63,260 nucleotides of DNA from Acidimicrobiia bacterium. GTDB taxonomy: Bacteria > Actinomycetota > Acidimicrobiia > Spongiisociales > UBA5794. The notes under the pieces are model-generated. The model did not search any database, was not told where the DNA came from, and saw nothing but the letters and a program-made list of their open reading frames with translations. The stretch is from the NCBI GenBank assembly GCA_036396535.1, contig DASWKR010000072.1:1-63260 (forward strand), read 5' to 3'. This document shows positions 1 to 63,260 of this stretch, piece by piece. Made by a program: the position numbers and the translations under genes. The first letter of the stretch is position 1. Every line of letters begins with the position of its first letter.

Positions 1-111
1 CTTGTCGAGCACGACGACGGAAGCGCCCGGGCTCTGCGCCGTGATCGCCGTCGCAGTCGCCAGCCCGATGATCCCCGCCCCGACAACCGCCACGTCGTAG
101 TTCTCCGACAA
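1..111 (-). CDS. FAD-dependent oxidoreductase, LhgO-like (N-terminus only)
   Basis: Amino-terminal end of a flavoprotein of the DAO superfamily, cut by the window edge; 37 codons are visible. Residues 6-17 form the dinucleotide-binding start VAVVGAGIIGLA (GxGxxG), followed by a helix and the strand VVVLDK with the acidic-type end expected for FAD binding. The spacing resembles L-2-hydroxyglutarate oxidase/dehydrogenase, but glycine or D-amino-acid oxidases begin alike, so the substrate is open. I chose a TTG start at 111 because a GAGGGG Shine-Dalgarno-like run lies just upstream and no better start exists in frame. Its promoter must lie in the repeat-rich region shared with the divergent gene at 612. 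Confidence 0.75.
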   Translation of the reverse strand, partial: MSENYDVAVVGAGIIGLATATAITAQSPGASVVVLDK

Positions 112-167
112 GCACCCCTCCCGCCGAGCAGGCTAGGCCTCCATTAGCCACCCCCTCCGCTCGGCCT

Positions 168-288
168 GCGACGCAATCTCCCAGCGTGAGCCCGCCCACC
201 TACGCAAATCCCCCGCCGAGAGCCCACCCGCCATACGCATCCCCCGCCGTGGGCCCCCCCACCTACGCAATTCCCCGGCGAGAGCCGG
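168..288. repeat. Four degenerate tandem units of about 31 bp
   Basis: Four successive units share the pattern (C)CTACGCAA-TCCCC-GCGAGAGCCC with variation, beginning near 168, 198, 230 and 260. They lie in the 500-bp gap between the divergent genes at 111 and 612. No protein reading looks conserved. Function unknown; candidates are a protein-binding array or slipped-strand duplication. Confidence 0.6.
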
Positions 289-298
289 GGGATCGACG

Positions 299-512
299 AG
301 CGTCCCGCCAGGGACCGAGTCGAGGGGGCCAACCGTCACCACAACCCGGCAGCCGCCACCCCCTCGGCTCGGCCTGCGGCGCTTTGTTCACCCTGCTCGA
401 CCTGATCAGTGCCACACCGAGCAGGGAAAGGTCAAGCAGGGTGAATCCGCTCCCCCGCAAAGCGGGAGACAACGTAAGAAAGCGTCCCGCCAGGGACCGA
501 GTCGAGGGGGCC
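299..512. repeat. Long direct repeats flanking a hairpin
   Basis: A 32-bp sequence beginning AGCGTCCCGCCAGGGACC occurs without mismatch at 299-330 and 481-512, 182 bp apart. A second direct repeat of 28 bp, beginning GCCACCCCCT, occurs at 147-174 and 355-382 with two mismatches. The copies sit in the divergent promoter region, so it looks as if a promoter segment was partly duplicated. Confidence 0.7.
387..445. other. Large intergenic stem-loop
   Basis: Arms at 387-403 (beginning TTCACCCTGCT) and 429-445 (ending AGCAGGGTGAA) pair at 16 of 17 positions around a 25-nt loop. The element lies between the two 32-bp direct repeats. It has no U-run, so a terminator role is doubtful; an operator or a structured leader for the gene at 612 is possible. 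Confidence 0.6.
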
Positions 513-611
513 CAACAGTCAGCAGACCCCCGGCCGGGACCTTCTCCTCTTGTCGGGCTTGCGTGGCGTCCGTGACCATCACGTCACGAACACGGGGAGG
601 TGCAACCATCC

Positions 612-1961
612 ATGAAGAGGATCGTCATCATGGGAGCCGGGGGCCGCGACTTCCACGACTTCAACGTCGTGTTCCGCGACGACCCGGACGTGCGCGTCGT
701 CGCTTTCACGGCTGCCCAGATCCCGGGGATCGGCGGGCGCACCTATCCATCGGCGCTCTCCGGACCACTGTATCCCGAGGGCATCGCGATCGTCGATGAG
801 GTCGAGCTGCCCGATCTCATCGAACGCGAACGGGTCGACGAGGTGATCTTCGCCTACTCCGACCTGTCACACCTCGACGTCATGCACAAGGCGTCGATGG
901 TCATGGCTCATGGTGCCGACTTCGTACTCCTGGGTCCGACGCACACCATGCTCCCTGCCACGAAGCCCCTCGTCGCGGTGTGTGCCGTCCGGACCGGCTG
1001 CGGCAAGAGCCAGACCAGTCGGCTCATCGGCCGAATCCTCACGGACGCCGGGCTGCGGGTGTCTCTCATTCGCCACCCGATGCCCTACGGGAATCTCGAG
1101 CGTATGCGCTTGCAGCGTTTCGAGACCATCGACGACATCGACGCATCGCATCCGACGATCGAGGAGAGGGAGGAGTACGAGGCGCCGGTTAGCGCCGGCC
1201 TCCTCATGTGGGCGGGCGTCGACTACCGCGAGATACTCCATGCCGCCGAGGCCGAGTCGGACGTGGTGATCTGGGACGGAGGCAACAACGACTTCCCGTT
1301 CTACCGGCCCGACATGTTCATCACCGTGCTCGACCCGCTGCGCCCCGGTCACGAGACCGAGTACCACCCGGGAGAGGTCAACCTGCGATTGGCCGACGTC
1401 GTCGTCATCAACAAGATCGACACCGCCGATCCGGCCGACGTCGAGACCACGATCAGGAACGTCGCCGCCTTCAACCCGCAAGCCGACGTCATCAGGACAG
1501 CGTCCCCGGTCCATCTCGAGCCCGGACCCGTCATCGCGGGCAGATCCGTTCTGATCGTCGAGGACGGCCCGACGCTCACCCATGGAGGGATGCCCTTCGG
1601 CGCAGGAACCGTCGCGGCTCGGGCAGCCGGGGTAGCCGCCATCGTCGATCCGCGGCCCTACGCGGTCGGCTCTCTTGCCGAGACTTTCGAGACATACCCG
1701 AACCTCGGCCCCGTCCTACCCGCAATGGGATACGGCGACCAGCAGCTCGCCGAGCTCGAGGCGACCATCCAGCGGGTGCCATGCGACGTCGTCGTCACGG
1801 GAACGCCGATCGAGCTCGGCCGCATCATCGACGCAGGGCATCCGTTGAGGCACGCGGCATACGAGTCCGTCGAGGTCGGCAGCCCGAACTTCTCCGACGT
1901 CCTGCGGCCGATCATCGAGAAGGCCCGAGTGATGGGCGGCGCCCCTGCGGCAAGCGCCTGA
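612..1961 (+). CDS. cpgS-like P-loop GTPase (cyclic 2,3-diphosphoglycerate synthetase family)
   Basis: Predicted nucleotide-binding protein of 449 residues in the family named after archaeal cyclic 2,3-diphosphoglycerate synthetase; bacterial members have no settled role. The N-terminus is Rossmann-like (KRIVIMGAGGRDFHDF). A Walker A motif GCGKS lies at residues 129-133 with Lys132, an acidic WDGGNND segment around Asp222, and NKID at 267-270, which matches the guanine-specificity motif NKxD. I chose ATG at 612 over the in-frame GTG at 600 because GGGGAGG at 594-600 is the only good ribosome site and is well spaced from 612. The gene stands alone; the next operon starts 270 bp later. The family call is firm, the reaction is not. 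Confidence 0.8.
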   Translation: MKRIVIMGAGGRDFHDFNVVFRDDPDVRVVAFTAAQIPGIGGRTYPSALSGPLYPEGIAIVDEVELPDLIERERVDEVIFAYSDLSHLDVMHKASMVMAHGADFVLLGPTHTMLPATKPLVAVCAVRTGCGKSQTSRLIGRILTDAGLRVSLIRHPMPYGNLERMRLQRFETIDDIDASHPTIEEREEYEAPVSAGLLMWAGVDYREILHAAEAESDVVIWDGGNNDFPFYRPDMFITVLDPLRPGHETEYHPGEVNLRLADVVVINKIDTADPADVETTIRNVAAFNPQADVIRTASPVHLEPGPVIAGRSVLIVEDGPTLTHGGMPFGAGTVAARAAGVAAIVDPRPYAVGSLAETFETYPNLGPVLPAMGYGDQQLAELEATIQRVPCDVVVTGTPIELGRIIDAGHPLRHAAYESVEVGSPNFSDVLRPIIEKARVMGGAPAASA

Positions 1962-2008
1962 GGGCGCCGGCGAGGGGTGTTCCGTAGACCGGGCCGAGTC
2001 TCCCCATC

Positions 2009-2039
2009 GGGCAGAGTCAGGAGAAGTGACCTTCTGCCC
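2009..2039 (+). other. Stem-loop between cpgS-like gene and P-type ATPase
   Basis: GGGCAGA at 2009-2015 pairs with TCTGCCC at 2033-2039, and GTCA/TGAC extend the stem inward, leaving a 7-nt purine-rich loop and a 2-nt bulge. It lies 48 nt past the stop at 1961. It could be the terminator of the upstream gene, although no T-run follows, or part of the ATPase leader. Confidence 0.45.
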
Positions 2040-2233
2040 TTCAGGCGGCGCCCGGCGGCGCGGACGATCCGGACATGAGGCACATCGCGCCAGTGCTCGA
2101 CCGAGGACGGCAGCATGACGAACATCCGCGAATACCCGGTGATGCTGGGATGATCGAGAGCCGCCACAATCGCTTCCGGTCTGCCGGGCGTCGACGTGAG
2201 ACCCCGGCACGGTGCGGGTAGACCCGAGACGGG

Positions 2234-4993
2234 ATGTCGGTCGAACTCGCCCACGCTGCCCTGACGATCTCACCCGGTGAAGTCGCCGGCCTCACCTCGA
2301 CCGAGGTATACGCCGCTTTCGGAACTTCCGCCGCAGGCCTTTCATCGGTGGACGCAGGTGTGAGGCTGGCCGAGTCGGGGCCCAACACGATCAGCGTCGC
2401 GGTGTCGTCACGGCTGCTTCCCCGGCTGGCAGCGAACTTCGTCCACGTCATGGCGATCTTGTTGTGGGTCGGAGGCGCCGTGGCCTTCGCAGCCGGGTTA
2501 CCGGAGCTCGGCGTCGCCATCTGGGTCGTGAACGTCGTGAACGGAGTCTTCAGCTTCTGGCAGGAGCACAAAGCCGAGCGTGCAACCGAGGCGCTCATGC
2601 GCCTCCTGCCGATCACAGCAACGGTCATGCGGGACGGCTCCCCTGAGAAGGTCGACGCGGCGACGCTCGTCCCCGGTGACGTGGTGCTCATCGAAGAAGG
2701 CGACAGGATCCCGGCGGACGGCCGCCTGGTGGAGCATGTCTCCCTGAGGGTCGATCAATCGATGCTCACGGGTGAGTCGCGTCCCATCCGCAAGGCGTCC
2801 GAGCCCGTCGACGCCACGGCGATGACCCGCCTCGAGATACCGAACGTCGTGCACACGGGCACGACGGTGGCCGCCGGCCGAGGCAGGCTCGTGGTCACGG
2901 CCACAGGTCCGGCAACCGAGTTCGGGAGGATCGCCACCCTGACCCAGTCGATGACGAGCATGCCAAGCCCTCTCCAGCGCGAGCTGAGGCATGTGAGTGT
3001 CACGGTCAGCGTGATCGCCGTCACCGTCGGTGCCGCCTTCTACGTCCTGGCTCTGGCGCTCGGCGGGCTCTCGGCGACGAGGGGGTTCGTGTTCGCCCTC
3101 GGGATGATCGTGGCGTTCGTACCCGAGGGCCTCCTCCCCACCGTCACGCTGTCCCTTGCCATGGGAACGCAACGCATGGCCGCCAGGAATGCGCTCGTGA
3201 AGCGGCTCTCGTCCGTTGAGACCCTCGGCTGCACCACCGTCATCTGCACGGACAAGACGGGCACGCTCACGCAGAACGAGATGACCGTGCGCCTGGCGAT
3301 GGTCGGGGCGAGGACATACGAGTTCGGTGGCGTTGGCTACGCGCCGCTCGGAGCGGTGACCCCTCCAGCCGACGACCGGCTCGGGCTGCTTCTGTCCACA
3401 GCGGCCCTGGCGTCGAATGCACGGCTCACGGAAGACGGCGACGGAGCCGTGCCGCGATGGAGGGTGGTCGGCGACGCGACTGAGGGCGCCGTACTCGTTG
3501 CGGCCGTCAAGGGAGGCGTCGATCTCGTCGCCCTCTCGGCTGGTTGCCCGCGCGTGCTCGAGGTTCCGTTCGACTCGGGCCGCAAGCGAATGAGCACGAT
3601 CAATCGCATTGGCGAGGAACTGGCCGTGTCGACGAAGGGAGCCCCGGCGGAGCTGCTGGAGCGTTGCACGACGTGGCAGGGGCCCGATGGAAGCCAGCCG
3701 CTCGGCGACGCCGATCGAGGAGTGGTGAATCTCCGGCTCGACGCGGCCGCAGGCGACGGCCTGCGGGTGCTCGGGGTTGCTAGACGCGTCTTGGCAGCGA
3801 TGCCCATGCCGGGCGAGGACGTCGAGGTCGACCTCGAGTTCCTCGGCCTCCTGGCGATGCACGATCCACCCCGGCCCGAGGTGGCGGACGCCATCTCGAA
3901 GTGCCGATCCGCCGGAATTCGGATCATCATGATCACGGGCGACTACGGAGTGACTGCCGAGGCGATCGGCCGCCGGGTGGGGATGACCGGCGCTACCCCG
4001 ACCCGCGTCGTGAACGGCGAAGAGCTCGACCGGATGACAGATCAAGAGCTGGCGGCGATCCTCGAGGACGAGGTGATCTTCGCTAGGGCTGCGCCGACTC
4101 ACAAGCTCCGCATCGTCGCCGCGCTCCAGTCTCTCTCCGGGGTGGTCGCCGTGACCGGCGATGGCGTCAACGACGCCCCCGCCCTCAAGAAGGCGGACAT
4201 CGGGGTGGCGATGGGTGTCACCGGCACGGATGTCGCCAAGGAAGCCGCCGACATCATCCTGCTCGACGACAACTTCGCCTCGATCGTCGCGGCCATCGAG
4301 GAGGGCCGGGCCGTCTACGACAACATCAAGAAGTTCACGACATACATCCTCACGTCGAACACGCCGGAGGCCGTGCCATTCGTGGTGTTCGCCTTCTCGG
4401 GAGGGCGAGTCCCGATCGCTCTCGATGTCATGCACATCCTGGCGATCGACCTGGGCACAGACCTGGCGCCTGCCCTGGCTCTCGGAGCGGAGCGACCGGA
4501 ACCCGGTGTCATGGACCGTCCGCCAAGGGCGCTCGACAGCCATCTCATCGACCGCAAGCTCCTGACGCGTGCCTACCTGTGGTTGGGTCCGCTGCAGGCG
4601 GCTTTCGTGATGGCCGCCTTCTTCGGCGCGTTCTGGCTGGCCGGGCTGAGAGGATTCGGGGACCTGCCATCCTCGGGACCGGTGTACAACTCTGCGACGG
4701 CCATGGCGCTCGGGGCAGTCGTTTCGACCCAGATCGGCAACCTGTTCGCGCAACGGTCGCACCAGGTGCCCCTGCGGCGCATGGGATTCGGGGGCAACCG
4801 GCTGATCTGGTGGGGCATCGCTTCCGAGTTGGTCGTGATCGCCCTCGTCGTCTACTTGCCGGGCCTTCGAGATGCCATCGGCACCGCCCCGTTCCCGCCG
4901 ATCGGGTGGTTGTGGCTACTCGCCGGAATCCCCCTGTTGCCCATCGCAGACGAGGTCCGCAAGGTCGTCGGCGCCCGCCGAAGGAGGAAGTGA
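2234..4993 (+). CDS. P-type cation ATPase, Na,K-ATPase-like (type II)
   Basis: Ion-pumping ATPase of 919 residues. Visible in order: the actuator motif TGES at 179-182, transmembrane segment 4 with VPEGLL, the phosphorylation motif CTDKTGTLT with Asp340, the hinge TGDGVNDAP, and a membrane segment reading LTSNTPEAVPF followed by IDLGTD with Asp739 and Asp743. The VPEGLL, LTSNxPE and IDLGTD sequences are those of animal Na,K/H,K pumps rather than of Ca pumps such as PacL, so monovalent cation transport (Na out, K in) is the best inference. The gene overlaps the next one by one base (TGATG). The two following genes encode RCK/KTN proteins, which also suggests K or Na handling. The start has only a weak purine stretch upstream. 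Confidence 0.88.
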   Translation: MSVELAHAALTISPGEVAGLTSTEVYAAFGTSAAGLSSVDAGVRLAESGPNTISVAVSSRLLPRLAANFVHVMAILLWVGGAVAFAAGLPELGVAIWVVNVVNGVFSFWQEHKAERATEALMRLLPITATVMRDGSPEKVDAATLVPGDVVLIEEGDRIPADGRLVEHVSLRVDQSMLTGESRPIRKASEPVDATAMTRLEIPNVVHTGTTVAAGRGRLVVTATGPATEFGRIATLTQSMTSMPSPLQRELRHVSVTVSVIAVTVGAAFYVLALALGGLSATRGFVFALGMIVAFVPEGLLPTVTLSLAMGTQRMAARNALVKRLSSVETLGCTTVICTDKTGTLTQNEMTVRLAMVGARTYEFGGVGYAPLGAVTPPADDRLGLLLSTAALASNARLTEDGDGAVPRWRVVGDATEGAVLVAAVKGGVDLVALSAGCPRVLEVPFDSGRKRMSTINRIGEELAVSTKGAPAELLERCTTWQGPDGSQPLGDADRGVVNLRLDAAAGDGLRVLGVARRVLAAMPMPGEDVEVDLEFLGLLAMHDPPRPEVADAISKCRSAGIRIIMITGDYGVTAEAIGRRVGMTGATPTRVVNGEELDRMTDQELAAILEDEVIFARAAPTHKLRIVAALQSLSGVVAVTGDGVNDAPALKKADIGVAMGVTGTDVAKEAADIILLDDNFASIVAAIEEGRAVYDNIKKFTTYILTSNTPEAVPFVVFAFSGGRVPIALDVMHILAIDLGTDLAPALALGAERPEPGVMDRPPRALDSHLIDRKLLTRAYLWLGPLQAAFVMAAFFGAFWLAGLRGFGDLPSSGPVYNSATAMALGAVVSTQIGNLFAQRSHQVPLRRMGFGGNRLIWWGIASELVVIALVVYLPGLRDAIGTAPFPPIGWLWLLAGIPLLPIADEVRKVVGARRRRK

Positions 4994-5643
4994 TGCATGT
5001 GATCGTGCTCGGCTGTGGCCGGGTCGGGTCAGGCCTCGCCTACCGATTGGAGACGGACGGTCACGTCGTGACAGTCGTCGATCGCGATACGAGGGCCTTC
5101 GATCGGCTCGGCCCCGGCACACGAGCCAGGCGCATCGTCGGCGAGGCATTGGATCGTGACGTCCTCGAAGCAGCAGGCATCGGGCAGGCCGATGCCGTCG
5201 CTGCGGTGACCGGCCGCGACGAGGTCAACGCCGTCGTGGCCCGCATCGCCTCGCAGCGCCTTCACGTCCCTCGCGTCGTCGCCAGGATGTACGACCCACG
5301 CCAGGCCGATCTCTACCAGAGGCTCGGCGTCCTGACGATCTCACCTGTCCAGTGGGGGATCTCGAGGCTCGGTCACCTGATCAGCGTCCGCGACATCTCT
5401 CCGGTCGCCGTCCTCGGCGGTGGCCAGGTGGAGCTGGTCGAGGCGAGAGTGCCACCCACGATGTCGGGTAGGCGATCGGCTGAGCTCGAGATCCCGGGCG
5501 AGGCGAGGCTGGTGACCGTGACTCGCGGCGGGCGCACGTTTCTCGAGGACGGGACCACACCGATCGAGGCGGGCGACGTCGTCTCGATCGCGGTCACCAG
5601 CGATGCGGTCGTGCGCCTCCAGCAACTCTTGTCCGTTTCATGA
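4993..5643 (+). CDS. TrkA-family RCK/KTN protein, first copy
   Basis: Cytoplasmic nucleotide-sensing protein of 216 residues. TrkA-N Rossmann domain: GCGRVGSGLA near residues 7-16 and the acidic strand end VVDRD. The C-terminal third (about 140-216) looks like a TrkA-C ligand-binding domain with the typical ending IEAGDVVSIAVTSDAVVRL. Such proteins gate K channels and transporters in response to NAD(H), ATP or cyclic di-AMP. It starts inside the ATPase stop codon with AAGGAGG directly upstream, so it is translated with the pump. No TrkH or KtrB membrane subunit is present, which suggests its partner could be the P-type ATPase itself. Confidence 0.88.
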   Translation: MHVIVLGCGRVGSGLAYRLETDGHVVTVVDRDTRAFDRLGPGTRARRIVGEALDRDVLEAAGIGQADAVAAVTGRDEVNAVVARIASQRLHVPRVVARMYDPRQADLYQRLGVLTISPVQWGISRLGHLISVRDISPVAVLGGGQVELVEARVPPTMSGRRSAELEIPGEARLVTVTRGGRTFLEDGTTPIEAGDVVSIAVTSDAVVRLQQLLSVS

Positions 5644-5656
5644 ATCGAGGCAGGTG

Positions 5657-6340
5657 ATGTCATCCGTGATCGTCGTCGGTGGTGGCAAGGTCGGCGCGCA
5701 TCTGGCTTCCTTGCTCATCGAAGGGCTTCACGACGTCCGTGTCGTCGAGGCTCGGCAGGAACGGGTCGCGGAGCTCCGTACCAGGTTCGGGGAGGGTGCT
5801 GCGGTCGAAGGGTCGGGCACGGAGGCCGCCGTGCTCGAGCGGGCCGGAGTACGCGGCTGTGATGTCGTCGCCGCCGTGACGGGTGCCGACGAGACGAACC
5901 TCGTGGTCGCGGCGCTTGCTCGCTTCGAGTTCGGTGTTCCACGAGTGATCGCCAGGGTCGTCGACCCCGGCAATGCGTGGCTGTTCGGCGCCGACATGGG
6001 CGTCGACGTAGCTCTCAACCAGGCCGATCTGCTGGCGCATCTCGTCGCAGAGGAGATGTCGCTCGGCGAGATGACGATTCTGCTGAAGCTGCGCCGAGGT
6101 CAGTACTCCCTCGTCGAGGAGAAGGTGGCGATGGACTCGCCTGCAGCGAGACGCACGGTGGACGATGTCGCATGGCCCGCCCGATGTCAGATCCTCGCCC
6201 TCATCAGGGGAGGGAACCTCATACCGGTCGAGGGCGCCGTCATCCTCGAAGCGGGTGACGAGGTACTCGCCATCGCGCACTCGGATGCCGCCCAGCGGCT
6301 GGCCGCACTGCTCGGGCCCCATCGCGACGAGGGGGGGTGA
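5657..6340 (+). CDS. TrkA-family RCK/KTN protein, second copy
   Basis: Second RCK protein of 227 residues, 13 nt after the first, clearly paralogous to it. The nucleotide site GGGKVGAHLA is at about residues 8-17, followed by VRVVEAR, where an acidic residue ends the second strand. The TrkA-C part ends VILEAGDEVLAIAHSDAAQRL. Tandem RCK genes commonly make a hetero-oligomeric ring or a two-gene form of the double-domain TrkA of proteobacteria. ATG at 5657 is preceded by GAGGCAGG; a GTG three bases earlier is an alternative. It is the last gene of the ATPase operon. Confidence 0.88.
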   Translation: MSSVIVVGGGKVGAHLASLLIEGLHDVRVVEARQERVAELRTRFGEGAAVEGSGTEAAVLERAGVRGCDVVAAVTGADETNLVVAALARFEFGVPRVIARVVDPGNAWLFGADMGVDVALNQADLLAHLVAEEMSLGEMTILLKLRRGQYSLVEEKVAMDSPAARRTVDDVAWPARCQILALIRGGNLIPVEGAVILEAGDEVLAIAHSDAAQRLAALLGPHRDEGG

Positions 6341-6375
6341 CGCCCACGGCCTCCAGCGAGCCGCTCGCCGCCATC

Positions 6376-6828
6376 TCAAGTCGGGGCGCCGCCATCTTCG
6401 AGCAACGATCTGAGCCGCGCCAGGTCCTTGTCGTTCGCCCGTCGCATCGCAGCGCGTACGACGGGTGCGGCGAACCTGGAGAATCCGGAAGGAGTTCCGC
6501 GATTGCGCAGAGTCATCCGTGTGCCGTCGACACCGGCTTGCTCCCACGTGTACGTGGTTTCCATCGGGAACGGACCCTGCGCGGTTCTCATCACGAGGCG
6601 CACGCCCGGCTCGTGCTCGACGACCTCGTAGGTGTATGCGAGGGTGCGCCCGAGAAAGGTGGCGACGAAGGCGAGTCGCGACCCAACCTGAATCGGCGGC
6701 TCCGTCTCCCACTCGACGGATTCGATGTTGGCGTACCAATCCGGGGCGTTCGCCGGATCACCCACGTAGCTCGCCACGACGTCGACCGGCTGCCGGATCA
6801 TGGTCTCGGTCACGACATCCACGTCCAC
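6376..6828 (-). CDS. SRPBCC-family protein
   Basis: START/Bet v1-like protein of 150 residues that probably binds a small hydrophobic ligand. The opening TETMIRQPVDVVASYVGDP is the usual start of polyketide-cyclase-like SRPBCC proteins, and the end is a long helix ANDKDLARLRSLLED. I chose GTG at 6828 because GGAGGAA lies 5 nt upstream; a longer frame to 7050 would run through the neighbouring promoter. It converges with the RCK operon and diverges from the gene at 6977. Ligand and pathway cannot be told. Confidence 0.8.
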   Translation of the reverse strand: MDVDVVTETMIRQPVDVVASYVGDPANAPDWYANIESVEWETEPPIQVGSRLAFVATFLGRTLAYTYEVVEHEPGVRLVMRTAQGPFPMETTYTWEQAGVDGTRMTLRNRGTPSGFSRFAAPVVRAAMRRANDKDLARLRSLLEDGGAPT

Positions 6829-6976
6829 GTCGGTTCCTCCTCGGCTGACCGGGCAACCCCGAAGCCTAAAGGGCCCGCACCGAGGGATGCAGCCGGGTTG
6901 GGACCAAAGGCCATGAGAGCCGGCGAGGTTTGAAGGACGGCACCGTAGGGAACGCACCAAAATGGAGGTGGAGCAG

Positions 6977-8176
6977 TTGGACATCATCACATCCTCGACG
7001 ATGAAGTCGCTCACGAGGACCCGGGAAGGTCCGTGCGTGTCGATGTACATGCCGACCCACCGGTTCGGTCGCGAGACCCGTCAGGGGCGGGTGCGACTGG
7101 GCCACCTGATCGCCGGGGCCCGCGAGGCGCTCGTGGGATCGGGTATGCGGGGCCGCACAGCCGACGCGCTGCTGGGAGAGGTGACGGCCCTTGCGGGCAA
7201 CGACGACTTCTGGCAGCACCAAGAGGACGGGCTTGCGATCTTCGTCGCGTCGGACGGCACACGGACGTACCGGCTCCCCGTGGCGTTCGACGAACTGGTC
7301 GTCGTGGCCGACAGCTTCCACGTCAAACCGCTGTGGCCCCTTCTCTCGGACGGGGAGCTCTTCTACGTACTCGCACTCAGCCGCAACGAGATCCGGCTGT
7401 TGTGGGCGAACCGGTTCCAGATCGGCGAGGTCGACCTCCCGGAGGACGTGCCGGCGAGCCTTGCCCAGGCACTCTGGTACGACGACCCGGAGCGGCAGCT
7501 CCAGCTGCACGGCTCGGGGCGCGTCGGACGCGACAGGGTCGTTGCGACGTTCCACGGTCACGGTACGCCTGACGAGAACGACGAAGCCAGGCTCGAGCTC
7601 TTCCTGCGGGCGGTCGACGGCGGGATTCGCCATCTGCTCGACCCCGACTCGCCGCTCGTGCTCGGCGGCGTGGTCGAGATGATCGCCATGTTCCGCAGAG
7701 TGACGGGGCATCAGCGAGTCGTGGAAGGTGCGGTTTCCGGCAACCTCGACCTCGCCAAGCCGGACGCGCTCCATCCCAGGGCGGTGGCGGCGGTCGAACC
7801 ACTGCTTCAGAGACCGTTTGTCGAGGACGCCGCAGCCTTCGCCTCGGCAGGCGAGAGGGCGATCTCGGCGCTCCTCGATGGTGTCTCGGCGGCACGCAAC
7901 GGGCGTCTGTCGTCCGTGATCATCCCACTCGGAATCCACGCTTGGGGTCGCGTAGACCCAGAGGGTCGCGTAGACCCAGAGGGTCACGTCGACCCAGAGG
8001 GTCACGTCGACCCGGAGGAGCCCGCCGTCGCAGTCCACGAGCAGTGGGAGCCGGGTGACATCGACCTCCTCGACATGATCGGGACCTCGACATGGGCGAC
8101 CGGAGGCAGGGTGCACGCCGTCGAGCCCGAAGCGATCCCTGGACCTGGTCCGATCGCCGCTGTGCTGCGCTACTGA
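6977..8176 (+). CDS. baeRF-family (archaeo-eukaryotic release factor-like) protein
   Basis: 399-residue protein of the bacterial homologues of the archaeo-eukaryotic release-factor superfamily (baeRF3/7-like), thought to act on stalled ribosomes under stress. Near the start is GPCVSMYMPTHR, and the C-terminal RNase-E/eL30-like part ends GPGPIAAVLRY, both hallmarks of the family. I placed the start at TTG 6977, giving LDIITSS as members usually begin; the ATG at 6962 lies inside the GGAGGTGGAG ribosome site and has none of its own. Residues 324-347 hold four tandem G(R/H)VDPE units not expected in the family. Hsp20 follows at 8348, consistent with a stress role. Confidence 0.82.
   Translation: MDIITSSTMKSLTRTREGPCVSMYMPTHRFGRETRQGRVRLGHLIAGAREALVGSGMRGRTADALLGEVTALAGNDDFWQHQEDGLAIFVASDGTRTYRLPVAFDELVVVADSFHVKPLWPLLSDGELFYVLALSRNEIRLLWANRFQIGEVDLPEDVPASLAQALWYDDPERQLQLHGSGRVGRDRVVATFHGHGTPDENDEARLELFLRAVDGGIRHLLDPDSPLVLGGVVEMIAMFRRVTGHQRVVEGAVSGNLDLAKPDALHPRAVAAVEPLLQRPFVEDAAAFASAGERAISALLDGVSAARNGRLSSVIIPLGIHAWGRVDPEGRVDPEGHVDPEGHVDPEEPAVAVHEQWEPGDIDLLDMIGTSTWATGGRVHAVEPEAIPGPGPIAAVLRY
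7946..8017 (+). repeat. In-frame 18-bp tandem repeat, four copies
   Basis: Four 18-bp units at 7946, 7964, 7982 and 8000 encode GRVDPE twice and GHVDPE twice. Units 1-2 use CGC GTA and units 3-4 use CAC GTC, so two forms were each duplicated. The length is a multiple of three, so copy number can vary without a frameshift. Confidence 0.9.
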
Positions 8177-8289
8177 GCCGGACGAGGAGTCGGCGCCTCC
8201 CGAGCGCCCGCAAGAAGAACTCGGGCAACAGAACGGCCATTCGGCCCTGTCTCGGCAGGCGCCGATCCCTGATGCTGATGTCAGCGACC

Positions 8290-8312
8290 CGACAGGCTTC
8301 GGGCTCCTGTCG
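8290..8312 (+). other. Hairpin in the leader of hsp20
   Basis: CGACAGG at 8290-8296 and CCTGTCG at 8306-8312 form a perfect 7-bp stem. A short perfect palindrome GCTGATGTCAGC lies just upstream at 8274-8285. Both precede the hsp20 ribosome site. No CIRCE or HAIR operator is visible. A leader structure is possible but unproven. Confidence 0.45.
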
Positions 8313-8347
8313 CGCTTGGGATTCGGCTCGAGCGGGGAGGTGATCAC

Positions 8348-8779
8348 ATGGAGCTCAAGGTATTGGCGCCATTCTTCGACATCGACAAGGAGTGGAGGCT
8401 GTTCGACTTCCCAAGCTTCCTCCACAAGGCCGACATGGCGTTCCGCCCGTCGATCGACGTTTTGAGAAGCAACGGCGACCTGATCGTCACTGCCGAGGTG
8501 CCCGGCATCGAGCCGGAGAACCTCGAGGTCACGCTCGAAGGTGACATCCTCGCCATCAAGGGCGAGAAGTCCGCCGAGAAGGAGATCTCGGACGACGACA
8601 GGTATCTCCACGAACGGAGCTACGGAAAGTTCCTCCGCCGCATTCCGATGCCGGAAGGAGTGAGCGCAGACAAGATGTTTGCGAACTACGACAAAGGCGT
8701 ACTCACGGTGCGCATCACCATGCCCGAGGAATTGCCGAAGGACACGCGGTCCATTCCGGTCGAGGTCACGATCGCCTGA
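8348..8779 (+). CDS. Hsp20/alpha-crystallin small heat-shock protein
   Basis: ATP-independent holdase of 143 residues that keeps unfolding proteins soluble. The alpha-crystallin domain spans about residues 35-130, with VTAEVPGIEPENLEVTLEG and the conserved ANYDKGVLTVRI (the A-x-x-x-G-V-L signature). The C-terminal tail has I-x-V-like SIPVEVTI for oligomer contacts. ATG follows GGGGAGG with good spacing. It is monocistronic and lies 170 bp after the baeRF-like gene. Confidence 0.95.
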   Translation: MELKVLAPFFDIDKEWRLFDFPSFLHKADMAFRPSIDVLRSNGDLIVTAEVPGIEPENLEVTLEGDILAIKGEKSAEKEISDDDRYLHERSYGKFLRRIPMPEGVSADKMFANYDKGVLTVRITMPEELPKDTRSIPVEVTIA

Positions 8780-8903
8780 CGGCGATCACATGCGGGCGAG
8801 GGGAGGTCGAGACGAACGTTTCGACCTCCCCCGACCCCGCAGCGCTATCCCGAGGCGGCGTGTAGAGGCGAGGTAGATTCCCCGTGGCGGACGGGAGCCA
8901 CCG

Positions 8904-9971
8904 ATGCGGATCGAGACGCCCCAGCAGCTGAGAGACCACATCGAGCTGGCGATCAGCGTCGAGTTGTCGACGATCCCGCCGTACCTCTTCGCGATCTACT
9001 CACTCGAGGACCAGGCCTCGGAGGCTGCGCTGCTCCTCAAGAGCATCGTCGTCGAGGAGATGCTCCACACGTCCCTCGCAACGAACGTCCTGCTGGCGAT
9101 CGGCGGGAGCCCTCGTTTCACGGACCCCGACATGTTCCCGACGTACCCCGGCCTGCTCCCCCACCACGATCCGCCGCTCCCGCTCAGCCTGGAGCCGTGC
9201 TCGCGACGCCTCATCGAGGACGTGTTCATGCGGGTCGAACAGCCTGAGCTCCACGAACCGACCCGCGGGGAAGGGTTCGCGACCCTCGGCCAGTTCTATC
9301 ACTCCCTCGAGATGGGGATCAGGGACGTGGCGATATCTCACGACCTCTTCGCCGATCCGCAGCGGGCCAGGCAGCTCGCCGATCCGGCGTTCTACGCGCC
9401 GGTCGCCTACGACGCAGAAGACAGTGGCGGCCTCGTGCTCGTGGAGGACGCTGAGACGGCCCGCCAGGCGCTCGAGGTGATCGTTCACCAGGGCGAGGGC
9501 CTCAGCACGAGTCGCTGGGCCGACCCGTCCCACCAGGAGCTCACCCACTATCACAAGTTGCTCCAGATCGTCGATGGGACCAGCCCGCTCGGTGCGGTCC
9601 TGCCGATCCGGGCCAACCCCCGCACGGCCGACTACCCGGAACCGGCGAGGACGGCGTCCCACCTCTTCAACGCCGGCTACCGGTACGTGTTCTTCCTCCT
9701 CGAAGAGCTGTTCAGCCCGTGCGACGACAAGAGCGACGCGGTGCGCCGTCTCTATCGAGTCATGGGGGACGTGCTTGGAAGGCTCGCTCGGTACCTCGTC
9801 GCCCAGCCGCTCGACGACGGGACGGTGGCAGCTCCGACGTTCGAGCTGTTCGCACTCAACTCCGGCTCGCCCGAAGGGGAGCTCCTCACCCTGGCTGCCG
9901 AGCTACGAGCTCGCGACGGTGGATCCGCCCACGTGTTCGACTCTGTGGAGCGGCTCTTCAGGCCTCGCTAG
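8904..9971 (+). CDS. Ferritin-like protein, VioB/RebD-type
   Basis: 355-residue protein with a ferritin-like four-helix domain of the type found in iminophenyl-pyruvate dimer synthases (VioB, RebD). Glu20 in SVELSTIPPYLFAIYS and EEMLH at 51-55 give the E...ExxH metal-ligand pattern. The segment TIPPYLFAIYS and the later GEGFATLGQFYHSLE are typical of the family. No tryptophan oxidase or other violacein/rebeccamycin gene is near, so the substrate is unknown and it is probably not a bisindole biosynthesis gene. It ends 35 bp from the convergent ArsR gene. Confidence 0.75.
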   Translation: MRIETPQQLRDHIELAISVELSTIPPYLFAIYSLEDQASEAALLLKSIVVEEMLHTSLATNVLLAIGGSPRFTDPDMFPTYPGLLPHHDPPLPLSLEPCSRRLIEDVFMRVEQPELHEPTRGEGFATLGQFYHSLEMGIRDVAISHDLFADPQRARQLADPAFYAPVAYDAEDSGGLVLVEDAETARQALEVIVHQGEGLSTSRWADPSHQELTHYHKLLQIVDGTSPLGAVLPIRANPRTADYPEPARTASHLFNAGYRYVFFLLEELFSPCDDKSDAVRRLYRVMGDVLGRLARYLVAQPLDDGTVAAPTFELFALNSGSPEGELLTLAAELRARDGGSAHVFDSVERLFRPR

Positions 9972-10006
9972 GCGGAGCCTGCCTTCGAGAGGTCGCAGGT
10001 GTGTGG

Positions 10007-10315
10007 TCAGGATCCGAGCTCCTCCTGCAGCCGCACGAGTCGTTGGTCCCACCGATCTCCAACCGCCGACGCCCACTCGATCACGTCTGCCAGCGGCCCG
10101 GGATCGAACTCGTACTTGACCTCGCGTCCGACGCGACGCCGAGCGACGAGCCCCGCCGAGCCGAGCGCCGCCAGGTGCTTGGCGATTGCCTGGCGGGACA
10201 CCGGCATCGACGCTGCGAGCTCAGTCGCCGTCGCAGGCCCGGTACCGGCCAGCCGATTCAGCACGTCGAGGCGGGTGGGATCCCCGAGAACGGCAAACAA
10301 CTCGTGGGAGTGCAT
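10007..10315 (-). CDS. ArsR-family transcriptional regulator (1)
   Basis: Winged-helix repressor of 102 residues. [18 protein letters not shown] is the standard ArsR start, and [21 protein letters not shown] is the recognition helix region. No metal-binding Cys cluster is seen, as in the ArsR proteins paired with AHSA1/SRPBCC genes. Its ATG overlaps the stop of the upstream SRPBCC gene (TGATG). Tandem inverted repeats at 10736-10786 upstream of the pair are the likely operator and also lie in front of the divergent clpP. Confidence 0.88.
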
Positions 10316-10701
10316 CACGCCGCGAGCGACAGGCCGCGACGTCGCAGGGACACCTCACCGGACAGCCACCGCGGCTCGAAGGTGGTCGAGCGCCATGGCA
10401 GCAACGTCTCACGCACCGTCAGCCGCATGCCGTCCTCTGCCGGCTCGAGGGTGATCTCGACCATGGTCGGGAGCCCGTCGTCGGTCCGCCAGCACCACTG
10501 GAGCTCTCGTCCTGGATCGACGTGCTCGACCACGCCCCAGACGTCCGAGTCGCCGGGGCGCCTCATGGTGATCGACCCACCGACGCGGGGGTCGATCGAG
10601 ACGTCGCCGTCCATCCAACGGCTGAGCATGTCGCCGTTCGTGACGTGGTCCCAAACGACCGCTCGATCGGCGGCGAGCTCGACGGACCGCTCCACCGCCA
10701 C
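10315..10701 (-). CDS. AHSA1/SRPBCC-domain protein (1)
   Basis: Activator-of-Hsp90-like START-fold protein of 128 residues. [21 protein letters not shown] is the typical first strand and helix, and [11 protein letters not shown] with ELQWCW fits the family's curved sheet. I chose GTG at 10701, with GAGGAGGGG directly upstream, over a GTG at 10731 that lacks a ribosome site; a GTG six bases further in is also possible. It is the first gene of a two-gene unit with ArsR. Ligand unknown. Confidence 0.8.
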
Positions 10702-10735
10702 ATCCCCCTCCTCGTGATGATCGCAGTCCACACCT

Positions 10736-10786
10736 GCAACTTAGCAGTTGCGTCTCGTGTAGAGTCACGTGCAATCAGTCGGTTGC
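10736..10786. promoter_or_regulatory. Tandem ArsR operators between SRPBCC-ArsR and clpP
   Basis: GCAACT and AGTTGC at 10736-10751 form a perfect inverted repeat around TAGC. A second, weaker copy with GCAA and TTGC the same 8 nt apart is at 10771-10786. The centres are 35 bp apart. The second copy lies only 12 nt before the clpP start, so the repressor could control both directions. Confidence 0.6.
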
Positions 10787-10800
10787 AGAAAGGATCCGTG

Positions 10801-11406
10801 ATGTTGGTCCCGACAGTCGTCGAGCAGACGAGCAGAGGTGAGCGAGCGTATGACATCTACTCGAGGCTGCTCGGTCACCGAATCGTGTTCCTGGGCCGCC
10901 CGGTCGACGCCGACATCGCCAACCTGATCGTTGCCCAGCTCATCCACCTCGAGAGCGAGGACGCCGAGAAGGACGTGTCCATCTACATCAACTCTCCCGG
11001 CGGCGAGATGTCTTCGATGATGGCGATCTACGACACCATGCAGCACGTCAAGCCCGAGGTGTCGACGACGTGCATCGGGCTCGCCGCCTCCGCTGCCGCC
11101 GTTCTCCTGGCGGCGGGGGAGCCCGGCAAGCGGTTCGTGCTCCCCCACTCGAGGATCCTCATCCATCAGCCGCACCTCACGGGAGGCCTCGAGGGGCAGG
11201 CGTCCGACATCGAGATCCACGCCAGGGAGATCATCAGGCAGAAGGAGGAGATGACCGCGATCCTCTCTCGCCACACGGGACAGGGCATCGAGACGATCGC
11301 GTCGGATACGGACCGCGATCGATGGCTGACTGCGGAGCAGGCCGTCGAGTACGGGCTCGCAGACGGCATCATGGCGCCGTCCCGGGTGCCCGCCGGCCTG
11401 GCGTGA
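10801..11406 (+). CDS. clpP: ATP-dependent Clp protease proteolytic subunit
   Basis: Serine protease subunit of 201 residues that forms the ClpP barrel and degrades proteins fed by a Clp ATPase. The catalytic triad is complete: Ser97 in [10 protein letters not shown], His122 in LIHQPH and Asp169 in SDTDRDRW. The N-terminus is processed-type sequence ending [13 protein letters not shown]. The serine is followed by Ala where most ClpPs have Met. No clpX or trigger factor is adjacent, so this is probably an extra ClpP rather than the housekeeping copy. ATG at 10801 follows AAAGGA; a GTG just before is an alternative. It diverges from the SRPBCC-ArsR pair. Confidence 0.94.
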
Positions 11407-11492
11407 CACGCGCAGGCGGCCTCGACGGCTGAGGCACGGTCTGCGAACGTGCTGCGCCGGTTACCGGCCGCCTCTCGGACCGGGAGTCCTGA

Positions 11493-12353
11493 TCACGGCA
11501 CGAACGAGATGGGATACTCGATCACGTGCCGCTGGGTTCCGTCGGGAGCCGCCTCATAGAGGATGATCGAGCCGAGACCTGGGAGAACGTCGCCCGTCAC
11601 ATCGAAGGCGAAGGAGCTTCGCCGCGTGGCGTCCTCCACGGCGACCGTGCCTGAAGCGACGATGTCTCCCGCCGCGTCGACGATGGTGTAGCTGACCGTC
11701 GGGACGTCGGAGAGACCACCGACCGTGACCGGCGTCTCCACGACGCTCCCCCAGTACGGCACGTCGACGAGGATCGCCGGCAGGAGGTCCTCGTAGTCGG
11801 ATCGGGTCTGTGGGATGTCCACGATGAGGCCCTCGCCCGTGAGCACGTCGACGGGTGTCCCTTCGATGAGGAACACCACGCTGTCGACGCCGTCGAACTG
11901 TGTAGCAGTGAAGACGACCTGTGCCACCCGGCCGAGGACGCTCAATGAGCCGCCGCCCGTCTCGAACTCCGCCGATAGGTCGACAGCCGCGATCCCGCCC
12001 TCGATGTCGACGCCCAGAAGGCGCGTCCCTTCGGGAACCGGAGTCGAGAGTCCCATCCCGGATTCGGTATCCGTCACACCGTCGAGGAGGCTGACGAGGG
12101 CGGTGGCGACGTCGCGCGATCCTGCCCGTGCGACGGGGACGAGATAAGGCCCCGGCTCGACCGGATAGCCGGCGAAGAAGAAGTAGGCGGCGTGTTCGTC
12201 CAGTCGCACCGTCGTGGTGTCGACCGGCATCGTGGTGGTCGCTGGGGGGAGGCTCGTCGACGTTGCCGCCGTAGTCGTCGTCTCCGAGGGCCCCGTGCAC
12301 GAGGTCACCACGACGAGAGCGGCCGCAAGCCAGTGACGCTTGTCGGGTCTCAT
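11493..12353 (-). CDS. GerMN/Gmad2 domain lipoprotein
   Basis: Exported lipoprotein of 286 residues. The signal peptide ends in a lipobox (VVVTSC at about residues 14-19) and is followed by a Thr-rich linker. The central part (about 60-180) matches a GerMN/sporulation-germination-type domain (AAVDLSAEF, VVFTATQFDGVDSVVFLIEG), and the C-terminal part, which starts near VDVPYWGSVVETPVTVGG, matches Gmad2, an immunoglobulin-like domain. Such proteins are envelope-anchored in actinobacteria. Its ATG overlaps the stop of the deacetylase gene (ATGA), so the two are co-translated. Confidence 0.85.
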   Translation of the reverse strand: MRPDKRHWLAAALVVVTSCTGPSETTTTAATSTSLPPATTTMPVDTTTVRLDEHAAYFFFAGYPVEPGPYLVPVARAGSRDVATALVSLLDGVTDTESGMGLSTPVPEGTRLLGVDIEGGIAAVDLSAEFETGGGSLSVLGRVAQVVFTATQFDGVDSVVFLIEGTPVDVLTGEGLIVDIPQTRSDYEDLLPAILVDVPYWGSVVETPVTVGGLSDVPTVSYTIVDAAGDIVASGTVAVEDATRRSSFAFDVTGDVLPGLGSIILYEAAPDGTQRHVIEYPISFVP

Positions 12354-13243
12354 GGGATCAGCTCCGTGATCGTGACGAACTCGTATCCGGCGCCCTGCAG
12401 TCCGGACACGATTCCGGGGAGGGCCTCCGAGTCGGTGGAGGCGGCCCCGACGTGGAGCAGGAATATCGCCCCCGGCTCCGCTCCGGCCAGGCATCGGTCG
12501 ACGACCTCGCCGGCCGGCAGGCCCTGCCACCCGAGGGAGTCGACGGTCCACATCACCGAGTACCCGTACCCGGCGCTGCCCACATCCACGAGGACCCGCT
12601 GGTTGTATGCCCCGTACGGCGGCCTGAAGTACGGGAGCATCGTCGCCCCGGTCGCCGCCGCGACGATCGACTCCGTGCGCCGCAGCTGCATGAGTCGCTG
12701 CCGCGTCGAGAGGGTCTCCATGTGGGGATGGTCGTACGTGTGGTTCATGAGCGTGTGGCCCTCCTCCACCATCCTCCGGAGCAGGTCGGGATTCGACTCC
12801 GCCCACCGCCCCGTCATCCCGAACGTCGCCCGGATCTCGCCTGCACGGAGCAGGTCGAGGATCTGCTCGGCGTACCCGCGATCCGAGCCTGCATCGAACG
12901 TCAAGGCGACGGCGTGCCGGTCGGCGGGGCCCTGCCACACGAGTTGCGAGGCCGCAGCAGGCGGCGCAGTCGTCGAGTCGGGCGGGCTCGTGGTCGGGGC
13001 GCCGGTGGTCGAGCTGTCTGGAACGGTTGTCTGCGGAACAGTCGTGGTCGTGATGGGAGACGCCGTCGTCGTCGGGACTGTCGATGTCGTCGGGGCCGTC
13101 GATGTCGAGTCGATCGGCGCCGTCGATGTCGAGGTGGCAGGCGGAGGCGTCGCCGAGGTGGCCGGAGCGGGCGACCCAGCACACGACGCGATGAGGATGA
13201 TCGAGAACCCACCGAAAACCGGACCGCGCGCCCACCTCGGCAT
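12350..13243 (-). CDS. Polysaccharide deacetylase lipoprotein (NodB domain)
   Basis: Exported carbohydrate esterase family 4-like enzyme of 297 residues that probably removes acetyl groups from peptidoglycan or another wall glycan. A lipobox (IASC) ends the signal peptide, and a long Thr/Pro/Ser linker (about 25-98) reaches out from the membrane. The NodB domain shows LTFDAGSD where TFDDG is usual, the metal motif NHTYDHPHM (HxxxH) and RPPYGAYN. The second motif-1 Asp is thus changed to Ala, a variant seen in part of the family. It precedes and overlaps the GerMN lipoprotein gene. Confidence 0.9.
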   Translation of the reverse strand: MPRWARGPVFGGFSIILIASCAGSPAPATSATPPPATSTSTAPIDSTSTAPTTSTVPTTTASPITTTTVPQTTVPDSSTTGAPTTSPPDSTTAPPAAASQLVWQGPADRHAVALTFDAGSDRGYAEQILDLLRAGEIRATFGMTGRWAESNPDLLRRMVEEGHTLMNHTYDHPHMETLSTRQRLMQLRRTESIVAAATGATMLPYFRPPYGAYNQRVLVDVGSAGYGYSVMWTVDSLGWQGLPAGEVVDRCLAGAEPGAIFLLHVGAASTDSEALPGIVSGLQGAGYEFVTITELIP

Positions 13244-13302
13244 GGCACCATTGTGGGCCTGCCCTCCGCCGCCGACCAGGGTCTATCGGCCTCCGGCTCT
13301 CT

Positions 13303-13354
13303 CCGTTCCGGCGTACCCTGGTCGCACCACTGCGATGCCGGGACGCAAGAACGG
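13303..13354. repeat. Palindromic intergenic element, copy A
   Basis: 52-nt imperfect palindrome: outer arms CCGTTC...CGTACC / GGGACGCAAGAACGG and inner TCGCA/TGCGA. It lies directly after the chrA stop at 13357. It is related to copies at 18222-18275 and 42939-42992. Bidirectional terminator or REP-like element. Confidence 0.7.
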
Positions 13355-13356
13355 GC

Positions 13357-14505
13357 TCAGACCGGCGCCATGTCGAGCAGTCCTCCGACAAGCCCGGCGG
13401 CGGCGCCTCCCAAGACGACCCAGGCGGTGTTCACCCTGGTGCGCCACAGGACGAGAGCGGCGACGGCCGCCAGAGATCCCGTCACGAAGTCGACGACCGC
13501 GTCGCCCGACAGCTGCAGCGTCACCCCCGCCATGAGCCCGAGCGCAGCGGCGTTGACGCCGTCGAGCAGAGCGGCGGACCACTCTCGATCCCTGATCCGC
13601 CGCGCCAGCGGGGTGACGGCGCCGACGAACACGAATGACGGAAGGAAGATCCCGATGCTGGCGACCAGGGCTCCCGGCACCCCTGCGAGGACGTACCCGA
13701 TGAACGTGGCCGTCGTGGAGAGTGGCCCGGGCGTGAATTGCCCGACGGCGACGGCGTCGAGGAGCTGCTGCTGAGTGAGTATCGAGTACCGATCGACCAG
13801 ATCATTCTGGAGGAAGGCCAGGAGCACGTAGCCGGACCCGTACAGGAAGGCGCCGGCCTTCAGGAAGACGAAGAAGATCCGCTCCAGGGACGCCGAATCG
13901 GCGGCTGCTTGCACGGCGAGACCGCCGAGGGGAAGGACCCCGAGGAGGGGGGTACCCATCCTCCGGAGGGCGAGGATGGCGATCGCGCCGACGCCCAGGA
14001 TGGCGAGCTCGCTCGCTCCGAGGACGTATGCGGCCGCCGCCGCCAGCGCCACGGCGGCGGTCATTGGTCCCCTCACCGCCGATCGCCCGAGCTTGAGGAG
14101 CGCCTGGGCGACGATCACGACGACGACGGGCTTGATCCCGTAGAGCAGCGCCTCTCCGCTCGGGGTGTCGCCGTACTCGACATACGCCCACGCCAGAACC
14201 AGCACGATCAGCGTGGCGGGGAGAATGAAGGCGCCGCCCGCCGTTACCAGCCCGCGCCATCCGGCCCGCTCCTGGCCGACGTGCATCGCCATCTCGGTCG
14301 AGTTCGGCCCTGGGATGAGGTTGGTCACTCCGATGAGGTCTAGGTAGCGCTGGTCGTCCATCCACGCCCGACGGGTGACCACCTCGTCGTGCATCATCGA
14401 GATGTGAACCGCCGGCCCTCCGAAGGCCGTCGTGCCGAGCCGGCCGAAGAGAGCGGCGAGCTCGCCGATGCGGCCCGAGCGACCTTCCTCGGGTCGCTCG
14501 GTCAC
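13357..14505 (-). CDS. chrA: Chromate transporter family protein (two CHR domains)
   Basis: Inner-membrane transporter of 382 residues with two homologous CHR halves. Half one has FGRLGTTAFGGPAVHISMM and the NLIPGPNSTEMAMHVG motif; half two has FLKAGAFLYGSGYVLLAFL and VGQFTPGPLSTTATFIGY. About 10-12 membrane segments. Family members export chromate, but many chrA genes near PadR regulators have no proven substrate. Its GTG start overlaps the PadR stop (GTGA), so expression is coupled to the regulator. Confidence 0.9.
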   Translation of the reverse strand: MTERPEEGRSGRIGELAALFGRLGTTAFGGPAVHISMMHDEVVTRRAWMDDQRYLDLIGVTNLIPGPNSTEMAMHVGQERAGWRGLVTAGGAFILPATLIVLVLAWAYVEYGDTPSGEALLYGIKPVVVVIVAQALLKLGRSAVRGPMTAAVALAAAAAYVLGASELAILGVGAIAILALRRMGTPLLGVLPLGGLAVQAAADSASLERIFFVFLKAGAFLYGSGYVLLAFLQNDLVDRYSILTQQQLLDAVAVGQFTPGPLSTTATFIGYVLAGVPGALVASIGIFLPSFVFVGAVTPLARRIRDREWSAALLDGVNAAALGLMAGVTLQLSGDAVVDFVTGSLAAVAALVLWRTRVNTAWVVLGGAAAGLVGGLLDMAPV

Positions 14506-14801
14506 GGAAGCACCTCGCCGACGAGCTCGGTGAGGATCCTCCTGGCCGCCGCCAGCTCTCGCCTCCCCGACGCCGTCGCCGTGTAGAAGCGGTGGACCTT
14601 CCCCTCGACGCTGCGCCTGTCGGAAACGAGCAGCCCCGCCTCCTCCATTCGATGGAGGGCCGGATAGAGCGTTCCCGGGCTGATCCGGTGGCCGTGACGG
14701 GACAACTCTGCCGCCAGCCAGGCGCCGTCGACCTCCCCTTCGGATGCGTGATGGAGGATGTGAACCCTGACCACCCCGCGCCGCAGCTCATCGAGGACCA
14801 T
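14502..14801 (-). CDS. PadR-family transcriptional regulator
   Basis: Winged-helix regulator of 99 residues. AELSRHGHRISPGTLYPALHRMEEAGLLV is the conserved PadR wing and recognition helix, and the end is the dimerization helix ELAAARRILTELVGEVL. I placed the start at ATG 14801 (MVLDELRRG), where family alignment would begin; a longer frame would run over the operator. Frequent companion of chrA genes. Likely autoregulated through the inverted repeat at 14823-14841. Confidence 0.88.
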   Translation of the reverse strand: MVLDELRRGVVRVHILHHASEGEVDGAWLAAELSRHGHRISPGTLYPALHRMEEAGLLVSDRRSVEGKVHRFYTATASGRRELAAARRILTELVGEVLP

Positions 14802-14822
14802 GGCGGGATGATAACGGCCGTC

Positions 14823-14841
14823 GATATCGGTAGGCGATATC
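14823..14841. promoter_or_regulatory. Probable PadR operator
   Basis: GATATCG at 14823-14829 and CGATATC at 14835-14841 form a perfect inverted repeat with a 5-nt spacer, 22 nt upstream of the PadR start. It is AT-rich against a GC-rich background and faces both the PadR-chrA unit and the divergent gene at 14972. Confidence 0.6.
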
Positions 14842-14971
14842 AACCGTGGCCATCCGGACGGCTCGATCTCCGGGGGGCGCACAGCCGGTGACGGGAAGGC
14901 GATGCCGGGCGGCAGAGGCTTCGACGGCCATACTCGGGCGCATCCACGCCGGAGACCACGGAGTAACGCCG

Positions 14972-15502
14972 ATGACGACGAAGACCGAGCGCCAGCCGAT
15001 CGAGGTGCGGATCGATCGGCTCGACGACCTGTTGGACGAGCGCGACCCGACGCCGGTGCCCGGCCGCAGCCTGAACCCGTACGTCACCGACTTCGTGATG
15101 TCGTGGGCCCATGAGCTGCCGACGGACGCCGAGATCGAGCTCGTCGTCCACGTCAAGGAGCACGTGGACGACGGGCGGGCGGCGACGGCGGAAGAGGCGG
15201 TCAGGGCCGCCTTCGCCGACGAGGTCGGGTCGCAGGTCCGCAAGTTGAAAGACCTCTTCCGAGGCGGCCGGATCAGCCTCGCCTTCGGACTGCTGGCGCT
15301 GGTGGGGTTCGTGACCACGTCGCGCATGCTCGCCAACGCGACCGGTTGGCTCGAGGTCCTCCGCGAGGGCCTGGCAGTCGCCGGATGGGTGGCCCTGTGG
15401 CGCCCCCTCGAGATCTACCTGTACGACTGGTGGCCGATCAGGAGAGCCATCCGAACGTACCGGCGTCTCCAGCAGAGCGAGATCCGCTTCGTTGCCGGCT
15501 GA
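14972..15502 (+). CDS. Conserved membrane protein of unknown function
   Basis: 176-residue protein I do not recognise. The first 100 residues are soluble and acidic (PYVTDFVMSWAHELPTDAEIELVVHV), followed by two membrane segments, LAFGLLALVGFVTTSRML and LAVAGWVALWRPLEIYLYDWW, and a basic C-terminal tail rich in Arg. The layout suggests a cytosolic domain anchored by a hairpin. ATG at 14972 follows CGGAG. It diverges from PadR-chrA and shares the upstream region with its operator. Confidence 0.7.
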   Translation: MTTKTERQPIEVRIDRLDDLLDERDPTPVPGRSLNPYVTDFVMSWAHELPTDAEIELVVHVKEHVDDGRAATAEEAVRAAFADEVGSQVRKLKDLFRGGRISLAFGLLALVGFVTTSRMLANATGWLEVLREGLAVAGWVALWRPLEIYLYDWWPIRRAIRTYRRLQQSEIRFVAG

Positions 15503-15513
15503 CTCCAGGTCGG

Positions 15514-15762
15514 TTACTGCTCGTAACCCTCGACCGTGCTCTCGTCACGCAGCGTCGCCGCGTCAGGGTCGAGGCCGTACTCGGCGAGCGCCCTCCGTTG
15601 GTTGAGGAGATCCCAGCACTGGTCAAGCTGAACCTCGATCTGTTCGAGGCGTTCCAGAGCCGAGGGCTCGAGCGGCGTTTCCCGGTGACCGCGCCGCAGC
15701 GTGCGCTCCTCGTCGACGAGCTGGCCGATACGGCTGAGGATCTCAGGGTCCGGAGTGTTCAA
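15514..15762 (-). CDS. DUF2630 family protein
   Basis: Small soluble protein of 82 residues. LSRIGQLVDEERTLRRG and the strongly conserved QLDQCWDLLNQRRALAEYG followed by DPDAATLR and an end EGYEQ identify DUF2630, common in actinobacteria and of unknown role. It is probably a short helical hairpin. I chose TTG at 15762 because GAGGAGG lies upstream at the right distance and the length then equals that of the family. It is convergent with the membrane protein ending at 15502. Confidence 0.9.
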   Translation of the reverse strand: MNTPDPEILSRIGQLVDEERTLRRGHRETPLEPSALERLEQIEVQLDQCWDLLNQRRALAEYGLDPDAATLRDESTVEGYEQ

Positions 15763-15964
15763 GTCGTCTCGCCTCCTCGACGTGGTGTGATCGCCATCTC
15801 TCGTCCTCCACACGAGAATACGTGCCCGCCGGGCCGAGGGAATCGACGACTGGCTCGGCTACGCCGGGTGACATCGGATCGGCGACAACGCCCCCCTCCT
15901 CGCATCGCCCAACGCGTGAGGGCGCGCCGCCAACCAACGTCACCGAGGTCGCCACCCGTCAGGC

Positions 15965-18130
15965 TCAATCGGGGACCTCGGCCCCGCTCGGCCGCAGGTC
16001 GAGATTGCGCAGGAATTGGGCGTTGATCGCCACGATGACGGTCGATGCGCTCATCAACACCGCGGCCGCCGCCGGGGCCAGGACGATCCCGGCCCACGCC
16101 AGGACGCCTGCTGCCAGGGGGAGAGCCACCACGTTGTACCCCGTCGCCCATGCGAGGTTCTGCAGCATCTTTCGGTAACCCGCCTGAGAGAGCCGCCGGA
16201 TCCCGACCACGCCACGCGGGTCGTCCGAAGCGAGAACTATCCCGGCCGATTCGATGGCGACGTCCGTGCCGGCGCCTATGGCGATCCCCACATCGGCTCT
16301 GGCGAGGGCGGGGGCGTCGTTGACCCCGTCGCCGACCATCGCCACCAGCAATCCCTGGCCTTGGAGCTTCTCGACTTCGTGATGCTTGTCCTCCGGCAGC
16401 ACTTCGGCGAGCACCTGGTCGATGCCGAGCTCGGATGCGACCGCCTCCGCCACTTGGCGGGCGTCGCCGGTGATGAGGGCGATCCTCACGCCGAGGCTGT
16501 GGAGCTCATCGACCGCCTGGCGTGACTCGGGACGGATTTCGTCCTCCAGGGCGAGGGCACCCGCCACTCGACCGTCCACCACCACGAAGAGGATGGCGGC
16601 GCCCCGATCGCTCCAAGCGTCGACGGACGCTTCGAGATCTGCCGGAACTGCGAGACTCCGCTCCCTCAAGAGGTTGGGGCCGCCTACCGCCACGACGGTG
16701 TCTCCCACGGCGGCCTCCACACCCCGACCGGACATGGACGTGAATCCGCTCGCCGCGGGAACGTCGCCGCGCAACGTCGCTTCGGCGACGATCGCTCGTG
16801 CGAGTGGATGCTCCGAGTCGGATTCGACTGCGGCGGCGAGCGCCAGGAGGCGATCGTCTCCGATCTCCGTGGTCGTGATCCCGCTGACCCGGTGGCTTCC
16901 CTTCGTGAGCGTCCCCGTCTTGTCGAACAACACGATGTCGATGTTGCGCATCTGCTCCAGCGCCAGCCTGTCCCTGACCAGGATCCCGTTGCGGGCGGCG
17001 AGTCCGGTCGAGATGGCGATGACGAGGGGGATGGCGAGACCGAGGGCGTGGGGACAGGCGATGACGAGGACTGCGACGGTCCTCACCACCGCCTCCTCCG
17101 GCTGGTCTACGACGAGCCAAGCGGCAACGGTGACGACGGCCGCGCCGACGGCGACGTAGAACAGAACGGCCGCCGCTCTGTCTGCGAGCACCTGGGCCCG
17201 CGAACGCGATTCCTGGGCCTGGGCCACGAGGCGCTGGATGCCGGCGAGGGCGGTGTCGTCACCCACCGCTTCGACCTCGACCCGAATTGCGTTGTCGGTC
17301 GCCACCGTGCCGGCGATCACCTTGGCGCCGAGCTGCTTGGGGACGGGCTTGGACTCTCCGGTGACCATCGACTCGTCGAGCTCGGCGGCGCCCTCGGTGA
17401 CCACGCCGTCCGCCGGCACCCTCGAGCCCGGGCGGACCAGCACGACGTCACCGACGGTGAGAGCCGCGATCGCCACCTGCTCCGTACCGTCGCGGGTGAT
17501 CCTCTCCGCCTCGTCCGGCAGCAGCTCGGCGAGCGCCGCCAGAGCGCTGCTGGCCTGGCCGATCGCCCTCATCTCCATCCAGTGGCCCAACAGCATGATC
17601 GTTATGAGCGCAGCCAGCTCCCACCAGAACTCGAGATCGAACCAGCCGAGCGTGGTCGCCATCGAGGCTGCGAAGGCGACCGTGATCGCCATCCCGATCA
17701 GGAGCATCATGCCCGGCTGGCGGTCGCGCACCTCTGCGACAGCGCCTCGGAGAAACGGTGAGCCTCCGTACACGAATATCGCGGTCCCGAGCACCGGCGA
17801 CAGCCAGTCCGACCCCGGAAACGTGGGAGCCGTGTAGTCGAACCACTCCTGGATCGTCTCGCTGTACACGACGACGGGAACGGTCAGCGCCAGCGAGAGC
17901 CAGAACCTGTCGCGGAACATGGCGAGGCTGTGCCCTGCGTGCTTGTCGTGGCCCGAGTGACCGTTGGCCGCATGATCGTTCTCAGAGTGACCAACGCCGG
18001 ACTGACCACTGCCGGAGTCACCGGTGCCGGAGTGGCGGACCTCCTCGGCGGTGTGTTGGCCATGGTGGCCCGCCGGGTGCACCGGTGGCGATCCACCGTC
18101 CCTTTCACGGCCATGGGGCTCCTGGGTCAT
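15965..18130 (-). CDS. copB: Copper-translocating P1B-type ATPase, CopB-like
   Basis: Heavy-metal pump of 721 residues. The N-terminus has no Cys-type HMA domain but a His-rich stretch of about 65 residues (HHGQH, GHSGHDKHAGHS), typical of CopB. The membrane motif is CPH at 359-361 instead of CPC, the phosphorylation Asp is Asp403 in FDKTGTLTKG, the SEHPLARAI motif follows, and the hinge is VGDGVNDAPALARAD. These mark the P1B-3 class, which exports Cu(II) or Cu(I). ATG at 18130 follows GGGAGG; an upstream ATG at 18181 lacks a site. No CsoR or chaperone gene is adjacent. Confidence 0.93.
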   Translation of the reverse strand: MTQEPHGRERDGGSPPVHPAGHHGQHTAEEVRHSGTGDSGSGQSGVGHSENDHAANGHSGHDKHAGHSLAMFRDRFWLSLALTVPVVVYSETIQEWFDYTAPTFPGSDWLSPVLGTAIFVYGGSPFLRGAVAEVRDRQPGMMLLIGMAITVAFAASMATTLGWFDLEFWWELAALITIMLLGHWMEMRAIGQASSALAALAELLPDEAERITRDGTEQVAIAALTVGDVVLVRPGSRVPADGVVTEGAAELDESMVTGESKPVPKQLGAKVIAGTVATDNAIRVEVEAVGDDTALAGIQRLVAQAQESRSRAQVLADRAAAVLFYVAVGAAVVTVAAWLVVDQPEEAVVRTVAVLVIACPHALGLAIPLVIAISTGLAARNGILVRDRLALEQMRNIDIVLFDKTGTLTKGSHRVSGITTTEIGDDRLLALAAAVESDSEHPLARAIVAEATLRGDVPAASGFTSMSGRGVEAAVGDTVVAVGGPNLLRERSLAVPADLEASVDAWSDRGAAILFVVVDGRVAGALALEDEIRPESRQAVDELHSLGVRIALITGDARQVAEAVASELGIDQVLAEVLPEDKHHEVEKLQGQGLLVAMVGDGVNDAPALARADVGIAIGAGTDVAIESAGIVLASDDPRGVVGIRRLSQAGYRKMLQNLAWATGYNVVALPLAAGVLAWAGIVLAPAAAAVLMSASTVIVAINAQFLRNLDLRPSGAEVPD

Positions 18131-18221
18131 GCCAACCGAACCTCCCGCGATCACACCGTTCCGCATCGCGTGCCCTGTCAATACATCATCTCATCTCGGC
18201 GGGACGGCGACGCCAGCATCC

Positions 18222-18275
18222 TCCGTTCCTGCGTCCACTCATCGCATCTGTGCGATGCACGGACGCAGGAACGGA
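18222..18275. repeat. Palindromic intergenic element, copy B
   Basis: 54-nt element with a perfect 15-bp outer stem (TCCGTTCCTGCGTCC / its complement) and a perfect inner stem ATCGCA/TGCGAT with a 4-nt loop. It begins 20 nt beyond the ligD stop. It is the most perfect of the three copies and fits a bidirectional terminator. Confidence 0.75.
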
Positions 18276-18294
18276 AAGGACGACCTCCTCGTCG

Positions 18295-19773
18295 CTATCC
18301 CGCCGGCGAAAGCTGGTCGAAGGTGCACTCGTCAGGACGCTTGTCGTCGCGGAGCCCTTGGAACGAAGGGGCGCGCAGCATGCCGGCTGCGGTCACCTGG
18401 CGGTACTCGACCTTGGCGACCAGTACAGGCGGCACCCAATGAGCTCGCCGCAGGTCGGGTCTGGCGCGCAACACCGACTCGTCGAACGGCGGGGGTGCCG
18501 CTCCCAGACCGGCGAGCGCGGCGTGGGTCTCGGCGAGCGAAGCTCGGTCGAACCCGGTCCCGACGTTGCCCACGAAGCGCAGCGCCCCACCGTCGTAGAC
18601 GGCTGCCACCAGCGATCCGAGGGTTCCCGCACGGTTCCCCTCCCCTTCCGTCCAGCCGACGACCACGACGTCGGCGTCGAACGTGACCTTGACCTTGAGC
18701 CATGACCGCGACCTGGCGCCGGGTTCGTAGCGCGAGGTCAGCTTCTTGGCGACGACGCCCTCGAGCCCCTGGTTTGCCGACGCCTCGAAGAGGGCGACCC
18801 CGCTGGCCTCGATGCGCGGCGAGAGCTGGAGGACGTCGGAGGTCACCAGGGTCTCCTCGAGCAGCGAGCGCCGCTCGTGATACGGGCGGCTCGTCAGGTC
18901 ACGTCCGTCGAGGTAGAGCAGGTCGAAGGCGATGTATGCGACGGGGATGCGCTTGGAAAGGCCGGCGAGCTGGCGCTCGTCGCGCACGTGCATCCGTTGC
19001 TGGAGGCGCTGGAAGGACGGGATGCCATCGGCGAACGCCACGATCTCGCCGTCGAGCATCGCGTCCAAGGCGACGAGCTGGTCGTGGATCCTCTGGAGCT
19101 CCGGGTAGCCGTTCGTGACGTCCCGGCCGTTGCGAGTGATGAGACGGGTTGCGGTGTCACACGACGCGATCGCCCTGATCCCGTCCCACTTCGGCTCGAA
19201 CGCCCATTCGGGATCGTCGAACGGCTGCGCCGCCAGGGTGGCGAGCATCGGCTCGGGCGGCGGAGGCTCGTCCGGCGGCGGTCGTTCGTCGACGGAGAGG
19301 ATCGCCAGCCACTCGCCCTTGCTTCCTCGGCTCTTCGTCCTGACGAGGTGATAGACGCCGCGCTGGCGATTCCCCTCGAGCCGCACCGTGAGCTTGGTGT
19401 CGTCGCGATCGACGATCTCGTAGGTGCCCTCGTCGAAGATGCGGACCTCCCCTGCGCCGTAGTTGCCCTCGGCGATGCTGCCCGAGAACGTCGCGTACTC
19501 GATCGGGTGATCCTCGGTGCGGATCGCCAGGGCACGTTGACCCTTGGTGCGCGGCAGCCCCTTCGGGATCGCCCAAGAGACGAGCACCGGAGTCGAGCCG
19601 TTGAGCATCTCCAGCCGGAAGTCGTGGTGGAGCCGGGTTGCGTGGTGCTGCTGGATGACGAAGAGCTCCCCGGGTGGCGCCGTCGCCGGGTCGACGTCTC
19701 CGGACACGGCGGGCGGGGGCGGCTCGGGAGTCGTCTCGAACCGGCGCTTCCGCTCGTACTCGCTTCCCGTCAT
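18295..19773 (-). CDS. ligD: LigD-type DNA ligase: phosphoesterase plus ATP-dependent ligase
   Basis: DNA end-joining enzyme of 492 residues. Residues ~35-170 are the 3'-phosphoesterase domain (RLHHDFRLEM at 47-56, WAIPKG, GNYGAGEV). Residues ~180-490 are the ATP-dependent ligase domain with the nucleotidyl Lys195 in EPKWDGIR and the later GLEGVVAKKL and SWLKVK motifs, then an OB fold. The primase-polymerase domain of full LigD is absent, and no ku gene lies in the window. Encoded downstream of the F420-type oxidoreductase, probably in one transcript. The palindromic element at 18222 follows it. Confidence 0.92.
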   Translation of the reverse strand: MTGSEYERKRRFETTPEPPPPAVSGDVDPATAPPGELFVIQQHHATRLHHDFRLEMLNGSTPVLVSWAIPKGLPRTKGQRALAIRTEDHPIEYATFSGSIAEGNYGAGEVRIFDEGTYEIVDRDDTKLTVRLEGNRQRGVYHLVRTKSRGSKGEWLAILSVDERPPPDEPPPPEPMLATLAAQPFDDPEWAFEPKWDGIRAIASCDTATRLITRNGRDVTNGYPELQRIHDQLVALDAMLDGEIVAFADGIPSFQRLQQRMHVRDERQLAGLSKRIPVAYIAFDLLYLDGRDLTSRPYHERRSLLEETLVTSDVLQLSPRIEASGVALFEASANQGLEGVVAKKLTSRYEPGARSRSWLKVKVTFDADVVVVGWTEGEGNRAGTLGSLVAAVYDGGALRFVGNVGTGFDRASLAETHAALAGLGAAPPPFDESVLRARPDLRRAHWVPPVLVAKVEYRQVTAAGMLRAPSFQGLRDDKRPDECTFDQLSPAG

Positions 19774-19788
19774 GCTCTCACCCGACCG

Positions 19789-19875
19789 TCATGCCTGCTT
19801 GCGCTCGTGGTGGAGCCGGCAGACGAGGTACTCGGCTGGGACCTCGCAGAACCATCCGTGGCGTCCGCAACTCAC
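19789..19875 (-). CDS. Possible 28-residue Cys/His-rich protein
   Basis: Small reading frame whose GTG overlaps the stop of the oxidoreductase gene (GTGA) and which ends 15 nt before ligD. The product has Cys3, His6, Cys10, Cys19, His22 and His23, a C-x2-H-x3-C-x8-C-x2-H pattern that could bind one zinc. There is no strong ribosome site, so translation would depend on coupling. I do not recognise a family; it may be chance, but the metal-ligand spacing is notable for so short a frame. Confidence 0.35.
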   Translation of the reverse strand: MSCGRHGWFCEVPAEYLVCRLHHERKQA

Positions 19876-20828
19876 CTCAGGTGAGGAAGGACGTCCGACG
19901 CCACCAGTTCGAGGCTGTCGTACCGGCCCATGTCGTAGAAGTAGAGCATCATCTCGACGCAGCCCGCTTGGCGGTACGCACCGAGGATCTCGGTGACCTC
20001 GCCGACGGTTCCGACGAGATGCTCCTCCCTGAACTCGTCCGGCGTGGTTCCGCGGCGCTCCGCCGCCACCTCGAGACGAGCTGCCACCTCAGCGTCGTCG
20101 CGACCCACGACCGACATGAGGTGCGCCGTCCTGCCGATCTCCTCGAAGTCGCGACCGACGGCCTCGCAATGGTCGGCGAGGATGCCCGACAGCTCGATGA
20201 ACTCGGCGACGTCGCCCGAGAAGTTCGAGAAGTCACCGTACCGAGCGACGATCCGCAGCGTCCGCTTCGGCCCGCCGCCCGCGATCCACAGGGGCGGGTG
20301 GGGATGCTGCACGGAGCGGGGTCGCGTGATGGCGCCCTCGATCCGATAGTGCTCACCCGAGAAGTGGGCTTCGTCCTTGGTCCACATCTCGATGAGGACC
20401 TGGGCGGCTTCCTCGAGCATGTCGAGGCGGACCGACGCCCGCGGGAACTCGTAGCCGTAGCCCTTGAACTCCTTGTCCGACCATCCGGCGCCGATGCCGA
20501 CATCGAGGCGGCCTCCGGCGATGGCGTCGACCGTCAGGGCTTGCTTGGCCAGCAGCGAGGGCGACCGGTAGGCGACACAGGTGCACATCTGACCTATCCG
20601 AACCCGCTCGGTGACGGTGGCGAGCGCCGCCATGAGGCTCCACGCCTCGAAGACGCTCTCCTGGGCGACCATGGGGTGAGTGTGGAAGTGGTCATAGACC
20701 CACAACGAGTCGTACCCGACCTCTTCGATGGTGCGCGCCGTGTCGAGGATCCGCGCCCACTGGTCCTCGACGGGAACTCCAACGAGGTCGAGCTTCCAGC
20801 CCTGCGGCACGAACGTCCCGAGACGCAT
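19872..20828 (-). CDS. LLM-class F420-dependent oxidoreductase (1)
   Basis: Luciferase-fold enzyme of 318 residues, probably using coenzyme F420. LGTFVPQGWKLDL opens the barrel, ARTIEEVGYDSLWVYDHFH is the usual first-helix region, GGRLDVGIGAGW binds the cofactor phosphate and PPLWIAGGGPKRTLRIVARYGD is the family hallmark. F420 rather than FMN use is inferred from the subfamily and an actinobacterial origin. ATG at 20828 is preceded by GAGGAG. It is first of a likely transcript with ligD; the pairing has no obvious metabolic logic. Confidence 0.88.
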   Translation of the reverse strand: MRLGTFVPQGWKLDLVGVPVEDQWARILDTARTIEEVGYDSLWVYDHFHTHPMVAQESVFEAWSLMAALATVTERVRIGQMCTCVAYRSPSLLAKQALTVDAIAGGRLDVGIGAGWSDKEFKGYGYEFPRASVRLDMLEEAAQVLIEMWTKDEAHFSGEHYRIEGAITRPRSVQHPHPPLWIAGGGPKRTLRIVARYGDFSNFSGDVAEFIELSGILADHCEAVGRDFEEIGRTAHLMSVVGRDDAEVAARLEVAAERRGTTPDEFREEHLVGTVGEVTEILGAYRQAGCVEMMLYFYDMGRYDSLELVASDVLPHLR

Positions 20829-20974
20829 CACGACTCCTCAATGGCGGCGAAACGACGAGGGAGGGACGGTAACCGAGGCTGGCCGCGTGGAAATGCGACC
20901 GGTGGCAGGTCAGGTCTCGAGTTCCAGCCCGACGCCGTCGTGGAGGTGCGATCCGGCATGGCGGGCTCGACGGG

Positions 20975-21454
20975 TCAACCTGCCAGCAGCTCGTCCAAAC
21001 GCTCGTAGGCCTCGCGGAGGCCGTCCTCCATACCGCTGGCGACGAAGGCGTCGCGGCCCTCGAACGTGTCGACCAGCGACGTCGACGTCAGGAGGGTGCG
21101 GCCGTCGCCGGTGTCTTCGAAGACGAGACGCTCGAGAGCTACGCCGTCTGGAACCCCCTCGTACGTGAAGGTCTGGACGATCGTCTCCGACGGCCGCACT
21201 TCGTGGAAGCAGCCGTGGAATCCGTACTCGCTACCGTCGCTGACGTGCAGGTATCGATACGACCCTCCGGTGCGGCAGTCGAAGTGGTCGATCCGCATCT
21301 CGTGGCGGCGCGGCCCGAGCCACTGGACGACCAGCTCAGGATCGGTGTGAGCCCGAAAGACCTTCTCCCTGGGGGCGTCGAATCCCCGGATGATTCGGAC
21401 GAGGGGGACGTCGGGGTCGGAGATGATCTCGGTCTCGTGGGTGTTCGTGGTCAT
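20975..21454 (-). CDS. AHSA1/SRPBCC-domain protein (2)
   Basis: START-fold protein of 159 residues: IIRGFDAPREKVFRAHTDPELVVQWLGP is the classic AHSA1 opening, and WLGPRRHEM and GGSYRYLHVSDGSEYGFHGCFHEV continue the family pattern. The end SGMEDGLREAYERLDELLA is the closing helix. It overlaps the ArsR gene (ATGA), which precedes it. The gene order is the reverse of the pair at 10007-10701. Ligand unknown. Confidence 0.9.
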   Translation of the reverse strand: MTTNTHETEIISDPDVPLVRIIRGFDAPREKVFRAHTDPELVVQWLGPRRHEMRIDHFDCRTGGSYRYLHVSDGSEYGFHGCFHEVRPSETIVQTFTYEGVPDGVALERLVFEDTGDGRTLLTSTSLVDTFEGRDAFVASGMEDGLREAYERLDELLAG

Positions 21455-21813
21455 CGCGGTGCTCCTGTCTCTGGTGGCATGGGTTCGATGTCGTCCGGCA
21501 TGGTCCGGAGGAGGCCGTCGAGGCGGCGGTACCGCTCCTCGGCCCGGAGGCGGTAGCGCTCTATCCATTTGGTCATCAAGTCGAAGACCTCCGCTTCGAG
21601 GTGCACTGGGCGACGCTGGGCATCCTGGCTGCGGCTCACCAGTCCGGCACCCTCCAACACCTTGAGGTGCTTCGAGACCGCCTGCACGGTCACGTCGTAG
21701 GGCCGGGCCAGCTCGCCGACGGTGGCGTCTCCGATGGCGAGCCTCGCCACGATGTCGCGCCTGGTCGGGTCGGCCAATGCCGAGAACATCTTCGAAAGCG
21801 GATCTGCCGTCAC
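21451..21813 (-). CDS. ArsR-family transcriptional regulator (2)
   Basis: Winged-helix repressor of 120 residues. MFSALADPTRRDIVARLA is the ArsR signature, VTVQAVSKHLKVLEGAGLVSRS is the recognition helix and wing, and an extended C-terminal helix (LMTKWIERYRLRAEERY) serves dimerization, as in SRPBCC-linked ArsRs. GTG at 21813 follows GGAGGGC. Two matching inverted repeats upstream (21828-21849 and 21879-21894) are probable operators, so it likely represses its own operon. Confidence 0.92.
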   Translation of the reverse strand: MTADPLSKMFSALADPTRRDIVARLAIGDATVGELARPYDVTVQAVSKHLKVLEGAGLVSRSQDAQRRPVHLEAEVFDLMTKWIERYRLRAEERYRRLDGLLRTMPDDIEPMPPETGAPR

Positions 21814-21827
21814 ACTCGCCCTCCATG

Positions 21828-21894
21828 TATTCAACCATTCGGTTGAATACGCGACCCTAGGGCTCGCGACTCCTTTCGTCAACCCAATGGTTGA
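21828..21894. promoter_or_regulatory. Two ArsR operators upstream of ArsR-SRPBCC (2)
   Basis: Arms TATTCAACC and GGTTGAATA at 21828-21849 form a perfect 9-bp inverted repeat around ATTC. A second site, TCAACC and GGTTGA around CAAT, is at 21879-21894. The centres are 48 bp apart. The core CAAC-N6-GTTG is the same as in the first operator of the other ArsR pair. Confidence 0.7.
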
Positions 21895-22186
21895 GGAACT
21901 TCCCGCATCTCCGCAGCAACGGCCGCCCCGGCTGACCAGGGATCTCGCCGAGCATCGCCAGCGAAACCGTCGCAGCTGACGCGAGGAGCGCCGACTCTCA
22001 TGGTCCCCCAGATCCGTGGGACGCCGACGGCCGGGTAGCCCGTGCAACGGAGTACGCTTGTTGGTGTTGGCGCCTCGGTCGCTGATTCACTTGCTCGCAG
22101 AACCTCCGCTTTGACATCCGGTTCTCCTGCTGGAAGGTGATCCACCTCGGCTCGCCTCCTAGTGGGCGCCATCAGGGAAGGATGCA
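21895..22186. other. Leader region of the glycosyltransferase gene
   Basis: About 290 bp between the second ArsR operator and the gene at 22187. A TTGACA hexamer is present at 22112-22117, but no good -10 follows at the usual distance. I see no RNA gene, repeat or credible small ORF. Confidence 0.4.
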
Positions 22187-23371
22187 ATGAGAAACGGCGC
22201 GCATGGTTCGTCGATCGGCTTCGTGAGCACGTATCCGCCGACGGTTTGCGGGTTGGCCAGCTTCACGGCTTCGCTGGTCGACGCCGTTGCCCTGGGTCGC
22301 GGTTCTCGGGCCGGCCTCGGGGTCGTCGACGTCGGTGACAACTGGGCGGACGCCTCACGACGGGATGTGGTGTTCCACCACTCGATCGGACACGGCCCCT
22401 CATTGGAGCGGGCGACGCGGATACTGAACTCGTACGACACGGTGTCGATTCAGCACGAGTTCGGGATCTTCTCCGGACCCGACGGTGATGAGGTTCTCGA
22501 CCTCGTCTCCGGGCTCACGGTTCCGACGGCCGTCACGTTTCACACGGTGCTCGACGAGCCGAGCCGCCATCAGAGGACGATCATCCGACATCTCGCCGAA
22601 CGTGCCGACCGGTCTGTGGTGATGAGCGAGACCGCAGCTGACAGGCTCATCCGTCGGTACGGCTCCGACCCGGATCGGATCGAGGTCATCCCACACGGCG
22701 CCGATGCCCTCTTCGGCGGACCTTCGCTGGTCGCCGGCGACCGCCCGCTCGTTCTGACCTGGGGTCTGATCGGGCCCGGCAAGGGCTTGGAGTGGGTGAT
22801 CGAGGCCTTCGCCGGCCTGGCCGATCTGGAGCCCCTTCCCCGCTACCTGATCGCCGGTGCAACCCACCCCCACGTCATCGAGTCCTCCGGCGAGGCGTAC
22901 CGGGAAGGCTTGGTCTCGCTCGTGCGCCGTCTCGGGTTGGAGGAGATGATCGAGTTCGACGACCGGTACCTCGACCGCAGGAGTCTCGCCCTCATGGTGC
23001 GGAGCGCCGATCTCGTCGTCCTCCCGTACGCATCGACCGAACAGGTGACGTCCGGGGTATTGGTGGAGGCGATCGCCGCGGCGAAGCCGGTGATCGCCAC
23101 CCGGTTTCCCCATGCGGTGGAACTGCTCTCTGAAGGAGCCGGAATCACCGTGCCGCATGGCGATCCCGCCTCGATGACGTCCGAGCTGCGACGCCTGCTG
23201 ACCGACCGCCGGTTGACGTCGCGTATGCGAATGGATGCTCGCAGGCTGGCGGACGGCTGGTTCTGGCCCACCATCGGACGGCGATTCGGCTCGATGATGT
23301 CAGACATGGCAGACGCCCGACGGTCTGCTCACCGGCGTGCGGGCCAGGAGGTGGCGCGTGTCGCCGGATGA
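22187..23371 (+). CDS. Glycosyltransferase family 4 protein
   Basis: GT-B fold glycosyltransferase of 394 residues, probably using a sugar nucleotide. IGFVSTYPPTVCGLASFTASLVDA is the typical N-terminal loop and helix (TYPPxxCGLA), SVVMSETAADRLIRRYG starts the second domain, and IEVIPHGAD followed by LTWGLIGPGKGLEWVIEAF is the GT4 C-domain start. The acceptor-domain EX7E-like region is VTSGVLVEAIAAAKPVIAT. GGAAGG precedes ATG 22187. It overlaps the next gene by 14 nt, so the two act together. Confidence 0.9.
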   Translation: MRNGAHGSSIGFVSTYPPTVCGLASFTASLVDAVALGRGSRAGLGVVDVGDNWADASRRDVVFHHSIGHGPSLERATRILNSYDTVSIQHEFGIFSGPDGDEVLDLVSGLTVPTAVTFHTVLDEPSRHQRTIIRHLAERADRSVVMSETAADRLIRRYGSDPDRIEVIPHGADALFGGPSLVAGDRPLVLTWGLIGPGKGLEWVIEAFAGLADLEPLPRYLIAGATHPHVIESSGEAYREGLVSLVRRLGLEEMIEFDDRYLDRRSLALMVRSADLVVLPYASTEQVTSGVLVEAIAAAKPVIATRFPHAVELLSEGAGITVPHGDPASMTSELRRLLTDRRLTSRMRMDARRLADGWFWPTIGRRFGSMMSDMADARRSAHRRAGQEVARVAG

Positions 23372-24449
23372 ATGGGCCGACCGGTCGGGCCATCCTGCTG
23401 CCCCGTCGTCCGGCTGGCGGACACGATTGCCGGCGCCGGCATTCGATCACCTCGCGCGGCTCACCGACACAACGGGGTTGTGGGAACACGCGCGGGCTTC
23501 GACACCACGCATCGAGCACGGCTTTTGCACCGACGACAACGCCAGGGCCCTCATCGTCGTGTCACGAGAACCGGCGCCGTCCGACGGCGTCGTGGATCTC
23601 GCTGCCACGTATCTCGAGTTCGTGCTGGAGGCCCGAACCGCCTCAGGTCGATTTCACAATCGCCGCAACGCAAGCGGAGCCTGGACCGACGACGTCGGCG
23701 GCGACGACTGCCAGGGTCGCGCCTGGTGGGGGCTGGGCACGGTTGCCCGGCTCGGGCACCTGCCGTGGATGCGTCAGGCCGGCGCAGACGCCTTCGCCAC
23801 CTGCACGTCGTTCGACTCGCCTCACCTGCGCGCCAATGCGTACGCCGCCCTCGGCGCGGTCGAGATGCTGGCGGCCGACCCGCTCCACCGAGCCGCCACG
23901 GAACTGCTCGAGCACACCTCGGGTGTCTTGCTCGACGCGGCGCGCAGGACGATCCCGTGGCCCGAGGCGCGCCTCACCTACGACAACGCGCGGTTGCCCG
24001 AGGCTCTGCTGGCGGCTGGAGCGACGCTGCATCGCCGCCATCTGATCCTCGTAGGCATTCGGCTGCTCGAGTGGTTGGCCCGAGTCGAGACGACGGGCGA
24101 CCACTTCAGCTTCACTCCCAACACCGGGTGGGCACTTGGTGACCCGCGCCCCGACTTCGACCAGCAGCCGATCGAGGCGTGGGCGATGGCCGAGGCCTGC
24201 CACAGGGCATGGTTGGTGACCGGCGAGGGGGCGTGGAGGGTCCGTGCGCTCAGGGCCGCCCAATGGCTCGTGGGGCGCAACGACACGGGGATGACGCTCT
24301 ACGACGACGCGACCGGGTCCACGTGCGACGGGTTGATGGAGAATGCGGTCAACGAGAACCGCGGGGCCGAGTCGACGCTCGCCGGCATCGGCGCCCTGCA
24401 GATCGCAGCCGAATACGCCGCCGCAGCTCCTGGTGCCACGACCATGTGA
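23358..24449 (+). CDS. Alpha/alpha-barrel glycosidase-like protein linked to GT4
   Basis: 363-residue protein with repeated aromatic and acidic helices typical of six-hairpin glycosidases (GH88/GH76-like fold); no specific family can be named. HGFCTDDNARALIVV, SGAWTDDVGGDDCQGRAWWGLG and the C-terminal MENAVNENRGAESTLAGIGALQIA look like a substrate groove with many Asp, Asn and Trp residues. GTG at 23358 lies inside the preceding gene and follows AGGAGG. The pairing with a glycosyltransferase suggests processing or remodelling of the glycan that enzyme makes. No signal peptide, so cytoplasmic. Confidence 0.7.
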   Translation: MSPDEWADRSGHPAAPSSGWRTRLPAPAFDHLARLTDTTGLWEHARASTPRIEHGFCTDDNARALIVVSREPAPSDGVVDLAATYLEFVLEARTASGRFHNRRNASGAWTDDVGGDDCQGRAWWGLGTVARLGHLPWMRQAGADAFATCTSFDSPHLRANAYAALGAVEMLAADPLHRAATELLEHTSGVLLDAARRTIPWPEARLTYDNARLPEALLAAGATLHRRHLILVGIRLLEWLARVETTGDHFSFTPNTGWALGDPRPDFDQQPIEAWAMAEACHRAWLVTGEGAWRVRALRAAQWLVGRNDTGMTLYDDATGSTCDGLMENAVNENRGAESTLAGIGALQIAAEYAAAAPGATTM

Positions 24450-24462
24450 CTGGGGCCAAGCC

Positions 24463-24494
24463 CTGTACCTCGGGACGGCTGTACCTCGGGACGG
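24463..24494. repeat. Perfect 16-bp tandem duplication
   Basis: CTGTACCTCGGGACGG occurs twice head to tail at 24463-24478 and 24479-24494, just past the barrel gene's stop. Noncoding; a recent slippage duplication is the simplest reading. Confidence 0.85.
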
Positions 24495-24596
24495 CGGGGA
24501 CGATGCCGGGCACGCCACGGCGGGGTGCCGGATACGGCTGGATCACGAGACCGATCGACTCACCGCGTCGTGACGGCGATGCGGTCGCCGGCTCCG

Positions 24597-24740
24597 TCAG
24601 TGCCCGAAGGTGCGGCCAACCGATTGGTTGGCGCTGCTGTCGTGAGCCTCTCGTTTCGCCTTCTTGTCGAGGCGCTTTTCCTTGAGACCCTTGGCGGCCG
24701 CCTTCTTGCTGCTCCTGCCGCCCTTGTCCTTGGTTCCCAT
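24597..24740 (-). CDS. Small lysine-rich basic protein
   Basis: 47-residue, strongly basic protein beginning MGTKDKGGRSSKKAAAKG. Lys/Arg make up about a third of it, and it is predicted disordered. Similar short Lys-rich proteins are scattered in actinobacteria without known role; nucleic-acid binding is only a guess from charge. ATG at 24740 follows GGGAGG at good spacing, which supports translation. It converges with the glycan genes. Confidence 0.65.
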   Translation of the reverse strand: MGTKDKGGRSSKKAAAKGLKEKRLDKKAKREAHDSSANQSVGRTFGH

Positions 24741-24916
24741 CAGTGCCTCCCGGCCGGCGACCGAAACGGTCGCCACAAGCCATTCTCCCACACGAGGACG
24801 GCGACGGCTCCCGCCGCATGGTCGCCCGGCGGCCACCACCTGCGGGTTGGGGCCTCGCTACGCTCGGCGGCCCGGGCCACGCGGTGCTCGGTGGACCGAT
24901 CGACGAGGAGGCGGGG

Positions 24917-25333
24917 TTGGACATCATCGACAGGCACTTCGCCGCCGAGAACGCCCACGACGTCCAGGCGACGCTGGATACGTACACCGACGACATCGTC
25001 TGGGACGACGTCACCCACCCCGATGCGCCGTTCCACGGGAAGGAAGCGGTCGGGAATGTGTACTCCTCGATCATCGACGCCATCCCGGATGTCGTGCTCG
25101 ACTCGGTCAAGCGATTCACCGGGGAGGGCGGACGATTCGTCGTCGACGAGTCCGTCCTCACCGGCCATGTGCGCGGTGAGTGGGCCGGCATGGACGGGGC
25201 CGGAGCACCGGTCGAGGTGCGGATCCTCCACATCTTCGAACTGCGCGACGGGCTCATCTGTTACGAGAACGCCTGGTTCAACGCAGCCGATGTGCAGAGA
25301 CAGATCCTCGATTGGAAAGCCACCGCCGGGTGA
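24917..25333 (+). CDS. SnoaL/NTF2-like protein
   Basis: Cone-shaped alpha+beta barrel protein of 138 residues. DIIDRHFAAENAHDVQATLDTYTDDIVWDDV is the standard helix-strand opening of SnoaL-like proteins, and FHGKEAVGNVYSSII and VEVRILHIFELRDGLICYENAWFNAADVQRQ complete the fold. Members are isomerases, hydrolases or binding proteins; the active site cannot be assigned. I chose TTG at 24917 because GAGGAGG lies 5-11 nt upstream. It ends close to the convergent XRE regulator. Confidence 0.82.
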   Translation: MDIIDRHFAAENAHDVQATLDTYTDDIVWDDVTHPDAPFHGKEAVGNVYSSIIDAIPDVVLDSVKRFTGEGGRFVVDESVLTGHVRGEWAGMDGAGAPVEVRILHIFELRDGLICYENAWFNAADVQRQILDWKATAG

Positions 25334-25412
25334 CCGGCCCATCCCGGTTCGCTCGAGCGGTCGCTCCGAGAACGGGCCAGTCGAACGGGACGGGAAGGAA
25401 CGCCCTCGGGCG

Positions 25413-26060
25413 TCAGACGGGAGCGGCGTTCCCACTCTCGCGCCCGACCACGAACCAGATGGCGTGAACCGGGACGTCCCCCTTGTTGAAGAGGCGGTGA
25501 GGCCTGGTGGAGTCGAAGGCGATCGAGTGGCCCGGTGTCAACTCGTACTCGTGGAAGCCGATCTGGATACCGAGCGTGCCGGACATCACATAGCCGTACT
25601 CGCGCCCGTGATGGCGCATCAGCGACTCATCCGGTGTCGACGAGCCGCCCACCTCGTAGGTGGCGTGCAGGAAGTCGACCCCGTCCTCCGACGTGGCAGT
25701 GAGCTCTTCCCACCTCACTCCGGACTCCAGGTCGATCCACTGACGGTCCTCGGGACGAACGAGCGGCGATTCCTCATCCGCTGAAGCGACAGGGCGATCG
25801 CTGTCGTCGTAGTCGTCGCCCCTGATCACTCGGTCGAGGGACACGTTCAGCTCGGTGACGATGGCGTACAGGGTGCCCACGGAGGGCTTCGAGAGGCCGC
25901 TCTCCACCTGCGAGATCATGCTGGCCGACAAGCCCAGCCGTCTGGCGAGCTCGCGCTGGCTGATGCCGGCGTTGGTTCGCTCTTCGCGGAGCCGATCTCC
26001 GATCCGCTCGAGATTGTCGAGGAGGTCCGCCCGTTGCCCGTCGCTCACATCAACATCCAT
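25413..26060 (-). CDS. XRE-family regulator with C-terminal cupin
   Basis: Transcription factor of 215 residues. Residues ~18-75 are a Cro/CI helix-turn-helix (RLREERTNAGISQRELARRLGLSAS; MISQVESGLSKPSVGTLYAIV). Residues ~110-205 are a small-molecule-sensing cupin (HHGREYGYVMSGTLGIQIG and ELTPGHSIAFDSTRPHRLFN). Such XRE-cupin proteins control uptake and breakdown of amines, amino acids or purines. It overlaps the SDR gene by 16 nt and faces the bicupin/amidohydrolase/ABC operon, so it probably regulates that operon. Confidence 0.92.
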   Translation of the reverse strand: MDVDVSDGQRADLLDNLERIGDRLREERTNAGISQRELARRLGLSASMISQVESGLSKPSVGTLYAIVTELNVSLDRVIRGDDYDDSDRPVASADEESPLVRPEDRQWIDLESGVRWEELTATSEDGVDFLHATYEVGGSSTPDESLMRHHGREYGYVMSGTLGIQIGFHEYELTPGHSIAFDSTRPHRLFNKGDVPVHAIWFVVGRESGNAAPV

Positions 26061-26743
26061 CCGCCGTCGACATAGAGGTTGATCCCGTTCATTGCCTTGT
26101 TCTCGAGGAGGAAGGCGGTGGCGTCGACCACATCGGCCATGGTGGCGAGGCGCCCTGTTGGTGTCTGGCGGACCACGGCGTCCAACTGCTTGCCTTCCCA
26201 GAACGGGCTGTCACCGACGATCCCGGGATGAATGGCGTTGAAGCGGATGGGCGCCAGCTCGATCGCCAGCGTTCGGATGAGGCTGCTGACTCCTCCGTTG
26301 ACGGTGGTCACGGTGGTGGAGCCCGGGTACGGCCGATCCTTGGCTCGGCCGCCGAACAGAACCACGGAGCTGTCGGTCGAGAGCCTGTCGATGAGGGTGT
26401 GGATCGTCTGCGTGTATCCGACCAGCTTCATCGTCGTGAGGTACAGGGCCGACGCCACCGTGTAGTCGCGGATCGGATTGTTGTCTCTGGCGATGGCAGC
26501 GAGGACGAGCCGTGAGACCGGTCCCACCTCGCTGAGCGAGCCGGCGATCGACTCGGGGTCGCTCAGGTCGATCCCGAGGCTCGTGACGCCGTCACCGATG
26601 CCGGCGGCGATCTCGGCCGACCGCGCCGGGTCGCGACCGGTGATGATCACAGGTGCGTCACGTGCCTGGTAGTGGCGAGCGACCTCCCGTCCCAGGCCAC
26701 CCGTCCCGCCGACGATGAGAACTGAGCCCTCGGCCAATGTCAC
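26045..26743 (-). CDS. Short-chain dehydrogenase/reductase
   Basis: NAD(P)-dependent oxidoreductase-like protein of 232 residues. GGTGGLGREVA is the TGxxxGxG-type dinucleotide motif. The usual YxxxK catalytic pair is not evident: the region reads GSTTVTTVNGGVSSLIRTLAIEL, so the Tyr and Lys seem replaced. The end INLYVDGGWMLM is normal for the family. It may bind cofactor without standard catalysis. GTG at 26743 follows GAGGAG. Co-transcribed with the XRE-cupin gene and divergent from the catabolic operon. Confidence 0.85.
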   Translation of the reverse strand: MTLAEGSVLIVGGTGGLGREVARHYQARDAPVIITGRDPARSAEIAAGIGDGVTSLGIDLSDPESIAGSLSEVGPVSRLVLAAIARDNNPIRDYTVASALYLTTMKLVGYTQTIHTLIDRLSTDSSVVLFGGRAKDRPYPGSTTVTTVNGGVSSLIRTLAIELAPIRFNAIHPGIVGDSPFWEGKQLDAVVRQTPTGRLATMADVVDATAFLLENKAMNGINLYVDGGWMLM

Positions 26744-27133
26744 GACTCCTCGCCTCGAAGTGAACTGAGCATATACGTCCGGGCTCGCCGTGTGCAGTGA
26801 GGCTGAACGATCCGGCCATCGGACCCGCATCGTCCCTACCCGTCATCGAGATCCAGAGCCGTGGCAGGCACGGAGCTGTCCCAGACACGGTATGGCCGGT
26901 GCGACGAGGATTCCGTCATTTTGCATGGCTCAGGAGGGCAGTCCGTGTGTAGTGTCACTGATCGTGAGGGGAACTCCGATCCTGTCGTGGCAGTGATCGG
27001 CCTCGATTGGACGGGAGGCGCCGGTCGCTGAGAGCGGCGAGACCGTCCCCCAGCCGGATTAGAGCGGCAGAGGGGTGAGGGATGGGGAGCCCAAGACTCG
27101 AGCCCGAGCCTTCCTCGGGGGTGAAGAGGTCTG
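26744..27133. promoter_or_regulatory. Divergent promoter region of the heterocycle operon
   Basis: 390 bp between the SDR/XRE unit and the bicupin operon. On the minus strand a -10-like TATATG at 26770-26775 suits the SDR start. AGTGTCACT at 26951-26959 is a small palindrome, and ATCG-type half-sites occur around 26960-26983. No strong operator is recognisable, and I see no small gene. Confidence 0.4.
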
Positions 27134-28039
27134 ATGGCCGATCACATCGTCAAGAGCGCAGGTGATCTGCGGTACTCGACACCGGTCGAGTTCTCGGACA
27201 AGAGCCGCGGGTACAGCGCCGACTCGGTTGTCGACGAAGCGGGCGGGGCGGTTCAGATGGGCTTTCGCGTTGCCAGGCTCGAGCCCGGTGGTCGAGTAGA
27301 AAGCCATCTCCACTCGTTCGAGGAGTCGCTCTACGTGGTAGACGGCTCGCTGATCGTCACAACGCCGGAAGGCGCCTTCGAGCTGACCTCCGGCGACTAC
27401 GGACTGCTGCCTGTCGGCGTCGTCCACTCGTTCAGCAACACCTCGGCGCTGCCGGTCTCGTTCGCCGAGATGAAGGCGCCGTTGCCTCGTCAGAGTGCCG
27501 CCTTCGACACTCACTTCACCGCCTCCCTCCCGAGCGGCCCCGCCAGGGTCATCGATGTCCGAGATCCGCGCAACCGTCGCTTCGGTCACATCGACGCCGA
27601 ATCGATGGATCCGGCCATGCAGACCCAGGACCGTCTGGCGGTCAGTGCCAGCATGCGGACTGCGCTGCTGGTCTACAGCGGCATCAGCGTCAAGATGATG
27701 GTCGACTCGGACCTGGGCGCCGACCTCTCGACGATGTTCATGGTGCAGTACGAGCTCGGAGGGTTCGCCGGTGCCCACGACCATCCTCTCGAGGAGGCCT
27801 ATCTGATCCTGGATGGGGAGGTCGAGGCGGCGTTCGATGGCACGACGTACCAGCTCGGTCCCGGGGACGTCGCCTGGGCCGGTGTGGGATGCGTCCACGA
27901 GTTCCGCAACATCGGAACTGGCCGCGTCACATGGCTGGAAACGCAAGCGCCCCAGCCCCCGGCGAGGCACTCGTACCGATTCGCCCGCGACTGGGCGTAC
28001 CTCGAAGCCGCCCTCGCCGAAGAAGCCCAGGGCGGGTGA
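27134..28039 (+). CDS. Bicupin resembling (S)-ureidoglycine aminohydrolase
   Basis: Two-cupin protein of 301 residues similar in layout to ureidoglycine aminohydrolase (AllE/YlbA), which takes ammonia off ureidoglycine in purine breakdown. Cupin one has HLHSFEESLYVVDGSLIV and GDYGLLPVGVVHSF; cupin two has HDHPLEEAYLILDGEVEAAF and GDVAWAGVGCVHEFRN, with His, Glu and Gln/His metal ligands. Both barrels keep the H-x-H and E ligands, as expected of an active metal site in at least one. First gene of the heterocycle operon, so ureide or cyclic amide metabolism is a reasonable inference, not proof. Confidence 0.78.
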   Translation: MADHIVKSAGDLRYSTPVEFSDKSRGYSADSVVDEAGGAVQMGFRVARLEPGGRVESHLHSFEESLYVVDGSLIVTTPEGAFELTSGDYGLLPVGVVHSFSNTSALPVSFAEMKAPLPRQSAAFDTHFTASLPSGPARVIDVRDPRNRRFGHIDAESMDPAMQTQDRLAVSASMRTALLVYSGISVKMMVDSDLGADLSTMFMVQYELGGFAGAHDHPLEEAYLILDGEVEAAFDGTTYQLGPGDVAWAGVGCVHEFRNIGTGRVTWLETQAPQPPARHSYRFARDWAYLEAALAEEAQGG

Positions 28040-28148
28040 CCATGGGGCGAACTATGGCCGGTTCTGGCGCGACATGCAGGTCTCTGGGAGCGATGGCTGT
28101 CGCACGGGAAGCGCGACGACAGCGCCTGCGATCGTCACGGAGCAGGTC

Positions 28149-29489
28149 GTGACCTCGAAGACCCTGATCCGCGGCGGCTACGTCCTCACTCTGGGGGCCA
28201 AGACAGCCAACCTCGCCGAGGGCGACGTTCTCGTCGAGGACGGCACAGTCGTCGAAGTCGGTCCCGGGTTGCGTGACCGTGACGCCGAGGTCGTGGACGC
28301 CTCGGGCACCATCGTCATGCCGGGGTTCGTCGACACCCACCGACATGTCTGGAAGTCGCTCTTCAAGAGTCTCGGTGACGGCGGCTCCGATGGGGCGGGC
28401 CCGGTGCCGGCGGCAGTCGTCGGGCATCACCATCGCCCGGAGGACGTCTACGCCGCCACCCTCACCGGGTTGCTGGGGGCGGTCGAGGCAGGTATCACAA
28501 CCGTCGTCGATTGGTCCGACATCCAGTTCGACGCCCGATACACCGATGCCGCCCTGCAGGCGCACGCCGACGCCGGGCTGCGGACGGTGTTCGTCCACTC
28601 CGCCCCGCACTGGGCCGAGAGCCACGAGGATGTCAGACCGGCGTTGCGCCGTCTCGCCGGCATGAGCGCCAGCGCCCCGGGGTCGCCGACCACGTTCGCC
28701 TACGGGCCGATCGATCCGAAGCGGTCCGACCTCGACCGCGCCGCCGACGAGTGGGCCTTGGCCCGAGAGCTCGGCCTCCGCATCCATGCCCACGCCGGCT
28801 CGGAGGCGTCCGACCGAGGCGTCGTCTCCTCTTTGGCCGAGCGTGGCCTCCTCGGCGAGGACGTCACGCTCGTCCACTGCTCCCACCTGGACGACGCCGA
28901 GCTCGACGCCATCGCCTCGACCCGGACTGCGGTGTCGGTGACGCCTGCGAGTGACATGGCCGGGGGTCGAGGGAGGCCCCCGACCCAGCAGCTGATCGAC
29001 CGAGGCATCCGGCCCGGACTCGGCGTCGACGACGAACGGGTGGCGCCGGGTGACATGTTCGCCCAGATGCGGGCGTTGATCTCGCTCCAGCACGCCACGC
29101 TTTTCGACCTCAAGCTCGCCGGGAAGGGCGGAATCCCGAATCTCCTCAGCACCCGAGACGTGATCCGCTACGCCACGCTCGACGGCGCTCGCACCGCCGG
29201 CCTCGGTGGCGTCACCGGATCGATCGAGCCGGGCAAGCAGGCGGACATCGTCGTGCTGCGCGCCGACCGCCCGAACGTCTTCCCGATCAACGACCCGATC
29301 GGTGCAGTGGTGTGGGGCATGGACACGTCGAACCTCGACTCGGTCTTCGTAGCAGGCAGGGCACTCATGCGCGGCGGCGTCCTCCAGGCAGACGTGGCAC
29401 GGGCCCGAAAGCTGGCGACCGCGGCACAGGGCCGAGTCGGCGCCGCCGCCGGGCTGATCGTGGGGACGGTCTCAGGAGGTGAGCGGTGA
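28149..29489 (+). CDS. Amidohydrolase-family deaminase/hydrolase (1)
   Basis: TIM-barrel metallohydrolase of 446 residues, of the cytosine/guanine deaminase and atrazine chlorohydrolase-like branch (COG0402). Metal ligands visible: His64 and His66 in VDTHRH, His213/His215 in HAHAG, the VHCSHLDD histidines and the Asp pair in GLGVDDE. The small beta-sandwich is built from TLIRGGYVLTLG and the C-terminal GKQADIVVLRAD. GTG at 28149 follows GGAGCAGG. It overlaps the first permease gene (GTGA). The substrate is probably a nitrogen heterocycle taken up by the adjoining transporter. Confidence 0.88.
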   Translation: MTSKTLIRGGYVLTLGAKTANLAEGDVLVEDGTVVEVGPGLRDRDAEVVDASGTIVMPGFVDTHRHVWKSLFKSLGDGGSDGAGPVPAAVVGHHHRPEDVYAATLTGLLGAVEAGITTVVDWSDIQFDARYTDAALQAHADAGLRTVFVHSAPHWAESHEDVRPALRRLAGMSASAPGSPTTFAYGPIDPKRSDLDRAADEWALARELGLRIHAHAGSEASDRGVVSSLAERGLLGEDVTLVHCSHLDDAELDAIASTRTAVSVTPASDMAGGRGRPPTQQLIDRGIRPGLGVDDERVAPGDMFAQMRALISLQHATLFDLKLAGKGGIPNLLSTRDVIRYATLDGARTAGLGGVTGSIEPGKQADIVVLRADRPNVFPINDPIGAVVWGMDTSNLDSVFVAGRALMRGGVLQADVARARKLATAAQGRVGAAAGLIVGTVSGGER

Positions 29490-30538
29490 CCACGACCCGC
29501 GCTCCGTCCGCCGCCATCACCTCCTTCGTCGTCGCTTCTCGCTACCTGCCGGTCTACCTGGCGCTCCTCCTGCTCCTGGTCGTCGCATCGATCTGGGCTC
29601 CGGCGGCGCTGAGCGAAGTCGCCATCCGTGCCATGCTCCCTTACGGAGCCCTGCTGGCCGTGACTGCCCTCGGCCAGATGCTGGTGATCATGACCGGCGG
29701 CATCGACCTCAGCATTCCCGGCACGATGAGCCTGGCTGCCGTGATCGTCGTCGGGGTCGGTGGCGGTTCGAACGAGAACCTCGGGATCGCTCTGGCCGCC
29801 GCCCTCGGCGCCGCCGCCCTCGTCGGACTGGTCAACGGCATCCTCATCGGCGCCCTCAAGCTCAACGCGCTCATCGTCACCCTGGCCGTCGGCCAGATCG
29901 TGATCGGCTTCGTCAGCCGGTACAGCGCACGGTTCCCCGTGCAGAGCCCGGTGCCGCCGGCGCTGTCCGACTGGACCTCGAGTCGCGTCTTCGGAGCCAG
30001 CCCGGTCTTCTGGCTGGGGGTGGCGTTGACGATCGTCCTCATCGTCGGGCTGCGCTACACGAACATCGGCCGGAGGTTCCAGGCGGTGGGAGCGAACCCG
30101 GTGGCGTCTTCGGTGGTTGGGGTGCGCGTCAGCCTGAATCAGATCCTGGTGTACGCCGTCGCTGCGGTGTTCTACGCCGCGGCAGGGATCGCCCTGGCCG
30201 GCCTCCTTCGCAGTCCGGGAGCAAGCGTCGGCGGCCAGTACCTGCTCGGGCCCATCGCCGCGGTCGTGATCGGCGGCGCCTCACTCACCGGGGGCCTGGC
30301 CAGCCCCCTCTCAACGTTCGCCGCCGCCTTCTTCCTCACCGGCCTCAATCAGATGATGCGGACCATGGGCCTGCCGACGGCTCTCCAGTTCGTGGTGTTC
30401 GGCCTGGTCATCATCGGCGGCATGCTGGTTTCGGGCGATCGGATCATCAAAGGCGTGGAGCGGCTGCTCCGCGAACGGCGACGATCGAGTCATCCGGAAG
30501 TACGAAAAACGGTGAGCTCCATCGACGAGACGGGTTGA
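29486..30538 (+). CDS. Ribose-type ABC transporter permease (1)
   Basis: Membrane subunit of 350 residues of the RbsC/BPD_transp_2 family, about 9-10 helices. LGQMLVIMTGGIDLSIPGTMSLAAV is the family's GGIDLSxG signature, and ANPVASSVVGVRV and GASLTGGLASPLSTFAAAFF are the coupling-helix and late-helix motifs. It starts inside the amidohydrolase stop codon. With the second permease half fused at 33610 it would make a heterodimeric channel, as in nucleoside importers. Confidence 0.93.
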   Translation: MTTTRAPSAAITSFVVASRYLPVYLALLLLLVVASIWAPAALSEVAIRAMLPYGALLAVTALGQMLVIMTGGIDLSIPGTMSLAAVIVVGVGGGSNENLGIALAAALGAAALVGLVNGILIGALKLNALIVTLAVGQIVIGFVSRYSARFPVQSPVPPALSDWTSSRVFGASPVFWLGVALTIVLIVGLRYTNIGRRFQAVGANPVASSVVGVRVSLNQILVYAVAAVFYAAAGIALAGLLRSPGASVGGQYLLGPIAAVVIGGASLTGGLASPLSTFAAAFFLTGLNQMMRTMGLPTALQFVVFGLVIIGGMLVSGDRIIKGVERLLRERRRSSHPEVRKTVSSIDETG

Positions 30539-30614
30539 GAAAGGAGACGCGCATCCTGACGAGTCTCAATCGGAAGACGAGGACAAGAGCCAACGGCTCT
30601 CTTGGAGGAGGAAC

Positions 30615-32018
30615 ATGAAACCGAGCAGAATCATCGGCCTCTTGGCCGTGTTCGTGCTCGTCGCGGCTGCCTGCGGCGGCGACGGCGACGACACCACGAC
30701 CACGGTCGGCGGCGGAGAGACGACGACGACGGCCGCAGCAGCCCCGAGCACGACTGCCGCCGGCGGCGGGGAGTCGACCACTACCACGGCGGCGGCGACC
30801 ACCACCGCGGCCCCGAGTGACAACCCGCTCGCCGATTACGGCGAGACTCTCGATGCGGATCCGGCGCTGATCGACAAGGCACTGGGACCGGTGACGCCAT
30901 CGGACGAGGCGAGCTGGAACATCATCCTGGCGTCGGTGGCCCGCGCCAACCAGGACCTCGATCAGGCCAGGATCGACAAGGCGATCGAGTGCTGGAGCAA
31001 CCAGGAGTGTGACACCGGAAGCGGCGGTGAGCTGGTGATGGGTTATGCCGACGGTGGCGGCAACACCGTCAACGTGTGGCGGGCAGTCAGTCACATGGAG
31101 GCAATCCTCCAGGCCCTCACCTACCCCGAGATCGGAGCCATCGTCTCGACCGCGGCCGACTTCAACCCTGATGTGGCCGTCCACGTCAACGACATCCGGT
31201 TCCTGATCCAGCGGGGCGTCGACTTCATCGTCGGCTACCCGGATCAGGGTGTGGGCCTGGCCGACGTCGTTCGCGAGGCAGAGGCGGCCGGCATCGAGTA
31301 CATCGCCTTCTCGGCCGGCTACGTCGGTCTTCCCGATCAGCAAGGCGCCCTCATCCCAGGTGAGGACCATCTGACCGTGGTCGGCGAGGACCTGTGTGAT
31401 CTCGGCGAGAGCTTCGCCACCGTCTTGAACGATGGGGTCGGCACCGGCGAGGTGGCACTCCTGGGCGGCACCCCGGGGAACGCTCTGTCGCTCGGATGGC
31501 AGCGATGCACCATCGATGCTCTCGGCGGCGAGGTGGAGCTGGCGAACCCACCGGCCAACGCTGACAGCACCACCGGCGACACCAGCTGGTTCCCGCCGAT
31601 CATCCCGGACGTGTTCCGCGGGCTGCTCTCCACCAACCCCGACATCAAGGGCTGGGCCTACGAGTACGCCGATGGGATGTTCTTCGGGCTCCCCGTGTTC
31701 ACCGAGCTGGGAATCTCCCTGGAGGGAACGACCATGGCCCTGCGCACGGACGAGCAGAGCCTGTTCTGCGATTGGGCCGAGCGCAACGACCCGACGTACA
31801 ACATCTTCTACTCGGCCGGTGGCAACTTCCAGTCTCGGATCGGAGTCACCGCAGCCATGCTCGACGAGAAAGGGGCCGAGGTCCCAGGCCAGATCATCGT
31901 GCCGCACGTGATGCGACAAGTGACGGCCGACGACTGCAACCCGGATCGGGCGACCGAGGCCGTGTCCGGGACGTCGCTGGTGCCCGACCCGGTGCTGCGA
32001 CTCATGTTCGGCGGCTGA
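30615..32018 (+). CDS. Substrate-binding lipoprotein of the ABC importer
   Basis: Exported solute-binding protein of 467 residues. Lipobox VAAACGG at about residues 16-22 anchors it to the membrane, followed by a Thr/Ala-rich linker to residue ~70. The Peripla_BP_4-like body starts near GELVMGYADGGG and includes GVDFIVGYPDQGVGLADVVREAEAAGIEYIA-like sugar-binding-protein folds and LLSTNPDIKGWAYEY. It is longer than ribose-binding protein because of the linker and an N-terminal insert. GGAGGAGG precedes the ATG. Ligand unknown. Confidence 0.92.
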   Translation: MKPSRIIGLLAVFVLVAAACGGDGDDTTTTVGGGETTTTAAAAPSTTAAGGGESTTTTAAATTTAAPSDNPLADYGETLDADPALIDKALGPVTPSDEASWNIILASVARANQDLDQARIDKAIECWSNQECDTGSGGELVMGYADGGGNTVNVWRAVSHMEAILQALTYPEIGAIVSTAADFNPDVAVHVNDIRFLIQRGVDFIVGYPDQGVGLADVVREAEAAGIEYIAFSAGYVGLPDQQGALIPGEDHLTVVGEDLCDLGESFATVLNDGVGTGEVALLGGTPGNALSLGWQRCTIDALGGEVELANPPANADSTTGDTSWFPPIIPDVFRGLLSTNPDIKGWAYEYADGMFFGLPVFTELGISLEGTTMALRTDEQSLFCDWAERNDPTYNIFYSAGGNFQSRIGVTAAMLDEKGAEVPGQIIVPHVMRQVTADDCNPDRATEAVSGTSLVPDPVLRLMFGG

Positions 32019-32047
32019 TGAGCGAGGGCGATCCGAGAGGAGGGTCG

Positions 32048-33613
32048 ATGCCGGGTGACGTCGTCCTCGAGCTGACGGGTGTGTCCCGCCAGTTCGGGGC
32101 GGTCCGAGCGCTGACCGACGTCAGCTTCGACTGCCGCGCCGGCGAGGTCCACGCCGTCGTCGGCGAGAACGGCTCCGGCAAGTCGACCCTCCTCGGGATC
32201 GCCAGCGGGTTCGTCGACCCCGATCTGGGCACCGTCCAGATCGGGGGCAGAACCCTCCGTCGCGACTCTCCTGCGTTGGCCAGGCGGCTGGGCCTGGCAA
32301 TGGCCTATCAGGACACATCGCTCGTCCTGGCCGAGCCGGTGAAGAACAACCTCTATCTGGCGGCACCAGAGGAGCAGCGGCCTCCGTACTGGCGGAGGAA
32401 GAGATGGGCGAGGAAGCTGCTCGCCGATTTCGATCTCGATCTCGAGTTGTTCCCCGATGCCCCCGCAGGCCTACTCACCTTGGCCGACCGCCAGCTCTTC
32501 GAGGTCGCCAAGGCGCTGGTCACCGACCCGAAGGTGCTCCTCCTCGACGAGCCGACCACGGCGTTGGGACCGGACGAGGTCGAGGCGCTCCATCGCACCG
32601 TCGCCGCATGCCGGGCCCGGGGAGTCGGTGTTGTGTACGTGAGCCACCGCCTGCCCGAGGTCCTGGAGATCGCCGACCGGATCACCGTCCTCCGGGACGG
32701 CCGCAAGCAAGGCACCTTCGACGCTCGCCGGACCACCGAAGCGGAGCTGGTCGAGCTGATCGTCGGCCGCCCCTTCGAGGCGGCCTTTCCTCCACCCGCT
32801 CTCTTGGAAGCCGAGCGCCGCGACGTCCTCACCGTCGAAGGGCTCCAGGGCCAGTCGTTCGGTCCGGTCAGCTTCACCCTGGAGAACGGAGAGATCGTCG
32901 GCATCGCCGGAGCCGAGGGAAACGGCCAAGCACAGCTCTTCGACTGCCTCGCCGGCCGCCAAGCACCCAAGGCCGGGCGCGTGGTGTGCGACGGTCGGGA
33001 ACTGTCACTCGTCTCCACCCACGAGGCGGTGCGGGCCGGTCTCATGCTGCTGCCCGGCGACCGCAAGCACGAAGCGCTCATGACGGTGCTCGGGGTCAAG
33101 GTGAACGCGACCATCCAGTCTCTGCGCCGCTTCTCCGCCTTCGGGTTGCTCCGAAGACGGGCGGAGCGGCGTACCGTCTCCGACCTGGTCGAACAGCTGG
33201 AGATCAGGACGCCGTCGCTCGACCAGCCGGTCGAGTTCCTCTCCGGCGGCAACCAGCAGAAGGTCTCGGTGGCCAGGTCATTCCTCAGGGAACCCGTGGT
33301 GATCATGGCGTACGAGCCAACTCAGGGCGTCGACGTCGGCTCCCGGTTCGACATCTACAACGCGCTGCGGGCCAGAACGGATGTCGGGACCGCACTCCTC
33401 GTCAAGTCGAGCGACCCAATCGAGCTGGCCGGACTCTGTGACCGGGTTCTGGTCATGTCACGAGGACAGTTCATCGAGGAGATCCCCGGCGACGAGCTCA
33501 CCGAACTGCGCATCGTCGAGGCGATCGTGCGAGGCCCTGGCCTCTCCAAGGCGGGACGTTCTCCGCTCGGTGTCGCCATGCCCAAGGCGCCACCTGTCAA
33601 GGAAGCACCGTGA
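32048..33613 (+). CDS. Double-NBD ABC ATPase, RbsA-like
   Basis: Energy-coupling ATPase of 521 residues with two nucleotide-binding domains. Domain one has Walker A GENGSGKST with Lys45 and Walker B VLLLDEPTTAL, but its signature LTLADRQ is degenerate. Domain two has signature LSGGNQQK, a degenerate Walker A (GAEGNGQ) and a Walker B in which the Asp before the Glu is Tyr422 (MAYEPTQGVD). One composite site is therefore likely canonical. I chose ATG 32048 with GAGGAGGG upstream; an ATG at 32018 overlaps the previous stop and is an alternative. It overlaps the next gene (GTGA). Confidence 0.93.
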   Translation: MPGDVVLELTGVSRQFGAVRALTDVSFDCRAGEVHAVVGENGSGKSTLLGIASGFVDPDLGTVQIGGRTLRRDSPALARRLGLAMAYQDTSLVLAEPVKNNLYLAAPEEQRPPYWRRKRWARKLLADFDLDLELFPDAPAGLLTLADRQLFEVAKALVTDPKVLLLDEPTTALGPDEVEALHRTVAACRARGVGVVYVSHRLPEVLEIADRITVLRDGRKQGTFDARRTTEAELVELIVGRPFEAAFPPPALLEAERRDVLTVEGLQGQSFGPVSFTLENGEIVGIAGAEGNGQAQLFDCLAGRQAPKAGRVVCDGRELSLVSTHEAVRAGLMLLPGDRKHEALMTVLGVKVNATIQSLRRFSAFGLLRRRAERRTVSDLVEQLEIRTPSLDQPVEFLSGGNQQKVSVARSFLREPVVIMAYEPTQGVDVGSRFDIYNALRARTDVGTALLVKSSDPIELAGLCDRVLVMSRGQFIEEIPGDELTELRIVEAIVRGPGLSKAGRSPLGVAMPKAPPVKEAP

Positions 33614-36060
33614 GCACACGCGTCGACTCGGCGAGGCGCGCCGTCAGGAAGGTGATCCGCGACGCCCGCGACAAGAACAAATGGAGGAAGATCGTCAAGT
33701 TCCGGCTGTGGATGCCGGTCGCCCTCCAGCTGCTGTTGATCGGTGCTCTGCTCTGGTACACGACGACACGGTTCCCCGGCTTCATCAACGCCACCAACGT
33801 CGAGCAGATCCTCATCCTGGCCCTTCCCCTGATCGTGGTGACGATCGCCCAGACCCATGCCCTGCTCGTCGGCTACCTCGACCTCTCGGTAGGAGCGATG
33901 ATCAGCCTCGGTGTGGTTCTCGCATCGTTCTACATAGGTGCCGAGGCGAGCATGTCCCAGATCTTCCTCGGAACCGGGCTCATCCTCCTCTGTGGAGTCG
34001 CTCTCGGTCTCGTCAACGCCACCCTCATCCGCGGCTTCAAGATCCCGTCGATCATCGCCACCCTGGCCACGCTCAGCATCCTGGACGGCATCGCGCTCAC
34101 CCGGCGCCCGACCGCCCAGGGCGTGATCAGCGGCGACCTCGTTTCCTTCCTCACCGCGAGCATCGGACCCATCCCGGTGGCCTTCATCGTGATCGTCCTC
34201 GGCGCCGCCCTGCTCGACCTGTGGCTCCACGGATCCGGATCGGGCCTCGCTCTGCGATCTGTCGGATTCGACGAGCGCTCGGCGAAGCGAGGAGGCGTCA
34301 GCACCAATTGGCTGCGAGTGCGTGCCCTCCTCCTCTCCGCGGTGCTGGCGGCCGTCGCTTCGTTCTTCGTCATGGCTCGATCGCCGATCGGCAACGCTCA
34401 GGTCGGCTCCACGTTCGCGCTCAACAGCATCACCGCGGCCGTGCTCGGCGGGGCGGCGCTGGCCGGGGGAAGAGCGACGTTCATCGGCGGCACAGTGGCG
34501 GCGGTCCTCCTCGCCCTCATCCTCACCGTCCTGCCCTACCTCGGCCTCTCAGCCAACGACGGCGCCATGATCATCGGCGTCCTCGTCCTGATCGGGATCG
34601 TCCTCTTCCAGGCGGGAGACCTCAAGGAGCTGGTGAAGCGCAACTACAAGCGGGCTCGACGCCTCGTCATCGGCAGCCGCGCCGCCAAGCAGGCAGAGCT
34701 CCCCGCCTACTACCCGGCAGGCATCGATTTCAGCGTCGTTTCGACCGATCGCAAGCTGATCAAGGGCGGAACGGTGCTCAGCATGGACCCGAGCGTCGGC
34801 GACTTCACCGGGGACGTGCTGATCGACGGCGCCACCATCGTCCGGGTCGGCCCTGAGCTGAGCAATGGCGAGGTGGAGGTGATCGACGCTACCGGAATGA
34901 TCGTCATGCCCGGGTTCGTCGACACCCACCGCCATATCTGGGAAGGCTTGCTTCGCAACATCGGCACCGACGTGCCTCTCGAAGGACGCAACGGCTACAT
35001 CTCGTTCGTGCTCCACAAGCTGGCGCCCGCCTTTCGGCCCCAGGACGCTTACGTCGGCAACCTGGTCTCCGCGCTCGGAGCGATCGACGCCGGGATCACG
35101 ACGCTGCTCGACTGGTCGCACATCCAGGGCTCTCCCGCCCATACCGATGCCGTCATCCAGGCGCTGAAGGACTCGGGGATGAGGGCCGTTTTCGCCTACG
35201 GGTTCCCGTGGTGGGGGAAGTGGGAGGAGCGGCAGCCGAGCTGGTTCGTCAGGGCCGCCACCGAGCACTTCTCGTCGAAGGACCAGATGCTCACGCTGGC
35301 CCTGGCGGCGCCCGGCCCGGAGTTCACAGATTTCGAGGTGTCACGAGACCATTGGAAGCTGGCCAGGGAGACGGGGGCAAGGATCACCACGCATGTGGGA
35401 GTGGGCAGCTACGGCCAGGACGCCAAGGTCCAGGAGATGGGCAAGGCGGGGCTTCTAGGTCCGGACACGACCTACATCCACTGCACGACGCTCAACGACA
35501 CCGAGATCCAGATGATCGTCGACACCGGCGGTACCGTTTCGCTGGCGTCTCCCGTCGAGATGATGATGGGCCACGGGATGCCTCCGATCCAGAAGTTCCT
35601 CGACAGGGGTCTGCGTCCCAGCCTCAGCATCGACGTCGAGACCAACGTGCCGAACGACATGTTCAATCAGATGCGCTCGGTGCTCGGCCTGCAGCGGGCC
35701 CTGGCCTCCGCAGAGGGCAAGGCGCCCATGGCCACTCGCGACGTCTTGGCTTGTGCCACGGTCGAGGGCGCCAGGGCGAATGGCCTCGAGTCGAAGGTCG
35801 GCACCCTGACCCCCGGCAAGCAGGCGGACGTGATCATGCTCCGCACCGACCGCATGAACGTCACACCGCTCAACGATCCGGCTGCCGCCGTCGTCGCCTC
35901 CATGGACACCAGCAATGTGGAAACCGTCCTGATCGGCGGCCGGGTGATGAAGCGCCACGGGCAACTCCTCCACGTCGACTGGCCTGCGGTTCGCCGCGCC
36001 GTGCTGGAATCCCGCGACTACGTCGTTGAGAAGTCGGGGTTCAAGCTACCCAAGGTCTGA
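33610..36060 (+). CDS. Fusion: ribose-type ABC permease plus amidohydrolase
   Basis: 816-residue protein joining two normally separate parts. Residues ~30-350 are an ABC permease of the RbsC family (VGYLDLSVGAMISLGVV signature, about 9-10 helices). A linker of ~30 residues follows (AKQAELPAYYPAGIDF), then a full amidohydrolase from ~380 to 816, with metal ligands His440 and His442 in VDTHRH, His595 in ITTHVG, His624 in YIHCTT and Asp675 in SIDVET. No start codon or ribosome site lies at the domain border, so the link is real at the reading-frame level. The enzyme would sit at the cytoplasmic mouth of the channel. It starts inside the ATPase stop codon and closes the operon. Confidence 0.9.
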   Translation: MSTRVDSARRAVRKVIRDARDKNKWRKIVKFRLWMPVALQLLLIGALLWYTTTRFPGFINATNVEQILILALPLIVVTIAQTHALLVGYLDLSVGAMISLGVVLASFYIGAEASMSQIFLGTGLILLCGVALGLVNATLIRGFKIPSIIATLATLSILDGIALTRRPTAQGVISGDLVSFLTASIGPIPVAFIVIVLGAALLDLWLHGSGSGLALRSVGFDERSAKRGGVSTNWLRVRALLLSAVLAAVASFFVMARSPIGNAQVGSTFALNSITAAVLGGAALAGGRATFIGGTVAAVLLALILTVLPYLGLSANDGAMIIGVLVLIGIVLFQAGDLKELVKRNYKRARRLVIGSRAAKQAELPAYYPAGIDFSVVSTDRKLIKGGTVLSMDPSVGDFTGDVLIDGATIVRVGPELSNGEVEVIDATGMIVMPGFVDTHRHIWEGLLRNIGTDVPLEGRNGYISFVLHKLAPAFRPQDAYVGNLVSALGAIDAGITTLLDWSHIQGSPAHTDAVIQALKDSGMRAVFAYGFPWWGKWEERQPSWFVRAATEHFSSKDQMLTLALAAPGPEFTDFEVSRDHWKLARETGARITTHVGVGSYGQDAKVQEMGKAGLLGPDTTYIHCTTLNDTEIQMIVDTGGTVSLASPVEMMMGHGMPPIQKFLDRGLRPSLSIDVETNVPNDMFNQMRSVLGLQRALASAEGKAPMATRDVLACATVEGARANGLESKVGTLTPGKQADVIMLRTDRMNVTPLNDPAAAVVASMDTSNVETVLIGGRVMKRHGQLLHVDWPAVRRAVLESRDYVVEKSGFKLPKV

Positions 36061-36087
36061 ACCCACCGCGGCGGAGCGACCGGCAGT

Positions 36088-36777
36088 TCACTCGGTCTCT
36101 CCGTTGCTGCTCCGAGCCCTCCCCTCGGTGCGCTCCGTGCCCGCAGCCGCGACGACACCCGCCCGCCACCCGGGAGCGCGGCCCCCGGGCGGTGGCTCGA
36201 GGTCGTCGACCCGCAACCCGCTCCGAGTCAGCAGCCACGAGATCACCGAGTTCGAGTTCCACATCTCCCCCGTCCCCAGCTCGTCGCGACCCCACAGGAG
36301 GGGCGGCACCGCTGCCACCAGGTCGAGAAGCCGTCGCGCCAGCAGCGGGTCGTCGCTGACGAGTAGCGGGCTCGCAACCGCCTCGCCGACGTCCGGGATC
36401 ACCCCGTCCCGCCAGCAGCGCACCTCGTACCGGAAGGCGCGGAACCGGGCGATCCGGCGGCCGCCGACCGGGCCCTCGACCAGGACCCCACGCGATGCGC
36501 TGTCGGTGTCTGGACTGGGCCAAGCGTTCTCGATGGTGAACCGTCCATCGGGCACGTTCACCTCGAGCGCCGTGTGGTAGAGATCGAGAGGGCGCCTCCG
36601 CTCGAGGCGCGCCTTGATCGCCTCGTATACCCGCCCGTTCAACCGAACGAAGCCGGCGCCCCCTGCACCGAGCGGGATCCAATACAGGTCGATCCTGGTT
36701 TCGCCGGGCACTCTTTGATCACCACCTAGAATGTCGATCGGCGGACGGGTGTCAGGCGGGATCGCGCCGACGATCAT
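36088..36777 (-). CDS. Conserved hypothetical protein
   Basis: 229-residue soluble protein I cannot place in a named family. It has DLYHTALEVNVPDGRFTIENAWP, then RYEVRCWRDGVIPD and WNSNSVISWLLTRSGL followed by a Pro/Gly-rich GGRAPGWRAG. The order His ... Asn-Ser-Asn/Trp-x-x-SxxSW recalls NlpC/LRAT-like papain folds, but a catalytic Cys is not where expected, so I leave this as a suggestion. It converges with the fusion gene and its start overlaps the small membrane-protein gene by 26 nt. Confidence 0.6.
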   Translation of the reverse strand: MIVGAIPPDTRPPIDILGGDQRVPGETRIDLYWIPLGAGGAGFVRLNGRVYEAIKARLERRRPLDLYHTALEVNVPDGRFTIENAWPSPDTDSASRGVLVEGPVGGRRIARFRAFRYEVRCWRDGVIPDVGEAVASPLLVSDDPLLARRLLDLVAAVPPLLWGRDELGTGEMWNSNSVISWLLTRSGLRVDDLEPPPGGRAPGWRAGVVAAAGTERTEGRARSSNGETE

Positions 36778-36943
36778 CGCTCCCGCGGTGGGAGTGTCCG
36801 CCGAACAACACGTTGAAGACGACTCCGAAGGCCAGCAGCGCCACCAACCCCCATCCGAGGCTGTTGGTGAGCACCCAGACGATCGTCATCGTGGCCAGCC
36901 CTCCGATCGTCATGAGCACGACCCAGCGCACGTTGCGGCTCAT
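36752..36943 (-). CDS. Small two-helix membrane protein
   Basis: 63-residue protein with two hydrophobic segments, WVVLMTIGGLATMTIVWVL and GLVALLAFGVVFNVLFGG, and a charged His/Arg/Asp tail (GHSHRGSDDRRRDP). A hairpin in the membrane with a cytoplasmic or outer tail is likely. No family is recognised. It precedes and overlaps the hypothetical gene at 36088-36777, so they may be coupled. The start has no strong ribosome site. Confidence 0.6.
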   Translation of the reverse strand: MSRNVRWVVLMTIGGLATMTIVWVLTNSLGWGLVALLAFGVVFNVLFGGHSHRGSDDRRRDPA

Positions 36944-37044
36944 GGATGCAGGTTATCTCCCGCGTTGGTGCCGCCCGTAGGGCCGTAGGACCCGGCCTCA
37001 CTGCATGTCGCGGCGTCGACTTTTGACGCTCCGGCTGCCGGGCG

Positions 37045-37602
37045 TCAGACCCGCCGGTAATGGAGGTAGACGACGTGCGAGGCGAACGTCCGTGTCTCGA
37101 CCAGTTCCAGGTCGAACCTCTCGTCCAATGTCGGAAAGTATGGTGTGCCGCCCCCCAACACGATTGGACTCATGAAGAGCCCGTACTCGTCGACCAGGCC
37201 CATCCTCGTCAGGCTGGACGCCAGGCCGGCGCCCCCGACGCCCAGGTCCTTACCCGGCTGTTCCTTCAGCCGGGCGACCTCATCGGCTACGCCGTCTCTC
37301 ACCAATCTGGCATTGCCCTCGACGGCCTCGAGCGTCCTCGAGAACACGACCTTGGGCAGGCTCCTCCAGATGTGGGCGAACTCGAGCTCGGGGTCTGAGG
37401 TCCATCGTTCCTCATCGCCGGATTCCCAGACCAGCATCTCCTCGTAGAGCCGCCGTCCGAGGAGGTGCGCGCCCAATTCGAGGGTCCGTGCGTTGTGGAA
37501 CCGATGCAGCTCCTCGTCCGGCGCCGACCAGTCGATCTCGCCGCCGCGCCCGGCGATGAAGCCGTCGAGCGATACTGTCATCGAGTAGATGAGCTTCCGC
37601 AT
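37045..37602 (-). CDS. Dihydrofolate reductase-like / RibD C-terminal domain protein
   Basis: 185-residue reductase-like protein. MRKLIYSMTVSLDGFIAG is the hallmark opening of the YwjB/RibD-C group, HLLGRRLYEEM and GGAGLASSLTRMGLVDEY are the NADPH-site elements, and PIVLGGGTPYFP closes the sheet. Such stand-alone proteins bind NADPH; few have known substrates. ATG at 37602 follows GAGGAGG. It diverges from the TetR gene at 37714, with a GTAC-containing imperfect palindrome between. Confidence 0.9.
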   Translation of the reverse strand: MRKLIYSMTVSLDGFIAGRGGEIDWSAPDEELHRFHNARTLELGAHLLGRRLYEEMLVWESGDEERWTSDPELEFAHIWRSLPKVVFSRTLEAVEGNARLVRDGVADEVARLKEQPGKDLGVGGAGLASSLTRMGLVDEYGLFMSPIVLGGGTPYFPTLDERFDLELVETRTFASHVVYLHYRRV

Positions 37603-37675
37603 GATGGACCTCCTCGTTCGACAGCCATTCTGCTCGCCCTGCGACGTGACGGGATTGCCGAGTGCCGGGCTCAGA

Positions 37676-37693
37676 CTTACCTTGTACGTTAAG
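37676..37693. promoter_or_regulatory. Imperfect TetR operator upstream of the regulator
   Basis: CTTACC and GTTAAG around TTGTAC form an imperfect inverted repeat 20 nt before the TetR start, between it and the DHFR-like gene. Same CTTA/GTAC vocabulary as the site before the ABC genes; likely autoregulation. Confidence 0.45.
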
Positions 37694-37713
37694 ATGAGGG
37701 CAACGGAGCCAGG

Positions 37714-38412
37714 ATGTCCACAGACACCAATCCAGTGACCCGAGTCCCGCTGAGCAGATCGCGGGTGCTGCGAGCCGCGGTGGGCCTCGCCGACCGAGGC
37801 GGCATCAAGTCGCTCACGATGCGCAACCTCGCCCAGGAGCTCGGCGTCGAGGCAATGTCGCTCTACTACCACGTGGCCAACAAGGACGAGATCCTCGATG
37901 GTGTCGCCGAGCTCGTCGTCGAGGACGTCAACGAGGCGGTGGGTGCCATCAGCGGGCCTTCCGCGCAGGACGACTGGAAGACGGTCATGCGCGCCAGGAT
38001 CCTCACGGCGCGCGACGTCTTCCTCCGCCATCCTTGGGCGCCTGGGTTGCTCGAGAGCCGGAATGCCATGAGCCCGGCGACCGTCAGATACTTCAACGGG
38101 CTCCTTGGGATCTTCCGCCAAGGGGGCTTCTCCTACGACCTGGCGCACCACGCCATGCACGCCCTCGGCAGCCGGGCGATGGGCTTCGCCCAGGAGATGT
38201 TCGAGCCGGACACCGAGGACGGCGGCGATGATGCGGCGACCGCCATCCTCGAGGAGATGGCAGACCAACTTCCATACATCGTGGAGATGATGATGGAGGT
38301 CGCCCACGACGACCCCGATTCGACCCTCGGTTGGTGTGACGACCAAACCGAGTTCGAGTTCGGGCTCGACCTCATTCTCGACGGGCTCGAGAGGCTCCGC
38401 GACAAGCCCTGA
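37714..38412 (+). CDS. TetR/AcrR-family regulator (1)
   Basis: Transcriptional repressor of 232 residues. The N-terminal helix-turn-helix includes SLTMRNLAQELGVEAMSLYYHVANKDEILDG (TetR with the TetR_C_1-type SLYYHV signature). The ligand domain includes LESRNAMSPATVRYFNGLL and a long C-terminal helix FGLDLILDGLERL. Probably senses the drug or metabolite exported by the DrrAB-like transporter downstream; operators lie at 37676-37693 and 38500-38536. It is paralogous to the TetR at 45260. Confidence 0.92.
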   Translation: MSTDTNPVTRVPLSRSRVLRAAVGLADRGGIKSLTMRNLAQELGVEAMSLYYHVANKDEILDGVAELVVEDVNEAVGAISGPSAQDDWKTVMRARILTARDVFLRHPWAPGLLESRNAMSPATVRYFNGLLGIFRQGGFSYDLAHHAMHALGSRAMGFAQEMFEPDTEDGGDDAATAILEEMADQLPYIVEMMMEVAHDDPDSTLGWCDDQTEFEFGLDLILDGLERLRDKP

Positions 38413-38469
38413 CCTCCGGCCTCTTGTCTATCCGGGTATGACGCCAACCGGCCCGCCGTGCCGATCTCC

Positions 38470-38536
38470 TTGACAGTCTTACGGCGTATGGTTACCTTAC
38501 GTCGTACAACTTACAACGTACGACGGTGTTCGTACG
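38470..38536 (+). promoter_or_regulatory. Promoter and overlapping TetR operators of the exporter operon
   Basis: TTGACA at 38470-38475 and TACCTT at 38493-38498 with a 17-bp gap make a sigma70-type promoter. Just downstream, CGTCGTAC/GTACGACG at 38500-38525 (10-nt gap) and CGTACGA/TCGTACG at 38517-38536 (6-nt gap) are perfect inverted repeats that share a half-site. The layout fits repression by the adjacent TetR. Confidence 0.7.
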
Positions 38537-38558
38537 TCAATCGGGAGGAAACACAAGC

Positions 38559-39584
38559 ATGATCCACACCACCGAGTCGCCCTGGGAAGGCGACGTCATC
38601 GAGGCTCGGGGCCTCATGAAGCGCTATGGCGACGTGGTCGCCCTCGACGGGCTCGACCTGACGGTCCCGGAAGGGACGATCCTCGGCCTGCTCGGCCCCA
38701 ACGGAGCCGGGAAGACGACCGCCGTGTCCATCTTGACAACGCTCATCGAGCCCGACGCCGGGACGGCGCGCGTCGCCGGAGCGGACGTTGCGGCGTCGCC
38801 CCGCGAGGTGCGGAAGCGCATCGGCCTGTCTGGTCAATACGCCGCCGTGGACGAGCACCTCACCGGATTCGAGAACCTCGACATGATCGGGCGGCTCTAT
38901 CACCTCGGGAGCCGGGCCGCGAAGAAGCGGGCACGCGAGCTGCTCGACAGGTTTGACCTCGCCGACGCGGCGGACCGCCCCGTCAAGACCTATTCCGGTG
39001 GGATGCGGCGGCGCCTCGACCTCGCCGGCGCTCTCGTGGCGGAGGCTCCCGTTCTCTTCCTCGACGAGCCGACGACTGGGTTGGATCCGAGGAGCCGAGC
39101 CCAGCTGTGGGCCGTGATCGGCGACCTGGTCGGTCGCGGTGCGACGGTGCTCCTCACGACCCAGTACATGGAGGAGGCGGACCAGCTCGCCGACGACATC
39201 GTCGTCATCGACCACGGCCGCGTGATCGCACATGGCACGGCGGATGAGCTGAAAGCGAAAGTCGGAGGCGAGCGCATCGAGGTTGCACTCCAGACGAGTG
39301 CCGGCGTCGACGAGGCGCACCGCGTGTTGGCTCGGTTCGCCCTGGACGCGCCGCGCATCGGGGAGCGCTCCGTGACGGTCGCCATCTCGGGTGGTGCCAG
39401 GACGTTCACTCGAGCCCTCCGGATGCTCGAAACCGCCGGCGTCGAGATGCACGACGTGGGGCTGCGACGGCCGACGCTCGACGACGTGTTCCTGTCCCTC
39501 ACCGGCCACGGCGTCGACCGCGGCGAGAAGCTCGACCAAGCCTCGGGCAATGGGGAGCTCGTGTCGATGAAGGAGGTTCGCTGA
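38559..39584 (+). CDS. DrrA-like ABC exporter ATPase
   Basis: ABC ATPase of 341 residues of the daunorubicin-resistance type. Walker A GPNGAGKTT, signature YSGGMRRRLDLAGAL, Walker B VLFLDEPTTGLDP and the H-loop-region TTQYMEEADQLADDI are intact. The C-terminal ~100 residues (from about 240) form the DrrA extension ending in the LDDVFLSLTGH motif. ATG at 38559 is preceded by GGGAGG. It overlaps the permease start by one base. Expected to export a hydrophobic drug or lipid; regulated by the upstream TetR. Confidence 0.94.
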   Translation: MIHTTESPWEGDVIEARGLMKRYGDVVALDGLDLTVPEGTILGLLGPNGAGKTTAVSILTTLIEPDAGTARVAGADVAASPREVRKRIGLSGQYAAVDEHLTGFENLDMIGRLYHLGSRAAKKRARELLDRFDLADAADRPVKTYSGGMRRRLDLAGALVAEAPVLFLDEPTTGLDPRSRAQLWAVIGDLVGRGATVLLTTQYMEEADQLADDIVVIDHGRVIAHGTADELKAKVGGERIEVALQTSAGVDEAHRVLARFALDAPRIGERSVTVAISGGARTFTRALRMLETAGVEMHDVGLRRPTLDDVFLSLTGHGVDRGEKLDQASGNGELVSMKEVR

Positions 39585-40390
39585 TGGAGCGGATCGGATA
39601 TGCGATCGCCGACGGCGTCACCATCGCCAGGCGGAACGTCATCAAGGTGCGGCGGGTGCCCGAGATCCTCGTGTCCGTGCTGATCACTCCGCTGCTGTTC
39701 GTGCTGATGTTCGCCTATGTGTTCGGCAGCTCGATCGAGATCCCCGGCGGCTCGTATCGGGAGTTCCTCGTCGGCGGGGCGTTCGCCCTGACGCTGACGT
39801 TCGGCGCCACCTTCACGGGCGCCGGCCTGGCGGACGACATGCAGAAGGGCATCATCGACCGGTTCCGGTCACTGCCCATGTCACGCTCGGCGGTGGTCTT
39901 CGGACGAACAGCCAGCGACGTGATCTACAACGCGCTGTCGCTGCTGGTGATGGCGGGTGCCGGCTTGGCGGTCGGATGGCGGATCCACAACGGGATTGGA
40001 AAGGCCATGCTCGGTTTCGGGCTGCTGCTCCTGTTCGCCTACTCCATCTCGTGGGTCATGGCCTATGTCGGGCTCTTGGTTCCGAGCGTCGAGGTGGTGA
40101 ACAACGCCTCGTTCATGGTGATCTTCCCGCTCACCTTCATCGCCAACACGTTCGTCCCCGCCGACAACCTGCCGACACCGCTGCGGGTGTTCGCTGAGTG
40201 GAACCCGGTTTCGGCGGTGACCCACGCTGCGCGCCAGCTCTTCGGCAACATCCCGCCGGGAGCGGCGGAGCCGACCGCTTGGTCGCTCCGGAACCCGGCG
40301 CTCTACGCGCTGCTCTGGATCGCGATCATCATCGCCGTGTTCGCACCACTGGCCGTGCGCCGATATCGCCGGTCGCGGGCGCGGGCATGA
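39584..40390 (+). CDS. DrrB-like ABC-2 exporter permease
   Basis: Membrane subunit of 268 residues with about six helices. VRRVPEILVSVLITPLLFVLMFAYVFG is the ABC-2 start, FPLTFIANTFVPADNLPTPLRVFAEWNPVSAVTHAARQL is the family's late-loop signature (FANTFVPxxxMP type), and the end is basic. It starts in the ATPase stop codon (TGATG), so the two subunits are made together. Pairs with the DrrA-like ATPase. Confidence 0.94.
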   Translation: MERIGYAIADGVTIARRNVIKVRRVPEILVSVLITPLLFVLMFAYVFGSSIEIPGGSYREFLVGGAFALTLTFGATFTGAGLADDMQKGIIDRFRSLPMSRSAVVFGRTASDVIYNALSLLVMAGAGLAVGWRIHNGIGKAMLGFGLLLLFAYSISWVMAYVGLLVPSVEVVNNASFMVIFPLTFIANTFVPADNLPTPLRVFAEWNPVSAVTHAARQLFGNIPPGAAEPTAWSLRNPALYALLWIAIIIAVFAPLAVRRYRRSRARA

Positions 40391-40401
40391 GTCGACCGGC
40401 T

Positions 40402-40752
40402 TCACGCCGTGGGCGCCACCGCTCGGGTCGGAACCCATCCCTCTCGGCCGGCGGCGTTGCGGCACCAGAGCCAGCCGCTCTCGTCGTCCCGCTCGAGAAC
40501 CTCCAGCGTCTCCCCGGAGACGGTCGACAGCACGGTCGTGTCGTAGCGGGTGACGACCGTTGCCCACCCGGAGTCGGCGTCGAGGTAGCGGCTCGGCACC
40601 CACCCCTCACCGGTCTCCGTCGTCACCAAGACGAACGCCGGCCAGGTCGTGTCCCGTTCGCCCACCTGGACGCGGTCTCCGGACGCGACCTGGATCGGGG
40701 GGCGCGGCGAGATCTCGTGCGACTCGATCGCTCGCACTCGTCCCCCCGCCAT
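40402..40752 (-). CDS. Double SH3-domain protein
   Basis: 116-residue protein built from two SH3-like repeats. The first spans about 15-55 (GDRVQVGERDTTWPAFVLV, GEGWVPSRYLD) and the second about 60-110 (TVSGETLEVLERDDESGWLWCRNAAGREGWVPTRAVA). Each keeps ALYDY-equivalent positions and the GWVP motif. Bacterial SH3 proteins of this kind bind peptides or wall, but no signal peptide is present here. ATG at 40752. It converges with the DrrB gene and diverges from the hydrolase at 40845. Confidence 0.75.
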   Translation of the reverse strand: MAGGRVRAIESHEISPRPPIQVASGDRVQVGERDTTWPAFVLVTTETGEGWVPSRYLDADSGWATVVTRYDTTVLSTVSGETLEVLERDDESGWLWCRNAAGREGWVPTRAVAPTA

Positions 40753-40844
40753 GCTGCTCGACTCCGCCAAGTGTCCACCCGGTTCGGATCTGACGCTCCG
40801 CTCGCGATGCAATGTCCAGCCGGCCATGGTATGCGTGGGCCCTC

Positions 40845-41621
40845 ATGACGAATGTCGCAGCCTCCGCCGACGGCGTCCCGGTGCGCTTCCATGTGGACGG
40901 CTCCGGGCTGCCGGCTCTGGTCTTCGTCCACGGATGGTCGTGCGACCGGACCTACTGGAGCCGCCAGGTGGGCACCTTCGCCGAGCGGCACCGAGTCGTC
41001 GCCGTCGACCTGGCGGGCCACGGGGAATCGGGCTCCGGCCGGAGTGCGTGGACGATGCCCGCATTCGGCGACGACGTGGCCGCGGTCGTGGAGAGCCTCC
41101 AGCTCGACGAGGCGGTGCTCATCGGCCACTCCATGGGCGGCGACGTCGTCGTCGAAGCTGCCCGCAAACTACCGGGTCGGGTCACCGGCCTCGTCTGGGT
41201 GGACACCTACAGGACGCTTGGAGAATCGAGAACGTCCGACCAACTCGAGGCGTTCATAGCTCCGTTCCGCCGCGACTTCGTCACGGCGACCCGCAGGCTC
41301 GTCCACACGTTCTTCGTGCCGTCGTCCGACCCCGACCTCGTCGAATGGGTGGCGTCCGACATGTCGTCCGCGCCCGTCGACGTCGCGGTCGACGCCCTGG
41401 AGCACGCCTTCACCAACGACGGAGCCGTCGTCTCCGGTCTGCGAGAGCTCGACCTCACGGTGGTTGCCATCAACCCGGACTACCGGCCGACCGACGTGGC
41501 GGCCCTCGGCGCCCACGGGGTGGGCACCGTGATCATGCCAGGGGTCGGGCACTTCCCGATGATGGAGGACCCCGACGCCTTCAACCGGCTCTTGGGACGG
41601 ACGATCGAGGGGATGCCATGA
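40845..41621 (+). CDS. Alpha/beta hydrolase (1)
   Basis: Alpha/beta-hydrolase-fold enzyme of 258 residues. FVHGWSCDRTYW gives the oxyanion loop, GHSMGGDVVVEAA the nucleophile elbow with Ser in GHSMG, and VIMPGVGHFPMMEDP the catalytic His. The acid is probably the Asp in VVAINPDYRP. Substrate unknown; esterase or C-C hydrolase are both possible. I chose ATG 40845 because homologues begin here, although neither this nor the ATG at 40812 has a clear ribosome site. Confidence 0.88.
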   Translation: MTNVAASADGVPVRFHVDGSGLPALVFVHGWSCDRTYWSRQVGTFAERHRVVAVDLAGHGESGSGRSAWTMPAFGDDVAAVVESLQLDEAVLIGHSMGGDVVVEAARKLPGRVTGLVWVDTYRTLGESRTSDQLEAFIAPFRRDFVTATRRLVHTFFVPSSDPDLVEWVASDMSSAPVDVAVDALEHAFTNDGAVVSGLRELDLTVVAINPDYRPTDVAALGAHGVGTVIMPGVGHFPMMEDPDAFNRLLGRTIEGMP

Positions 41622-41637
41622 CGCGCCGAAGGCAAGC

Positions 41638-42831
41638 TCACACCACTCGGCGGAGGTGGCTGGCCAGATCGCCCTTCCCCCCGACAGCGACCTGACCCAG
41701 CCCGAGCCAGCGTGCCATCTCGTGCAACTCGGCCGCCAGCTCCCGGGCGACGTGGACAGGATCGACGCCATCCTCGAGAAAGGCTCCCGGGACGTTGAGG
41801 ACCCCGGCCTTGCGGTCGGCCTTGAGATCGACCCTGGCGACGAGGTCGTCGCCCAGCAGGAACGGGAACACGTAGTAGCCGTGGACGCGGTTGGGCTGGG
41901 GAACGTAGATCTCCACTCGGTAGTAGAAGTCGTGGAGGCGTTCGATGCGCTCCCGATTCCACATCAGTGGGTCGAAGGGGTTCACCAGCGCCCTCGCCCT
42001 GACACTACGCGGGATGACCGACCCGGCGAGCAGGTAGGCGGGCTTGGGCCAGCCTGCGACCTCGACCTCCACGAGCGAACCCTCGGCGACGAGGCCGTCG
42101 ATCGCCGGCATGCCCTCGGCGACCCGAATCGAGAAGTAGTCGATGAGGTCGCGGGCCGTCCCCACGCCGAGGGCCTGCGCCGCCTGGAGGACGAGCTGCT
42201 TCTGCGCCGCCCGCCTGTCGGGCGCCGGGATGTCGAATTGCTCGGCCGGGATCACTCGCTCTGACACGTCGTAGTAGCGGGTGAAGTTGCGGCGGTGGGA
42301 CACGGCGAGCCGGCCCGCCGCGAAGAGGTACTCGAGGGCGACCTTGCCGTCGGCCCAGCCCCACCATGGGTCCCCCCGCCGCCCCTGCTGCCCCGGCTCG
42401 TCGAGGTCGGCCGCCGTCAGGGGACCACGCTCGGCGACCTGCCGGTACACCGACTCGACATACCCGGGCGCCTTGGCCTTCAGCTCCCGGATCCTCCGCC
42501 AGTTGCCCTCGGCGTGCCGGTCCATGCGGTGCCTGAAGAGCGGGAAGTGCTCGATCGGCGAGAACGACGCCATCCGGGCCCAGTACTCGAAGAGTCGGCG
42601 TTCCTCCAGGGCACGCCACAGCAGGTCGGGGTCGTGCGGACCCAGCCGGGAGAACAGGGTGAGATGGTGGGCCCGCTCGACGACGTTCACCGAGTCGATC
42701 TGCAGGATCCCCATCGTGCGCACCGCCCGGCGCACGTGCCCGAGGTTCGGCGTCACCTCGGGACGCGGCGAGGCGAGTCCCTGGGCGGCGATCGAAGCTC
42801 GCCGCGCTTGCGCCAGCGTGAGCCGTCTCAC
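41638..42831 (-). CDS. HTH_42 DNA glycosylase, YcaQ-like
   Basis: 397-residue winged-helix protein of the AlkZ/YcaQ family, which excises bulky or crosslinked bases. The catalytic region GILQIDSVNVVERAHHL contains Gln44-x-Asp46, matching the QxD motif of YcaQ (AlkZ uses QxQ). Later LVNPFDPLMWNRERIERLHDFYYRVEIYVP is the strongly conserved C-terminal signature. Predicted to unhook interstrand DNA crosslinks. Convergent with the hydrolase at 40845; single gene. The palindromic repeat at 42939 lies upstream. Confidence 0.88.
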   Translation of the reverse strand: MRRLTLAQARRASIAAQGLASPRPEVTPNLGHVRRAVRTMGILQIDSVNVVERAHHLTLFSRLGPHDPDLLWRALEERRLFEYWARMASFSPIEHFPLFRHRMDRHAEGNWRRIRELKAKAPGYVESVYRQVAERGPLTAADLDEPGQQGRRGDPWWGWADGKVALEYLFAAGRLAVSHRRNFTRYYDVSERVIPAEQFDIPAPDRRAAQKQLVLQAAQALGVGTARDLIDYFSIRVAEGMPAIDGLVAEGSLVEVEVAGWPKPAYLLAGSVIPRSVRARALVNPFDPLMWNRERIERLHDFYYRVEIYVPQPNRVHGYYVFPFLLGDDLVARVDLKADRKAGVLNVPGAFLEDGVDPVHVARELAAELHEMARWLGLGQVAVGGKGDLASHLRRVV

Positions 42832-42938
42832 TCGTCGATCGCTTGCGGCTCACAAGGTGCCCTGCGCATCGGATCGACCATAGCCAAGTGTGAGAAACAG
42901 CCGACGCGACACTCCGCCGGTCGGCCCGCCCCTCCCCT

Positions 42939-42992
42939 CCCGTTCTTGCGTCCCCACGTCGCACATATGCGACCGTGGGACGCCAGAGCGGG
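42939..42992. repeat. Palindromic intergenic element, copy C
   Basis: 54-nt palindrome, outer arms CCCGTTCTTGCGTCC / GGGACGCCAGAGCGGG and inner TCGCA/TGCGA around CATA. It lies 87 nt past the SDR stop at 43079 and upstream of the glycosylase gene. Third member of the family with 13303 and 18222. Confidence 0.7.
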
Positions 42993-43078
42993 TCCTGTTG
43001 TGGACCCGTGTGCGGTCCGTCTACCCGAGGCGAAACGTAGCCGCCGCCCCGTGACTCTCGTGAGCCGGCACCTCCGGG

Positions 43079-44017
43079 TCAGTGCGGTGCGCCGACCGGG
43101 AAGCCGACGAGATCGGCGCTGACTCGCCACAGTCGGGCGGTGGTCGCCGAGTCGTAGGAGGACTTATGGGACTTCCTGGCCTTGCGGTTGGCGAAGTACT
43201 GGCCGGTGACACCCTCGGCCTCGGGCGAGCCGGCCAGGTAGACGGCGGTGTCCGCACCCCTCTCGGGGCTCTTCATGAAGGGTCGCATGGCGACGACCAT
43301 CGGGGCCATCGCACGGGCGGGGTCCTCCGCACTGAAAGCGGTGCGGGTCATGCCGGGGTGCAGCACCGTGGCGGTGACCTTCGTTCCTTCGAGTCGCCCG
43401 GAGAGCTCATGGGTGAACATGACGTTGGCGAGCTTCGATTGGTTGTACGCCCGCTTCCCGGAGTACCTCCGCTCGCCCATCAAGTCCTCGAAGTCGATCT
43501 TGCCCAAGGCCTGTGCTCTGGACGACACGGTGACGACGCGAGCCGGCGCGCTGGCTGTCAGCCGATCGAGCAGCAGGCCCGTCAGCAGAAACGGCGCGAG
43601 GTGGTTGAGGGCGAACGTGCGCTCCAACCCGTCGGCCGTCACGTGACGGTGGGCCCAGAACCCGCCGACGTTGTTGAGTAGAACATCCAGCCGGGGGTAG
43701 GCGGAGAGAACCTCGTCGGCCAAGCGCCGGACCTCGGCCTGTGAGGACATGTCGGCGACGAAGACGTCGACGGCGGGGTTACCCGACTCGTCGGCGATGG
43801 CGGCAGCGGCCCGCTCGGCGCGCATTCGATCGCGCCCGGTGACACCCACGCGAGCACCCATGGAGGACAGGCCGATCGCCGCCGCCCTGCCGATCCCGCC
43901 GGTACCGCCGGTGATCAAGACGGTCTTACCCATCATCGAATGTGGGACGACCATCATCGGTGCACCGTTCTTCGTCGGTCGTTCGATCGCTTCATCTGCC
44001 TCTCTCTTCCCGACCAC
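43079..44017 (-). CDS. Retinol-dehydrogenase-like SDR
   Basis: Short-chain dehydrogenase of 312 residues. TGGTGGIGRAAAIGL is the coenzyme motif, LNNVGGF the NNxG element, and VVTVSSRAQ with YNQSKLANVMF gives the catalytic Ser, Tyr and Lys. The pattern (RRYSGKRAYNQSK) is that of retinol dehydrogenase/WW-domain oxidoreductase-like bacterial SDRs, with NADP preferred. It lies 3 nt after the quinone reductase, so the two are one operon. Confidence 0.9.
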   Translation of the reverse strand: MVGKREADEAIERPTKNGAPMMVVPHSMMGKTVLITGGTGGIGRAAAIGLSSMGARVGVTGRDRMRAERAAAAIADESGNPAVDVFVADMSSQAEVRRLADEVLSAYPRLDVLLNNVGGFWAHRHVTADGLERTFALNHLAPFLLTGLLLDRLTASAPARVVTVSSRAQALGKIDFEDLMGERRYSGKRAYNQSKLANVMFTHELSGRLEGTKVTATVLHPGMTRTAFSAEDPARAMAPMVVAMRPFMKSPERGADTAVYLAGSPEAEGVTGQYFANRKARKSHKSSYDSATTARLWRVSADLVGFPVGAPH

Positions 44018-44020
44018 GCA

Positions 44021-45094
44021 TCAGATCGTGATGGCGATCTTTCCTCGCGCTCGTCCGGATTCGAGGTGTCCCATGGCTTCGGACACCTGGGAGAGCGGGT
44101 AGGTCTTGTCGATGACCGGAACGACCTCGCCGCTCTCGATGAACGGGTTGAGCGCTTCCAGGTAGGAGTGGTCTTCCTTGGCGACGAGCATGGTGAGTCG
44201 CTGACGCACGAAGAGCGATAGGCCCACGGCACGGAGCTGGCGGTCGAATCCTCCGATGAGGTTGCCGCCCTCTTCCCCGCCGACGATGACGAGCGTCCCG
44301 GCGGGAGTGAGCGTCCGTCGCAGTCGGGAAAGCCCGCTGTTCCCGCCGATATCGAGTATGAGGTCGTACTGCCGGGCACCGTCGAGGTAGTCCTCCCGGG
44401 TGTAGTCGATGACGTGGTCGGCACCGATCGATCGCACGAGATCGACTTTCGAGATGCTGCACACCCCGGTGACCTCAGTTCCGAATGCTTTGGCGAGCTG
44501 CACGGCATAGGTGCCGACGCCGCCGGACGCACCGATGATGAGGACCTTCTGTCCTGCCTCGATGCGCCCGGAATCGCGCAGGCCCTGGAGGGCAGTCGAG
44601 GCGGAGATGGGAACGACCGCCGCCTGCTCGAACGTGAGATTCGCCGGCTTGTGGGCCAGCTTGTCCTCGCGAGCGGCCGCGTACTCCGCGAACGACCCGC
44701 GGCTGACGCCGAACACCTCGTCACCGGGCGCGAACCTCGTCACCTCGGACCCGACCGCCGCGACCGTTCCGGCCACGTCCAGCCCAGGTACGCGGTTCTT
44801 CGGCCGGCGAAACCCGAACCCCAGGATGCGCATCAGGTACGGCTTGCCGGTCATGAGATGCGCGGTGCCGCGATCCATCCCGGCGGCGCCGACCTTCACC
44901 AGCACCTCGTGCGGCGCGATGTCGGGGCGGTCGACCTCCGCCAGTCTGAGCACCTCGGTCGAGCCGTAACCGTCCTGGACGATGGCTCGCATCACACCAC
45001 CTTCGGGGCGCTGCGGTGCAGGGCCTTCGACTTGTTCGCGGGCGCTCGGCGCCGCGACTTCGGGCGCCTGTTCGATTCGCTGCGCTTGTTCCAT
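44021..45094 (-). CDS. Zinc-lacking quinone reductase-type MDR (1)
   Basis: NADPH-dependent medium-chain reductase of 357 residues. MRAIVQDGYGSTEVLRLAEVDRP is the opening of the quinone oxidoreductase branch, IIGASGGVGTYAVQLAKAFGTEVTGVCS is the nucleotide fold, and zinc-binding Cys clusters are missing. About 34 residues precede the family start, so ATG at 44992 is an alternative to 45094. It faces the TetR gene at 45260 across a strong palindrome and heads the operon with the SDR, suggesting control by that TetR. Confidence 0.9.
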   Translation of the reverse strand: MEQAQRIEQAPEVAAPSAREQVEGPAPQRPEGGVMRAIVQDGYGSTEVLRLAEVDRPDIAPHEVLVKVGAAGMDRGTAHLMTGKPYLMRILGFGFRRPKNRVPGLDVAGTVAAVGSEVTRFAPGDEVFGVSRGSFAEYAAAREDKLAHKPANLTFEQAAVVPISASTALQGLRDSGRIEAGQKVLIIGASGGVGTYAVQLAKAFGTEVTGVCSISKVDLVRSIGADHVIDYTREDYLDGARQYDLILDIGGNSGLSRLRRTLTPAGTLVIVGGEEGGNLIGGFDRQLRAVGLSLFVRQRLTMLVAKEDHSYLEALNPFIESGEVVPVIDKTYPLSQVSEAMGHLESGRARGKIAITI

Positions 45095-45148
45095 GGTCGT
45101 GTCCTATCTGCTGTGGAGCCGGGAGGGCGTCGATCCCTGCCGGTCTGA

Positions 45149-45176
45149 CCGTACTAAGTACGCTTACTAAGTACGG
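45149..45176. promoter_or_regulatory. TetR operator in the divergent promoter
   Basis: CCGTACT at 45149-45155 and AGTACGG at 45170-45176 form a perfect inverted repeat; within it ACTAAGTACG occurs twice as direct repeats 3 nt apart. It lies between the quinone reductase and TetR (2) genes and should control both. Confidence 0.7.
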
Positions 45177-45259
45177 TACAGGCTATGCTGCCGGTTGGCA
45201 AAAGGGACTGCCCTGGGCACGTGCGGAGTCCGGGCTCCGACGACAGGTGAGGATGTGAC

Positions 45260-45931
45260 ATGCCCGCAAGGGTCGGCGAGGGTGCGACGAAGCGGGTTCC
45301 GCTCAGCCGCGAACGGCTGCTCCGCAGTGCCATCGCCATTGCCGACGAGAGAGGCAACGCAGCGTTGACGATGCGGTCGCTCGCCCAGGAGCTCGGCGTC
45401 AAGCCCATGTCCCTGTACCACCACGTCGCCAACAAGGAGGAGATCCTCGACGGCATCATCGATGTCGTGTTCGGGGAGATCGAACTCCCCCCAGCCGACG
45501 CCGGCTGGCGGTCCGCCATGCGTCACCGTGCGATCTCTGCCCGCCGCGTGCTCGCAAGCCACCCCTGGGCCACCCCGCTCATGGAGTCACGAACGAACCC
45601 CGGCCCGGCCACGTTGCGGCATCACGACGCAGTGATCGGCTCCCTCCGCGCCGCCGGCTTCTCCATCCAGATGACCGCCCACGCCTACTCGCTGCTCGAC
45701 AGCTACGTGTACGGCTTCGCCCTTCAGGAAGCCGTCCTGCCATTCGACAGGAAGACGGCTCCGGACGTGGCGGGGGCCATCATTGCGCAGTTCCCTTCCG
45801 ACGAGTATCCCCACCTCGCCGAGTTGGCGACGGAGCATGTCCTCCAGCCCGGCTATGACCACGGCAACGAGTTCGAGATCGGACTCGAGCTGATCCTCGA
45901 CGGTCTCGACAGGCTCCTGCATCCCAACTGA
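45260..45931 (+). CDS. TetR/AcrR-family regulator (2)
   Basis: Repressor of 223 residues, paralogous to TetR (1): [31 protein letters not shown] repeats almost the same recognition region. The ligand domain has [29 protein letters not shown] and ends [19 protein letters not shown]. Its operator lies upstream at 45149-45176. It precedes the MMPL transporter by 86 nt and probably controls it together with the divergent reductase/SDR operon. Confidence 0.92.
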
Positions 45932-46016
45932 AGGCGGGAACACGTGCGAACTGGCTCCGAGGCGGCGGGGGGCCCCGAGTCCGGTAGTCTCGACCGACTC
46001 GACACGAGGAGATGAC

Positions 46017-48329
46017 TTGTTCGCGGCGCTGGGCCGGTGGTGCTTTCGCAATCGAGGCAAGGTGGCCCTCATGTGGGTCGGGGCGCTGGTGCTCGGCGTC
46101 ACCCTGACGAACGTGGTCGGCACCGCCTACAGCACCGAGTTCGCCCTACCCGACGTGGAGAGCAAGCGCGGCTTCGACATCATCGACGAGCACTTCACCG
46201 AGTCGGGGGCAGGCAGCGAAGGCGGGACGATCGTGTTCCGAGCCGAGCAGGGCGTCACCGACCCAGGGGTCCAGGCGGCGATGACCGAGTTCTTCGACGC
46301 TGCCGGTCAGATCGAGGGCATCACACTGGTGAGCCCGTACACACCCGAGGGAGCGCAACAGGTCGCATCGCAGGGGCCCGAGGCCGGACTGATCGCCTAC
46401 GCGCAGATCGGTGTCCCGCGTGACATCACGCTCGAGGAGGCGACGGTCATCAGCTCCGAGCTGAAGGAGCTGATCCCGACGGTGGACGGGCTGCAAGTCG
46501 AGATCGGCGGGCAGATCTTCGCCGAGTTCGAGGTCCCGAGCTCGGAGTTGCTCGGCCTCGCTTTCGCCATCATCGTCCTCATCCTCGCCTTCGGCTCAGT
46601 GCTGGCCATGGGCCTCCCGGTCGGGATCGCGCTGGCAGGCATCGGGCTCGGCTCGTTGCTCGCCGGGCTCTTCAGCAACGTCTTCTCGATCCCCGACTTC
46701 GCGACGACGGTCGCAGTCATGCTCGGCCTCGGTGTCGGGATCGACTACGCCCTCTTCATCGTGACCCGCTATCGGGAGAACCTGCACAATGGGGCCTCGA
46801 TCGAGGAAGCGACCGTCCTGGCCATCGACACCGCCGGACGGGCGGTCGCCTTCGCCGGCACCACGGTGGTCATCTCGCTCCTCGGCATGGTCTTGATGAA
46901 CCTCGCATTCATCACGGGCCTGGCAGTGGCATCGGTCGCCGTCGTGGCGGTGACTGCGGTGGCGTCGCTCACGCTGCTGCCTGCGCTCCTCGGCTTCGCG
47001 GCGGAGCGCGTCGAGGTGACCAGATGGCGGGGATTGGCCGCGGCACTGCTCGTCGCCATCGGCCTGGTCGGTGTCGCCCTCGCCGTCCAGCCCCTGGCCA
47101 TCTTCGGTCTGGCCCTCGCCGCCGTCGTGATCCTCGCCAGCCTGGCGGTGGCTCCGTTGCGCCGCGAGGTGCCCCGACGGGCACGTCGACCCCTCCGCGA
47201 GACCGTTGCCTACCGTTGGAGCAGGTTCATCCAGCGCCGGCCCTGGATCGCCGCCTTGTCCGGTGTCGTCATCATGGTGACCCTTGCGCTTCCCTTCTTC
47301 AGCCTCCGCCTCGCCTTCTCGGACGAGGGCAACTTCCCGGAGGACACGACGACTCGCAAGGCATACGACCTGCTCGCCGCAGGGTTTGGTCCCGGGTTCA
47401 ATGGCTCGCTCATCCTGGCCACCGAGATCCCGAGCGGAGCAGACCCGGCGACGCTAGAAACGGTGAGCAGCGCGCTGGCGAGTGATCCGGGCGTCGCCTT
47501 CGTCACCCCGGCCATCCCCAACGACCCCGCCGCGCCGAGCGCCGCGCTGTGGCGGCTCTTCCCGACCACGGCACCACAGGATGAGGCGACCACTGAGCTC
47601 GTCTACCGGCTCAGAGACGAGGTGATACCGGGAGCCGCCGAAGGCACGGGGCTCGAGATCGCCGTCTCCGGGGGCGTCGCCGCCACCGTGGACTTCTCGG
47701 AGTACCTGACCGCGAGGCTGCCCGCCTTCATCGGCGTCGTCCTCACGCTCTCGTTCGTCCTGCTGATGCTCGTGTTCCGGTCACTGCTCGTACCGCTCAA
47801 GGCCGTGATCATGAATCTGCTCTCCATCGGGGCGGCCTACGGCGTCGTGACCGCCATCTTCCAGTGGGGCTGGCTCGGCGGCTTGATCAACATCGAACCG
47901 GCGCCCATCGAGCCCTTCGTGCCGATGATGATGTTCGCCATCCTCTTCGGATTGTCGATGGACTACGAGGTGTTCCTGCTGTCCAGGATCAGGGAGGAAT
48001 ACCTCAAGTCGGGTGACAGCCGAGTCTCGGTGGCCGATGGCCTCGCCGCCACTGCCCGGGTCATCTCGGCGGCTGCCGCCATCATGGTCGTGGTGTTCGG
48101 CAGCTTCATCGGTGAGAGCGATCGGATCATCAAGCTGTTTGGGATCGGCCTCGCCAGCGCCGTGGCGCTCGATGCCACCGTCGTGCGCATGCTCCTCGTC
48201 CCAGCGACGATGGAGCTCCTCGGTGACGCCAACTGGTGGCTGCCCAAGTGGCTCGATCGGCTCACCCCGAGGATCGCCGTGGAGGGCCACGTCCTCGAGG
48301 CGGCGCCACCGGAGTACGAGAACGTCTGA
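46017..48329 (+). CDS. MMPL/RND-type membrane transporter
   Basis: Exporter of 770 residues with the MMPL architecture: a first helix, a large external domain (about 40-170), five helices, an Arg-rich cytoplasmic stretch near 380-400, then a second helix, a second external domain and five more helices. GVGIDYALFIVTRYRENLHNG and LSMDYEVFLLSRIREEYLKSG are the paired proton-relay motifs. Members export lipids, siderophores or drugs. TTG at 46017 follows GAGGAG. Downstream of TetR (2). Confidence 0.94.
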   Translation: MFAALGRWCFRNRGKVALMWVGALVLGVTLTNVVGTAYSTEFALPDVESKRGFDIIDEHFTESGAGSEGGTIVFRAEQGVTDPGVQAAMTEFFDAAGQIEGITLVSPYTPEGAQQVASQGPEAGLIAYAQIGVPRDITLEEATVISSELKELIPTVDGLQVEIGGQIFAEFEVPSSELLGLAFAIIVLILAFGSVLAMGLPVGIALAGIGLGSLLAGLFSNVFSIPDFATTVAVMLGLGVGIDYALFIVTRYRENLHNGASIEEATVLAIDTAGRAVAFAGTTVVISLLGMVLMNLAFITGLAVASVAVVAVTAVASLTLLPALLGFAAERVEVTRWRGLAAALLVAIGLVGVALAVQPLAIFGLALAAVVILASLAVAPLRREVPRRARRPLRETVAYRWSRFIQRRPWIAALSGVVIMVTLALPFFSLRLAFSDEGNFPEDTTTRKAYDLLAAGFGPGFNGSLILATEIPSGADPATLETVSSALASDPGVAFVTPAIPNDPAAPSAALWRLFPTTAPQDEATTELVYRLRDEVIPGAAEGTGLEIAVSGGVAATVDFSEYLTARLPAFIGVVLTLSFVLLMLVFRSLLVPLKAVIMNLLSIGAAYGVVTAIFQWGWLGGLINIEPAPIEPFVPMMMFAILFGLSMDYEVFLLSRIREEYLKSGDSRVSVADGLAATARVISAAAAIMVVVFGSFIGESDRIIKLFGIGLASAVALDATVVRMLLVPATMELLGDANWWLPKWLDRLTPRIAVEGHVLEAAPPEYENV

Positions 48330-48495
48330 GTTCCGATCGGTGGGCCCGTCATCGCGTCACGAGGAGTCCGGGCACCGGCGACGTCCGGATCACGAGCCTC
48401 GCAGCGGGACGCCGGCCCCGCCGATGACGAGCATGGGCTGGCTGGGCCATACCGTTGACGCATTCCTGTAGCGTCGCGGCGATACCGCCAGTCGG

Positions 48496-50238
48496 GTGAG
48501 TGTGGAGACACGAGACGCATCGCCGGAGCCGCCTGGGCCGATCGAGCGCGAGCTTCCCGCCGTCGCCCAACGTCGCGAGATGCGGATCGCGGGAATCCGT
48601 GTCTCGGGTAGACGGCGCCGCCCCAGCGGCGAGAAGGCTCCGATGCATCGCGAGCTGCGCACCGCGGGGAAGGTGTGGCTCCTCAGCGGCATCGTCACCG
48701 TGGTGCTCTGGATATCACTGTTCGCCTTTCCGGCTACGGCCGACTGGTGGACCCGTCACGACAACGCTCTGTCGCAGCGGCTCGTTGCCATTCGCAGCGA
48801 CCCCTTGACGACCATCGCCAACGCGGTCGCCGTGCTCGGCGAGACCTGGTTCGTTCGGATCCTGCGTGTAGGCACCCTGCTGGCGCTCGTCTTCGTACGT
48901 CGCTGGCGGCATTTCTTCGCGGTGATGATCACCGTCCTCGTCGTAGCGGGGGCCGTCGACGCGGTCCGTGAGGCGGTCGGGCGACCCCGGCCATTCGTCC
49001 CGATCATCGGTTCGTGGGAAGGACCGTCACACCCGTCGGCTCCCGTCGCGGCCCTCGGCCTGACGCTGACGGCGATCGCATACGCAATCGTGCCGCGTGG
49101 CCGCTGGCGCCGCTACGCCCTCGGCACGGCTGCCGCCCTCATCGTGCTCCTCAGCCTGGCGCTGCTCTACCTCGGCGTCAACCATCCGACCGACACGGTC
49201 GTCGCCGCGGCGTTCTCCGTGGCCGTGACCGTCGTCGTGTTTCGCTGGTTCGCGCCCGAAGCGGCGTTCCCGGTGACCTGGAAGCGGGGCGTCACGGCGC
49301 ATCTCGACGTGACCGGTGCGCGCGGTGAGGCGATCTCACGCGCCATGGGAGAGCAGCTCGGCATGGAAGTGCTCAGTATCGAGCCGTTCGGCCTGGAAGG
49401 CTCGGGTGGATCGACGCCGCTGCGCCTCGAGGTTCGCGGTGAGCCCAACCAGCACGTTTTCGCCAAGCTCTACAGCCAAACCCATCTCCGTTCCGATCGG
49501 TGGTACAAGCTCGCCCGGACGATCCTCTATGGGTCACTCGAGAACGAGGTGCGCTTCACGTCGGTGCGGCGCCTGGTCGAGTACGAGGACTACGTCCAGC
49601 GCTTGATGCGAGATGCCGGCGTCGCCAGCGCAAGGCCTTTCGGCATCGTCGAGATCAGCCCGGAGCGGGAGTATCTGATGGTGAGCGAGTTCCTGGAGGG
49701 CTCGGTGGAGCTCACCCGGGCCGAGATCGACGACGAGGTCATCGACGACGCTCTCCGGGTGATCCGCTCGATGTGGGACGGCGGTCTCGCCCATCGCGAC
49801 ATCAAGCCGGCCAACGTCATGCTCAACGACGGACGCGTCGTGCTCATCGACGTCGCCTTCGGCACCGTCCGCCCCAGCCCGTGGCGTCAGGCGGTCGACC
49901 TCGCCAACATGATGGTCATCCTTGGGCTGCGAGTCGGTGCGCAGCGCGTGTACGACCGTGCGCTGCTGCAGTTCGCTCCTCGGGACATCGCCGAGGCCTT
50001 CGCGGCGACGCGCAGCGTCACCCTTCCGACACAGTCCCGCAGCTCCCTGGCGCTCTTCAAGCGAGAGCAAGGCATCGACCTGGTCGAGGAGTTCCGCCGA
50101 CTGGCACCCGCCACCGAGCCGATCTCGATCCAACGGTGGACGCCGCGTCGCCTCTGGCTGACGCTGGCAACCGCACTGGTGGTCGCCCTCCTCGTAGTCC
50201 TGGTGGCCCAGGAGGTCGTGGGGGCGGGCGTCCTGTGA
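48496..50238 (+). CDS. PAP2 phosphatase fused to a protein-kinase-like domain
   Basis: 580-residue membrane protein. Residues ~60-255 are a PAP2-type lipid phosphatase domain with helices and the motifs GRPRPF, SHPSAPV (central motif with variant residues) and LGVNHPTDTVV. Residues ~290-540 are a kinase-like domain: HVFAKLY (ATP-site Lys), YLMVSEFLEG (hinge), HRDIKPANVML (catalytic loop) and LIDVAFG (DFG-like, one residue longer). A last helix (LATALVVALLVVLVA) anchors the C-terminus. The kinase looks functional; target unknown. GTG at 48496 is tentative; ATG at 48643 is an alternative. It overlaps the lipoprotein gene (GTGA). Confidence 0.82.
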   Translation: MSVETRDASPEPPGPIERELPAVAQRREMRIAGIRVSGRRRRPSGEKAPMHRELRTAGKVWLLSGIVTVVLWISLFAFPATADWWTRHDNALSQRLVAIRSDPLTTIANAVAVLGETWFVRILRVGTLLALVFVRRWRHFFAVMITVLVVAGAVDAVREAVGRPRPFVPIIGSWEGPSHPSAPVAALGLTLTAIAYAIVPRGRWRRYALGTAAALIVLLSLALLYLGVNHPTDTVVAAAFSVAVTVVVFRWFAPEAAFPVTWKRGVTAHLDVTGARGEAISRAMGEQLGMEVLSIEPFGLEGSGGSTPLRLEVRGEPNQHVFAKLYSQTHLRSDRWYKLARTILYGSLENEVRFTSVRRLVEYEDYVQRLMRDAGVASARPFGIVEISPEREYLMVSEFLEGSVELTRAEIDDEVIDDALRVIRSMWDGGLAHRDIKPANVMLNDGRVVLIDVAFGTVRPSPWRQAVDLANMMVILGLRVGAQRVYDRALLQFAPRDIAEAFAATRSVTLPTQSRSSLALFKREQGIDLVEEFRRLAPATEPISIQRWTPRRLWLTLATALVVALLVVLVAQEVVGAGVL

Positions 50239-51077
50239 GGCATGGGATCACGATCGTGGCGCTGGCTTCGGCTCTGACCGCGTGCGGCAACCTGGGGCTC
50301 GGCGAAGCCGACTGCACGCCTAGTCAGCGCTCCGTGTCCCCGGCGACCATCCTCACCGTGCAGGCAGTTCCTTCGGCAAGGTACACGCCTTGCCTGGACG
50401 AGCTCCGCCTCGGCTGGGACGAGGTGCACTGGTTCTTCGAAGACGGCCGGGCCGGCATGGAGATCGTCCACACGTTCGACCCGTTCCTGACCGTGACGGT
50501 GACGGAGTCGTGTGACGTCTCTACCGCGGAGAGCGTGACCTCCGGACATGAGGACATCGAGCGCTACGAGGACGTCACGTCGCAACCGCCTCAGATCACG
50601 ATAACCATCGTCCCCGCCGGCGAGGAACCCATGGTGCGGGCCCGCTCGAGTGCCGACGAGCTCAGGGGAGCCGAGATCGACCACCGCCCAGTCATACTGA
50701 CGATCGACGACCGCCTCGACGAGCCGATACGCTCACGCGTCGACCGGGCCGTGCAGCAGGCCGATTACGTTTGGATCATCGACGAGCTCGACGCCGCGGA
50801 GGGAACCGTCGAGCTGCGCGGGAGCGATCCGGCGGTCACGGCCCGCGGGATCACGCCGGACAAGGCGCTCGAGATCATCGAAGAGAGCGTGCCGAACGTC
50901 TTCTACCGGGGCTCCTGGTACTTCACCTTCGAAGGAGGGTGTATCACATACGGGTTCGACGCCGAGGGATCCGTCGCCGAGACGGTCGCCGACGACGCCG
51001 AGGATGCGATCGGGTTCTACCCGGCGGCGGAGCTACGCGAGGCGGCACGGCGTGACGGTTACGACGTCGGAGGCTGA
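50235..51077 (+). CDS. Lipoprotein of unknown function
   Basis: 280-residue exported lipoprotein, start at GTG 50235 inside the stop of the PAP2-kinase gene. The lipobox is LTAC at about residues 14-17. The mature part is acidic and contains conserved-looking Cys pairs (ADCTPSQ, PCLDELRLG, ESCDVS, GGCITYGFD) and a segment VELRGSDPAVTARGITPDKALEIIE. No family is recognised. The overlap suggests it works with the membrane kinase, perhaps as its extracellular partner. Confidence 0.75.
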   Translation: MRHGITIVALASALTACGNLGLGEADCTPSQRSVSPATILTVQAVPSARYTPCLDELRLGWDEVHWFFEDGRAGMEIVHTFDPFLTVTVTESCDVSTAESVTSGHEDIERYEDVTSQPPQITITIVPAGEEPMVRARSSADELRGAEIDHRPVILTIDDRLDEPIRSRVDRAVQQADYVWIIDELDAAEGTVELRGSDPAVTARGITPDKALEIIEESVPNVFYRGSWYFTFEGGCITYGFDAEGSVAETVADDAEDAIGFYPAAELREAARRDGYDVGG

Positions 51078-51263
51078 CACGAGACCCATGCATTCGATGT
51101 TCGCGGTCGCTGTCGACGGCGGCGACGCTCCTCAGGCTCGGCCACCCCGCTGTCCAGGGGAGGATGCGCGCCACCGAGACGTCCCGATCAGGCGGCTCGG
51201 CGGAGGGGTCATCGTGCTGTGCCGGCGGGGCGTCTCACCTGCGTCGAAGGAGAGAGTGGGAGC

Positions 51264-52340
51264 ATGACGCTTCAACGCGACGCTCCGGTCCTCGAGAGGC
51301 TGTCGACGCTCGACCGGTTCCTTGCGCTGTGGATCGGCGCTGCCATGGTCGCCGGGCTCGTCCTGGGACGGCTGATTCCGGACCTCAACGACTGGCTCGA
51401 CACCGTCAAGATCGGCAGCGTGTCACTTCCCATCGCCGTAGGCCTGCTGGCGATGATGTACCCCGTGCTGGCCAAGGTCCGGTACTCACAGATCGGCGAT
51501 GTCGCCACCGACCGCACACTCATGGCCACCTCGCTGACTCTCAACTGGGTCGTCGGCCCGGCCCTCATGTTCGCTCTCGCGTGGCTGCTGCTCCCCGACC
51601 TGCCCGAATACCGCACCGGGCTGATCGTCATCGGGCTGGCCCGCTGCATCGCCATGGTCCTGATCTGGAACGATCTCGCCTGCGGAGACCGGGAAGCTGC
51701 CGCGGTCCTCGTCGCCGTGAACTCTGTCTTCCAGATCGTCGCCTATGCCGTCCTCGGCTACCTCTATCTCGAATTGCTCCCGGGATGGCTCGGCCTCGAT
51801 ACCACCAGTCTGGACGTGTCGATGTGGGAGATCGCAAGGATCGTCCTCGTCTTCCTGGGCATCCCCCTCGTCGCCGGATACGTGACGCGGCGATGGGGTG
51901 AACACAGCCGCGGGTTGGAGTGGTACGAGAACCGGTTCCTCCCCAGACTCGCCCCTTGGGCCCTCTACGGGCTCCTGTTCACGATCGTCGTGCTCTTCGC
52001 CCTCCAAGGGGAAACCATCACCGCCCGACCCTTCGATGTCGCCCGTATCGCAATACCACTCCTCCTCTACTTCGTCCTGATGTGGGCCTCTTCCTTCGCC
52101 TTGGGTTTGCGCCTTCGCATGCCCTACCCCAAGAACGCGTCGATGAGTTTCACCGCGGCCAGCAACAACTTCGAGCTCGCCATCGCCGTTGCCATCGGCG
52201 TGTTCGGGGTGACGTCAGGCGAAGCTCTCGCCGGCGTCGTCGGACCCCTCATCGAAGTCCCGGTCCTCGTCGGACTTGTCTACGTCGCCCTCTGGGCGCG
52301 GCGACGCTTCTACCCGACCTCCACGCTGGAGCCGGCGTGA
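51264..52340 (+). CDS. acr3: Arsenite efflux transporter, Acr3 family
   Basis: Ten-helix membrane exporter of 358 residues for arsenite. LWIGAAMVAGLVLGRLIPDL and KIGSVSLPIAVGLLAMMYPVLAKVRY are the family's opening. The functional Cys128 lies in GLARCIAMVLIWNDLACGD, which is nearly invariant, and SFTAASNNFELAIAVAIGVFG is the second motif. GTG/ATG choice: ATG 51264 with GGGAG upstream. No arsR or arsenate reductase gene is adjacent; the only ArsR proteins in the window belong to SRPBCC pairs. It stands alone. Confidence 0.95.
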   Translation: MTLQRDAPVLERLSTLDRFLALWIGAAMVAGLVLGRLIPDLNDWLDTVKIGSVSLPIAVGLLAMMYPVLAKVRYSQIGDVATDRTLMATSLTLNWVVGPALMFALAWLLLPDLPEYRTGLIVIGLARCIAMVLIWNDLACGDREAAAVLVAVNSVFQIVAYAVLGYLYLELLPGWLGLDTTSLDVSMWEIARIVLVFLGIPLVAGYVTRRWGEHSRGLEWYENRFLPRLAPWALYGLLFTIVVLFALQGETITARPFDVARIAIPLLLYFVLMWASSFALGLRLRMPYPKNASMSFTAASNNFELAIAVAIGVFGVTSGEALAGVVGPLIEVPVLVGLVYVALWARRRFYPTSTLEPA

Positions 52341-52569
52341 GCAGGGGACCGAAGCATGGCGTCGTGACTTGATCAGCCCAGACCCACGGGTCCACAGGGT
52401 GAGTCGGCCGGAGAGCACGGCAAGATCCGCGGCAACTCAACCGGCATCAAGGCCGATACCGGCTCGATCCCAAACGGGTTCCGGCTGGGCCCCGCCGAAC
52501 TCCTCTGTACCGCCCTCGCGTCTGTGCCGCGACGAGCCGTCCGAACTGAGTCGCCGGGCTTCGGCTGAT

Positions 52570-53133
52570 CTATGTCAGCGGCCGCCCGGTCTCGTCCATC
52601 CACTCCTCCGGGTGAACGCCGAGAGCCTCGGCAACCCGATTGATGTAGTTGAACCAGGCGCACACCTGCACCGCGTCGTGGACCGCACGGTCGTCCCAAC
52701 CGGCGCGGCGCAGCTCGTCGACGTCGCCGGCGGTGCAGGCGATGGGGGTGAGGGTGAGCTTCTCGGCGAAGGCGAGGAGCGCTTCGGTCGCTTCGTCGAG
52801 GCCGGCGGTACGCCAATCCTCGGTGAACCGGTCCACCATCTGTTGGTCGGCGACCTCCAACCTGAGGTCGTGTAGATGCGCCCGGATTCAGTAGTGACAG
52901 CCGTTCGCCTTGGAGGTGACAACGGCGATCATCTCCCGCTGTGCCCGGCTCAGCGGTGACTCACCGAACATGACGGTGGCGTAGAAGCGCATCGAGTCAC
53001 CCATCGCCGGGCCGTTCTGGCTCATGATCGAGACGATGTTCCAGATGCGTCCCGCTCGGCGCATCGCCTCGTCGTAGGCACGCTTCGTCGCCCCGGTGGC
53101 GCTCTCGGGCGGGATCTCCTCGATGTGCGGCAC
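52570..53133 (-). CDS. AhpD/peroxidase-related enzyme, probable selenoprotein (in-frame TGA)
   Basis: Carboxymuconolactone-decarboxylase-fold peroxidase-related protein. Read through one TGA at 52890-52888 the frame is 187 residues, the family's normal length, with good family sequence on both sides. The TGA is codon 82 and falls exactly at the second Cys of the CxxC redox site: Cys79-His-Tyr-TGA-Ile-Arg-Ala-His86. A Cys-to-selenocysteine exchange here is known in AhpD-like selenoproteins. A stem-loop fitting a bacterial SECIS lies 17 nt past the TGA (52851-52870). I chose GTG 53133 (VPHIEEIPPE) as homologues begin there. A sequencing error or broken gene would look alike, but a chance TGA at this codon with a SECIS is unlikely. 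Confidence 0.78.
52851..52870 (-). promoter_or_regulatory. Predicted SECIS element
   Basis: On the minus strand, CGACCTC and GAGGTCG form a perfect 7-bp stem with the loop AGGTTG. The loop has a G in its first two positions and lies 24 nt from the TGA, inside the 16-37 nt range of bacterial SECIS elements. The loop resembles the AGGTCT loop of E. coli fdhF. Confidence 0.7.
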
Positions 53134-53265
53134 GACCCCCACGGTACCGTGGGCACACCTGCCGTGGCTTCTTCGGCTTCGCTCGGGCGCGGCTGTCGGA
53201 TCAGGCATCACCTGCCGGCGGACCGGACGTGTCTGTCGCTCTGACTGGTGTCGTATGTGCCGTCT

Positions 53266-54213
53266 TCAGGCGATGTCGACGACAACCTTGCCCAGGGCGC
53301 GACCCTCACCGACCTCCGCCAGCGCTCGAGGCACCTCATCGAGCCGATACGTGCCGTGGATGTGGATCTGGAGGTCGCCTGAGACGCACAGATCGGCGAC
53401 GGGCTCGAAGTGCGACGGGCCCGGCTTCACGACGAGCAGGCCCAGCCGGCGGCCCGTGAGCCGACCGGCGATGGCCCCGATCGTCACGACCCTCAGCAGG
53501 GCCGACACGGACCCGCCGACGCAGCGGTAGCGACCGCCGCGAGCCAACGCCCGTCGGTAAGCGAACACCGAACGGTGGGCGACGAGATCAAGTACGAGGT
53601 CGTACGTTTCGCCGCGGGTGAAGTCCTGACTGCGATGGTCGATCACCTCGTCGGCTCCCAGCGACCGCATGAACTCGAGCTTGCCGGCATTGTCGACGGC
53701 GGTCACGTGCGCACCGGCACGCTTGGCGAGCTGGATGGCGAAGGACCCCGATCCGCCGCCGGCACCGTTGATCAGCATCCGCTGCGCTTCCCCCACTCCG
53801 GCGGTTCCCTGGAGCGCGATAGCACCCGCCTGCGGGATCGTCGACGCCTCGGCAAAGGTCAACGATTCCGGCTTGTGGGCGAGCGCCGACTGGCGCGCAA
53901 CCGCGTACTCGGCGAAGCCGCCCATCTGGATCTCGCCGTACACCTCGTCGCCGGGACGGAATCGGGTGACGGCGGACCCGACGGCCTCGACCCGCCCGGC
54001 GATGTCGGAGCCGAGCGTCCGGCGCGCCGGTGCGCGCAGCCCGCCGATCCGTGCGTACAGCGGGGTCCCGCGCAAGCACTCCCAATCAGAGAGGTTGAGC
54101 GACGTCGCCGCCACCGCGACGAGCACCTGGTTGGCGTCAGGAGACGGCGCCGGGACCTCCGCTACCCGCAGCACGTCGGGCGGGCCGTAACGGTCGTAGA
54201 CGACTGCCCTCAC
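53266..54213 (-). CDS. Zinc-lacking quinone reductase-type MDR (2)
   Basis: NADPH-dependent reductase of 315 residues, homologous to the one at 44021. RAVVYDRYGPPDVLRVAEVPAP opens the GroES-like domain, and INGAGGGSGSFAIQLAKRAGAHVTAVDNAGKLEF is the nucleotide site. ALAEVGEGRALGKVVVDI is the usual end. I chose GTG 54213, where family members start, over a longer frame to 54279. It lies 132 nt upstream of the selenoprotein candidate on the same strand, possibly co-transcribed. Confidence 0.88.
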   Translation of the reverse strand: MRAVVYDRYGPPDVLRVAEVPAPSPDANQVLVAVAATSLNLSDWECLRGTPLYARIGGLRAPARRTLGSDIAGRVEAVGSAVTRFRPGDEVYGEIQMGGFAEYAVARQSALAHKPESLTFAEASTIPQAGAIALQGTAGVGEAQRMLINGAGGGSGSFAIQLAKRAGAHVTAVDNAGKLEFMRSLGADEVIDHRSQDFTRGETYDLVLDLVAHRSVFAYRRALARGGRYRCVGGSVSALLRVVTIGAIAGRLTGRRLGLLVVKPGPSHFEPVADLCVSGDLQIHIHGTYRLDEVPRALAEVGEGRALGKVVVDIA

Positions 54214-54357
54214 ACCGACCTGCCATCGGATCTCGGGTCGACGAAGCGGGACACGCGGCACAGCGTACGCGAAGAGCATGGGGGGCCGGCATCACGCGGG
54301 CAGCCGTTGAGTGATCCTCCGGGTCGTCCGAGCTCGCCGGCGCGGGAGCAGCTCGTG

Positions 54358-55380
54358 TCAGTCATCCCAGCGGGTGAGGATCGGCCCCGCGATACCGGGT
54401 ACGGGCAGGGACGTCGCCTCCGACTCGACCGCCTCGCGTGCGCCGCGGGAGATGCGTCGCCAGGTCTGGATCGTCACCGTGTGCTGGGAACGCCGCCACG
54501 TCCCGACGATCTCGCCGTCGACGAGGATGGCGCCCGGCCACACGCGAGAGGTCCACAGGGCGGCGCGATGATCGGCTTGGGCGACCAGGAGCTGGCGGTC
54601 GTCACCCTGGAGGAGGTAATAGGCGTCCCCGCTCGGGAGGAGCCGGGCGGGTGCTACCGGCCCGGGGGCGGCGCGGAAAGCCGGCTCGTCGCGGGTGAGG
54701 ATCCACGCCTCCCCGATGGGGGTCCTCGCCGGGGTCAGCGATCTGCGAAGGGCGTCGAACGCCGCGATGCCCGACCGTGAGGCGATCCCGGCCCAGGCGG
54801 CGAAGGCTTCGGGGGTGGCGGGACCGAATGTGTGGAGGTACCGGCGGGCGAGCTCGAGGCGGGCGTCCCGTGGTGCGACGTCAGGTGGCGGCACGGTCCA
54901 GATGATCGGTTGTCGAGCGCCGTCCCACCGAATCACGACCGTGCCGGTGGTTGCCGCGTACCTGAGCCGGTTGTGTTGCTCGCCGAGGGCGCGCCCTGCC
55001 TGACCGTACGCCATCCGGGTCCCGTCCAGAAGGGCGCCCAGGCGACCGGCGAGATCCTCGGCGATCCGCCGGGCGCCTGCATCGTCGGGCAGCCTCCCCA
55101 GCGTGAAGATTGCGAGATCGCGTTCGGCGACGACGTAGGCGCTGTACCGCGGACCCCAGATCTGGACGAGGGAGGGATCCTCCCAGGTCGTGGGCTGGGT
55201 CCCCTCGAGGCGGGCGTGGATCGAGAGGAGCGCGGCTCGAGGCATGCTGTCCTGCAGGCCCACCCAGGCGGCTCGGCGTAGCGAGCGCCGTCCGGGTGGG
55301 AGCCGCTCGTCGAGTGCTCCCACCCGCCGCCGGAAGGCGAGTATCTGCGCCCGCGTGAGGTCGAGCCGAGGCGTCGTCAC
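54358..55380 (-). CDS. Winged-helix (HTH_42) DNA-binding protein
   Basis: 340-residue protein of the broad HTH_42 group. LDLTRAQILAFRRRVGALDERL opens it, VGLQDSMPRAALLSIHARLEG and ALGEQHNRLRYAATTG follow, and WTSRVWPGAILVDGEIVGTWRR is the conserved end. Unlike the YcaQ-like protein at 41638 the Gln-x-Asp catalytic pair is missing: the corresponding sequence reads GLQDS. It may bind DNA without glycosylase activity. GTG at 55380 follows GAGG. Confidence 0.82.
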   Translation of the reverse strand: MTTPRLDLTRAQILAFRRRVGALDERLPPGRRSLRRAAWVGLQDSMPRAALLSIHARLEGTQPTTWEDPSLVQIWGPRYSAYVVAERDLAIFTLGRLPDDAGARRIAEDLAGRLGALLDGTRMAYGQAGRALGEQHNRLRYAATTGTVVIRWDGARQPIIWTVPPPDVAPRDARLELARRYLHTFGPATPEAFAAWAGIASRSGIAAFDALRRSLTPARTPIGEAWILTRDEPAFRAAPGPVAPARLLPSGDAYYLLQGDDRQLLVAQADHRAALWTSRVWPGAILVDGEIVGTWRRSQHTVTIQTWRRISRGAREAVESEATSLPVPGIAGPILTRWDD

Positions 55381-55598
55381 GTCACGCCTCGACCCGAAGT
55401 GCCGGTTCGAGCATCGAACGCACCGACTGTGCACCGGCTGTCACGACGTCGTACCGCAGCATCCCCGCACGGTACCGCGTGTTGCCGCGACGGCTCGCTC
55501 CCGGAGGACGTGCCGACTCGAGGAGCGTCACTCGTTGCACGGACCAGACCGGCCTTGCGGCCGACGGGTTCGATGGTGACAAGGCCGTCGCCGATCAT

Positions 55599-56708
55599 TC
55601 AGACGATGGCGGCGATCCGCTCGACCATCTCGACGAGGAGGCCGTCGTCCATTGCGAAGTTGACACGGACATGTCCCTCTCCTCCGGGGCCGAACAAGGC
55701 ACCTTCGGAGACCGCCACTCTCGCCCGCTCCAGCAGGACCGCCCCGGGCGGATCCCATCCGTAGGCGCTGAGATCCACCCAGGCGAGGTATGTGGCCTCG
55801 GGCCTCGTGTAGCGCCCTCCGGGGAGCAGTTCGGCCAACAAGCTGCCGAGAGTCGCCCGCTTCGCCTCGAGCCTCGCCAGCACGTCCTCCAACCAGCTCG
55901 TGCCGTCCCGGTACGCGGCAGCGCTCGCCAGCAGGCCGAAGGTTCCGACCCCCCACATGTGAGGAACGAAGTGTCGAGACCACACATCGACATCGTGGTC
56001 GTTGGTCAGCACCACCTGGGCCGCCTTGAGACCGGGGAGGTTCCAAGCCTTCGTTGCCGCGGTGACGGTCACCACCGTGGCCGGGGACAGGCCGGCGGCT
56101 ACCACATGACTGTGTCCGGGGAAGGTGAGCGGCGCATGGATCTCGTCGGCGACCACCCGCCCTCCGTGGCGCTCCGCAACGGCGACCACATCTGACACCT
56201 CGGAAGCCGTCAGACTCCGGCCGACCGGGTTCCATGGATTGCAGAGGACGATCGACCCGGCCCCGGCGGCGAAGGCACGATCGATCCCGTCGAGGTCGAG
56301 GCACCAGCGACCGTCCTCACCTGGGTACGACCTCACGAGGATGTGCTCCCGGCCTGCCGCCGCCACCATCGTGAAGAACGGGTGGTAGATCGGTGGGTGG
56401 AGGATCACCGGCGAGCCGGGGGCAGTGAGATGCATCACGGCCCTCCGAAGACCCTCGACGACGTCGGGCACGTGAAAGACCCGACCGGGATCCACCCGCC
56501 AGCCGAAGCGTCCGGCCCAGAATACTGATGCCGTCTCGGCCACGGCGTTCCAGGCAGCCGGGTAGGGATACCCCGTGTCCGCTCTGTCGACCGCAGCGTG
56601 GAGCGCCTCAGTGATGGCGGGTGCAAGACCGAAGTCCATCTCCGCCACCCAGGCACCGATGACGTCACTCTCGAAGGAGTTCCACTTGAGTCCGGGGCGG
56701 GGTGTCAC
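55599..56708 (-). CDS. PatB/MalY-type PLP-dependent C-S lyase
   Basis: Fold-type I aminotransferase-like enzyme of 369 residues, best matching cystathionine beta-lyase PatB/MalY. WVAEMDFGLAPAITEAL is the diagnostic N-terminus, LCNPWNPVGRSLT binds the PLP phosphate/ring, VADEIHAPLTFPG supplies the Asp, and TATKAWNLPGLKAA holds the PLP lysine. The enzyme would cleave a C-S bond giving pyruvate, ammonia and a thiol. GTG at 56708 is the only start in the area. It follows the amidohydrolase gene at 56785 by 76 nt on the same strand, so they likely share a transcript. Confidence 0.88.
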   Translation of the reverse strand: MTPRPGLKWNSFESDVIGAWVAEMDFGLAPAITEALHAAVDRADTGYPYPAAWNAVAETASVFWAGRFGWRVDPGRVFHVPDVVEGLRRAVMHLTAPGSPVILHPPIYHPFFTMVAAAGREHILVRSYPGEDGRWCLDLDGIDRAFAAGAGSIVLCNPWNPVGRSLTASEVSDVVAVAERHGGRVVADEIHAPLTFPGHSHVVAAGLSPATVVTVTAATKAWNLPGLKAAQVVLTNDHDVDVWSRHFVPHMWGVGTFGLLASAAAYRDGTSWLEDVLARLEAKRATLGSLLAELLPGGRYTRPEATYLAWVDLSAYGWDPPGAVLLERARVAVSEGALFGPGGEGHVRVNFAMDDGLLVEMVERIAAIV

Positions 56709-56784
56709 GCGCCGCTTGACTATTGCAGAAGCCGACAGCCATCGCCGACGGATCTCCCGACCAGCCGTGCTCGCCGGTGGTCAG

Positions 56785-58182
56785 TCAGCGGCCGGCCACC
56801 AGCCAGCCGGGCTCGGGATCGCCGAACTTGTCGAGCAGGTAGTCACGCGACGCCTCAACGGCCCTGCGCGGCGCATCGAGCGACGCCTCGAGCTTGAAGT
56901 CTTCCTTGAGCACCTCGCCATCGACGAGCACGGTCTTCACGTTCGAGATGTCGGCCGCGCAGACGACCGCACCCACGGCGTCGATGATCGGCGCGATGTT
57001 CACGGCCGACCCGTCGATGATCACGACGTCCGCCTTCTTCCCGGGGGTCAGCGACCCGGTGCGATCGGCGATCCCCGCCACCTCGGCTCCACCGATCGTG
57101 GCCCACGAGAGTGCGTCACGCGAGGTGATCAGACCGGGCGATGCCTGCAGGCCATCCAGGCCGTCGTCCCAAGCCGCCTGATGCTTGCGCCCGCGCTCGG
57201 TGCCGAAGACAGCGTGCATCTGGGTGAACTGATCCGCCGGTGCGGTCGTCGCAACGTCCGACGAGAGCCCGATCGGAATGTCGTACTCGACCGCGGTGAC
57301 CGCCGGCGCCCACCCGTGTCCCATCTGGATCTCGATCTGCGGTGCGAAGCTGACGTTCCCCCCGGAGTCGCGAACCAACTGCCACTCCTCGTCGGTGAAG
57401 TGCGAGGCGTGGACGTAGGTCGTGCCGGGATAGAGGAGATCCATGTCGCGCAACGCGGTGATCTGCCCCTTCGTGTAGCCGAACCGGTCCATGGCGACGT
57501 GCACCGTGATGTCGATGCCGAGCTCCTTGGCCAGCTCCCAGTCATGACGCACGACGTCCGGCTTGCAGAAGCCCGGTCCTCGTGTGGCGAGTCCCATGGT
57601 GATCCGGCCGTCGTCCGAGCTGAAGTACTGCGACCGGAGGCGGCGGGCCTCGTCACCGTCGGAGGTCAGCACACTGCCGGTGTAGTCGGGTCCGAACCAC
57701 CAGTCCACGAGCGAGGTGTTCGGAAAGCCATAGGCGAAGACCGATCTGATGCCCGTCCCCTCGAGGGCGTTGACCGAGGCGTCGGCGTGCTCGGGGGTGT
57801 TCATGATGTGCGCCCAGTCGACGAGCGTCGTGATGCCGGCGTTGATGCACTCGAGGGCGCCCCACTGTGTGGCCGAGTGGACGTCCTCCGGCCGATAGTG
57901 AGGGGCGAACTTGTCGAGGATCGCGCTGAAGTAGGTGATGAGCGCGAAGTCGGGGGCACACGTCCGGATGCACGTCTCCCACGTGTGCCGATGTGTGTCG
58001 ATGAAGCCCGGTATGACGATGTCGCCGGATGCATCGATGACCCGAGCGCCATCGGTCGAAAGGTCCTTGCCGATCGCGGCGATCTTGTCGTCCTCGATCA
58101 GCACGTCGGCGTTCGGCATCTCGCCGAGGTCGGGGTCCTGGGTCAGCACGATCCCGCCGCGGATGAGGGTTCGGTCAGTCAC
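56785..58182 (-). CDS. Amidohydrolase-family hydrolase (2)
   Basis: Metallohydrolase of 465 residues, of the same branch as those at 28149 and in the fusion at 33610: FIDTHRHTWETC, ITVHVAMD, YVHASHFTDEEW and LSSDVATT give the metal-site His and Asp residues, and LTPGKKADVVIIDG the end of the sandwich. GTG at 58182 (VTDRTLIRGG) is preceded by GGAGAAAGGA. It precedes the C-S lyase gene. A sulfur-containing or N-heterocyclic substrate is possible but unproven. Confidence 0.88.
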   Translation of the reverse strand: MTDRTLIRGGIVLTQDPDLGEMPNADVLIEDDKIAAIGKDLSTDGARVIDASGDIVIPGFIDTHRHTWETCIRTCAPDFALITYFSAILDKFAPHYRPEDVHSATQWGALECINAGITTLVDWAHIMNTPEHADASVNALEGTGIRSVFAYGFPNTSLVDWWFGPDYTGSVLTSDGDEARRLRSQYFSSDDGRITMGLATRGPGFCKPDVVRHDWELAKELGIDITVHVAMDRFGYTKGQITALRDMDLLYPGTTYVHASHFTDEEWQLVRDSGGNVSFAPQIEIQMGHGWAPAVTAVEYDIPIGLSSDVATTAPADQFTQMHAVFGTERGRKHQAAWDDGLDGLQASPGLITSRDALSWATIGGAEVAGIADRTGSLTPGKKADVVIIDGSAVNIAPIIDAVGAVVCAADISNVKTVLVDGEVLKEDFKLEASLDAPRRAVEASRDYLLDKFGDPEPGWLVAGR

Positions 58183-58376
58183 AGGCTCGGTCCTTTCTCC
58201 TTGCGCTCGGTCCCACCGGGTGACGAAGCCGTGCCAACGCACTGAGTCGGCGGCCGATACCTCAGCTCCCGGCACGTCATTCGCACTCGCTCAGGATCGT
58301 ACCCGACACGACGCTCGCTTCACCGATCGCACTGAGTCCCGGGCCCACGACAGCGGCCCGGGCGATGATGGGCAGC

Positions 58377-58799
58377 TCAGGGCTCCTCGATCGAGTGAGA
58401 GGAGCGGGCGGGGCCAAGCAAGTCCCACCGGTTCCCGGCGATGTCGCGGAACACGACGACTCTCCCGTACTCCTCGTCGCGTGGCTCGCTGACGAACTCG
58501 ACCCCGCGGGCGAGCATGCGCTGGTAGGCGGAGTCGAAGTCTTGGACCCTGAAGAAGAACCCTACGCGCCCTGCGGTCTGGCTACCGATCACCGCCTCTT
58601 GGTCGACTCCGTCGGCCCTGGCAAGCAGGATGCCGGTCTCGGCGCGAGGCGGGCGCACGACGACCCACCGCTTGGGCGAGCCGCTGGTTGTGTGGCTTGC
58701 CGAGTCATCCAACAGCTCGAAGCCCAGCACGTCCACGAAGAACTCGATCGCCCGGTCATAGTCGGCGACGACGATGGTGACCAGCTCCAAACGGTCCAC
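58377..58799 (-). CDS. VOC/glyoxalase-domain protein
   Basis: Vicinal-oxygen-chelate protein of 140 residues with the two beta-alpha-beta3 halves. RLELVTIVVADYDRAIEFFVDVLGFEL opens it, GFFFRVQDFDSAYQRMLARGVEF starts the second half, and VVVFRDIAGNRWDLLGP is the classic end. Members are lyases, dioxygenases or antibiotic-binding proteins. GTG at 58799. Single gene beside the amidohydrolase; no metal site can be assigned with confidence. Confidence 0.88.
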   Translation of the reverse strand: MDRLELVTIVVADYDRAIEFFVDVLGFELLDDSASHTTSGSPKRWVVVRPPRAETGILLARADGVDQEAVIGSQTAGRVGFFFRVQDFDSAYQRMLARGVEFVSEPRDEEYGRVVVFRDIAGNRWDLLGPARSSHSIEEP

Positions 58800-58918
58800 G
58801 ACTCCAAACTAGATGCCGGATCAGGTTCATGACCGACCGTCGGAACCGGCTACTCCGAGGTGTGCCCTACGGAGGCGCTCCTCTCGCAGCGATCCTCCAG
58901 CCGCTGCGGGACTCAGTG

Positions 58919-59695
58919 TCAGACAAGCTCGGCCAGCCACGATGCGAGGTGAGGATCGCCTTCGAGAAGACGGATCAGATTGCGGCGAACCGTGGTGGCG
59001 AGATCGTCGGGGTGGACGGCGCGGAGCCGGGCCAGCTCCCCGACAACATCTCCCAGGTGCGCCGGGTAGCCGGTATCGCCGGTCAGCCATCGGTATCCGC
59101 CAGGGTTGTCGGTCTCGGTGAGGAGCTGGTCGGCCGGTATCGCCTGCGCCACATCACGGAGGTGCGCCGAGTGCAGAACCTCTACGCCCACCGTGAAGAG
59201 GTAGCCGGCGGCGACCATCCGTTTGAGAACGTCGAGAGGGCCCGAGTACCAGTGGACGATCGCTCGCTCGACCCCGTGGGCCACCAGCATGTCGAAGGTG
59301 TCCTGCTCGGCTCCTGCGCAGTGGAGATTGACCAGCTTCCCCTGTGCCTTGGCCAGCGCCAGCTGGATGGCGAACACTTCGCGTTGAGAACCGTACTGGG
59401 CGGCGTCGGTGACGAAACGATGATCGAGCCCGATCTCGCCGACCAGCGGCGACCCGTCGACCAACTCCTCGATCTCGGCGAGCGAATCGACGAATACCGG
59501 CGCCTGCTCTGGATGGATGCCGAACGACGGCACCACGAGTCGAGACCGGGCGGCAATGGTCTGGGCCCGGGCGTACGACTCAGGGTCCACCGACACGCTC
59601 ATGGTGAAGATGCGCCGCTGCTCTATGACGGCCAACACCTGATCGATCTCAGCGTCGTCGTACTTGTCGAGGTGGGCGTGGGCGTCGACCAGCAT
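58919..59695 (-). CDS. TatD-like metal-dependent hydrolase
   Basis: TIM-barrel hydrolase of 258 residues. VDAHAHLDKYDD is the HxH motif, VGEIGLDHRF the bridging Glu, NLHCAGAEQDTFDML and IVHWYSGPLDVLKRM supply the next two His, and LLTETDNPGGYRW the Asp. This is the full TatD/YcfH pattern. TatD proteins act as 3'-5' exonucleases or D-aminoacyl-tRNA-type hydrolases. I chose ATG 59695 over the adjacent GTG. No partner genes are visible. Confidence 0.9.
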   Translation of the reverse strand: MLVDAHAHLDKYDDAEIDQVLAVIEQRRIFTMSVSVDPESYARAQTIAARSRLVVPSFGIHPEQAPVFVDSLAEIEELVDGSPLVGEIGLDHRFVTDAAQYGSQREVFAIQLALAKAQGKLVNLHCAGAEQDTFDMLVAHGVERAIVHWYSGPLDVLKRMVAAGYLFTVGVEVLHSAHLRDVAQAIPADQLLTETDNPGGYRWLTGDTGYPAHLGDVVGELARLRAVHPDDLATTVRRNLIRLLEGDPHLASWLAELV

Positions 59696-60021
59696 CACAA
59701 GCGTCCGATCTCGTGGCGTCTGAAGTTACCGCCGGCACGGACACAGCCGCCACCCGCATCGTCTCCCGGACTGGAGAGCGTGGCGGACTCGGTCGGGATG
59801 GCCGACCTGAGCATGTGACTCCACCCAAGACAGGCCCGGACCGACGGGCGGAATGCGCACGAGAATGACTCCGTCGGAGTGTCCTCCAGGCGGCGTCAGT
59901 CGGACTGCGTATCCGAAGAAGGCCCCCCGGTCCTCCAGGGGGCCTCAGTCTCTTCAGTTGTCTGGCTAGACCTGTGTCGGTTCCAGCCTCACGGGTCCTT
60001 CTCAGGATCCGTGGGTGCGGA
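59696..60021. other. Intergenic region with two terminator-like hairpins
   Basis: 326 bp without a gene. AGGCCCCC/GGGGGCCT at 59920-59945 is a perfect 8-bp hairpin followed by a T-containing stretch. The segment 59699-59919 shows no feature I can support. Confidence 0.5.
59991..60012 (-). terminator. Probable terminator of the barrel monooxygenase-like gene
   Basis: ACGGGTCCT at 59991-59999 pairs with AGGATCCGT at 60004-60012 around TCTC, with one G-T wobble. It lies 10 nt past the stop at 60022 on the minus strand. The stronger hairpin at 59920-59945 backs it up. Confidence 0.6.
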
Positions 60022-60294
60022 CTAGATCGACTCGACTTCCTCGTTGATCTCGATCCTCGGGGAACCGACGACGCCGGCTTCGGACATCTTGGCCTTGAGG
60101 TCCGGGTTATTGATGAATCCCTTCGCCAACTCGAGAGTGTCGAAGCCGGCGACAACGGTCACCATGTTGGGATCGTCGACCGAGCGATTCACTCTCGCGT
60201 ACTTCGCTCCTCCGGATGTGGGAGGGAACGTGTCGTACACGGCCTTCCACGTGGCGTAGTCGCTGACTGAATGGCGGAATGCAGTGGTAATCAT
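60022..60294 (-). CDS. Dimeric alpha/beta-barrel (ABM-like) protein
   Basis: 90-residue protein with a ferredoxin-like fold. ITTAFRHSVSDYATWKAVYDTFPP opens the antibiotic-biosynthesis-monooxygenase-like or cyclase-like group, VTVVAGFDTLELAKGFINNPDLKAKM is the central helix, and VVGSPRIEINEEVESI ends it. It most likely forms a dimer. ATG at 60294 follows GAGGAGAAA, a strong ribosome site. It diverges from the Rrf2 gene and probably belongs to its regulon. Confidence 0.78.
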   Translation of the reverse strand: MITTAFRHSVSDYATWKAVYDTFPPTSGGAKYARVNRSVDDPNMVTVVAGFDTLELAKGFINNPDLKAKMSEAGVVGSPRIEINEEVESI

Positions 60295-60345
60295 GAGTTT
60301 CTCCTCATATAGCTGCTGTAGTGATCCATACTCTAACACATTCTT

Positions 60346-60372
60346 GGAATTCTAGTTTCCTTTGGGAATTCT
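60346..60372. promoter_or_regulatory. Possible Rrf2 binding sites
   Basis: GGAATTCT occurs twice, at 60346-60353 and 60365-60372, 19 bp apart, in an AT-rich stretch between the barrel gene and rrf2. The two-turn spacing suits dimer binding on one face of DNA. Confidence 0.45.
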
Positions 60373-60411
60373 GCGTCGACTGTGGTAGTTTGCGCTAGAG
60401 TTGGAGCACCG

Positions 60412-60900
60412 ATGCAGCTCAGCCTCAAACGAAAAGGCGACTACGCCGTCAGGGCGATGATCTCGGTTGGACGGCACTATGGGACCGGTCTGCGCCAAGC
60501 GCGTCAGATCTCCGCCGAGATGCACATCCCCTACAAGACCTTGACCCTGATCCTGGCCGGACTGGTCGGCGAGGAACTGCTGGTAGCCACCCACGGGCCT
60601 AACGGAGGCTATCGCTTGGCCCGGCACCCCAGCGACATCAGCCTCCTCGATATCGTGGAAGCAGCCGAAGGACCCGCCACCTTCGACCATTGCGTCCTGC
60701 GCGATGGTCCCTGTGACTGGAAAGAGACCTGTCCGGTTCACGACACCTGGGCACGCACCCAGGACGCCCTCACCCGAGAACTGGCTTCAACTTCCCTCGC
60801 AGAAGTGGCCGCAATCGACGCCGCCATCGAAGCGGATGAATTCCAGCCCGAGGCCCCGCCCCATACCCGGCCCACGGATCGACACGGCAACCGCAACTAG
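60412..60900 (+). CDS. Rrf2-family transcriptional regulator with Fe-S-type Cys cluster
   Basis: 162-residue winged-helix regulator. SLKRKGDYAVRAMISVGRHYG and HIPYKTLTLILAGLVGEELLVATHGPNGGYRLAR are the Rrf2 signature. Cys94, Cys101 and Cys107 (C-x6-C-x5-C) can hold a [2Fe-2S] or [4Fe-4S] cluster, as in IscR and NsrR, which have five residues between their Cys. It probably senses iron, oxygen or nitric oxide. ATG at 60412 follows TTGGAG. It faces the barrel gene at 60022. Confidence 0.92.
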   Translation: MQLSLKRKGDYAVRAMISVGRHYGTGLRQARQISAEMHIPYKTLTLILAGLVGEELLVATHGPNGGYRLARHPSDISLLDIVEAAEGPATFDHCVLRDGPCDWKETCPVHDTWARTQDALTRELASTSLAEVAAIDAAIEADEFQPEAPPHTRPTDRHGNRN

Positions 60901-61172
60901 CCAGCCGTTCACGAACGGACTTCCAACACCCGCAAGACGCACCAACTGACGTGCCCACCGCGACGACCCTATCGCCGCCGCCGGCAGCGCCTCCGCCCCA
61001 TTCCCCCCTCTACTGCTTGAGGACGCCCTCCAATCGGGCGTCAATCTCGGCGCCGCCGTCGTCGCCCAGGACATGACGCCGACCCCGAGCCGCGGAACCC
61101 AACAAGAAGTCGATGCGGGACAGGTTCGCCACCTGGTCCGGCCAGGCGCCTTCTTCGGATGCAGCTACTTAC

Positions 61173-62015
61173 TCAGTCGCCGATGAAGTCGTTCAACAGA
61201 TCGGCGAAGCGCTCGGGCTCATCCAGATGGGGGAAGTGCCCGGCGCCCTCGAACAACTCCACCCGGCTTCCCGGAAACGACTGTTGAGCCGTGGCGGCGT
61301 GCCACGGCGGGATCATCCGGTCACGGGTGCCCCAGACGATCAGCGTCGGTATCTCGACCGCCAGAGGCAGGTGATCGTGGGCGGTGACGGTCTGGCCCCC
61401 CGGGTCGATAACAGACCGGGTCGTGGCAAGGAAGGCACGCCGGCTGTCGGCGTCGGCGAGCGACACGAAGCCTTGCCAGGCCTCGGCGATGTCCCAACTG
61501 GCCCGCCATCCCACCTTGGCCAGGGCCCGGCCCAGCGCCTTGCCCTGGTTCTGGACCCAGGCGGAGGCGATCAGAGTCAGGACGAGTTCGGCGCCGGGCA
61601 GTGCCGCCGACCGCAGGAGCGGGCTCACCGACCGTCCCAGACCTCCACTCGCCACAAGGGCGAGACGGTCAACCCGCTCCGGGAACAGGTAACAGAACTG
61701 CATGGCGATGCCGCCGCCCAGCGAATGCCCGACCAGTGTCACCCGATCCACCCCCAGGCGGTCGAGCAGGTCGCGCAGCGTGGCGGCGTGGGCGCCGAGG
61801 GAGTAGTCTCCCATCGGCTTGGCGGATGCCCCGTGCCCGAACAGGTCGGGGGCCAGGACCCGGTGACGGTGGTCGAGCTTGCCGACGAAGTGCATCCAGT
61901 TCCGATGCGAGCTCAACAGGCCGTGGATGAACAGCACCGCCGGACCGTCCCCGCTGTCCACGAGCCACAGATCGTGGCCGTGCAGTGTCTCAGTGCGCGT
62001 GTTGACGGCCGTCAT
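61173..62015 (-). CDS. Alpha/beta hydrolase (2)
   Basis: Alpha/beta-hydrolase-fold enzyme of 280 residues. LFIHGLLSSHRNWMHF, GHSLGGGIAMQFCYLFPERV (nucleophile Ser) and VELFEGAGHFPHLDEPERF (His) are present, with Asp in LIVWGTRDRMIPP. This set is that of lysophospholipase or meta-cleavage hydrolase-like enzymes. I chose ATG 62015; an in-frame GTG at 62060 is an alternative, and neither has a clear ribosome site. The 272-bp gap from the rrf2 stop shows nothing recognisable. Confidence 0.88.
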   Translation of the reverse strand: MTAVNTRTETLHGHDLWLVDSGDGPAVLFIHGLLSSHRNWMHFVGKLDHRHRVLAPDLFGHGASAKPMGDYSLGAHAATLRDLLDRLGVDRVTLVGHSLGGGIAMQFCYLFPERVDRLALVASGGLGRSVSPLLRSAALPGAELVLTLIASAWVQNQGKALGRALAKVGWRASWDIAEAWQGFVSLADADSRRAFLATTRSVIDPGGQTVTAHDHLPLAVEIPTLIVWGTRDRMIPPWHAATAQQSFPGSRVELFEGAGHFPHLDEPERFADLLNDFIGD

Positions 62016-62193
62016 GTTGTGGTCCGCATCCACGAAAGGTAGCCGCCCAGCGAACCGCACGGACGGCCATACCTTTCGGGCCCCAATCGAAACGGGCCAA
62101 ACCTCGTGCTCCCCCAGGTCATGGCTCCCACGCCGCGTTGGGGGACCCTCAGGTCGCCGTGTCCCAGGCGATGCGGGTGTGCCATCGTTCCCC

Positions 62194-62562
62194 TCAGTCC
62201 GTTCTCCTCAGGTCGAGATCGACAGCGATGGGAAGTGCCGTCTCCCGCCAACCGGTGAGGTCGCCGGAGTAGCGGGCGGTGTACTTGTCGTGAACCGCAT
62301 CGCGAGCGAGTCGGTCCTCATGCGGTGCGGTCACGAGGCGAGCCGTGCCGGCGTACTCGTCGGCGCCGACGCGAACCCGGACGGCAGGGGTGCGCGTCAG
62401 GTTGCGAACCCAGTCGGAACGGGTCCCGCCGCCGGAGAGCATATAGATGGTGGAGTCGACGTGGGCGAACCAGATCTCGATGATGTGGGGACGCCCGGTG
62501 ACTCTCCCTATGGTGGTCAGGTCGATCACCAGATGACGGTCGAGGGCCGTGCTCCCCGTCAT
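62194..62562 (-). CDS. Deazaflavin-dependent nitroreductase-like protein
   Basis: 122-residue split-barrel protein of the F420-binding Ddn type. VIDLTTIGRVTGRPHIIEIWF is the conserved phosphate-binding strand-turn, IYMLSGGGTRSDWVRNL the family signature and PAVRVRVGADEYAGTARLV the following strands. Predicted F420H2-dependent quinone or nitro reductase. It is 5 nt from the partial LLM oxidoreductase gene, with which it is co-transcribed. Confidence 0.9.
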   Translation of the reverse strand: MTGSTALDRHLVIDLTTIGRVTGRPHIIEIWFAHVDSTIYMLSGGGTRSDWVRNLTRTPAVRVRVGADEYAGTARLVTAPHEDRLARDAVHDKYTARYSGDLTGWRETALPIAVDLDLRRTD

Positions 62563-62567
62563 AGCTC

Positions 62568-63260
62568 TCAGCTTCCTACCTCGGCGAGTTGGGGCATGAC
62601 CTCGATAGCCAAGAGTTCGATGGCGTCGGGGTTGGGGACGTCGGCGGTGTTGATGATCACCTGCTGCGCCCCGGCGTCGGCGAGACGGACGAACCGGTCG
62701 ACCAGCTCATCGGCGGATTCGGGCGTGGACCGCCAGGCGTTGGGGGTGAACAGGCTCACCGATTGCAGGGTGGTGCGCTCGATCTCCTCATAGGGACGTC
62801 CGACGGCTTCGCAATGCTCGGCGAGGATCCGGTACTTGTGACGGAGCTGGTCGGGATCGCCGAAGAGGTTGGAGGCGTCGGCGTAGCGGGCGACGAGGCG
62901 GAGCGTCTTCTTCTCGCCGCCTCCGCCGATCATGATCGGCACCCGGGGTCGGGAGATCGACTGGGGCACGTTGAGGAGACGTTCGGCGGTGAACTGGCGG
63001 CCTTCGAAGCGTGTTTCGCTTCCTCGTTCTCCTTCGAACATGTGGTGGGCGATCTGCAGTGTGTCTTCGAGTATCTCGAATCGGGTCTTGGTCTCGGGGA
63101 AGGGAAAGCCCAGTCCCACCGACTCGGCCTGGTTCCAGCCGGCGCCGAGGCCGAGCCAGGCCCGTCCCCCGGAGAGCACGTCGAGGGTGGTGGCCGCCTT
63201 CACCCACAGCCCAGGGTTGCGGTAGTGGACGCCGCCGACCATCAGGCCGAGGCGGGCCCG
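62568..63260 (-). CDS. LLM-class F420-dependent oxidoreductase (2), partial
   Basis: Carboxyl-terminal 230 residues of a luciferase-fold enzyme; the 5' part lies past the window edge. GGRAWLGLGAGWNQAESVGLGFPFP and VPIMIGGGGEKKTLRLVARYADASNLFG are the cofactor and phosphate-binding signatures. The end PDAIELLAIEVMPQLAEVGS is typical. It is homologous to the protein at 19872 but not a close copy. It is upstream of the Ddn-like gene, giving an F420-dependent redox pair. Confidence 0.9.
   Translation of the reverse strand, partial: RARLGLMVGGVHYRNPGLWVKAATTLDVLSGGRAWLGLGAGWNQAESVGLGFPFPETKTRFEILEDTLQIAHHMFEGERGSETRFEGRQFTAERLLNVPQSISRPRVPIMIGGGGEKKTLRLVARYADASNLFGDPDQLRHKYRILAEHCEAVGRPYEEIERTTLQSVSLFTPNAWRSTPESADELVDRFVRLADAGAQQVIINTADVPNPDAIELLAIEVMPQLAEVGS

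Follow-up and report, generated by a model that had tools for sequence, protein, structure and literature searches.

In a stretch of Acidimicrobiia DNA of 63,260 nucleotides (GCA_036396535.1 DASWKR010000072.1:1-63260, the whole of which we call the window), one gene joins an ABC importer permease to an amidohydrolase, and this fusion is real and conserved: the same two-domain arrangement recurs at 46 distinct loci in Acidimicrobiia and Chloroflexota, at 55-83% identity, and a stop at the border is found in none of them. To our knowledge, the permeases of ABC importers are usually without a catalytic domain. The reading that we prefer, at a probability of roughly 0.57, is that the hydrolase is tethered at the exit of the importer and there performs a first hydrolytic step.

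The fused gene and its conservation

The fused gene (33610..36060, + strand) is a single uninterrupted frame of 816 codons with a GTG start, and its 5' end shares bases with the stop codon of the ATPase gene. Its permease domain (33700..34674, +; residues ~31-355) matches BPD_transp_2 (PF02653) at residues 64-327 with 62.5 bits against a Pfam cut-off of 26.8, and is modelled with a BtuC-type fold. A poorly conserved linker, longer in some Chloroflexota, follows (34675..34743, +; residues ~356-378). The amidohydrolase domain (34744..36057, +; residues ~379-816) matches Amidohydro_1 at residues 431-779 (107 bits, Pfam cut-off 25) and belongs to the PRK08204 subfamily, with 517 bits at residues 380-810 against the curated NCBIfam cut-off of 391 for PRK08204.1/NF006056. 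The reading frame and both sets of family matches thus bear out the first-pass annotation, which had described a permease and a complete amidohydrolase in one frame of 816 codons. Codon third positions vary most in the permease, the hydrolase and the border alike, which is a coding pattern.

The same annotation had noted neither a stop nor a start codon or ribosome site at the border. The first part stands, in the window and in all fused relatives; the second needs qualifying, as no start there is conserved but the window does hold a GTG in frame at residue 342, and AAGGAG stands three bases upstream of it. Two further candidates, GTG389 and ATG392, fall within the first hydrolase strand, and each of the three is missing in some of the relatives checked; the sequence comparison does not indicate an internal start of the hydrolase.

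The fusion was searched for in whole genomes and in a species-level genome collection, and the matches come from many independent assemblies. We aligned 48 relatives with the window; removal of identical hydrolase sequences left 45, and one contig-broken gene brought the number to 46. Nearly all sequences with the fusion come from MAGs, and Desertimonas flava, an isolate, also carries it (locus L045). The fusion-bearing lineage consists mostly of uncultured bacteria of soil and water. When 395 genomes of the class were surveyed (E <= 1e-40), all 23 matches to the clade's permease, one of them a contig-end fragment, lay in the fused frame and none was unfused. A search for this two-domain order elsewhere had been proposed at the outset, together with two ways in which the fusion might prove false (a sequencing error that removed a stop, or homologues that are always two genes); the order recurs in the 46 distinct loci and the frame is open at the border in all relatives, so that both fail.

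Several candidate exceptions were rejected. L067 had looked like an unfused gene within the clade of fusions, but its contig and the end of L112 overlap over 141 identical bases, and the two are pieces of one fused gene that the assembly had broken. In L072/G001 the hydrolase part is frameshifted once, and in L074 several times; each is known from one draft contig only, and we did not score them as splits. A scan of viral contigs gave just one contig-end fragment (L104), and plasmids gave relatives of the hydrolase half only, all below 60% identity and none spanning 80% of the query.

The open-licence full-text literature yielded no report of a permease-amidohydrolase fusion and no paper naming PRK08204, in keeping with the first-pass annotation, which knew of no described fusion of this pair; domain databases may already list the combination automatically. 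Each half is a known family, and the novelty lies in the combination.

Origin of the fusion

A hydrolase tree of the fused domains and their stand-alone relatives was rooted on outgroup rows of the AH2 type (AH2 is the second amidohydrolase of the operon). All 46 fused domains form one clade (UFboot 100, SH-aLRT 99, 100% of bootstrap trees), and the fusion therefore arose once. The nearest relatives outside this clade are stand-alone hydrolases, mostly from Chloroflexota, and the 30 fused rows from outside Chloroflexota form one clade (100/99) that lies within the Chloroflexota fusions (branches 96/87 and 99/96). The simplest reading, and the most likely one, is a single fusion event in Chloroflexota followed by a single transfer to Acidimicrobiia; no reversal of the fusion was detected in the 46 distinct loci from the two phyla. 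One of the non-Chloroflexota fused rows is a contig binned as Fimbriimonadaceae, and is probably misbinned.

The closest unfused permease found, 40-42% identical, is encoded in a second operon of Desertimonas flava (L111), a plain CUT2 operon with the order binding protein, permease, binding protein, ATPase, permease. It ends at residue 351, carries no hydrolase, and lies directly 3' of the ATPase gene, the same place that the fusion occupies, and it plausibly shows the ancestral unfused state; a permease tree left its position, on a long branch, unfixed.

The operon and the hydrolase family

The fusion is the last gene of an operon that contains, in order, a double-cupin protein (27134..28039, +), AH2 (28074..29489, +; PRK08204, 397 bits), a stand-alone permease (29486..30538, +; BPD_transp_2), a substrate-binding lipoprotein-like protein (30615..32018, +; Peripla_BP_4, 52 bits against a cut-off of 35.1) and a double-NBD ATPase of the AraG/RbsA type (32015..33613, +; two ABC_tran stretches), the last overlapping the start of the fusion. 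From AH2 through the fusion, neighbouring genes overlap or sit within about 80 bases of each other. Upstream, on the minus strand, lie genes for a short-chain dehydrogenase (SDR; 26045..26830, -) and a PuuR-like XRE-cupin regulator (25413..26060, -), which are conserved in the cluster and are counted in it because they recur beside it elsewhere. The operon that the first-pass annotation named (permease, ATPase, binding protein and a further amidohydrolase beside the fusion) is hence confirmed and enlarged by the double-cupin gene and the divergent SDR and XRE-cupin genes. The order AH2, permease, binding protein, ATPase, fusion is kept in 17 loci besides that of the window, and the Chloroflexota loci keep the order permease, binding protein, ATPase, fusion. 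Between positions 26000 and 36800 there was no match to a sigma-70 promoter, and no terminator-like site above chance.

In its BPD_transp_2 permease, Peripla_BP_4 protein, double-domain ATPase and operon layout, the system resembles the CUT2-type importers RbsABC, AraFGH and LsrABCD; it differs from them in that one permease bears a C-terminal amidohydrolase, and none of their NCBIfam equivalogs reaches its cut-off in the window's importer. In several relatives (L102, L053 and L061) the accessory genes encode an M24 protein, a dehydrogenase of the 2-hydroxy-3-oxopropionate/3-hydroxyisobutyrate type and 2-oxoacid dehydrogenase subunits; given these genes, the pathway may end in the oxidative cleavage of a 2-oxo acid. 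A DMSP pathway was considered and rejected, as the M24 protein of the relatives scores 114-118, far below the DddP cut-off of 600. Comparison of the cupin and the binding protein with solved structures gave no pointer to the substrate.

Within the hydrolase domain, the expected ligands of a mononuclear metal site (HxH, H, H, D) are all present and invariant in the fused copies: the HxH motif H440-R-H442 (34927..34935, +), H595 (35392..35403, +, a stretch that extends to V598), H624, the expected catalytic or ligand histidine (35479..35481, +), and D675, the expected metal ligand or general base (35632..35634, +). In deaminases of the cytosine, adenosine and 8-oxoguanine type, a glutamate three residues past the third metal histidine (HxxE) is catalytic. 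V598 occupies this position as defined in SAH, 8-oxoguanine and isocytosine deaminases; every fused copy reads H595-V-G-V598, whereas the aligned 3HPA, Vcz (7WW2) and P. aeruginosa deaminase have the glutamate. The predicted reaction is metal-dependent hydrolysis, and deamination is not to be assumed, because the deaminase glutamate is a valine in every fused copy. The glutamate is absent, too, from the other PRK08204 relatives examined, which share the metal ligands; elsewhere the members of this subfamily stand alone, whereas here the enzyme is joined to a permease.

The hydrolase model matches 3HPA, P. aeruginosa adenosine deaminase, AtzA and isocytosine deaminase at Z 40-42. The SAH/MTA and 8-oxoguanine/isocytosine deaminases and AtzA/TrzN thus have the same fold (about 2.5-2.8 A over ~412-425 residues), but they are only about 20-26% identical and differ at the HxxE glutamate. 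Deaminase equivalogs of NCBIfam fall below their cut-offs (8-oxoguanine deaminase, 133 against 532; 5'-deoxyadenosine deaminase, 167 against 522). For the substrates suggested at first (purines, ureides, triazines or hydantoins) no support was found, and the valine in place of the deaminase glutamate weighs against that suggestion.

Over nearly the same set of loci, mean identity is 80% for the fused hydrolase and 79% for the ATPase, 69-70% for the permeases and the binding protein, and 57% for the fast-evolving AH2. The metal ligands of AH2 have been lost in L036, L063, L043, L072 and L029, which suggests that the fused copy, and not AH2, is the hydrolase that has been kept catalytically competent. 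Several Chloroflexota clusters hold an unfused close copy of the hydrolase in addition to the fused one; in L053 the next gene after the fusion encodes a stand-alone paralogue of the fused hydrolase domain. Such copies indicate that the reaction itself can do without tethering, and they hint at a separate role for the tethered copy. Stand-alone sister hydrolases, 63-68% identical, occur in similar cupin-SDR clusters, one of which (H5_CFX7, L070/L114) has an importer of LivHMGF type, as judged from gene layout and sequence starts; from this gene arrangement, enzyme and importer seem to be functionally linked even when unfused.

Predicted topology and proposed function of the fused hydrolase

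The predicted permease model aligns with BtuC at Z 15.6 over residues 21-337 and with HmuU at Z 15.5; the top nine rows of the structure search are all BtuC-type importers or metal ABC permeases, and the next row drops to 7.4. In the BtuC fold, as in BtuCD, both termini are cytoplasmic. Positive charges are concentrated at the N-terminus (13 K/R in 32 residues), in the coupling-helix loop, and in the tail past the last helix (9 K/R), and in the model the last permease helix continues as a basic helix to about residue 355. The BtuC-type fold of the model and the positive-inside charges both place the fused hydrolase on the cytoplasmic side, as the first-pass annotation had proposed. Since the fused permease is the only second transmembrane subunit of the complete importer, it likely forms a heterodimer with the stand-alone permease, with one hydrolase per importer.

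Apart from the N-terminus, the linker is the least conserved part of the protein. Its length differs by tens of residues between the phyla (in some Chloroflexota it reaches ~28 residues, rich in Gly, Ser and Asn), its model confidence is below 50, and the full-length model does not arrange the domains reliably (pTM 0.57). A rigid channel agrees less well with a linker of such poor conservation and variable length than a flexible tether does; the transport-linked channel first suggested is weakened by these features, by the low model confidence and by the unfused close copies of the enzyme in several genomes.

We therefore return to tethered first-step hydrolysis. The fused protein would serve as a membrane-anchored catabolic enzyme and also, in a CUT2-type ABC importer, as one of the pair of transmembrane subunits. 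The binding protein would hand a small organic solute to the permease heterodimer, the double ATPase would drive its import, and the PRK08204 hydrolase, attached through the basic helix and the flexible linker where the last helix ends in the cytoplasm, would perform the first metal-dependent hydrolysis of the solute beside the exit. Tethering would raise the local concentration of the enzyme and pull the substrate into catabolism. That the fused enzyme acts on the imported solute is likely, because the same hydrolase clade adjoins a different type of importer elsewhere. A tighter version, resembling group translocation, in which the hydrolase at the permease exit converts the substrate as it emerges and so couples uptake and the first catabolic step in a clade-specific manner, we consider rather doubtful.

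The nearest working parallel outside these families is found in the PCAT exporters (for example PCAT1), in which a peptidase domain docks onto the opening on the cytoplasmic side and cleaves the cargo at that point (PMC8794836). In both cases the enzyme domain is part of a transporter chain, and here its cytoplasmic position is predicted from fold and charges; however, PCATs export peptides and carry the ATPase on the same chain, whereas the present system is a small-solute importer with a separate ATPase, and the domains are unrelated.

Among the alternatives, one that deserves serious weight, although we think it improbable, is that a stop was lost between operon neighbours and that the fusion only fixes stoichiometry or co-expression, with no kinetic gain from the joining. 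Fusions usually arise from neighbouring genes of one operon, and both the variable linker and the unfused hydrolase copies beside the fused one agree with it; yet the clade's permease is never found unfused and no reversal of the fusion was detected in 46 distinct loci and two phyla, which suggests some advantage.

We judge it distinctly unlikely that the fused domain is a sensor, binding internal solute or product and trans-inhibiting transport in the manner of the C-terminal regulatory domains of MetNI and ModBC. Importers of the ABC type that have a C-terminal cytoplasmic domain are commonly regulated by it, and the missing deaminase glutamate would suit such a role. But all residues that bind the metal, and most of the barrel, are invariant, and the domain changes at a slower rate than the permeases and the binding protein, both of which would be expected if the enzyme is active; ligands are lost in the unfused AH2, not in the fused domain.

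There is little to commend a joined protein that is processed, or a hydrolase also made alone from an internal start, either of which would leave the enzyme free in the cytosol: the GTG at residue 342 and its upstream AAGGAG could serve such a start, but the 3-base spacing is short and the codon is not present in all relatives. Finally, the loss of a stop near 34700 through a sequencing or assembly error, conceivable in a source MAG of 94 contigs, is refuted by the relatives, as independent assemblies, that of an isolate among them, show the same fused frame at 46 distinct loci.

This fusion is of interest because it has a single origin, has been conserved and can be tested directly: it builds uptake and a probable first breakdown step into one protein. 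Having arisen once, crossed between phyla and never split in the genomes searched, it amounts to a natural experiment that asks whether it pays to tether an enzyme to an importer, with ready controls in the hydrolase, which is open to catalytic dissection, and in the sister enzymes and sister permease that are unfused. The link to an importer and to a cupin-SDR catabolic cluster also gives a pointer to the function of the PRK08204 amidohydrolases, a widespread subfamily that has no name beyond 'hypothetical protein'.

Stand-alone amidohydrolases in the same genome

The window holds a third PRK08204 amidohydrolase (56785-58275, minus strand; 523 bits), which stands alone and adjoins a gene for a PatB-like C-S lyase/aminotransferase (55599-56708). 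On contig C2 of the same genome (L090 9311-10816), a free-standing copy shares 68% identity with the hydrolase domain of the fusion; genes nearby encode a molybdenum hydroxylase large subunit, a regulator of the LacI type and a cyclase-family-like protein. The window also contains an ACR3-family arsenite efflux gene (51219-52340, plus strand; TIGR00832, 445 bits versus 283).

Irregular loci and the operon's second amidohydrolase

Fusion or hydrolase frames at two loci (L072 7049-10141 and L074 3-1216) contain frameshifts inside the hydrolase, each known from a single draft contig, and may reflect either error or decay. A fusion at 78% identity on a short contig binned as Fimbriimonadaceae (Armatimonadota; L037) is placed among Acidimicrobiia, and its assignment is probably a binning error. 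The operon's second amidohydrolase, AH2 (window 28074-29489), has a much higher rate of evolution than its fused counterpart, and several relatives have versions of it from which metal ligands have been lost (L036, L063, L043, L072 and L029); it is possibly a pseudo-enzyme partner.

A sister hydrolase with another importer

In Anaerolineales H5_CFX7 (L114 3-17915, the same region as L070), a sister hydrolase lies in the same cupin-SDR cluster, but the importer is of the LivHMGF type and is followed by HpaB/HpaC-like flavin monooxygenase genes. The catabolic module is shared with the fusion loci, whereas the transporter differs.

Follow-up and report, generated by a model that had tools for sequence, protein, structure and literature searches.

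A probable selenoprotein of the AhpD-like TIGR01926 family, with a conserved SECIS-like hairpin, in an Acidimicrobiia genome

A minus-strand gene in an Acidimicrobiia draft genome almost certainly specifies an AhpD-like selenoprotein (TIGR01926 family), with a redox role that we assign by analogy to studied relatives. The gene lies in a stretch of 63,260 nucleotides (contig DASWKR010000072.1), hereafter the window. This reading is based on a TGA codon at the position of the second cysteine of a CxxC motif, on the presence of the selenocysteine machinery in the genome, and on the conservation of both the codon and a hairpin located immediately downstream of it.

Reading frame, protein family and active-site residues

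The frame from 53133 to 52570 is interrupted by exactly one internal stop codon, the TGA at 52890-52888, and the same frame continues on both sides (Table 1). The residues surrounding codon 82 are Cys79-His-Tyr-TGA-Ile-Arg-Ala-His86. Thus, the original prediction of a single TGA replacing the second Cys of a CxxC motif within one continuous frame was right in every detail. The starts of the orthologues fall on the same residue as that of the TIGR01926 gene, and the frame is common to all of them through the TGA.

Table 1. Features of the selenoprotein gene in the window, and related loci in the sister family
Feature	Position	Strand	Remarks
Selenoprotein gene, TIGR01926 peroxidase-related / AhpD-like	52570..53133	-	187 aa with Sec82; start GTG, stop TAG
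In-frame TGA, codon 82, second position of CxxC, read as selenocysteine (predicted)	52888..52890	-	TGA in 33/33 aligned orthologues
Cys79 codon, partner of Sec82	52897..52899	-	Invariant alignment column
Glu67 codon	52933..52935	-	Invariant column; by spacing Glu118 of M. tuberculosis AhpD (residue roles PMC3141380)
His86 codon	52876..52878	-	Invariant column; by spacing His137 of M. tuberculosis AhpD (residue roles PMC3141380)
SECIS-like hairpin CGACCTC-AGGTTG-GAGGTCG	52851..52870, loop 52863-52858	-	Conserved in orthologues against codon bias
E2-adjacent orthologue loci, sister family	L081 (G050:C5:76000-88000); also L028, L029, L060, L061, L062		

With the TGA read through, the 187-aa protein scored 140.2 bits against the NCBIfam model TIGR01926 (peroxidase-related enzyme, cut-off 81.8) and 49 bits against Pfam CMD (cut-off 23). 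The cut-offs were not reached for the classical AhpD model TIGR00777 (24.4 bits versus 192) or for NF041238 (AhpD_rel_CFYUT, 59.4 bits versus 175). The latter describes the AhpD-related (seleno)protein CFYUT, which has a related domain with CxxU, yet forms a family separate from the gene described here. The CxxU redox motif, C79-H-Y-U82, is the one published for TIGR01926 AhpD-like selenoproteins.

The predicted structure had a mean pLDDT of 96.7 and a TM score of 0.88 to the solved AhpD-like proteins 6k40 and 2oyo, with which the sequence shares 33-35% identity. Taken together, 6k40 (Deinococcus radiodurans AhpD), 2oyo and 3c1l showed TM scores of 0.85-0.88, 31-35% identity and the same relay residues, but they carry CxxC and no Sec. 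Glu67, Cys79, position 82 and His86 were invariant in an alignment of 18 sequences that included both Sec and Cys forms, and Cys stands at position 82 in two distant homologues (L050 and L055). In M. tuberculosis AhpD, the residues Glu118, Cys130, Cys133 and His137 are part of a proton relay (PMC3141380), and their spacing is that of E67, C79, U82 and H86. The M. tuberculosis protein differs in having Cys in place of Sec and His132 in place of Tyr81, and it belongs to a different subfamily, as seen from the TIGR00777 score of only 24 bits.

Selenocysteine machinery and conservation of the codon and hairpin

The original prediction named a search of the genome for selA, selB, selD and tRNA-Sec as a check, and all of these are present in the draft assembly (94 contigs, 3.13 Mb, 96% complete). 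The tRNA-Sec with anticodon UCA scored 72.7 bits (Rfam cut-off 47), SelA and SelD were matched with E-values of 4e-102 and 6e-118, respectively, and selB directly follows selA. SelA was also identified in 84 of 99 relatives. Family searches of the source genome identified a Sec-type TGA in at least four genes, which is a minimum count. The original statement on the rarity of selenoproteins in such actinobacteria was therefore wrong.

Besides the TIGR01926 gene, these include a paralogue with approximately 40% identity (C47:2850-3311, L052), which contains CHYU and a hairpin with a GGTCT loop after the TGA, and which by its sequence is a second AhpD-like selenoprotein of this genome. In a CMD-family gene (C17:70564-70812, L083), the motif ACHYUGVQRS contains a TGA in frame, and the product is a probable third CMD-type selenoprotein. 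The SelD gene (C35:175508-176434; L018, L058) carries its own in-frame TGA (GAG-U-ACK), and SelD is thus probably a selenoprotein itself.

Among the 99 relatives, orthologues with 55-75% identity were found in ten other genomes, each match containing exactly one TGA; a scan of genome contigs matched three relatives, one of them close. When 296 genomes of the class were sampled, 45 close homologues were obtained, counting the source gene, and each of them likewise contained exactly one TGA. The codon-by-codon alignment placed it at codon 82 in every aligned orthologue and never showed Cys at this position. Each of these sequences, which represent many genera, keeps a single frame with no gap. 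The alignment of homologues at codon 82, also proposed with the original prediction, thus showed that related species carry TGA there, which makes a miscalled base very unlikely. In relatives close enough to measure, pN was well below pS both before and after the TGA, and the gene is under purifying selection on both sides of the codon. Of 21 relatives with an orthologue that were checked for SelA, 20 gave a match; the genome of the exception is 56% complete.

Several more divergent copies were observed. In a second subfamily, with approximately 40% identity, all members but one have TGA at this site, and a potential hairpin particular to the subfamily, with the loop GGTCT, follows it. The exception (L035 / L085, G028:C116) has TTA (Leu) at this site and has kept the hairpin region; no SelA was found in its genome (79% complete), and the TTA represents either a recent loss of Sec or a base error. 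One relative contains a degenerate copy (L084, G094:C146:14300-15900) with an intact C-terminal half, in which the CxxU part is unrecognisable in frame. A homologue with 48% identity, a TGA and a similar hairpin was found in a planctomycete assembly (L049, CP070691.1, Phycisphaerales MAG), which may reflect horizontal transfer or a binning error.

The hairpin consists of 7 perfect base pairs and the small loop AGGTTG after a spacer of 17 nt from the TGA. The distance from the TGA to the apical loop is 24 nt, and a G is present at loop position 2. The stem length, loop, spacing and early G were all borne out as originally described. In the source gene, the structure was not beyond chance, with 163 of 2000 synonymous recodings being as stable, and when the 49-nt stretch was folded freely, another register was favoured (z = -1.2). 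The argument for a SECIS element therefore rests on the relatives. The Rfam SECIS_1 model gave no match in the source genome, but it was also silent in 14 control genomes, so that its silence says little. Scanning the window and the remaining Sec loci with Rfam gave no match either.

Some of the relatives belong to a low-GC genus (genomes of ~1 Mb, 31-34% GC), in which the third codon positions of the gene are 23% GC overall. Four codons of the hairpin are nevertheless CTC (16/17), CGG (17/17), TCG (17/17) and GAG (17/17), whereas outside the hairpin the same genes use CGG for 2 of 155 Arg, TCG for 12 of 221 Ser and CTC for 15 of 307 Leu codons. For five low-GC sequences, the observed stability was reached by none of 2000 synonymous recodings in three cases; the remaining two had 2 and 49 such recodings among the 2000. 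That the hairpin retains codons seldom used in the remainder of these genes suggests selection acting on an RNA element, the putative SECIS.

Across 25 distinct sequences, pairing was observed in 85.5% of the cells, as compared to at most 52% when the partners were slid. The column pair 21-34 was CG in 11 sequences, UA in 11 and UG in 3, and the loop G at column 26 was invariant. Much of the covariation tracks one split in the tree, but the same double change is seen in two high-GC sequences (L026 and L029). The lower stem pairs (columns 19-36 and 20-35) have been lost in the low-GC group, suggesting that the upper stem and the loop are probably the functional core. The hairpin is kept from high-GC relatives down to ~32% GC, in orthologues ranging from about 32% to 68% GC.

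Alternative readings of the codon and of the function

Three other explanations of the TGA were considered. A Cys codon (TGC or TGT) could have been mutated in a pseudogene or misread, and the draft state of the assembly and the degenerate copy in one relative would fit such an explanation; it is made extremely improbable by the presence of TGA in all aligned orthologues, by the purifying selection that goes on past it and by the conserved hairpin. Equally improbable is that the TGA is a true stop separating two short proteins, the second translated from a TTG restart at 52860. The list of open reading frames does give frames of 107 and 96 aa, but with termination at this codon a single domain would lose its CxxC active site, and each orthologue keeps one frame with no gap. 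With a suppressor tRNA or a changed code, the codon could also be translated as Cys or Trp. tRNAs that decode UGA as Cys do occur naturally, and distant homologues have Cys at this place. This reading is nonetheless very unlikely, since the genome contains a canonical tRNA-Sec(UCA), SelA, SelB and a TGA-bearing SelD, and since the conserved hairpin is an element required by SelB and not by a general suppressor. Ordinary genes also end in TGA, such as the neighbour upstream of the selenoprotein gene, and this implies context-dependent recoding with no changed genetic code. The orthologues and the machinery lead us to reject all of these readings, whether pseudogene, base error, true stop or changed code, and the prediction that the gene uses selenocysteine is supported by the same evidence together with the hairpin.

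If the protein is a selenoprotein, its task could still be other than peroxide defence, for example in the chemistry of arsenic or halogenated compounds. An ACR3-family arsenite efflux transporter gene (TIGR00832, 445 bits) is located convergently downstream at 51219-52340 on the plus strand, other AhpD-domain proteins are tied to arsenic (TIGR04169, NF041537), and the fold is shared with the debrominase Bmp8. However, the ACR3 gene is encoded on the other strand, and no counterpart was noticed in the short stretches that were read around the orthologues without a family search; both the TIGR01926 assignment and the relay residues favour AhpD chemistry. We consider such a role unlikely, and give little weight to ACR3 as a functional partner.

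Proposed mechanism, electron donor and relation to known selenoproteins

In the mechanism that we propose for the selenoprotein, which follows the established roles of SelB and SECIS elements, SelB carrying Sec-tRNA(UCA) would bind the hairpin just past the TGA, and Sec82 would then be inserted at codon 82. In the all-helical protein, C79 and U82 would form a fast redox couple, with E67 and H86 serving as a proton relay, and the couple would reduce hydroperoxides directly and/or an oxidised peroxiredoxin partner. The Cys/Sec pair would cycle between the selenol/thiol and the selenenylsulfide. A dithiol would return the latter to the reduced state, and dihydrolipoamide on the E2 of a 2-oxoacid dehydrogenase is a plausible candidate; other actinobacterial AhpD-like proteins have been shown to be reduced in this way. 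The more reactive thiol-peroxidase-like site that was originally suggested is plausible, but the main work of the protein may be that of a disulfide reductase or a peroxidase adaptor, as it is for AhpD.

The suggestion of an E2 donor comes from the sister family, in which five of six genera examined have the gene placed a few bases downstream of one encoding a lipoyl-domain E2. The gene order was E1-alpha, E1-beta, E2 and the TIGR01926 gene in the one sister-family genome with upstream genes typed, and judged from these sequences the E2 genes belong to a pyruvate-dehydrogenase-type operon. In the source genome, a lipoyl E2 neighbour is absent at the locus and the upstream neighbour is a quinone-oxidoreductase-like gene, so the E2 link holds here by orthology only. 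A Corynebacterium AhpD-like protein is reduced by SucB/Lpd/NADH (PMC10460364). Based on this case and on the E2 adjacency in the sister family, dihydrolipoamide on a 2-oxoacid dehydrogenase E2 is the most likely donor, to which we give roughly even chances. A broader proposal, that the Sec-AhpD clade is a selenium-dependent branch of peroxide defence powered by the lipoyl arm of the pyruvate/2-oxoacid dehydrogenase complex, is more tentative, with the balance somewhat against it. In the literature searched, we found no paper describing the pairing of E2 and selenoprotein AhpD genes.

The existence of CxxU AhpD-like selenoproteins, stated with the original prediction, is part of the published selenoproteome: 27 were reported in the 2005 Sargasso Sea study with CXXU (PMC1088965) and 299 in the 2008 GOS study (PMC2398784), and a 2026 review lists "AhpD-like protein, TIGR01926, CxxU" (PMC13188914). 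The gene described here thus belongs to a family known from ocean bacteria since 2005. It shares with the Sargasso Sea and GOS proteins (TIGR01926 / COG2128) the HMM family, a CxxU motif with Sec in the second position and a SECIS directly downstream. It differs in coming from a high-GC actinobacterial-type draft genome, in that the hairpin and codon are documented across relatives of widely different GC content, and in the link to a pyruvate dehydrogenase operon in the sister family.

Standard gene callers stop at TGA; in a lineage where selenocysteine use is widespread, they consequently overlook the protein or break it in two. With their wide GC range, the orthologues provide an unusually clean natural case of a bacterial SECIS that selection has maintained in the face of codon bias. 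For the TIGR01926 CxxU selenoprotein family, the operons with an adjacent E2 gene suggest an electron donor that can be put to the test; if the lipoyl-powered scheme is true, a complex of central carbon metabolism would directly fuel a selenoenzyme.
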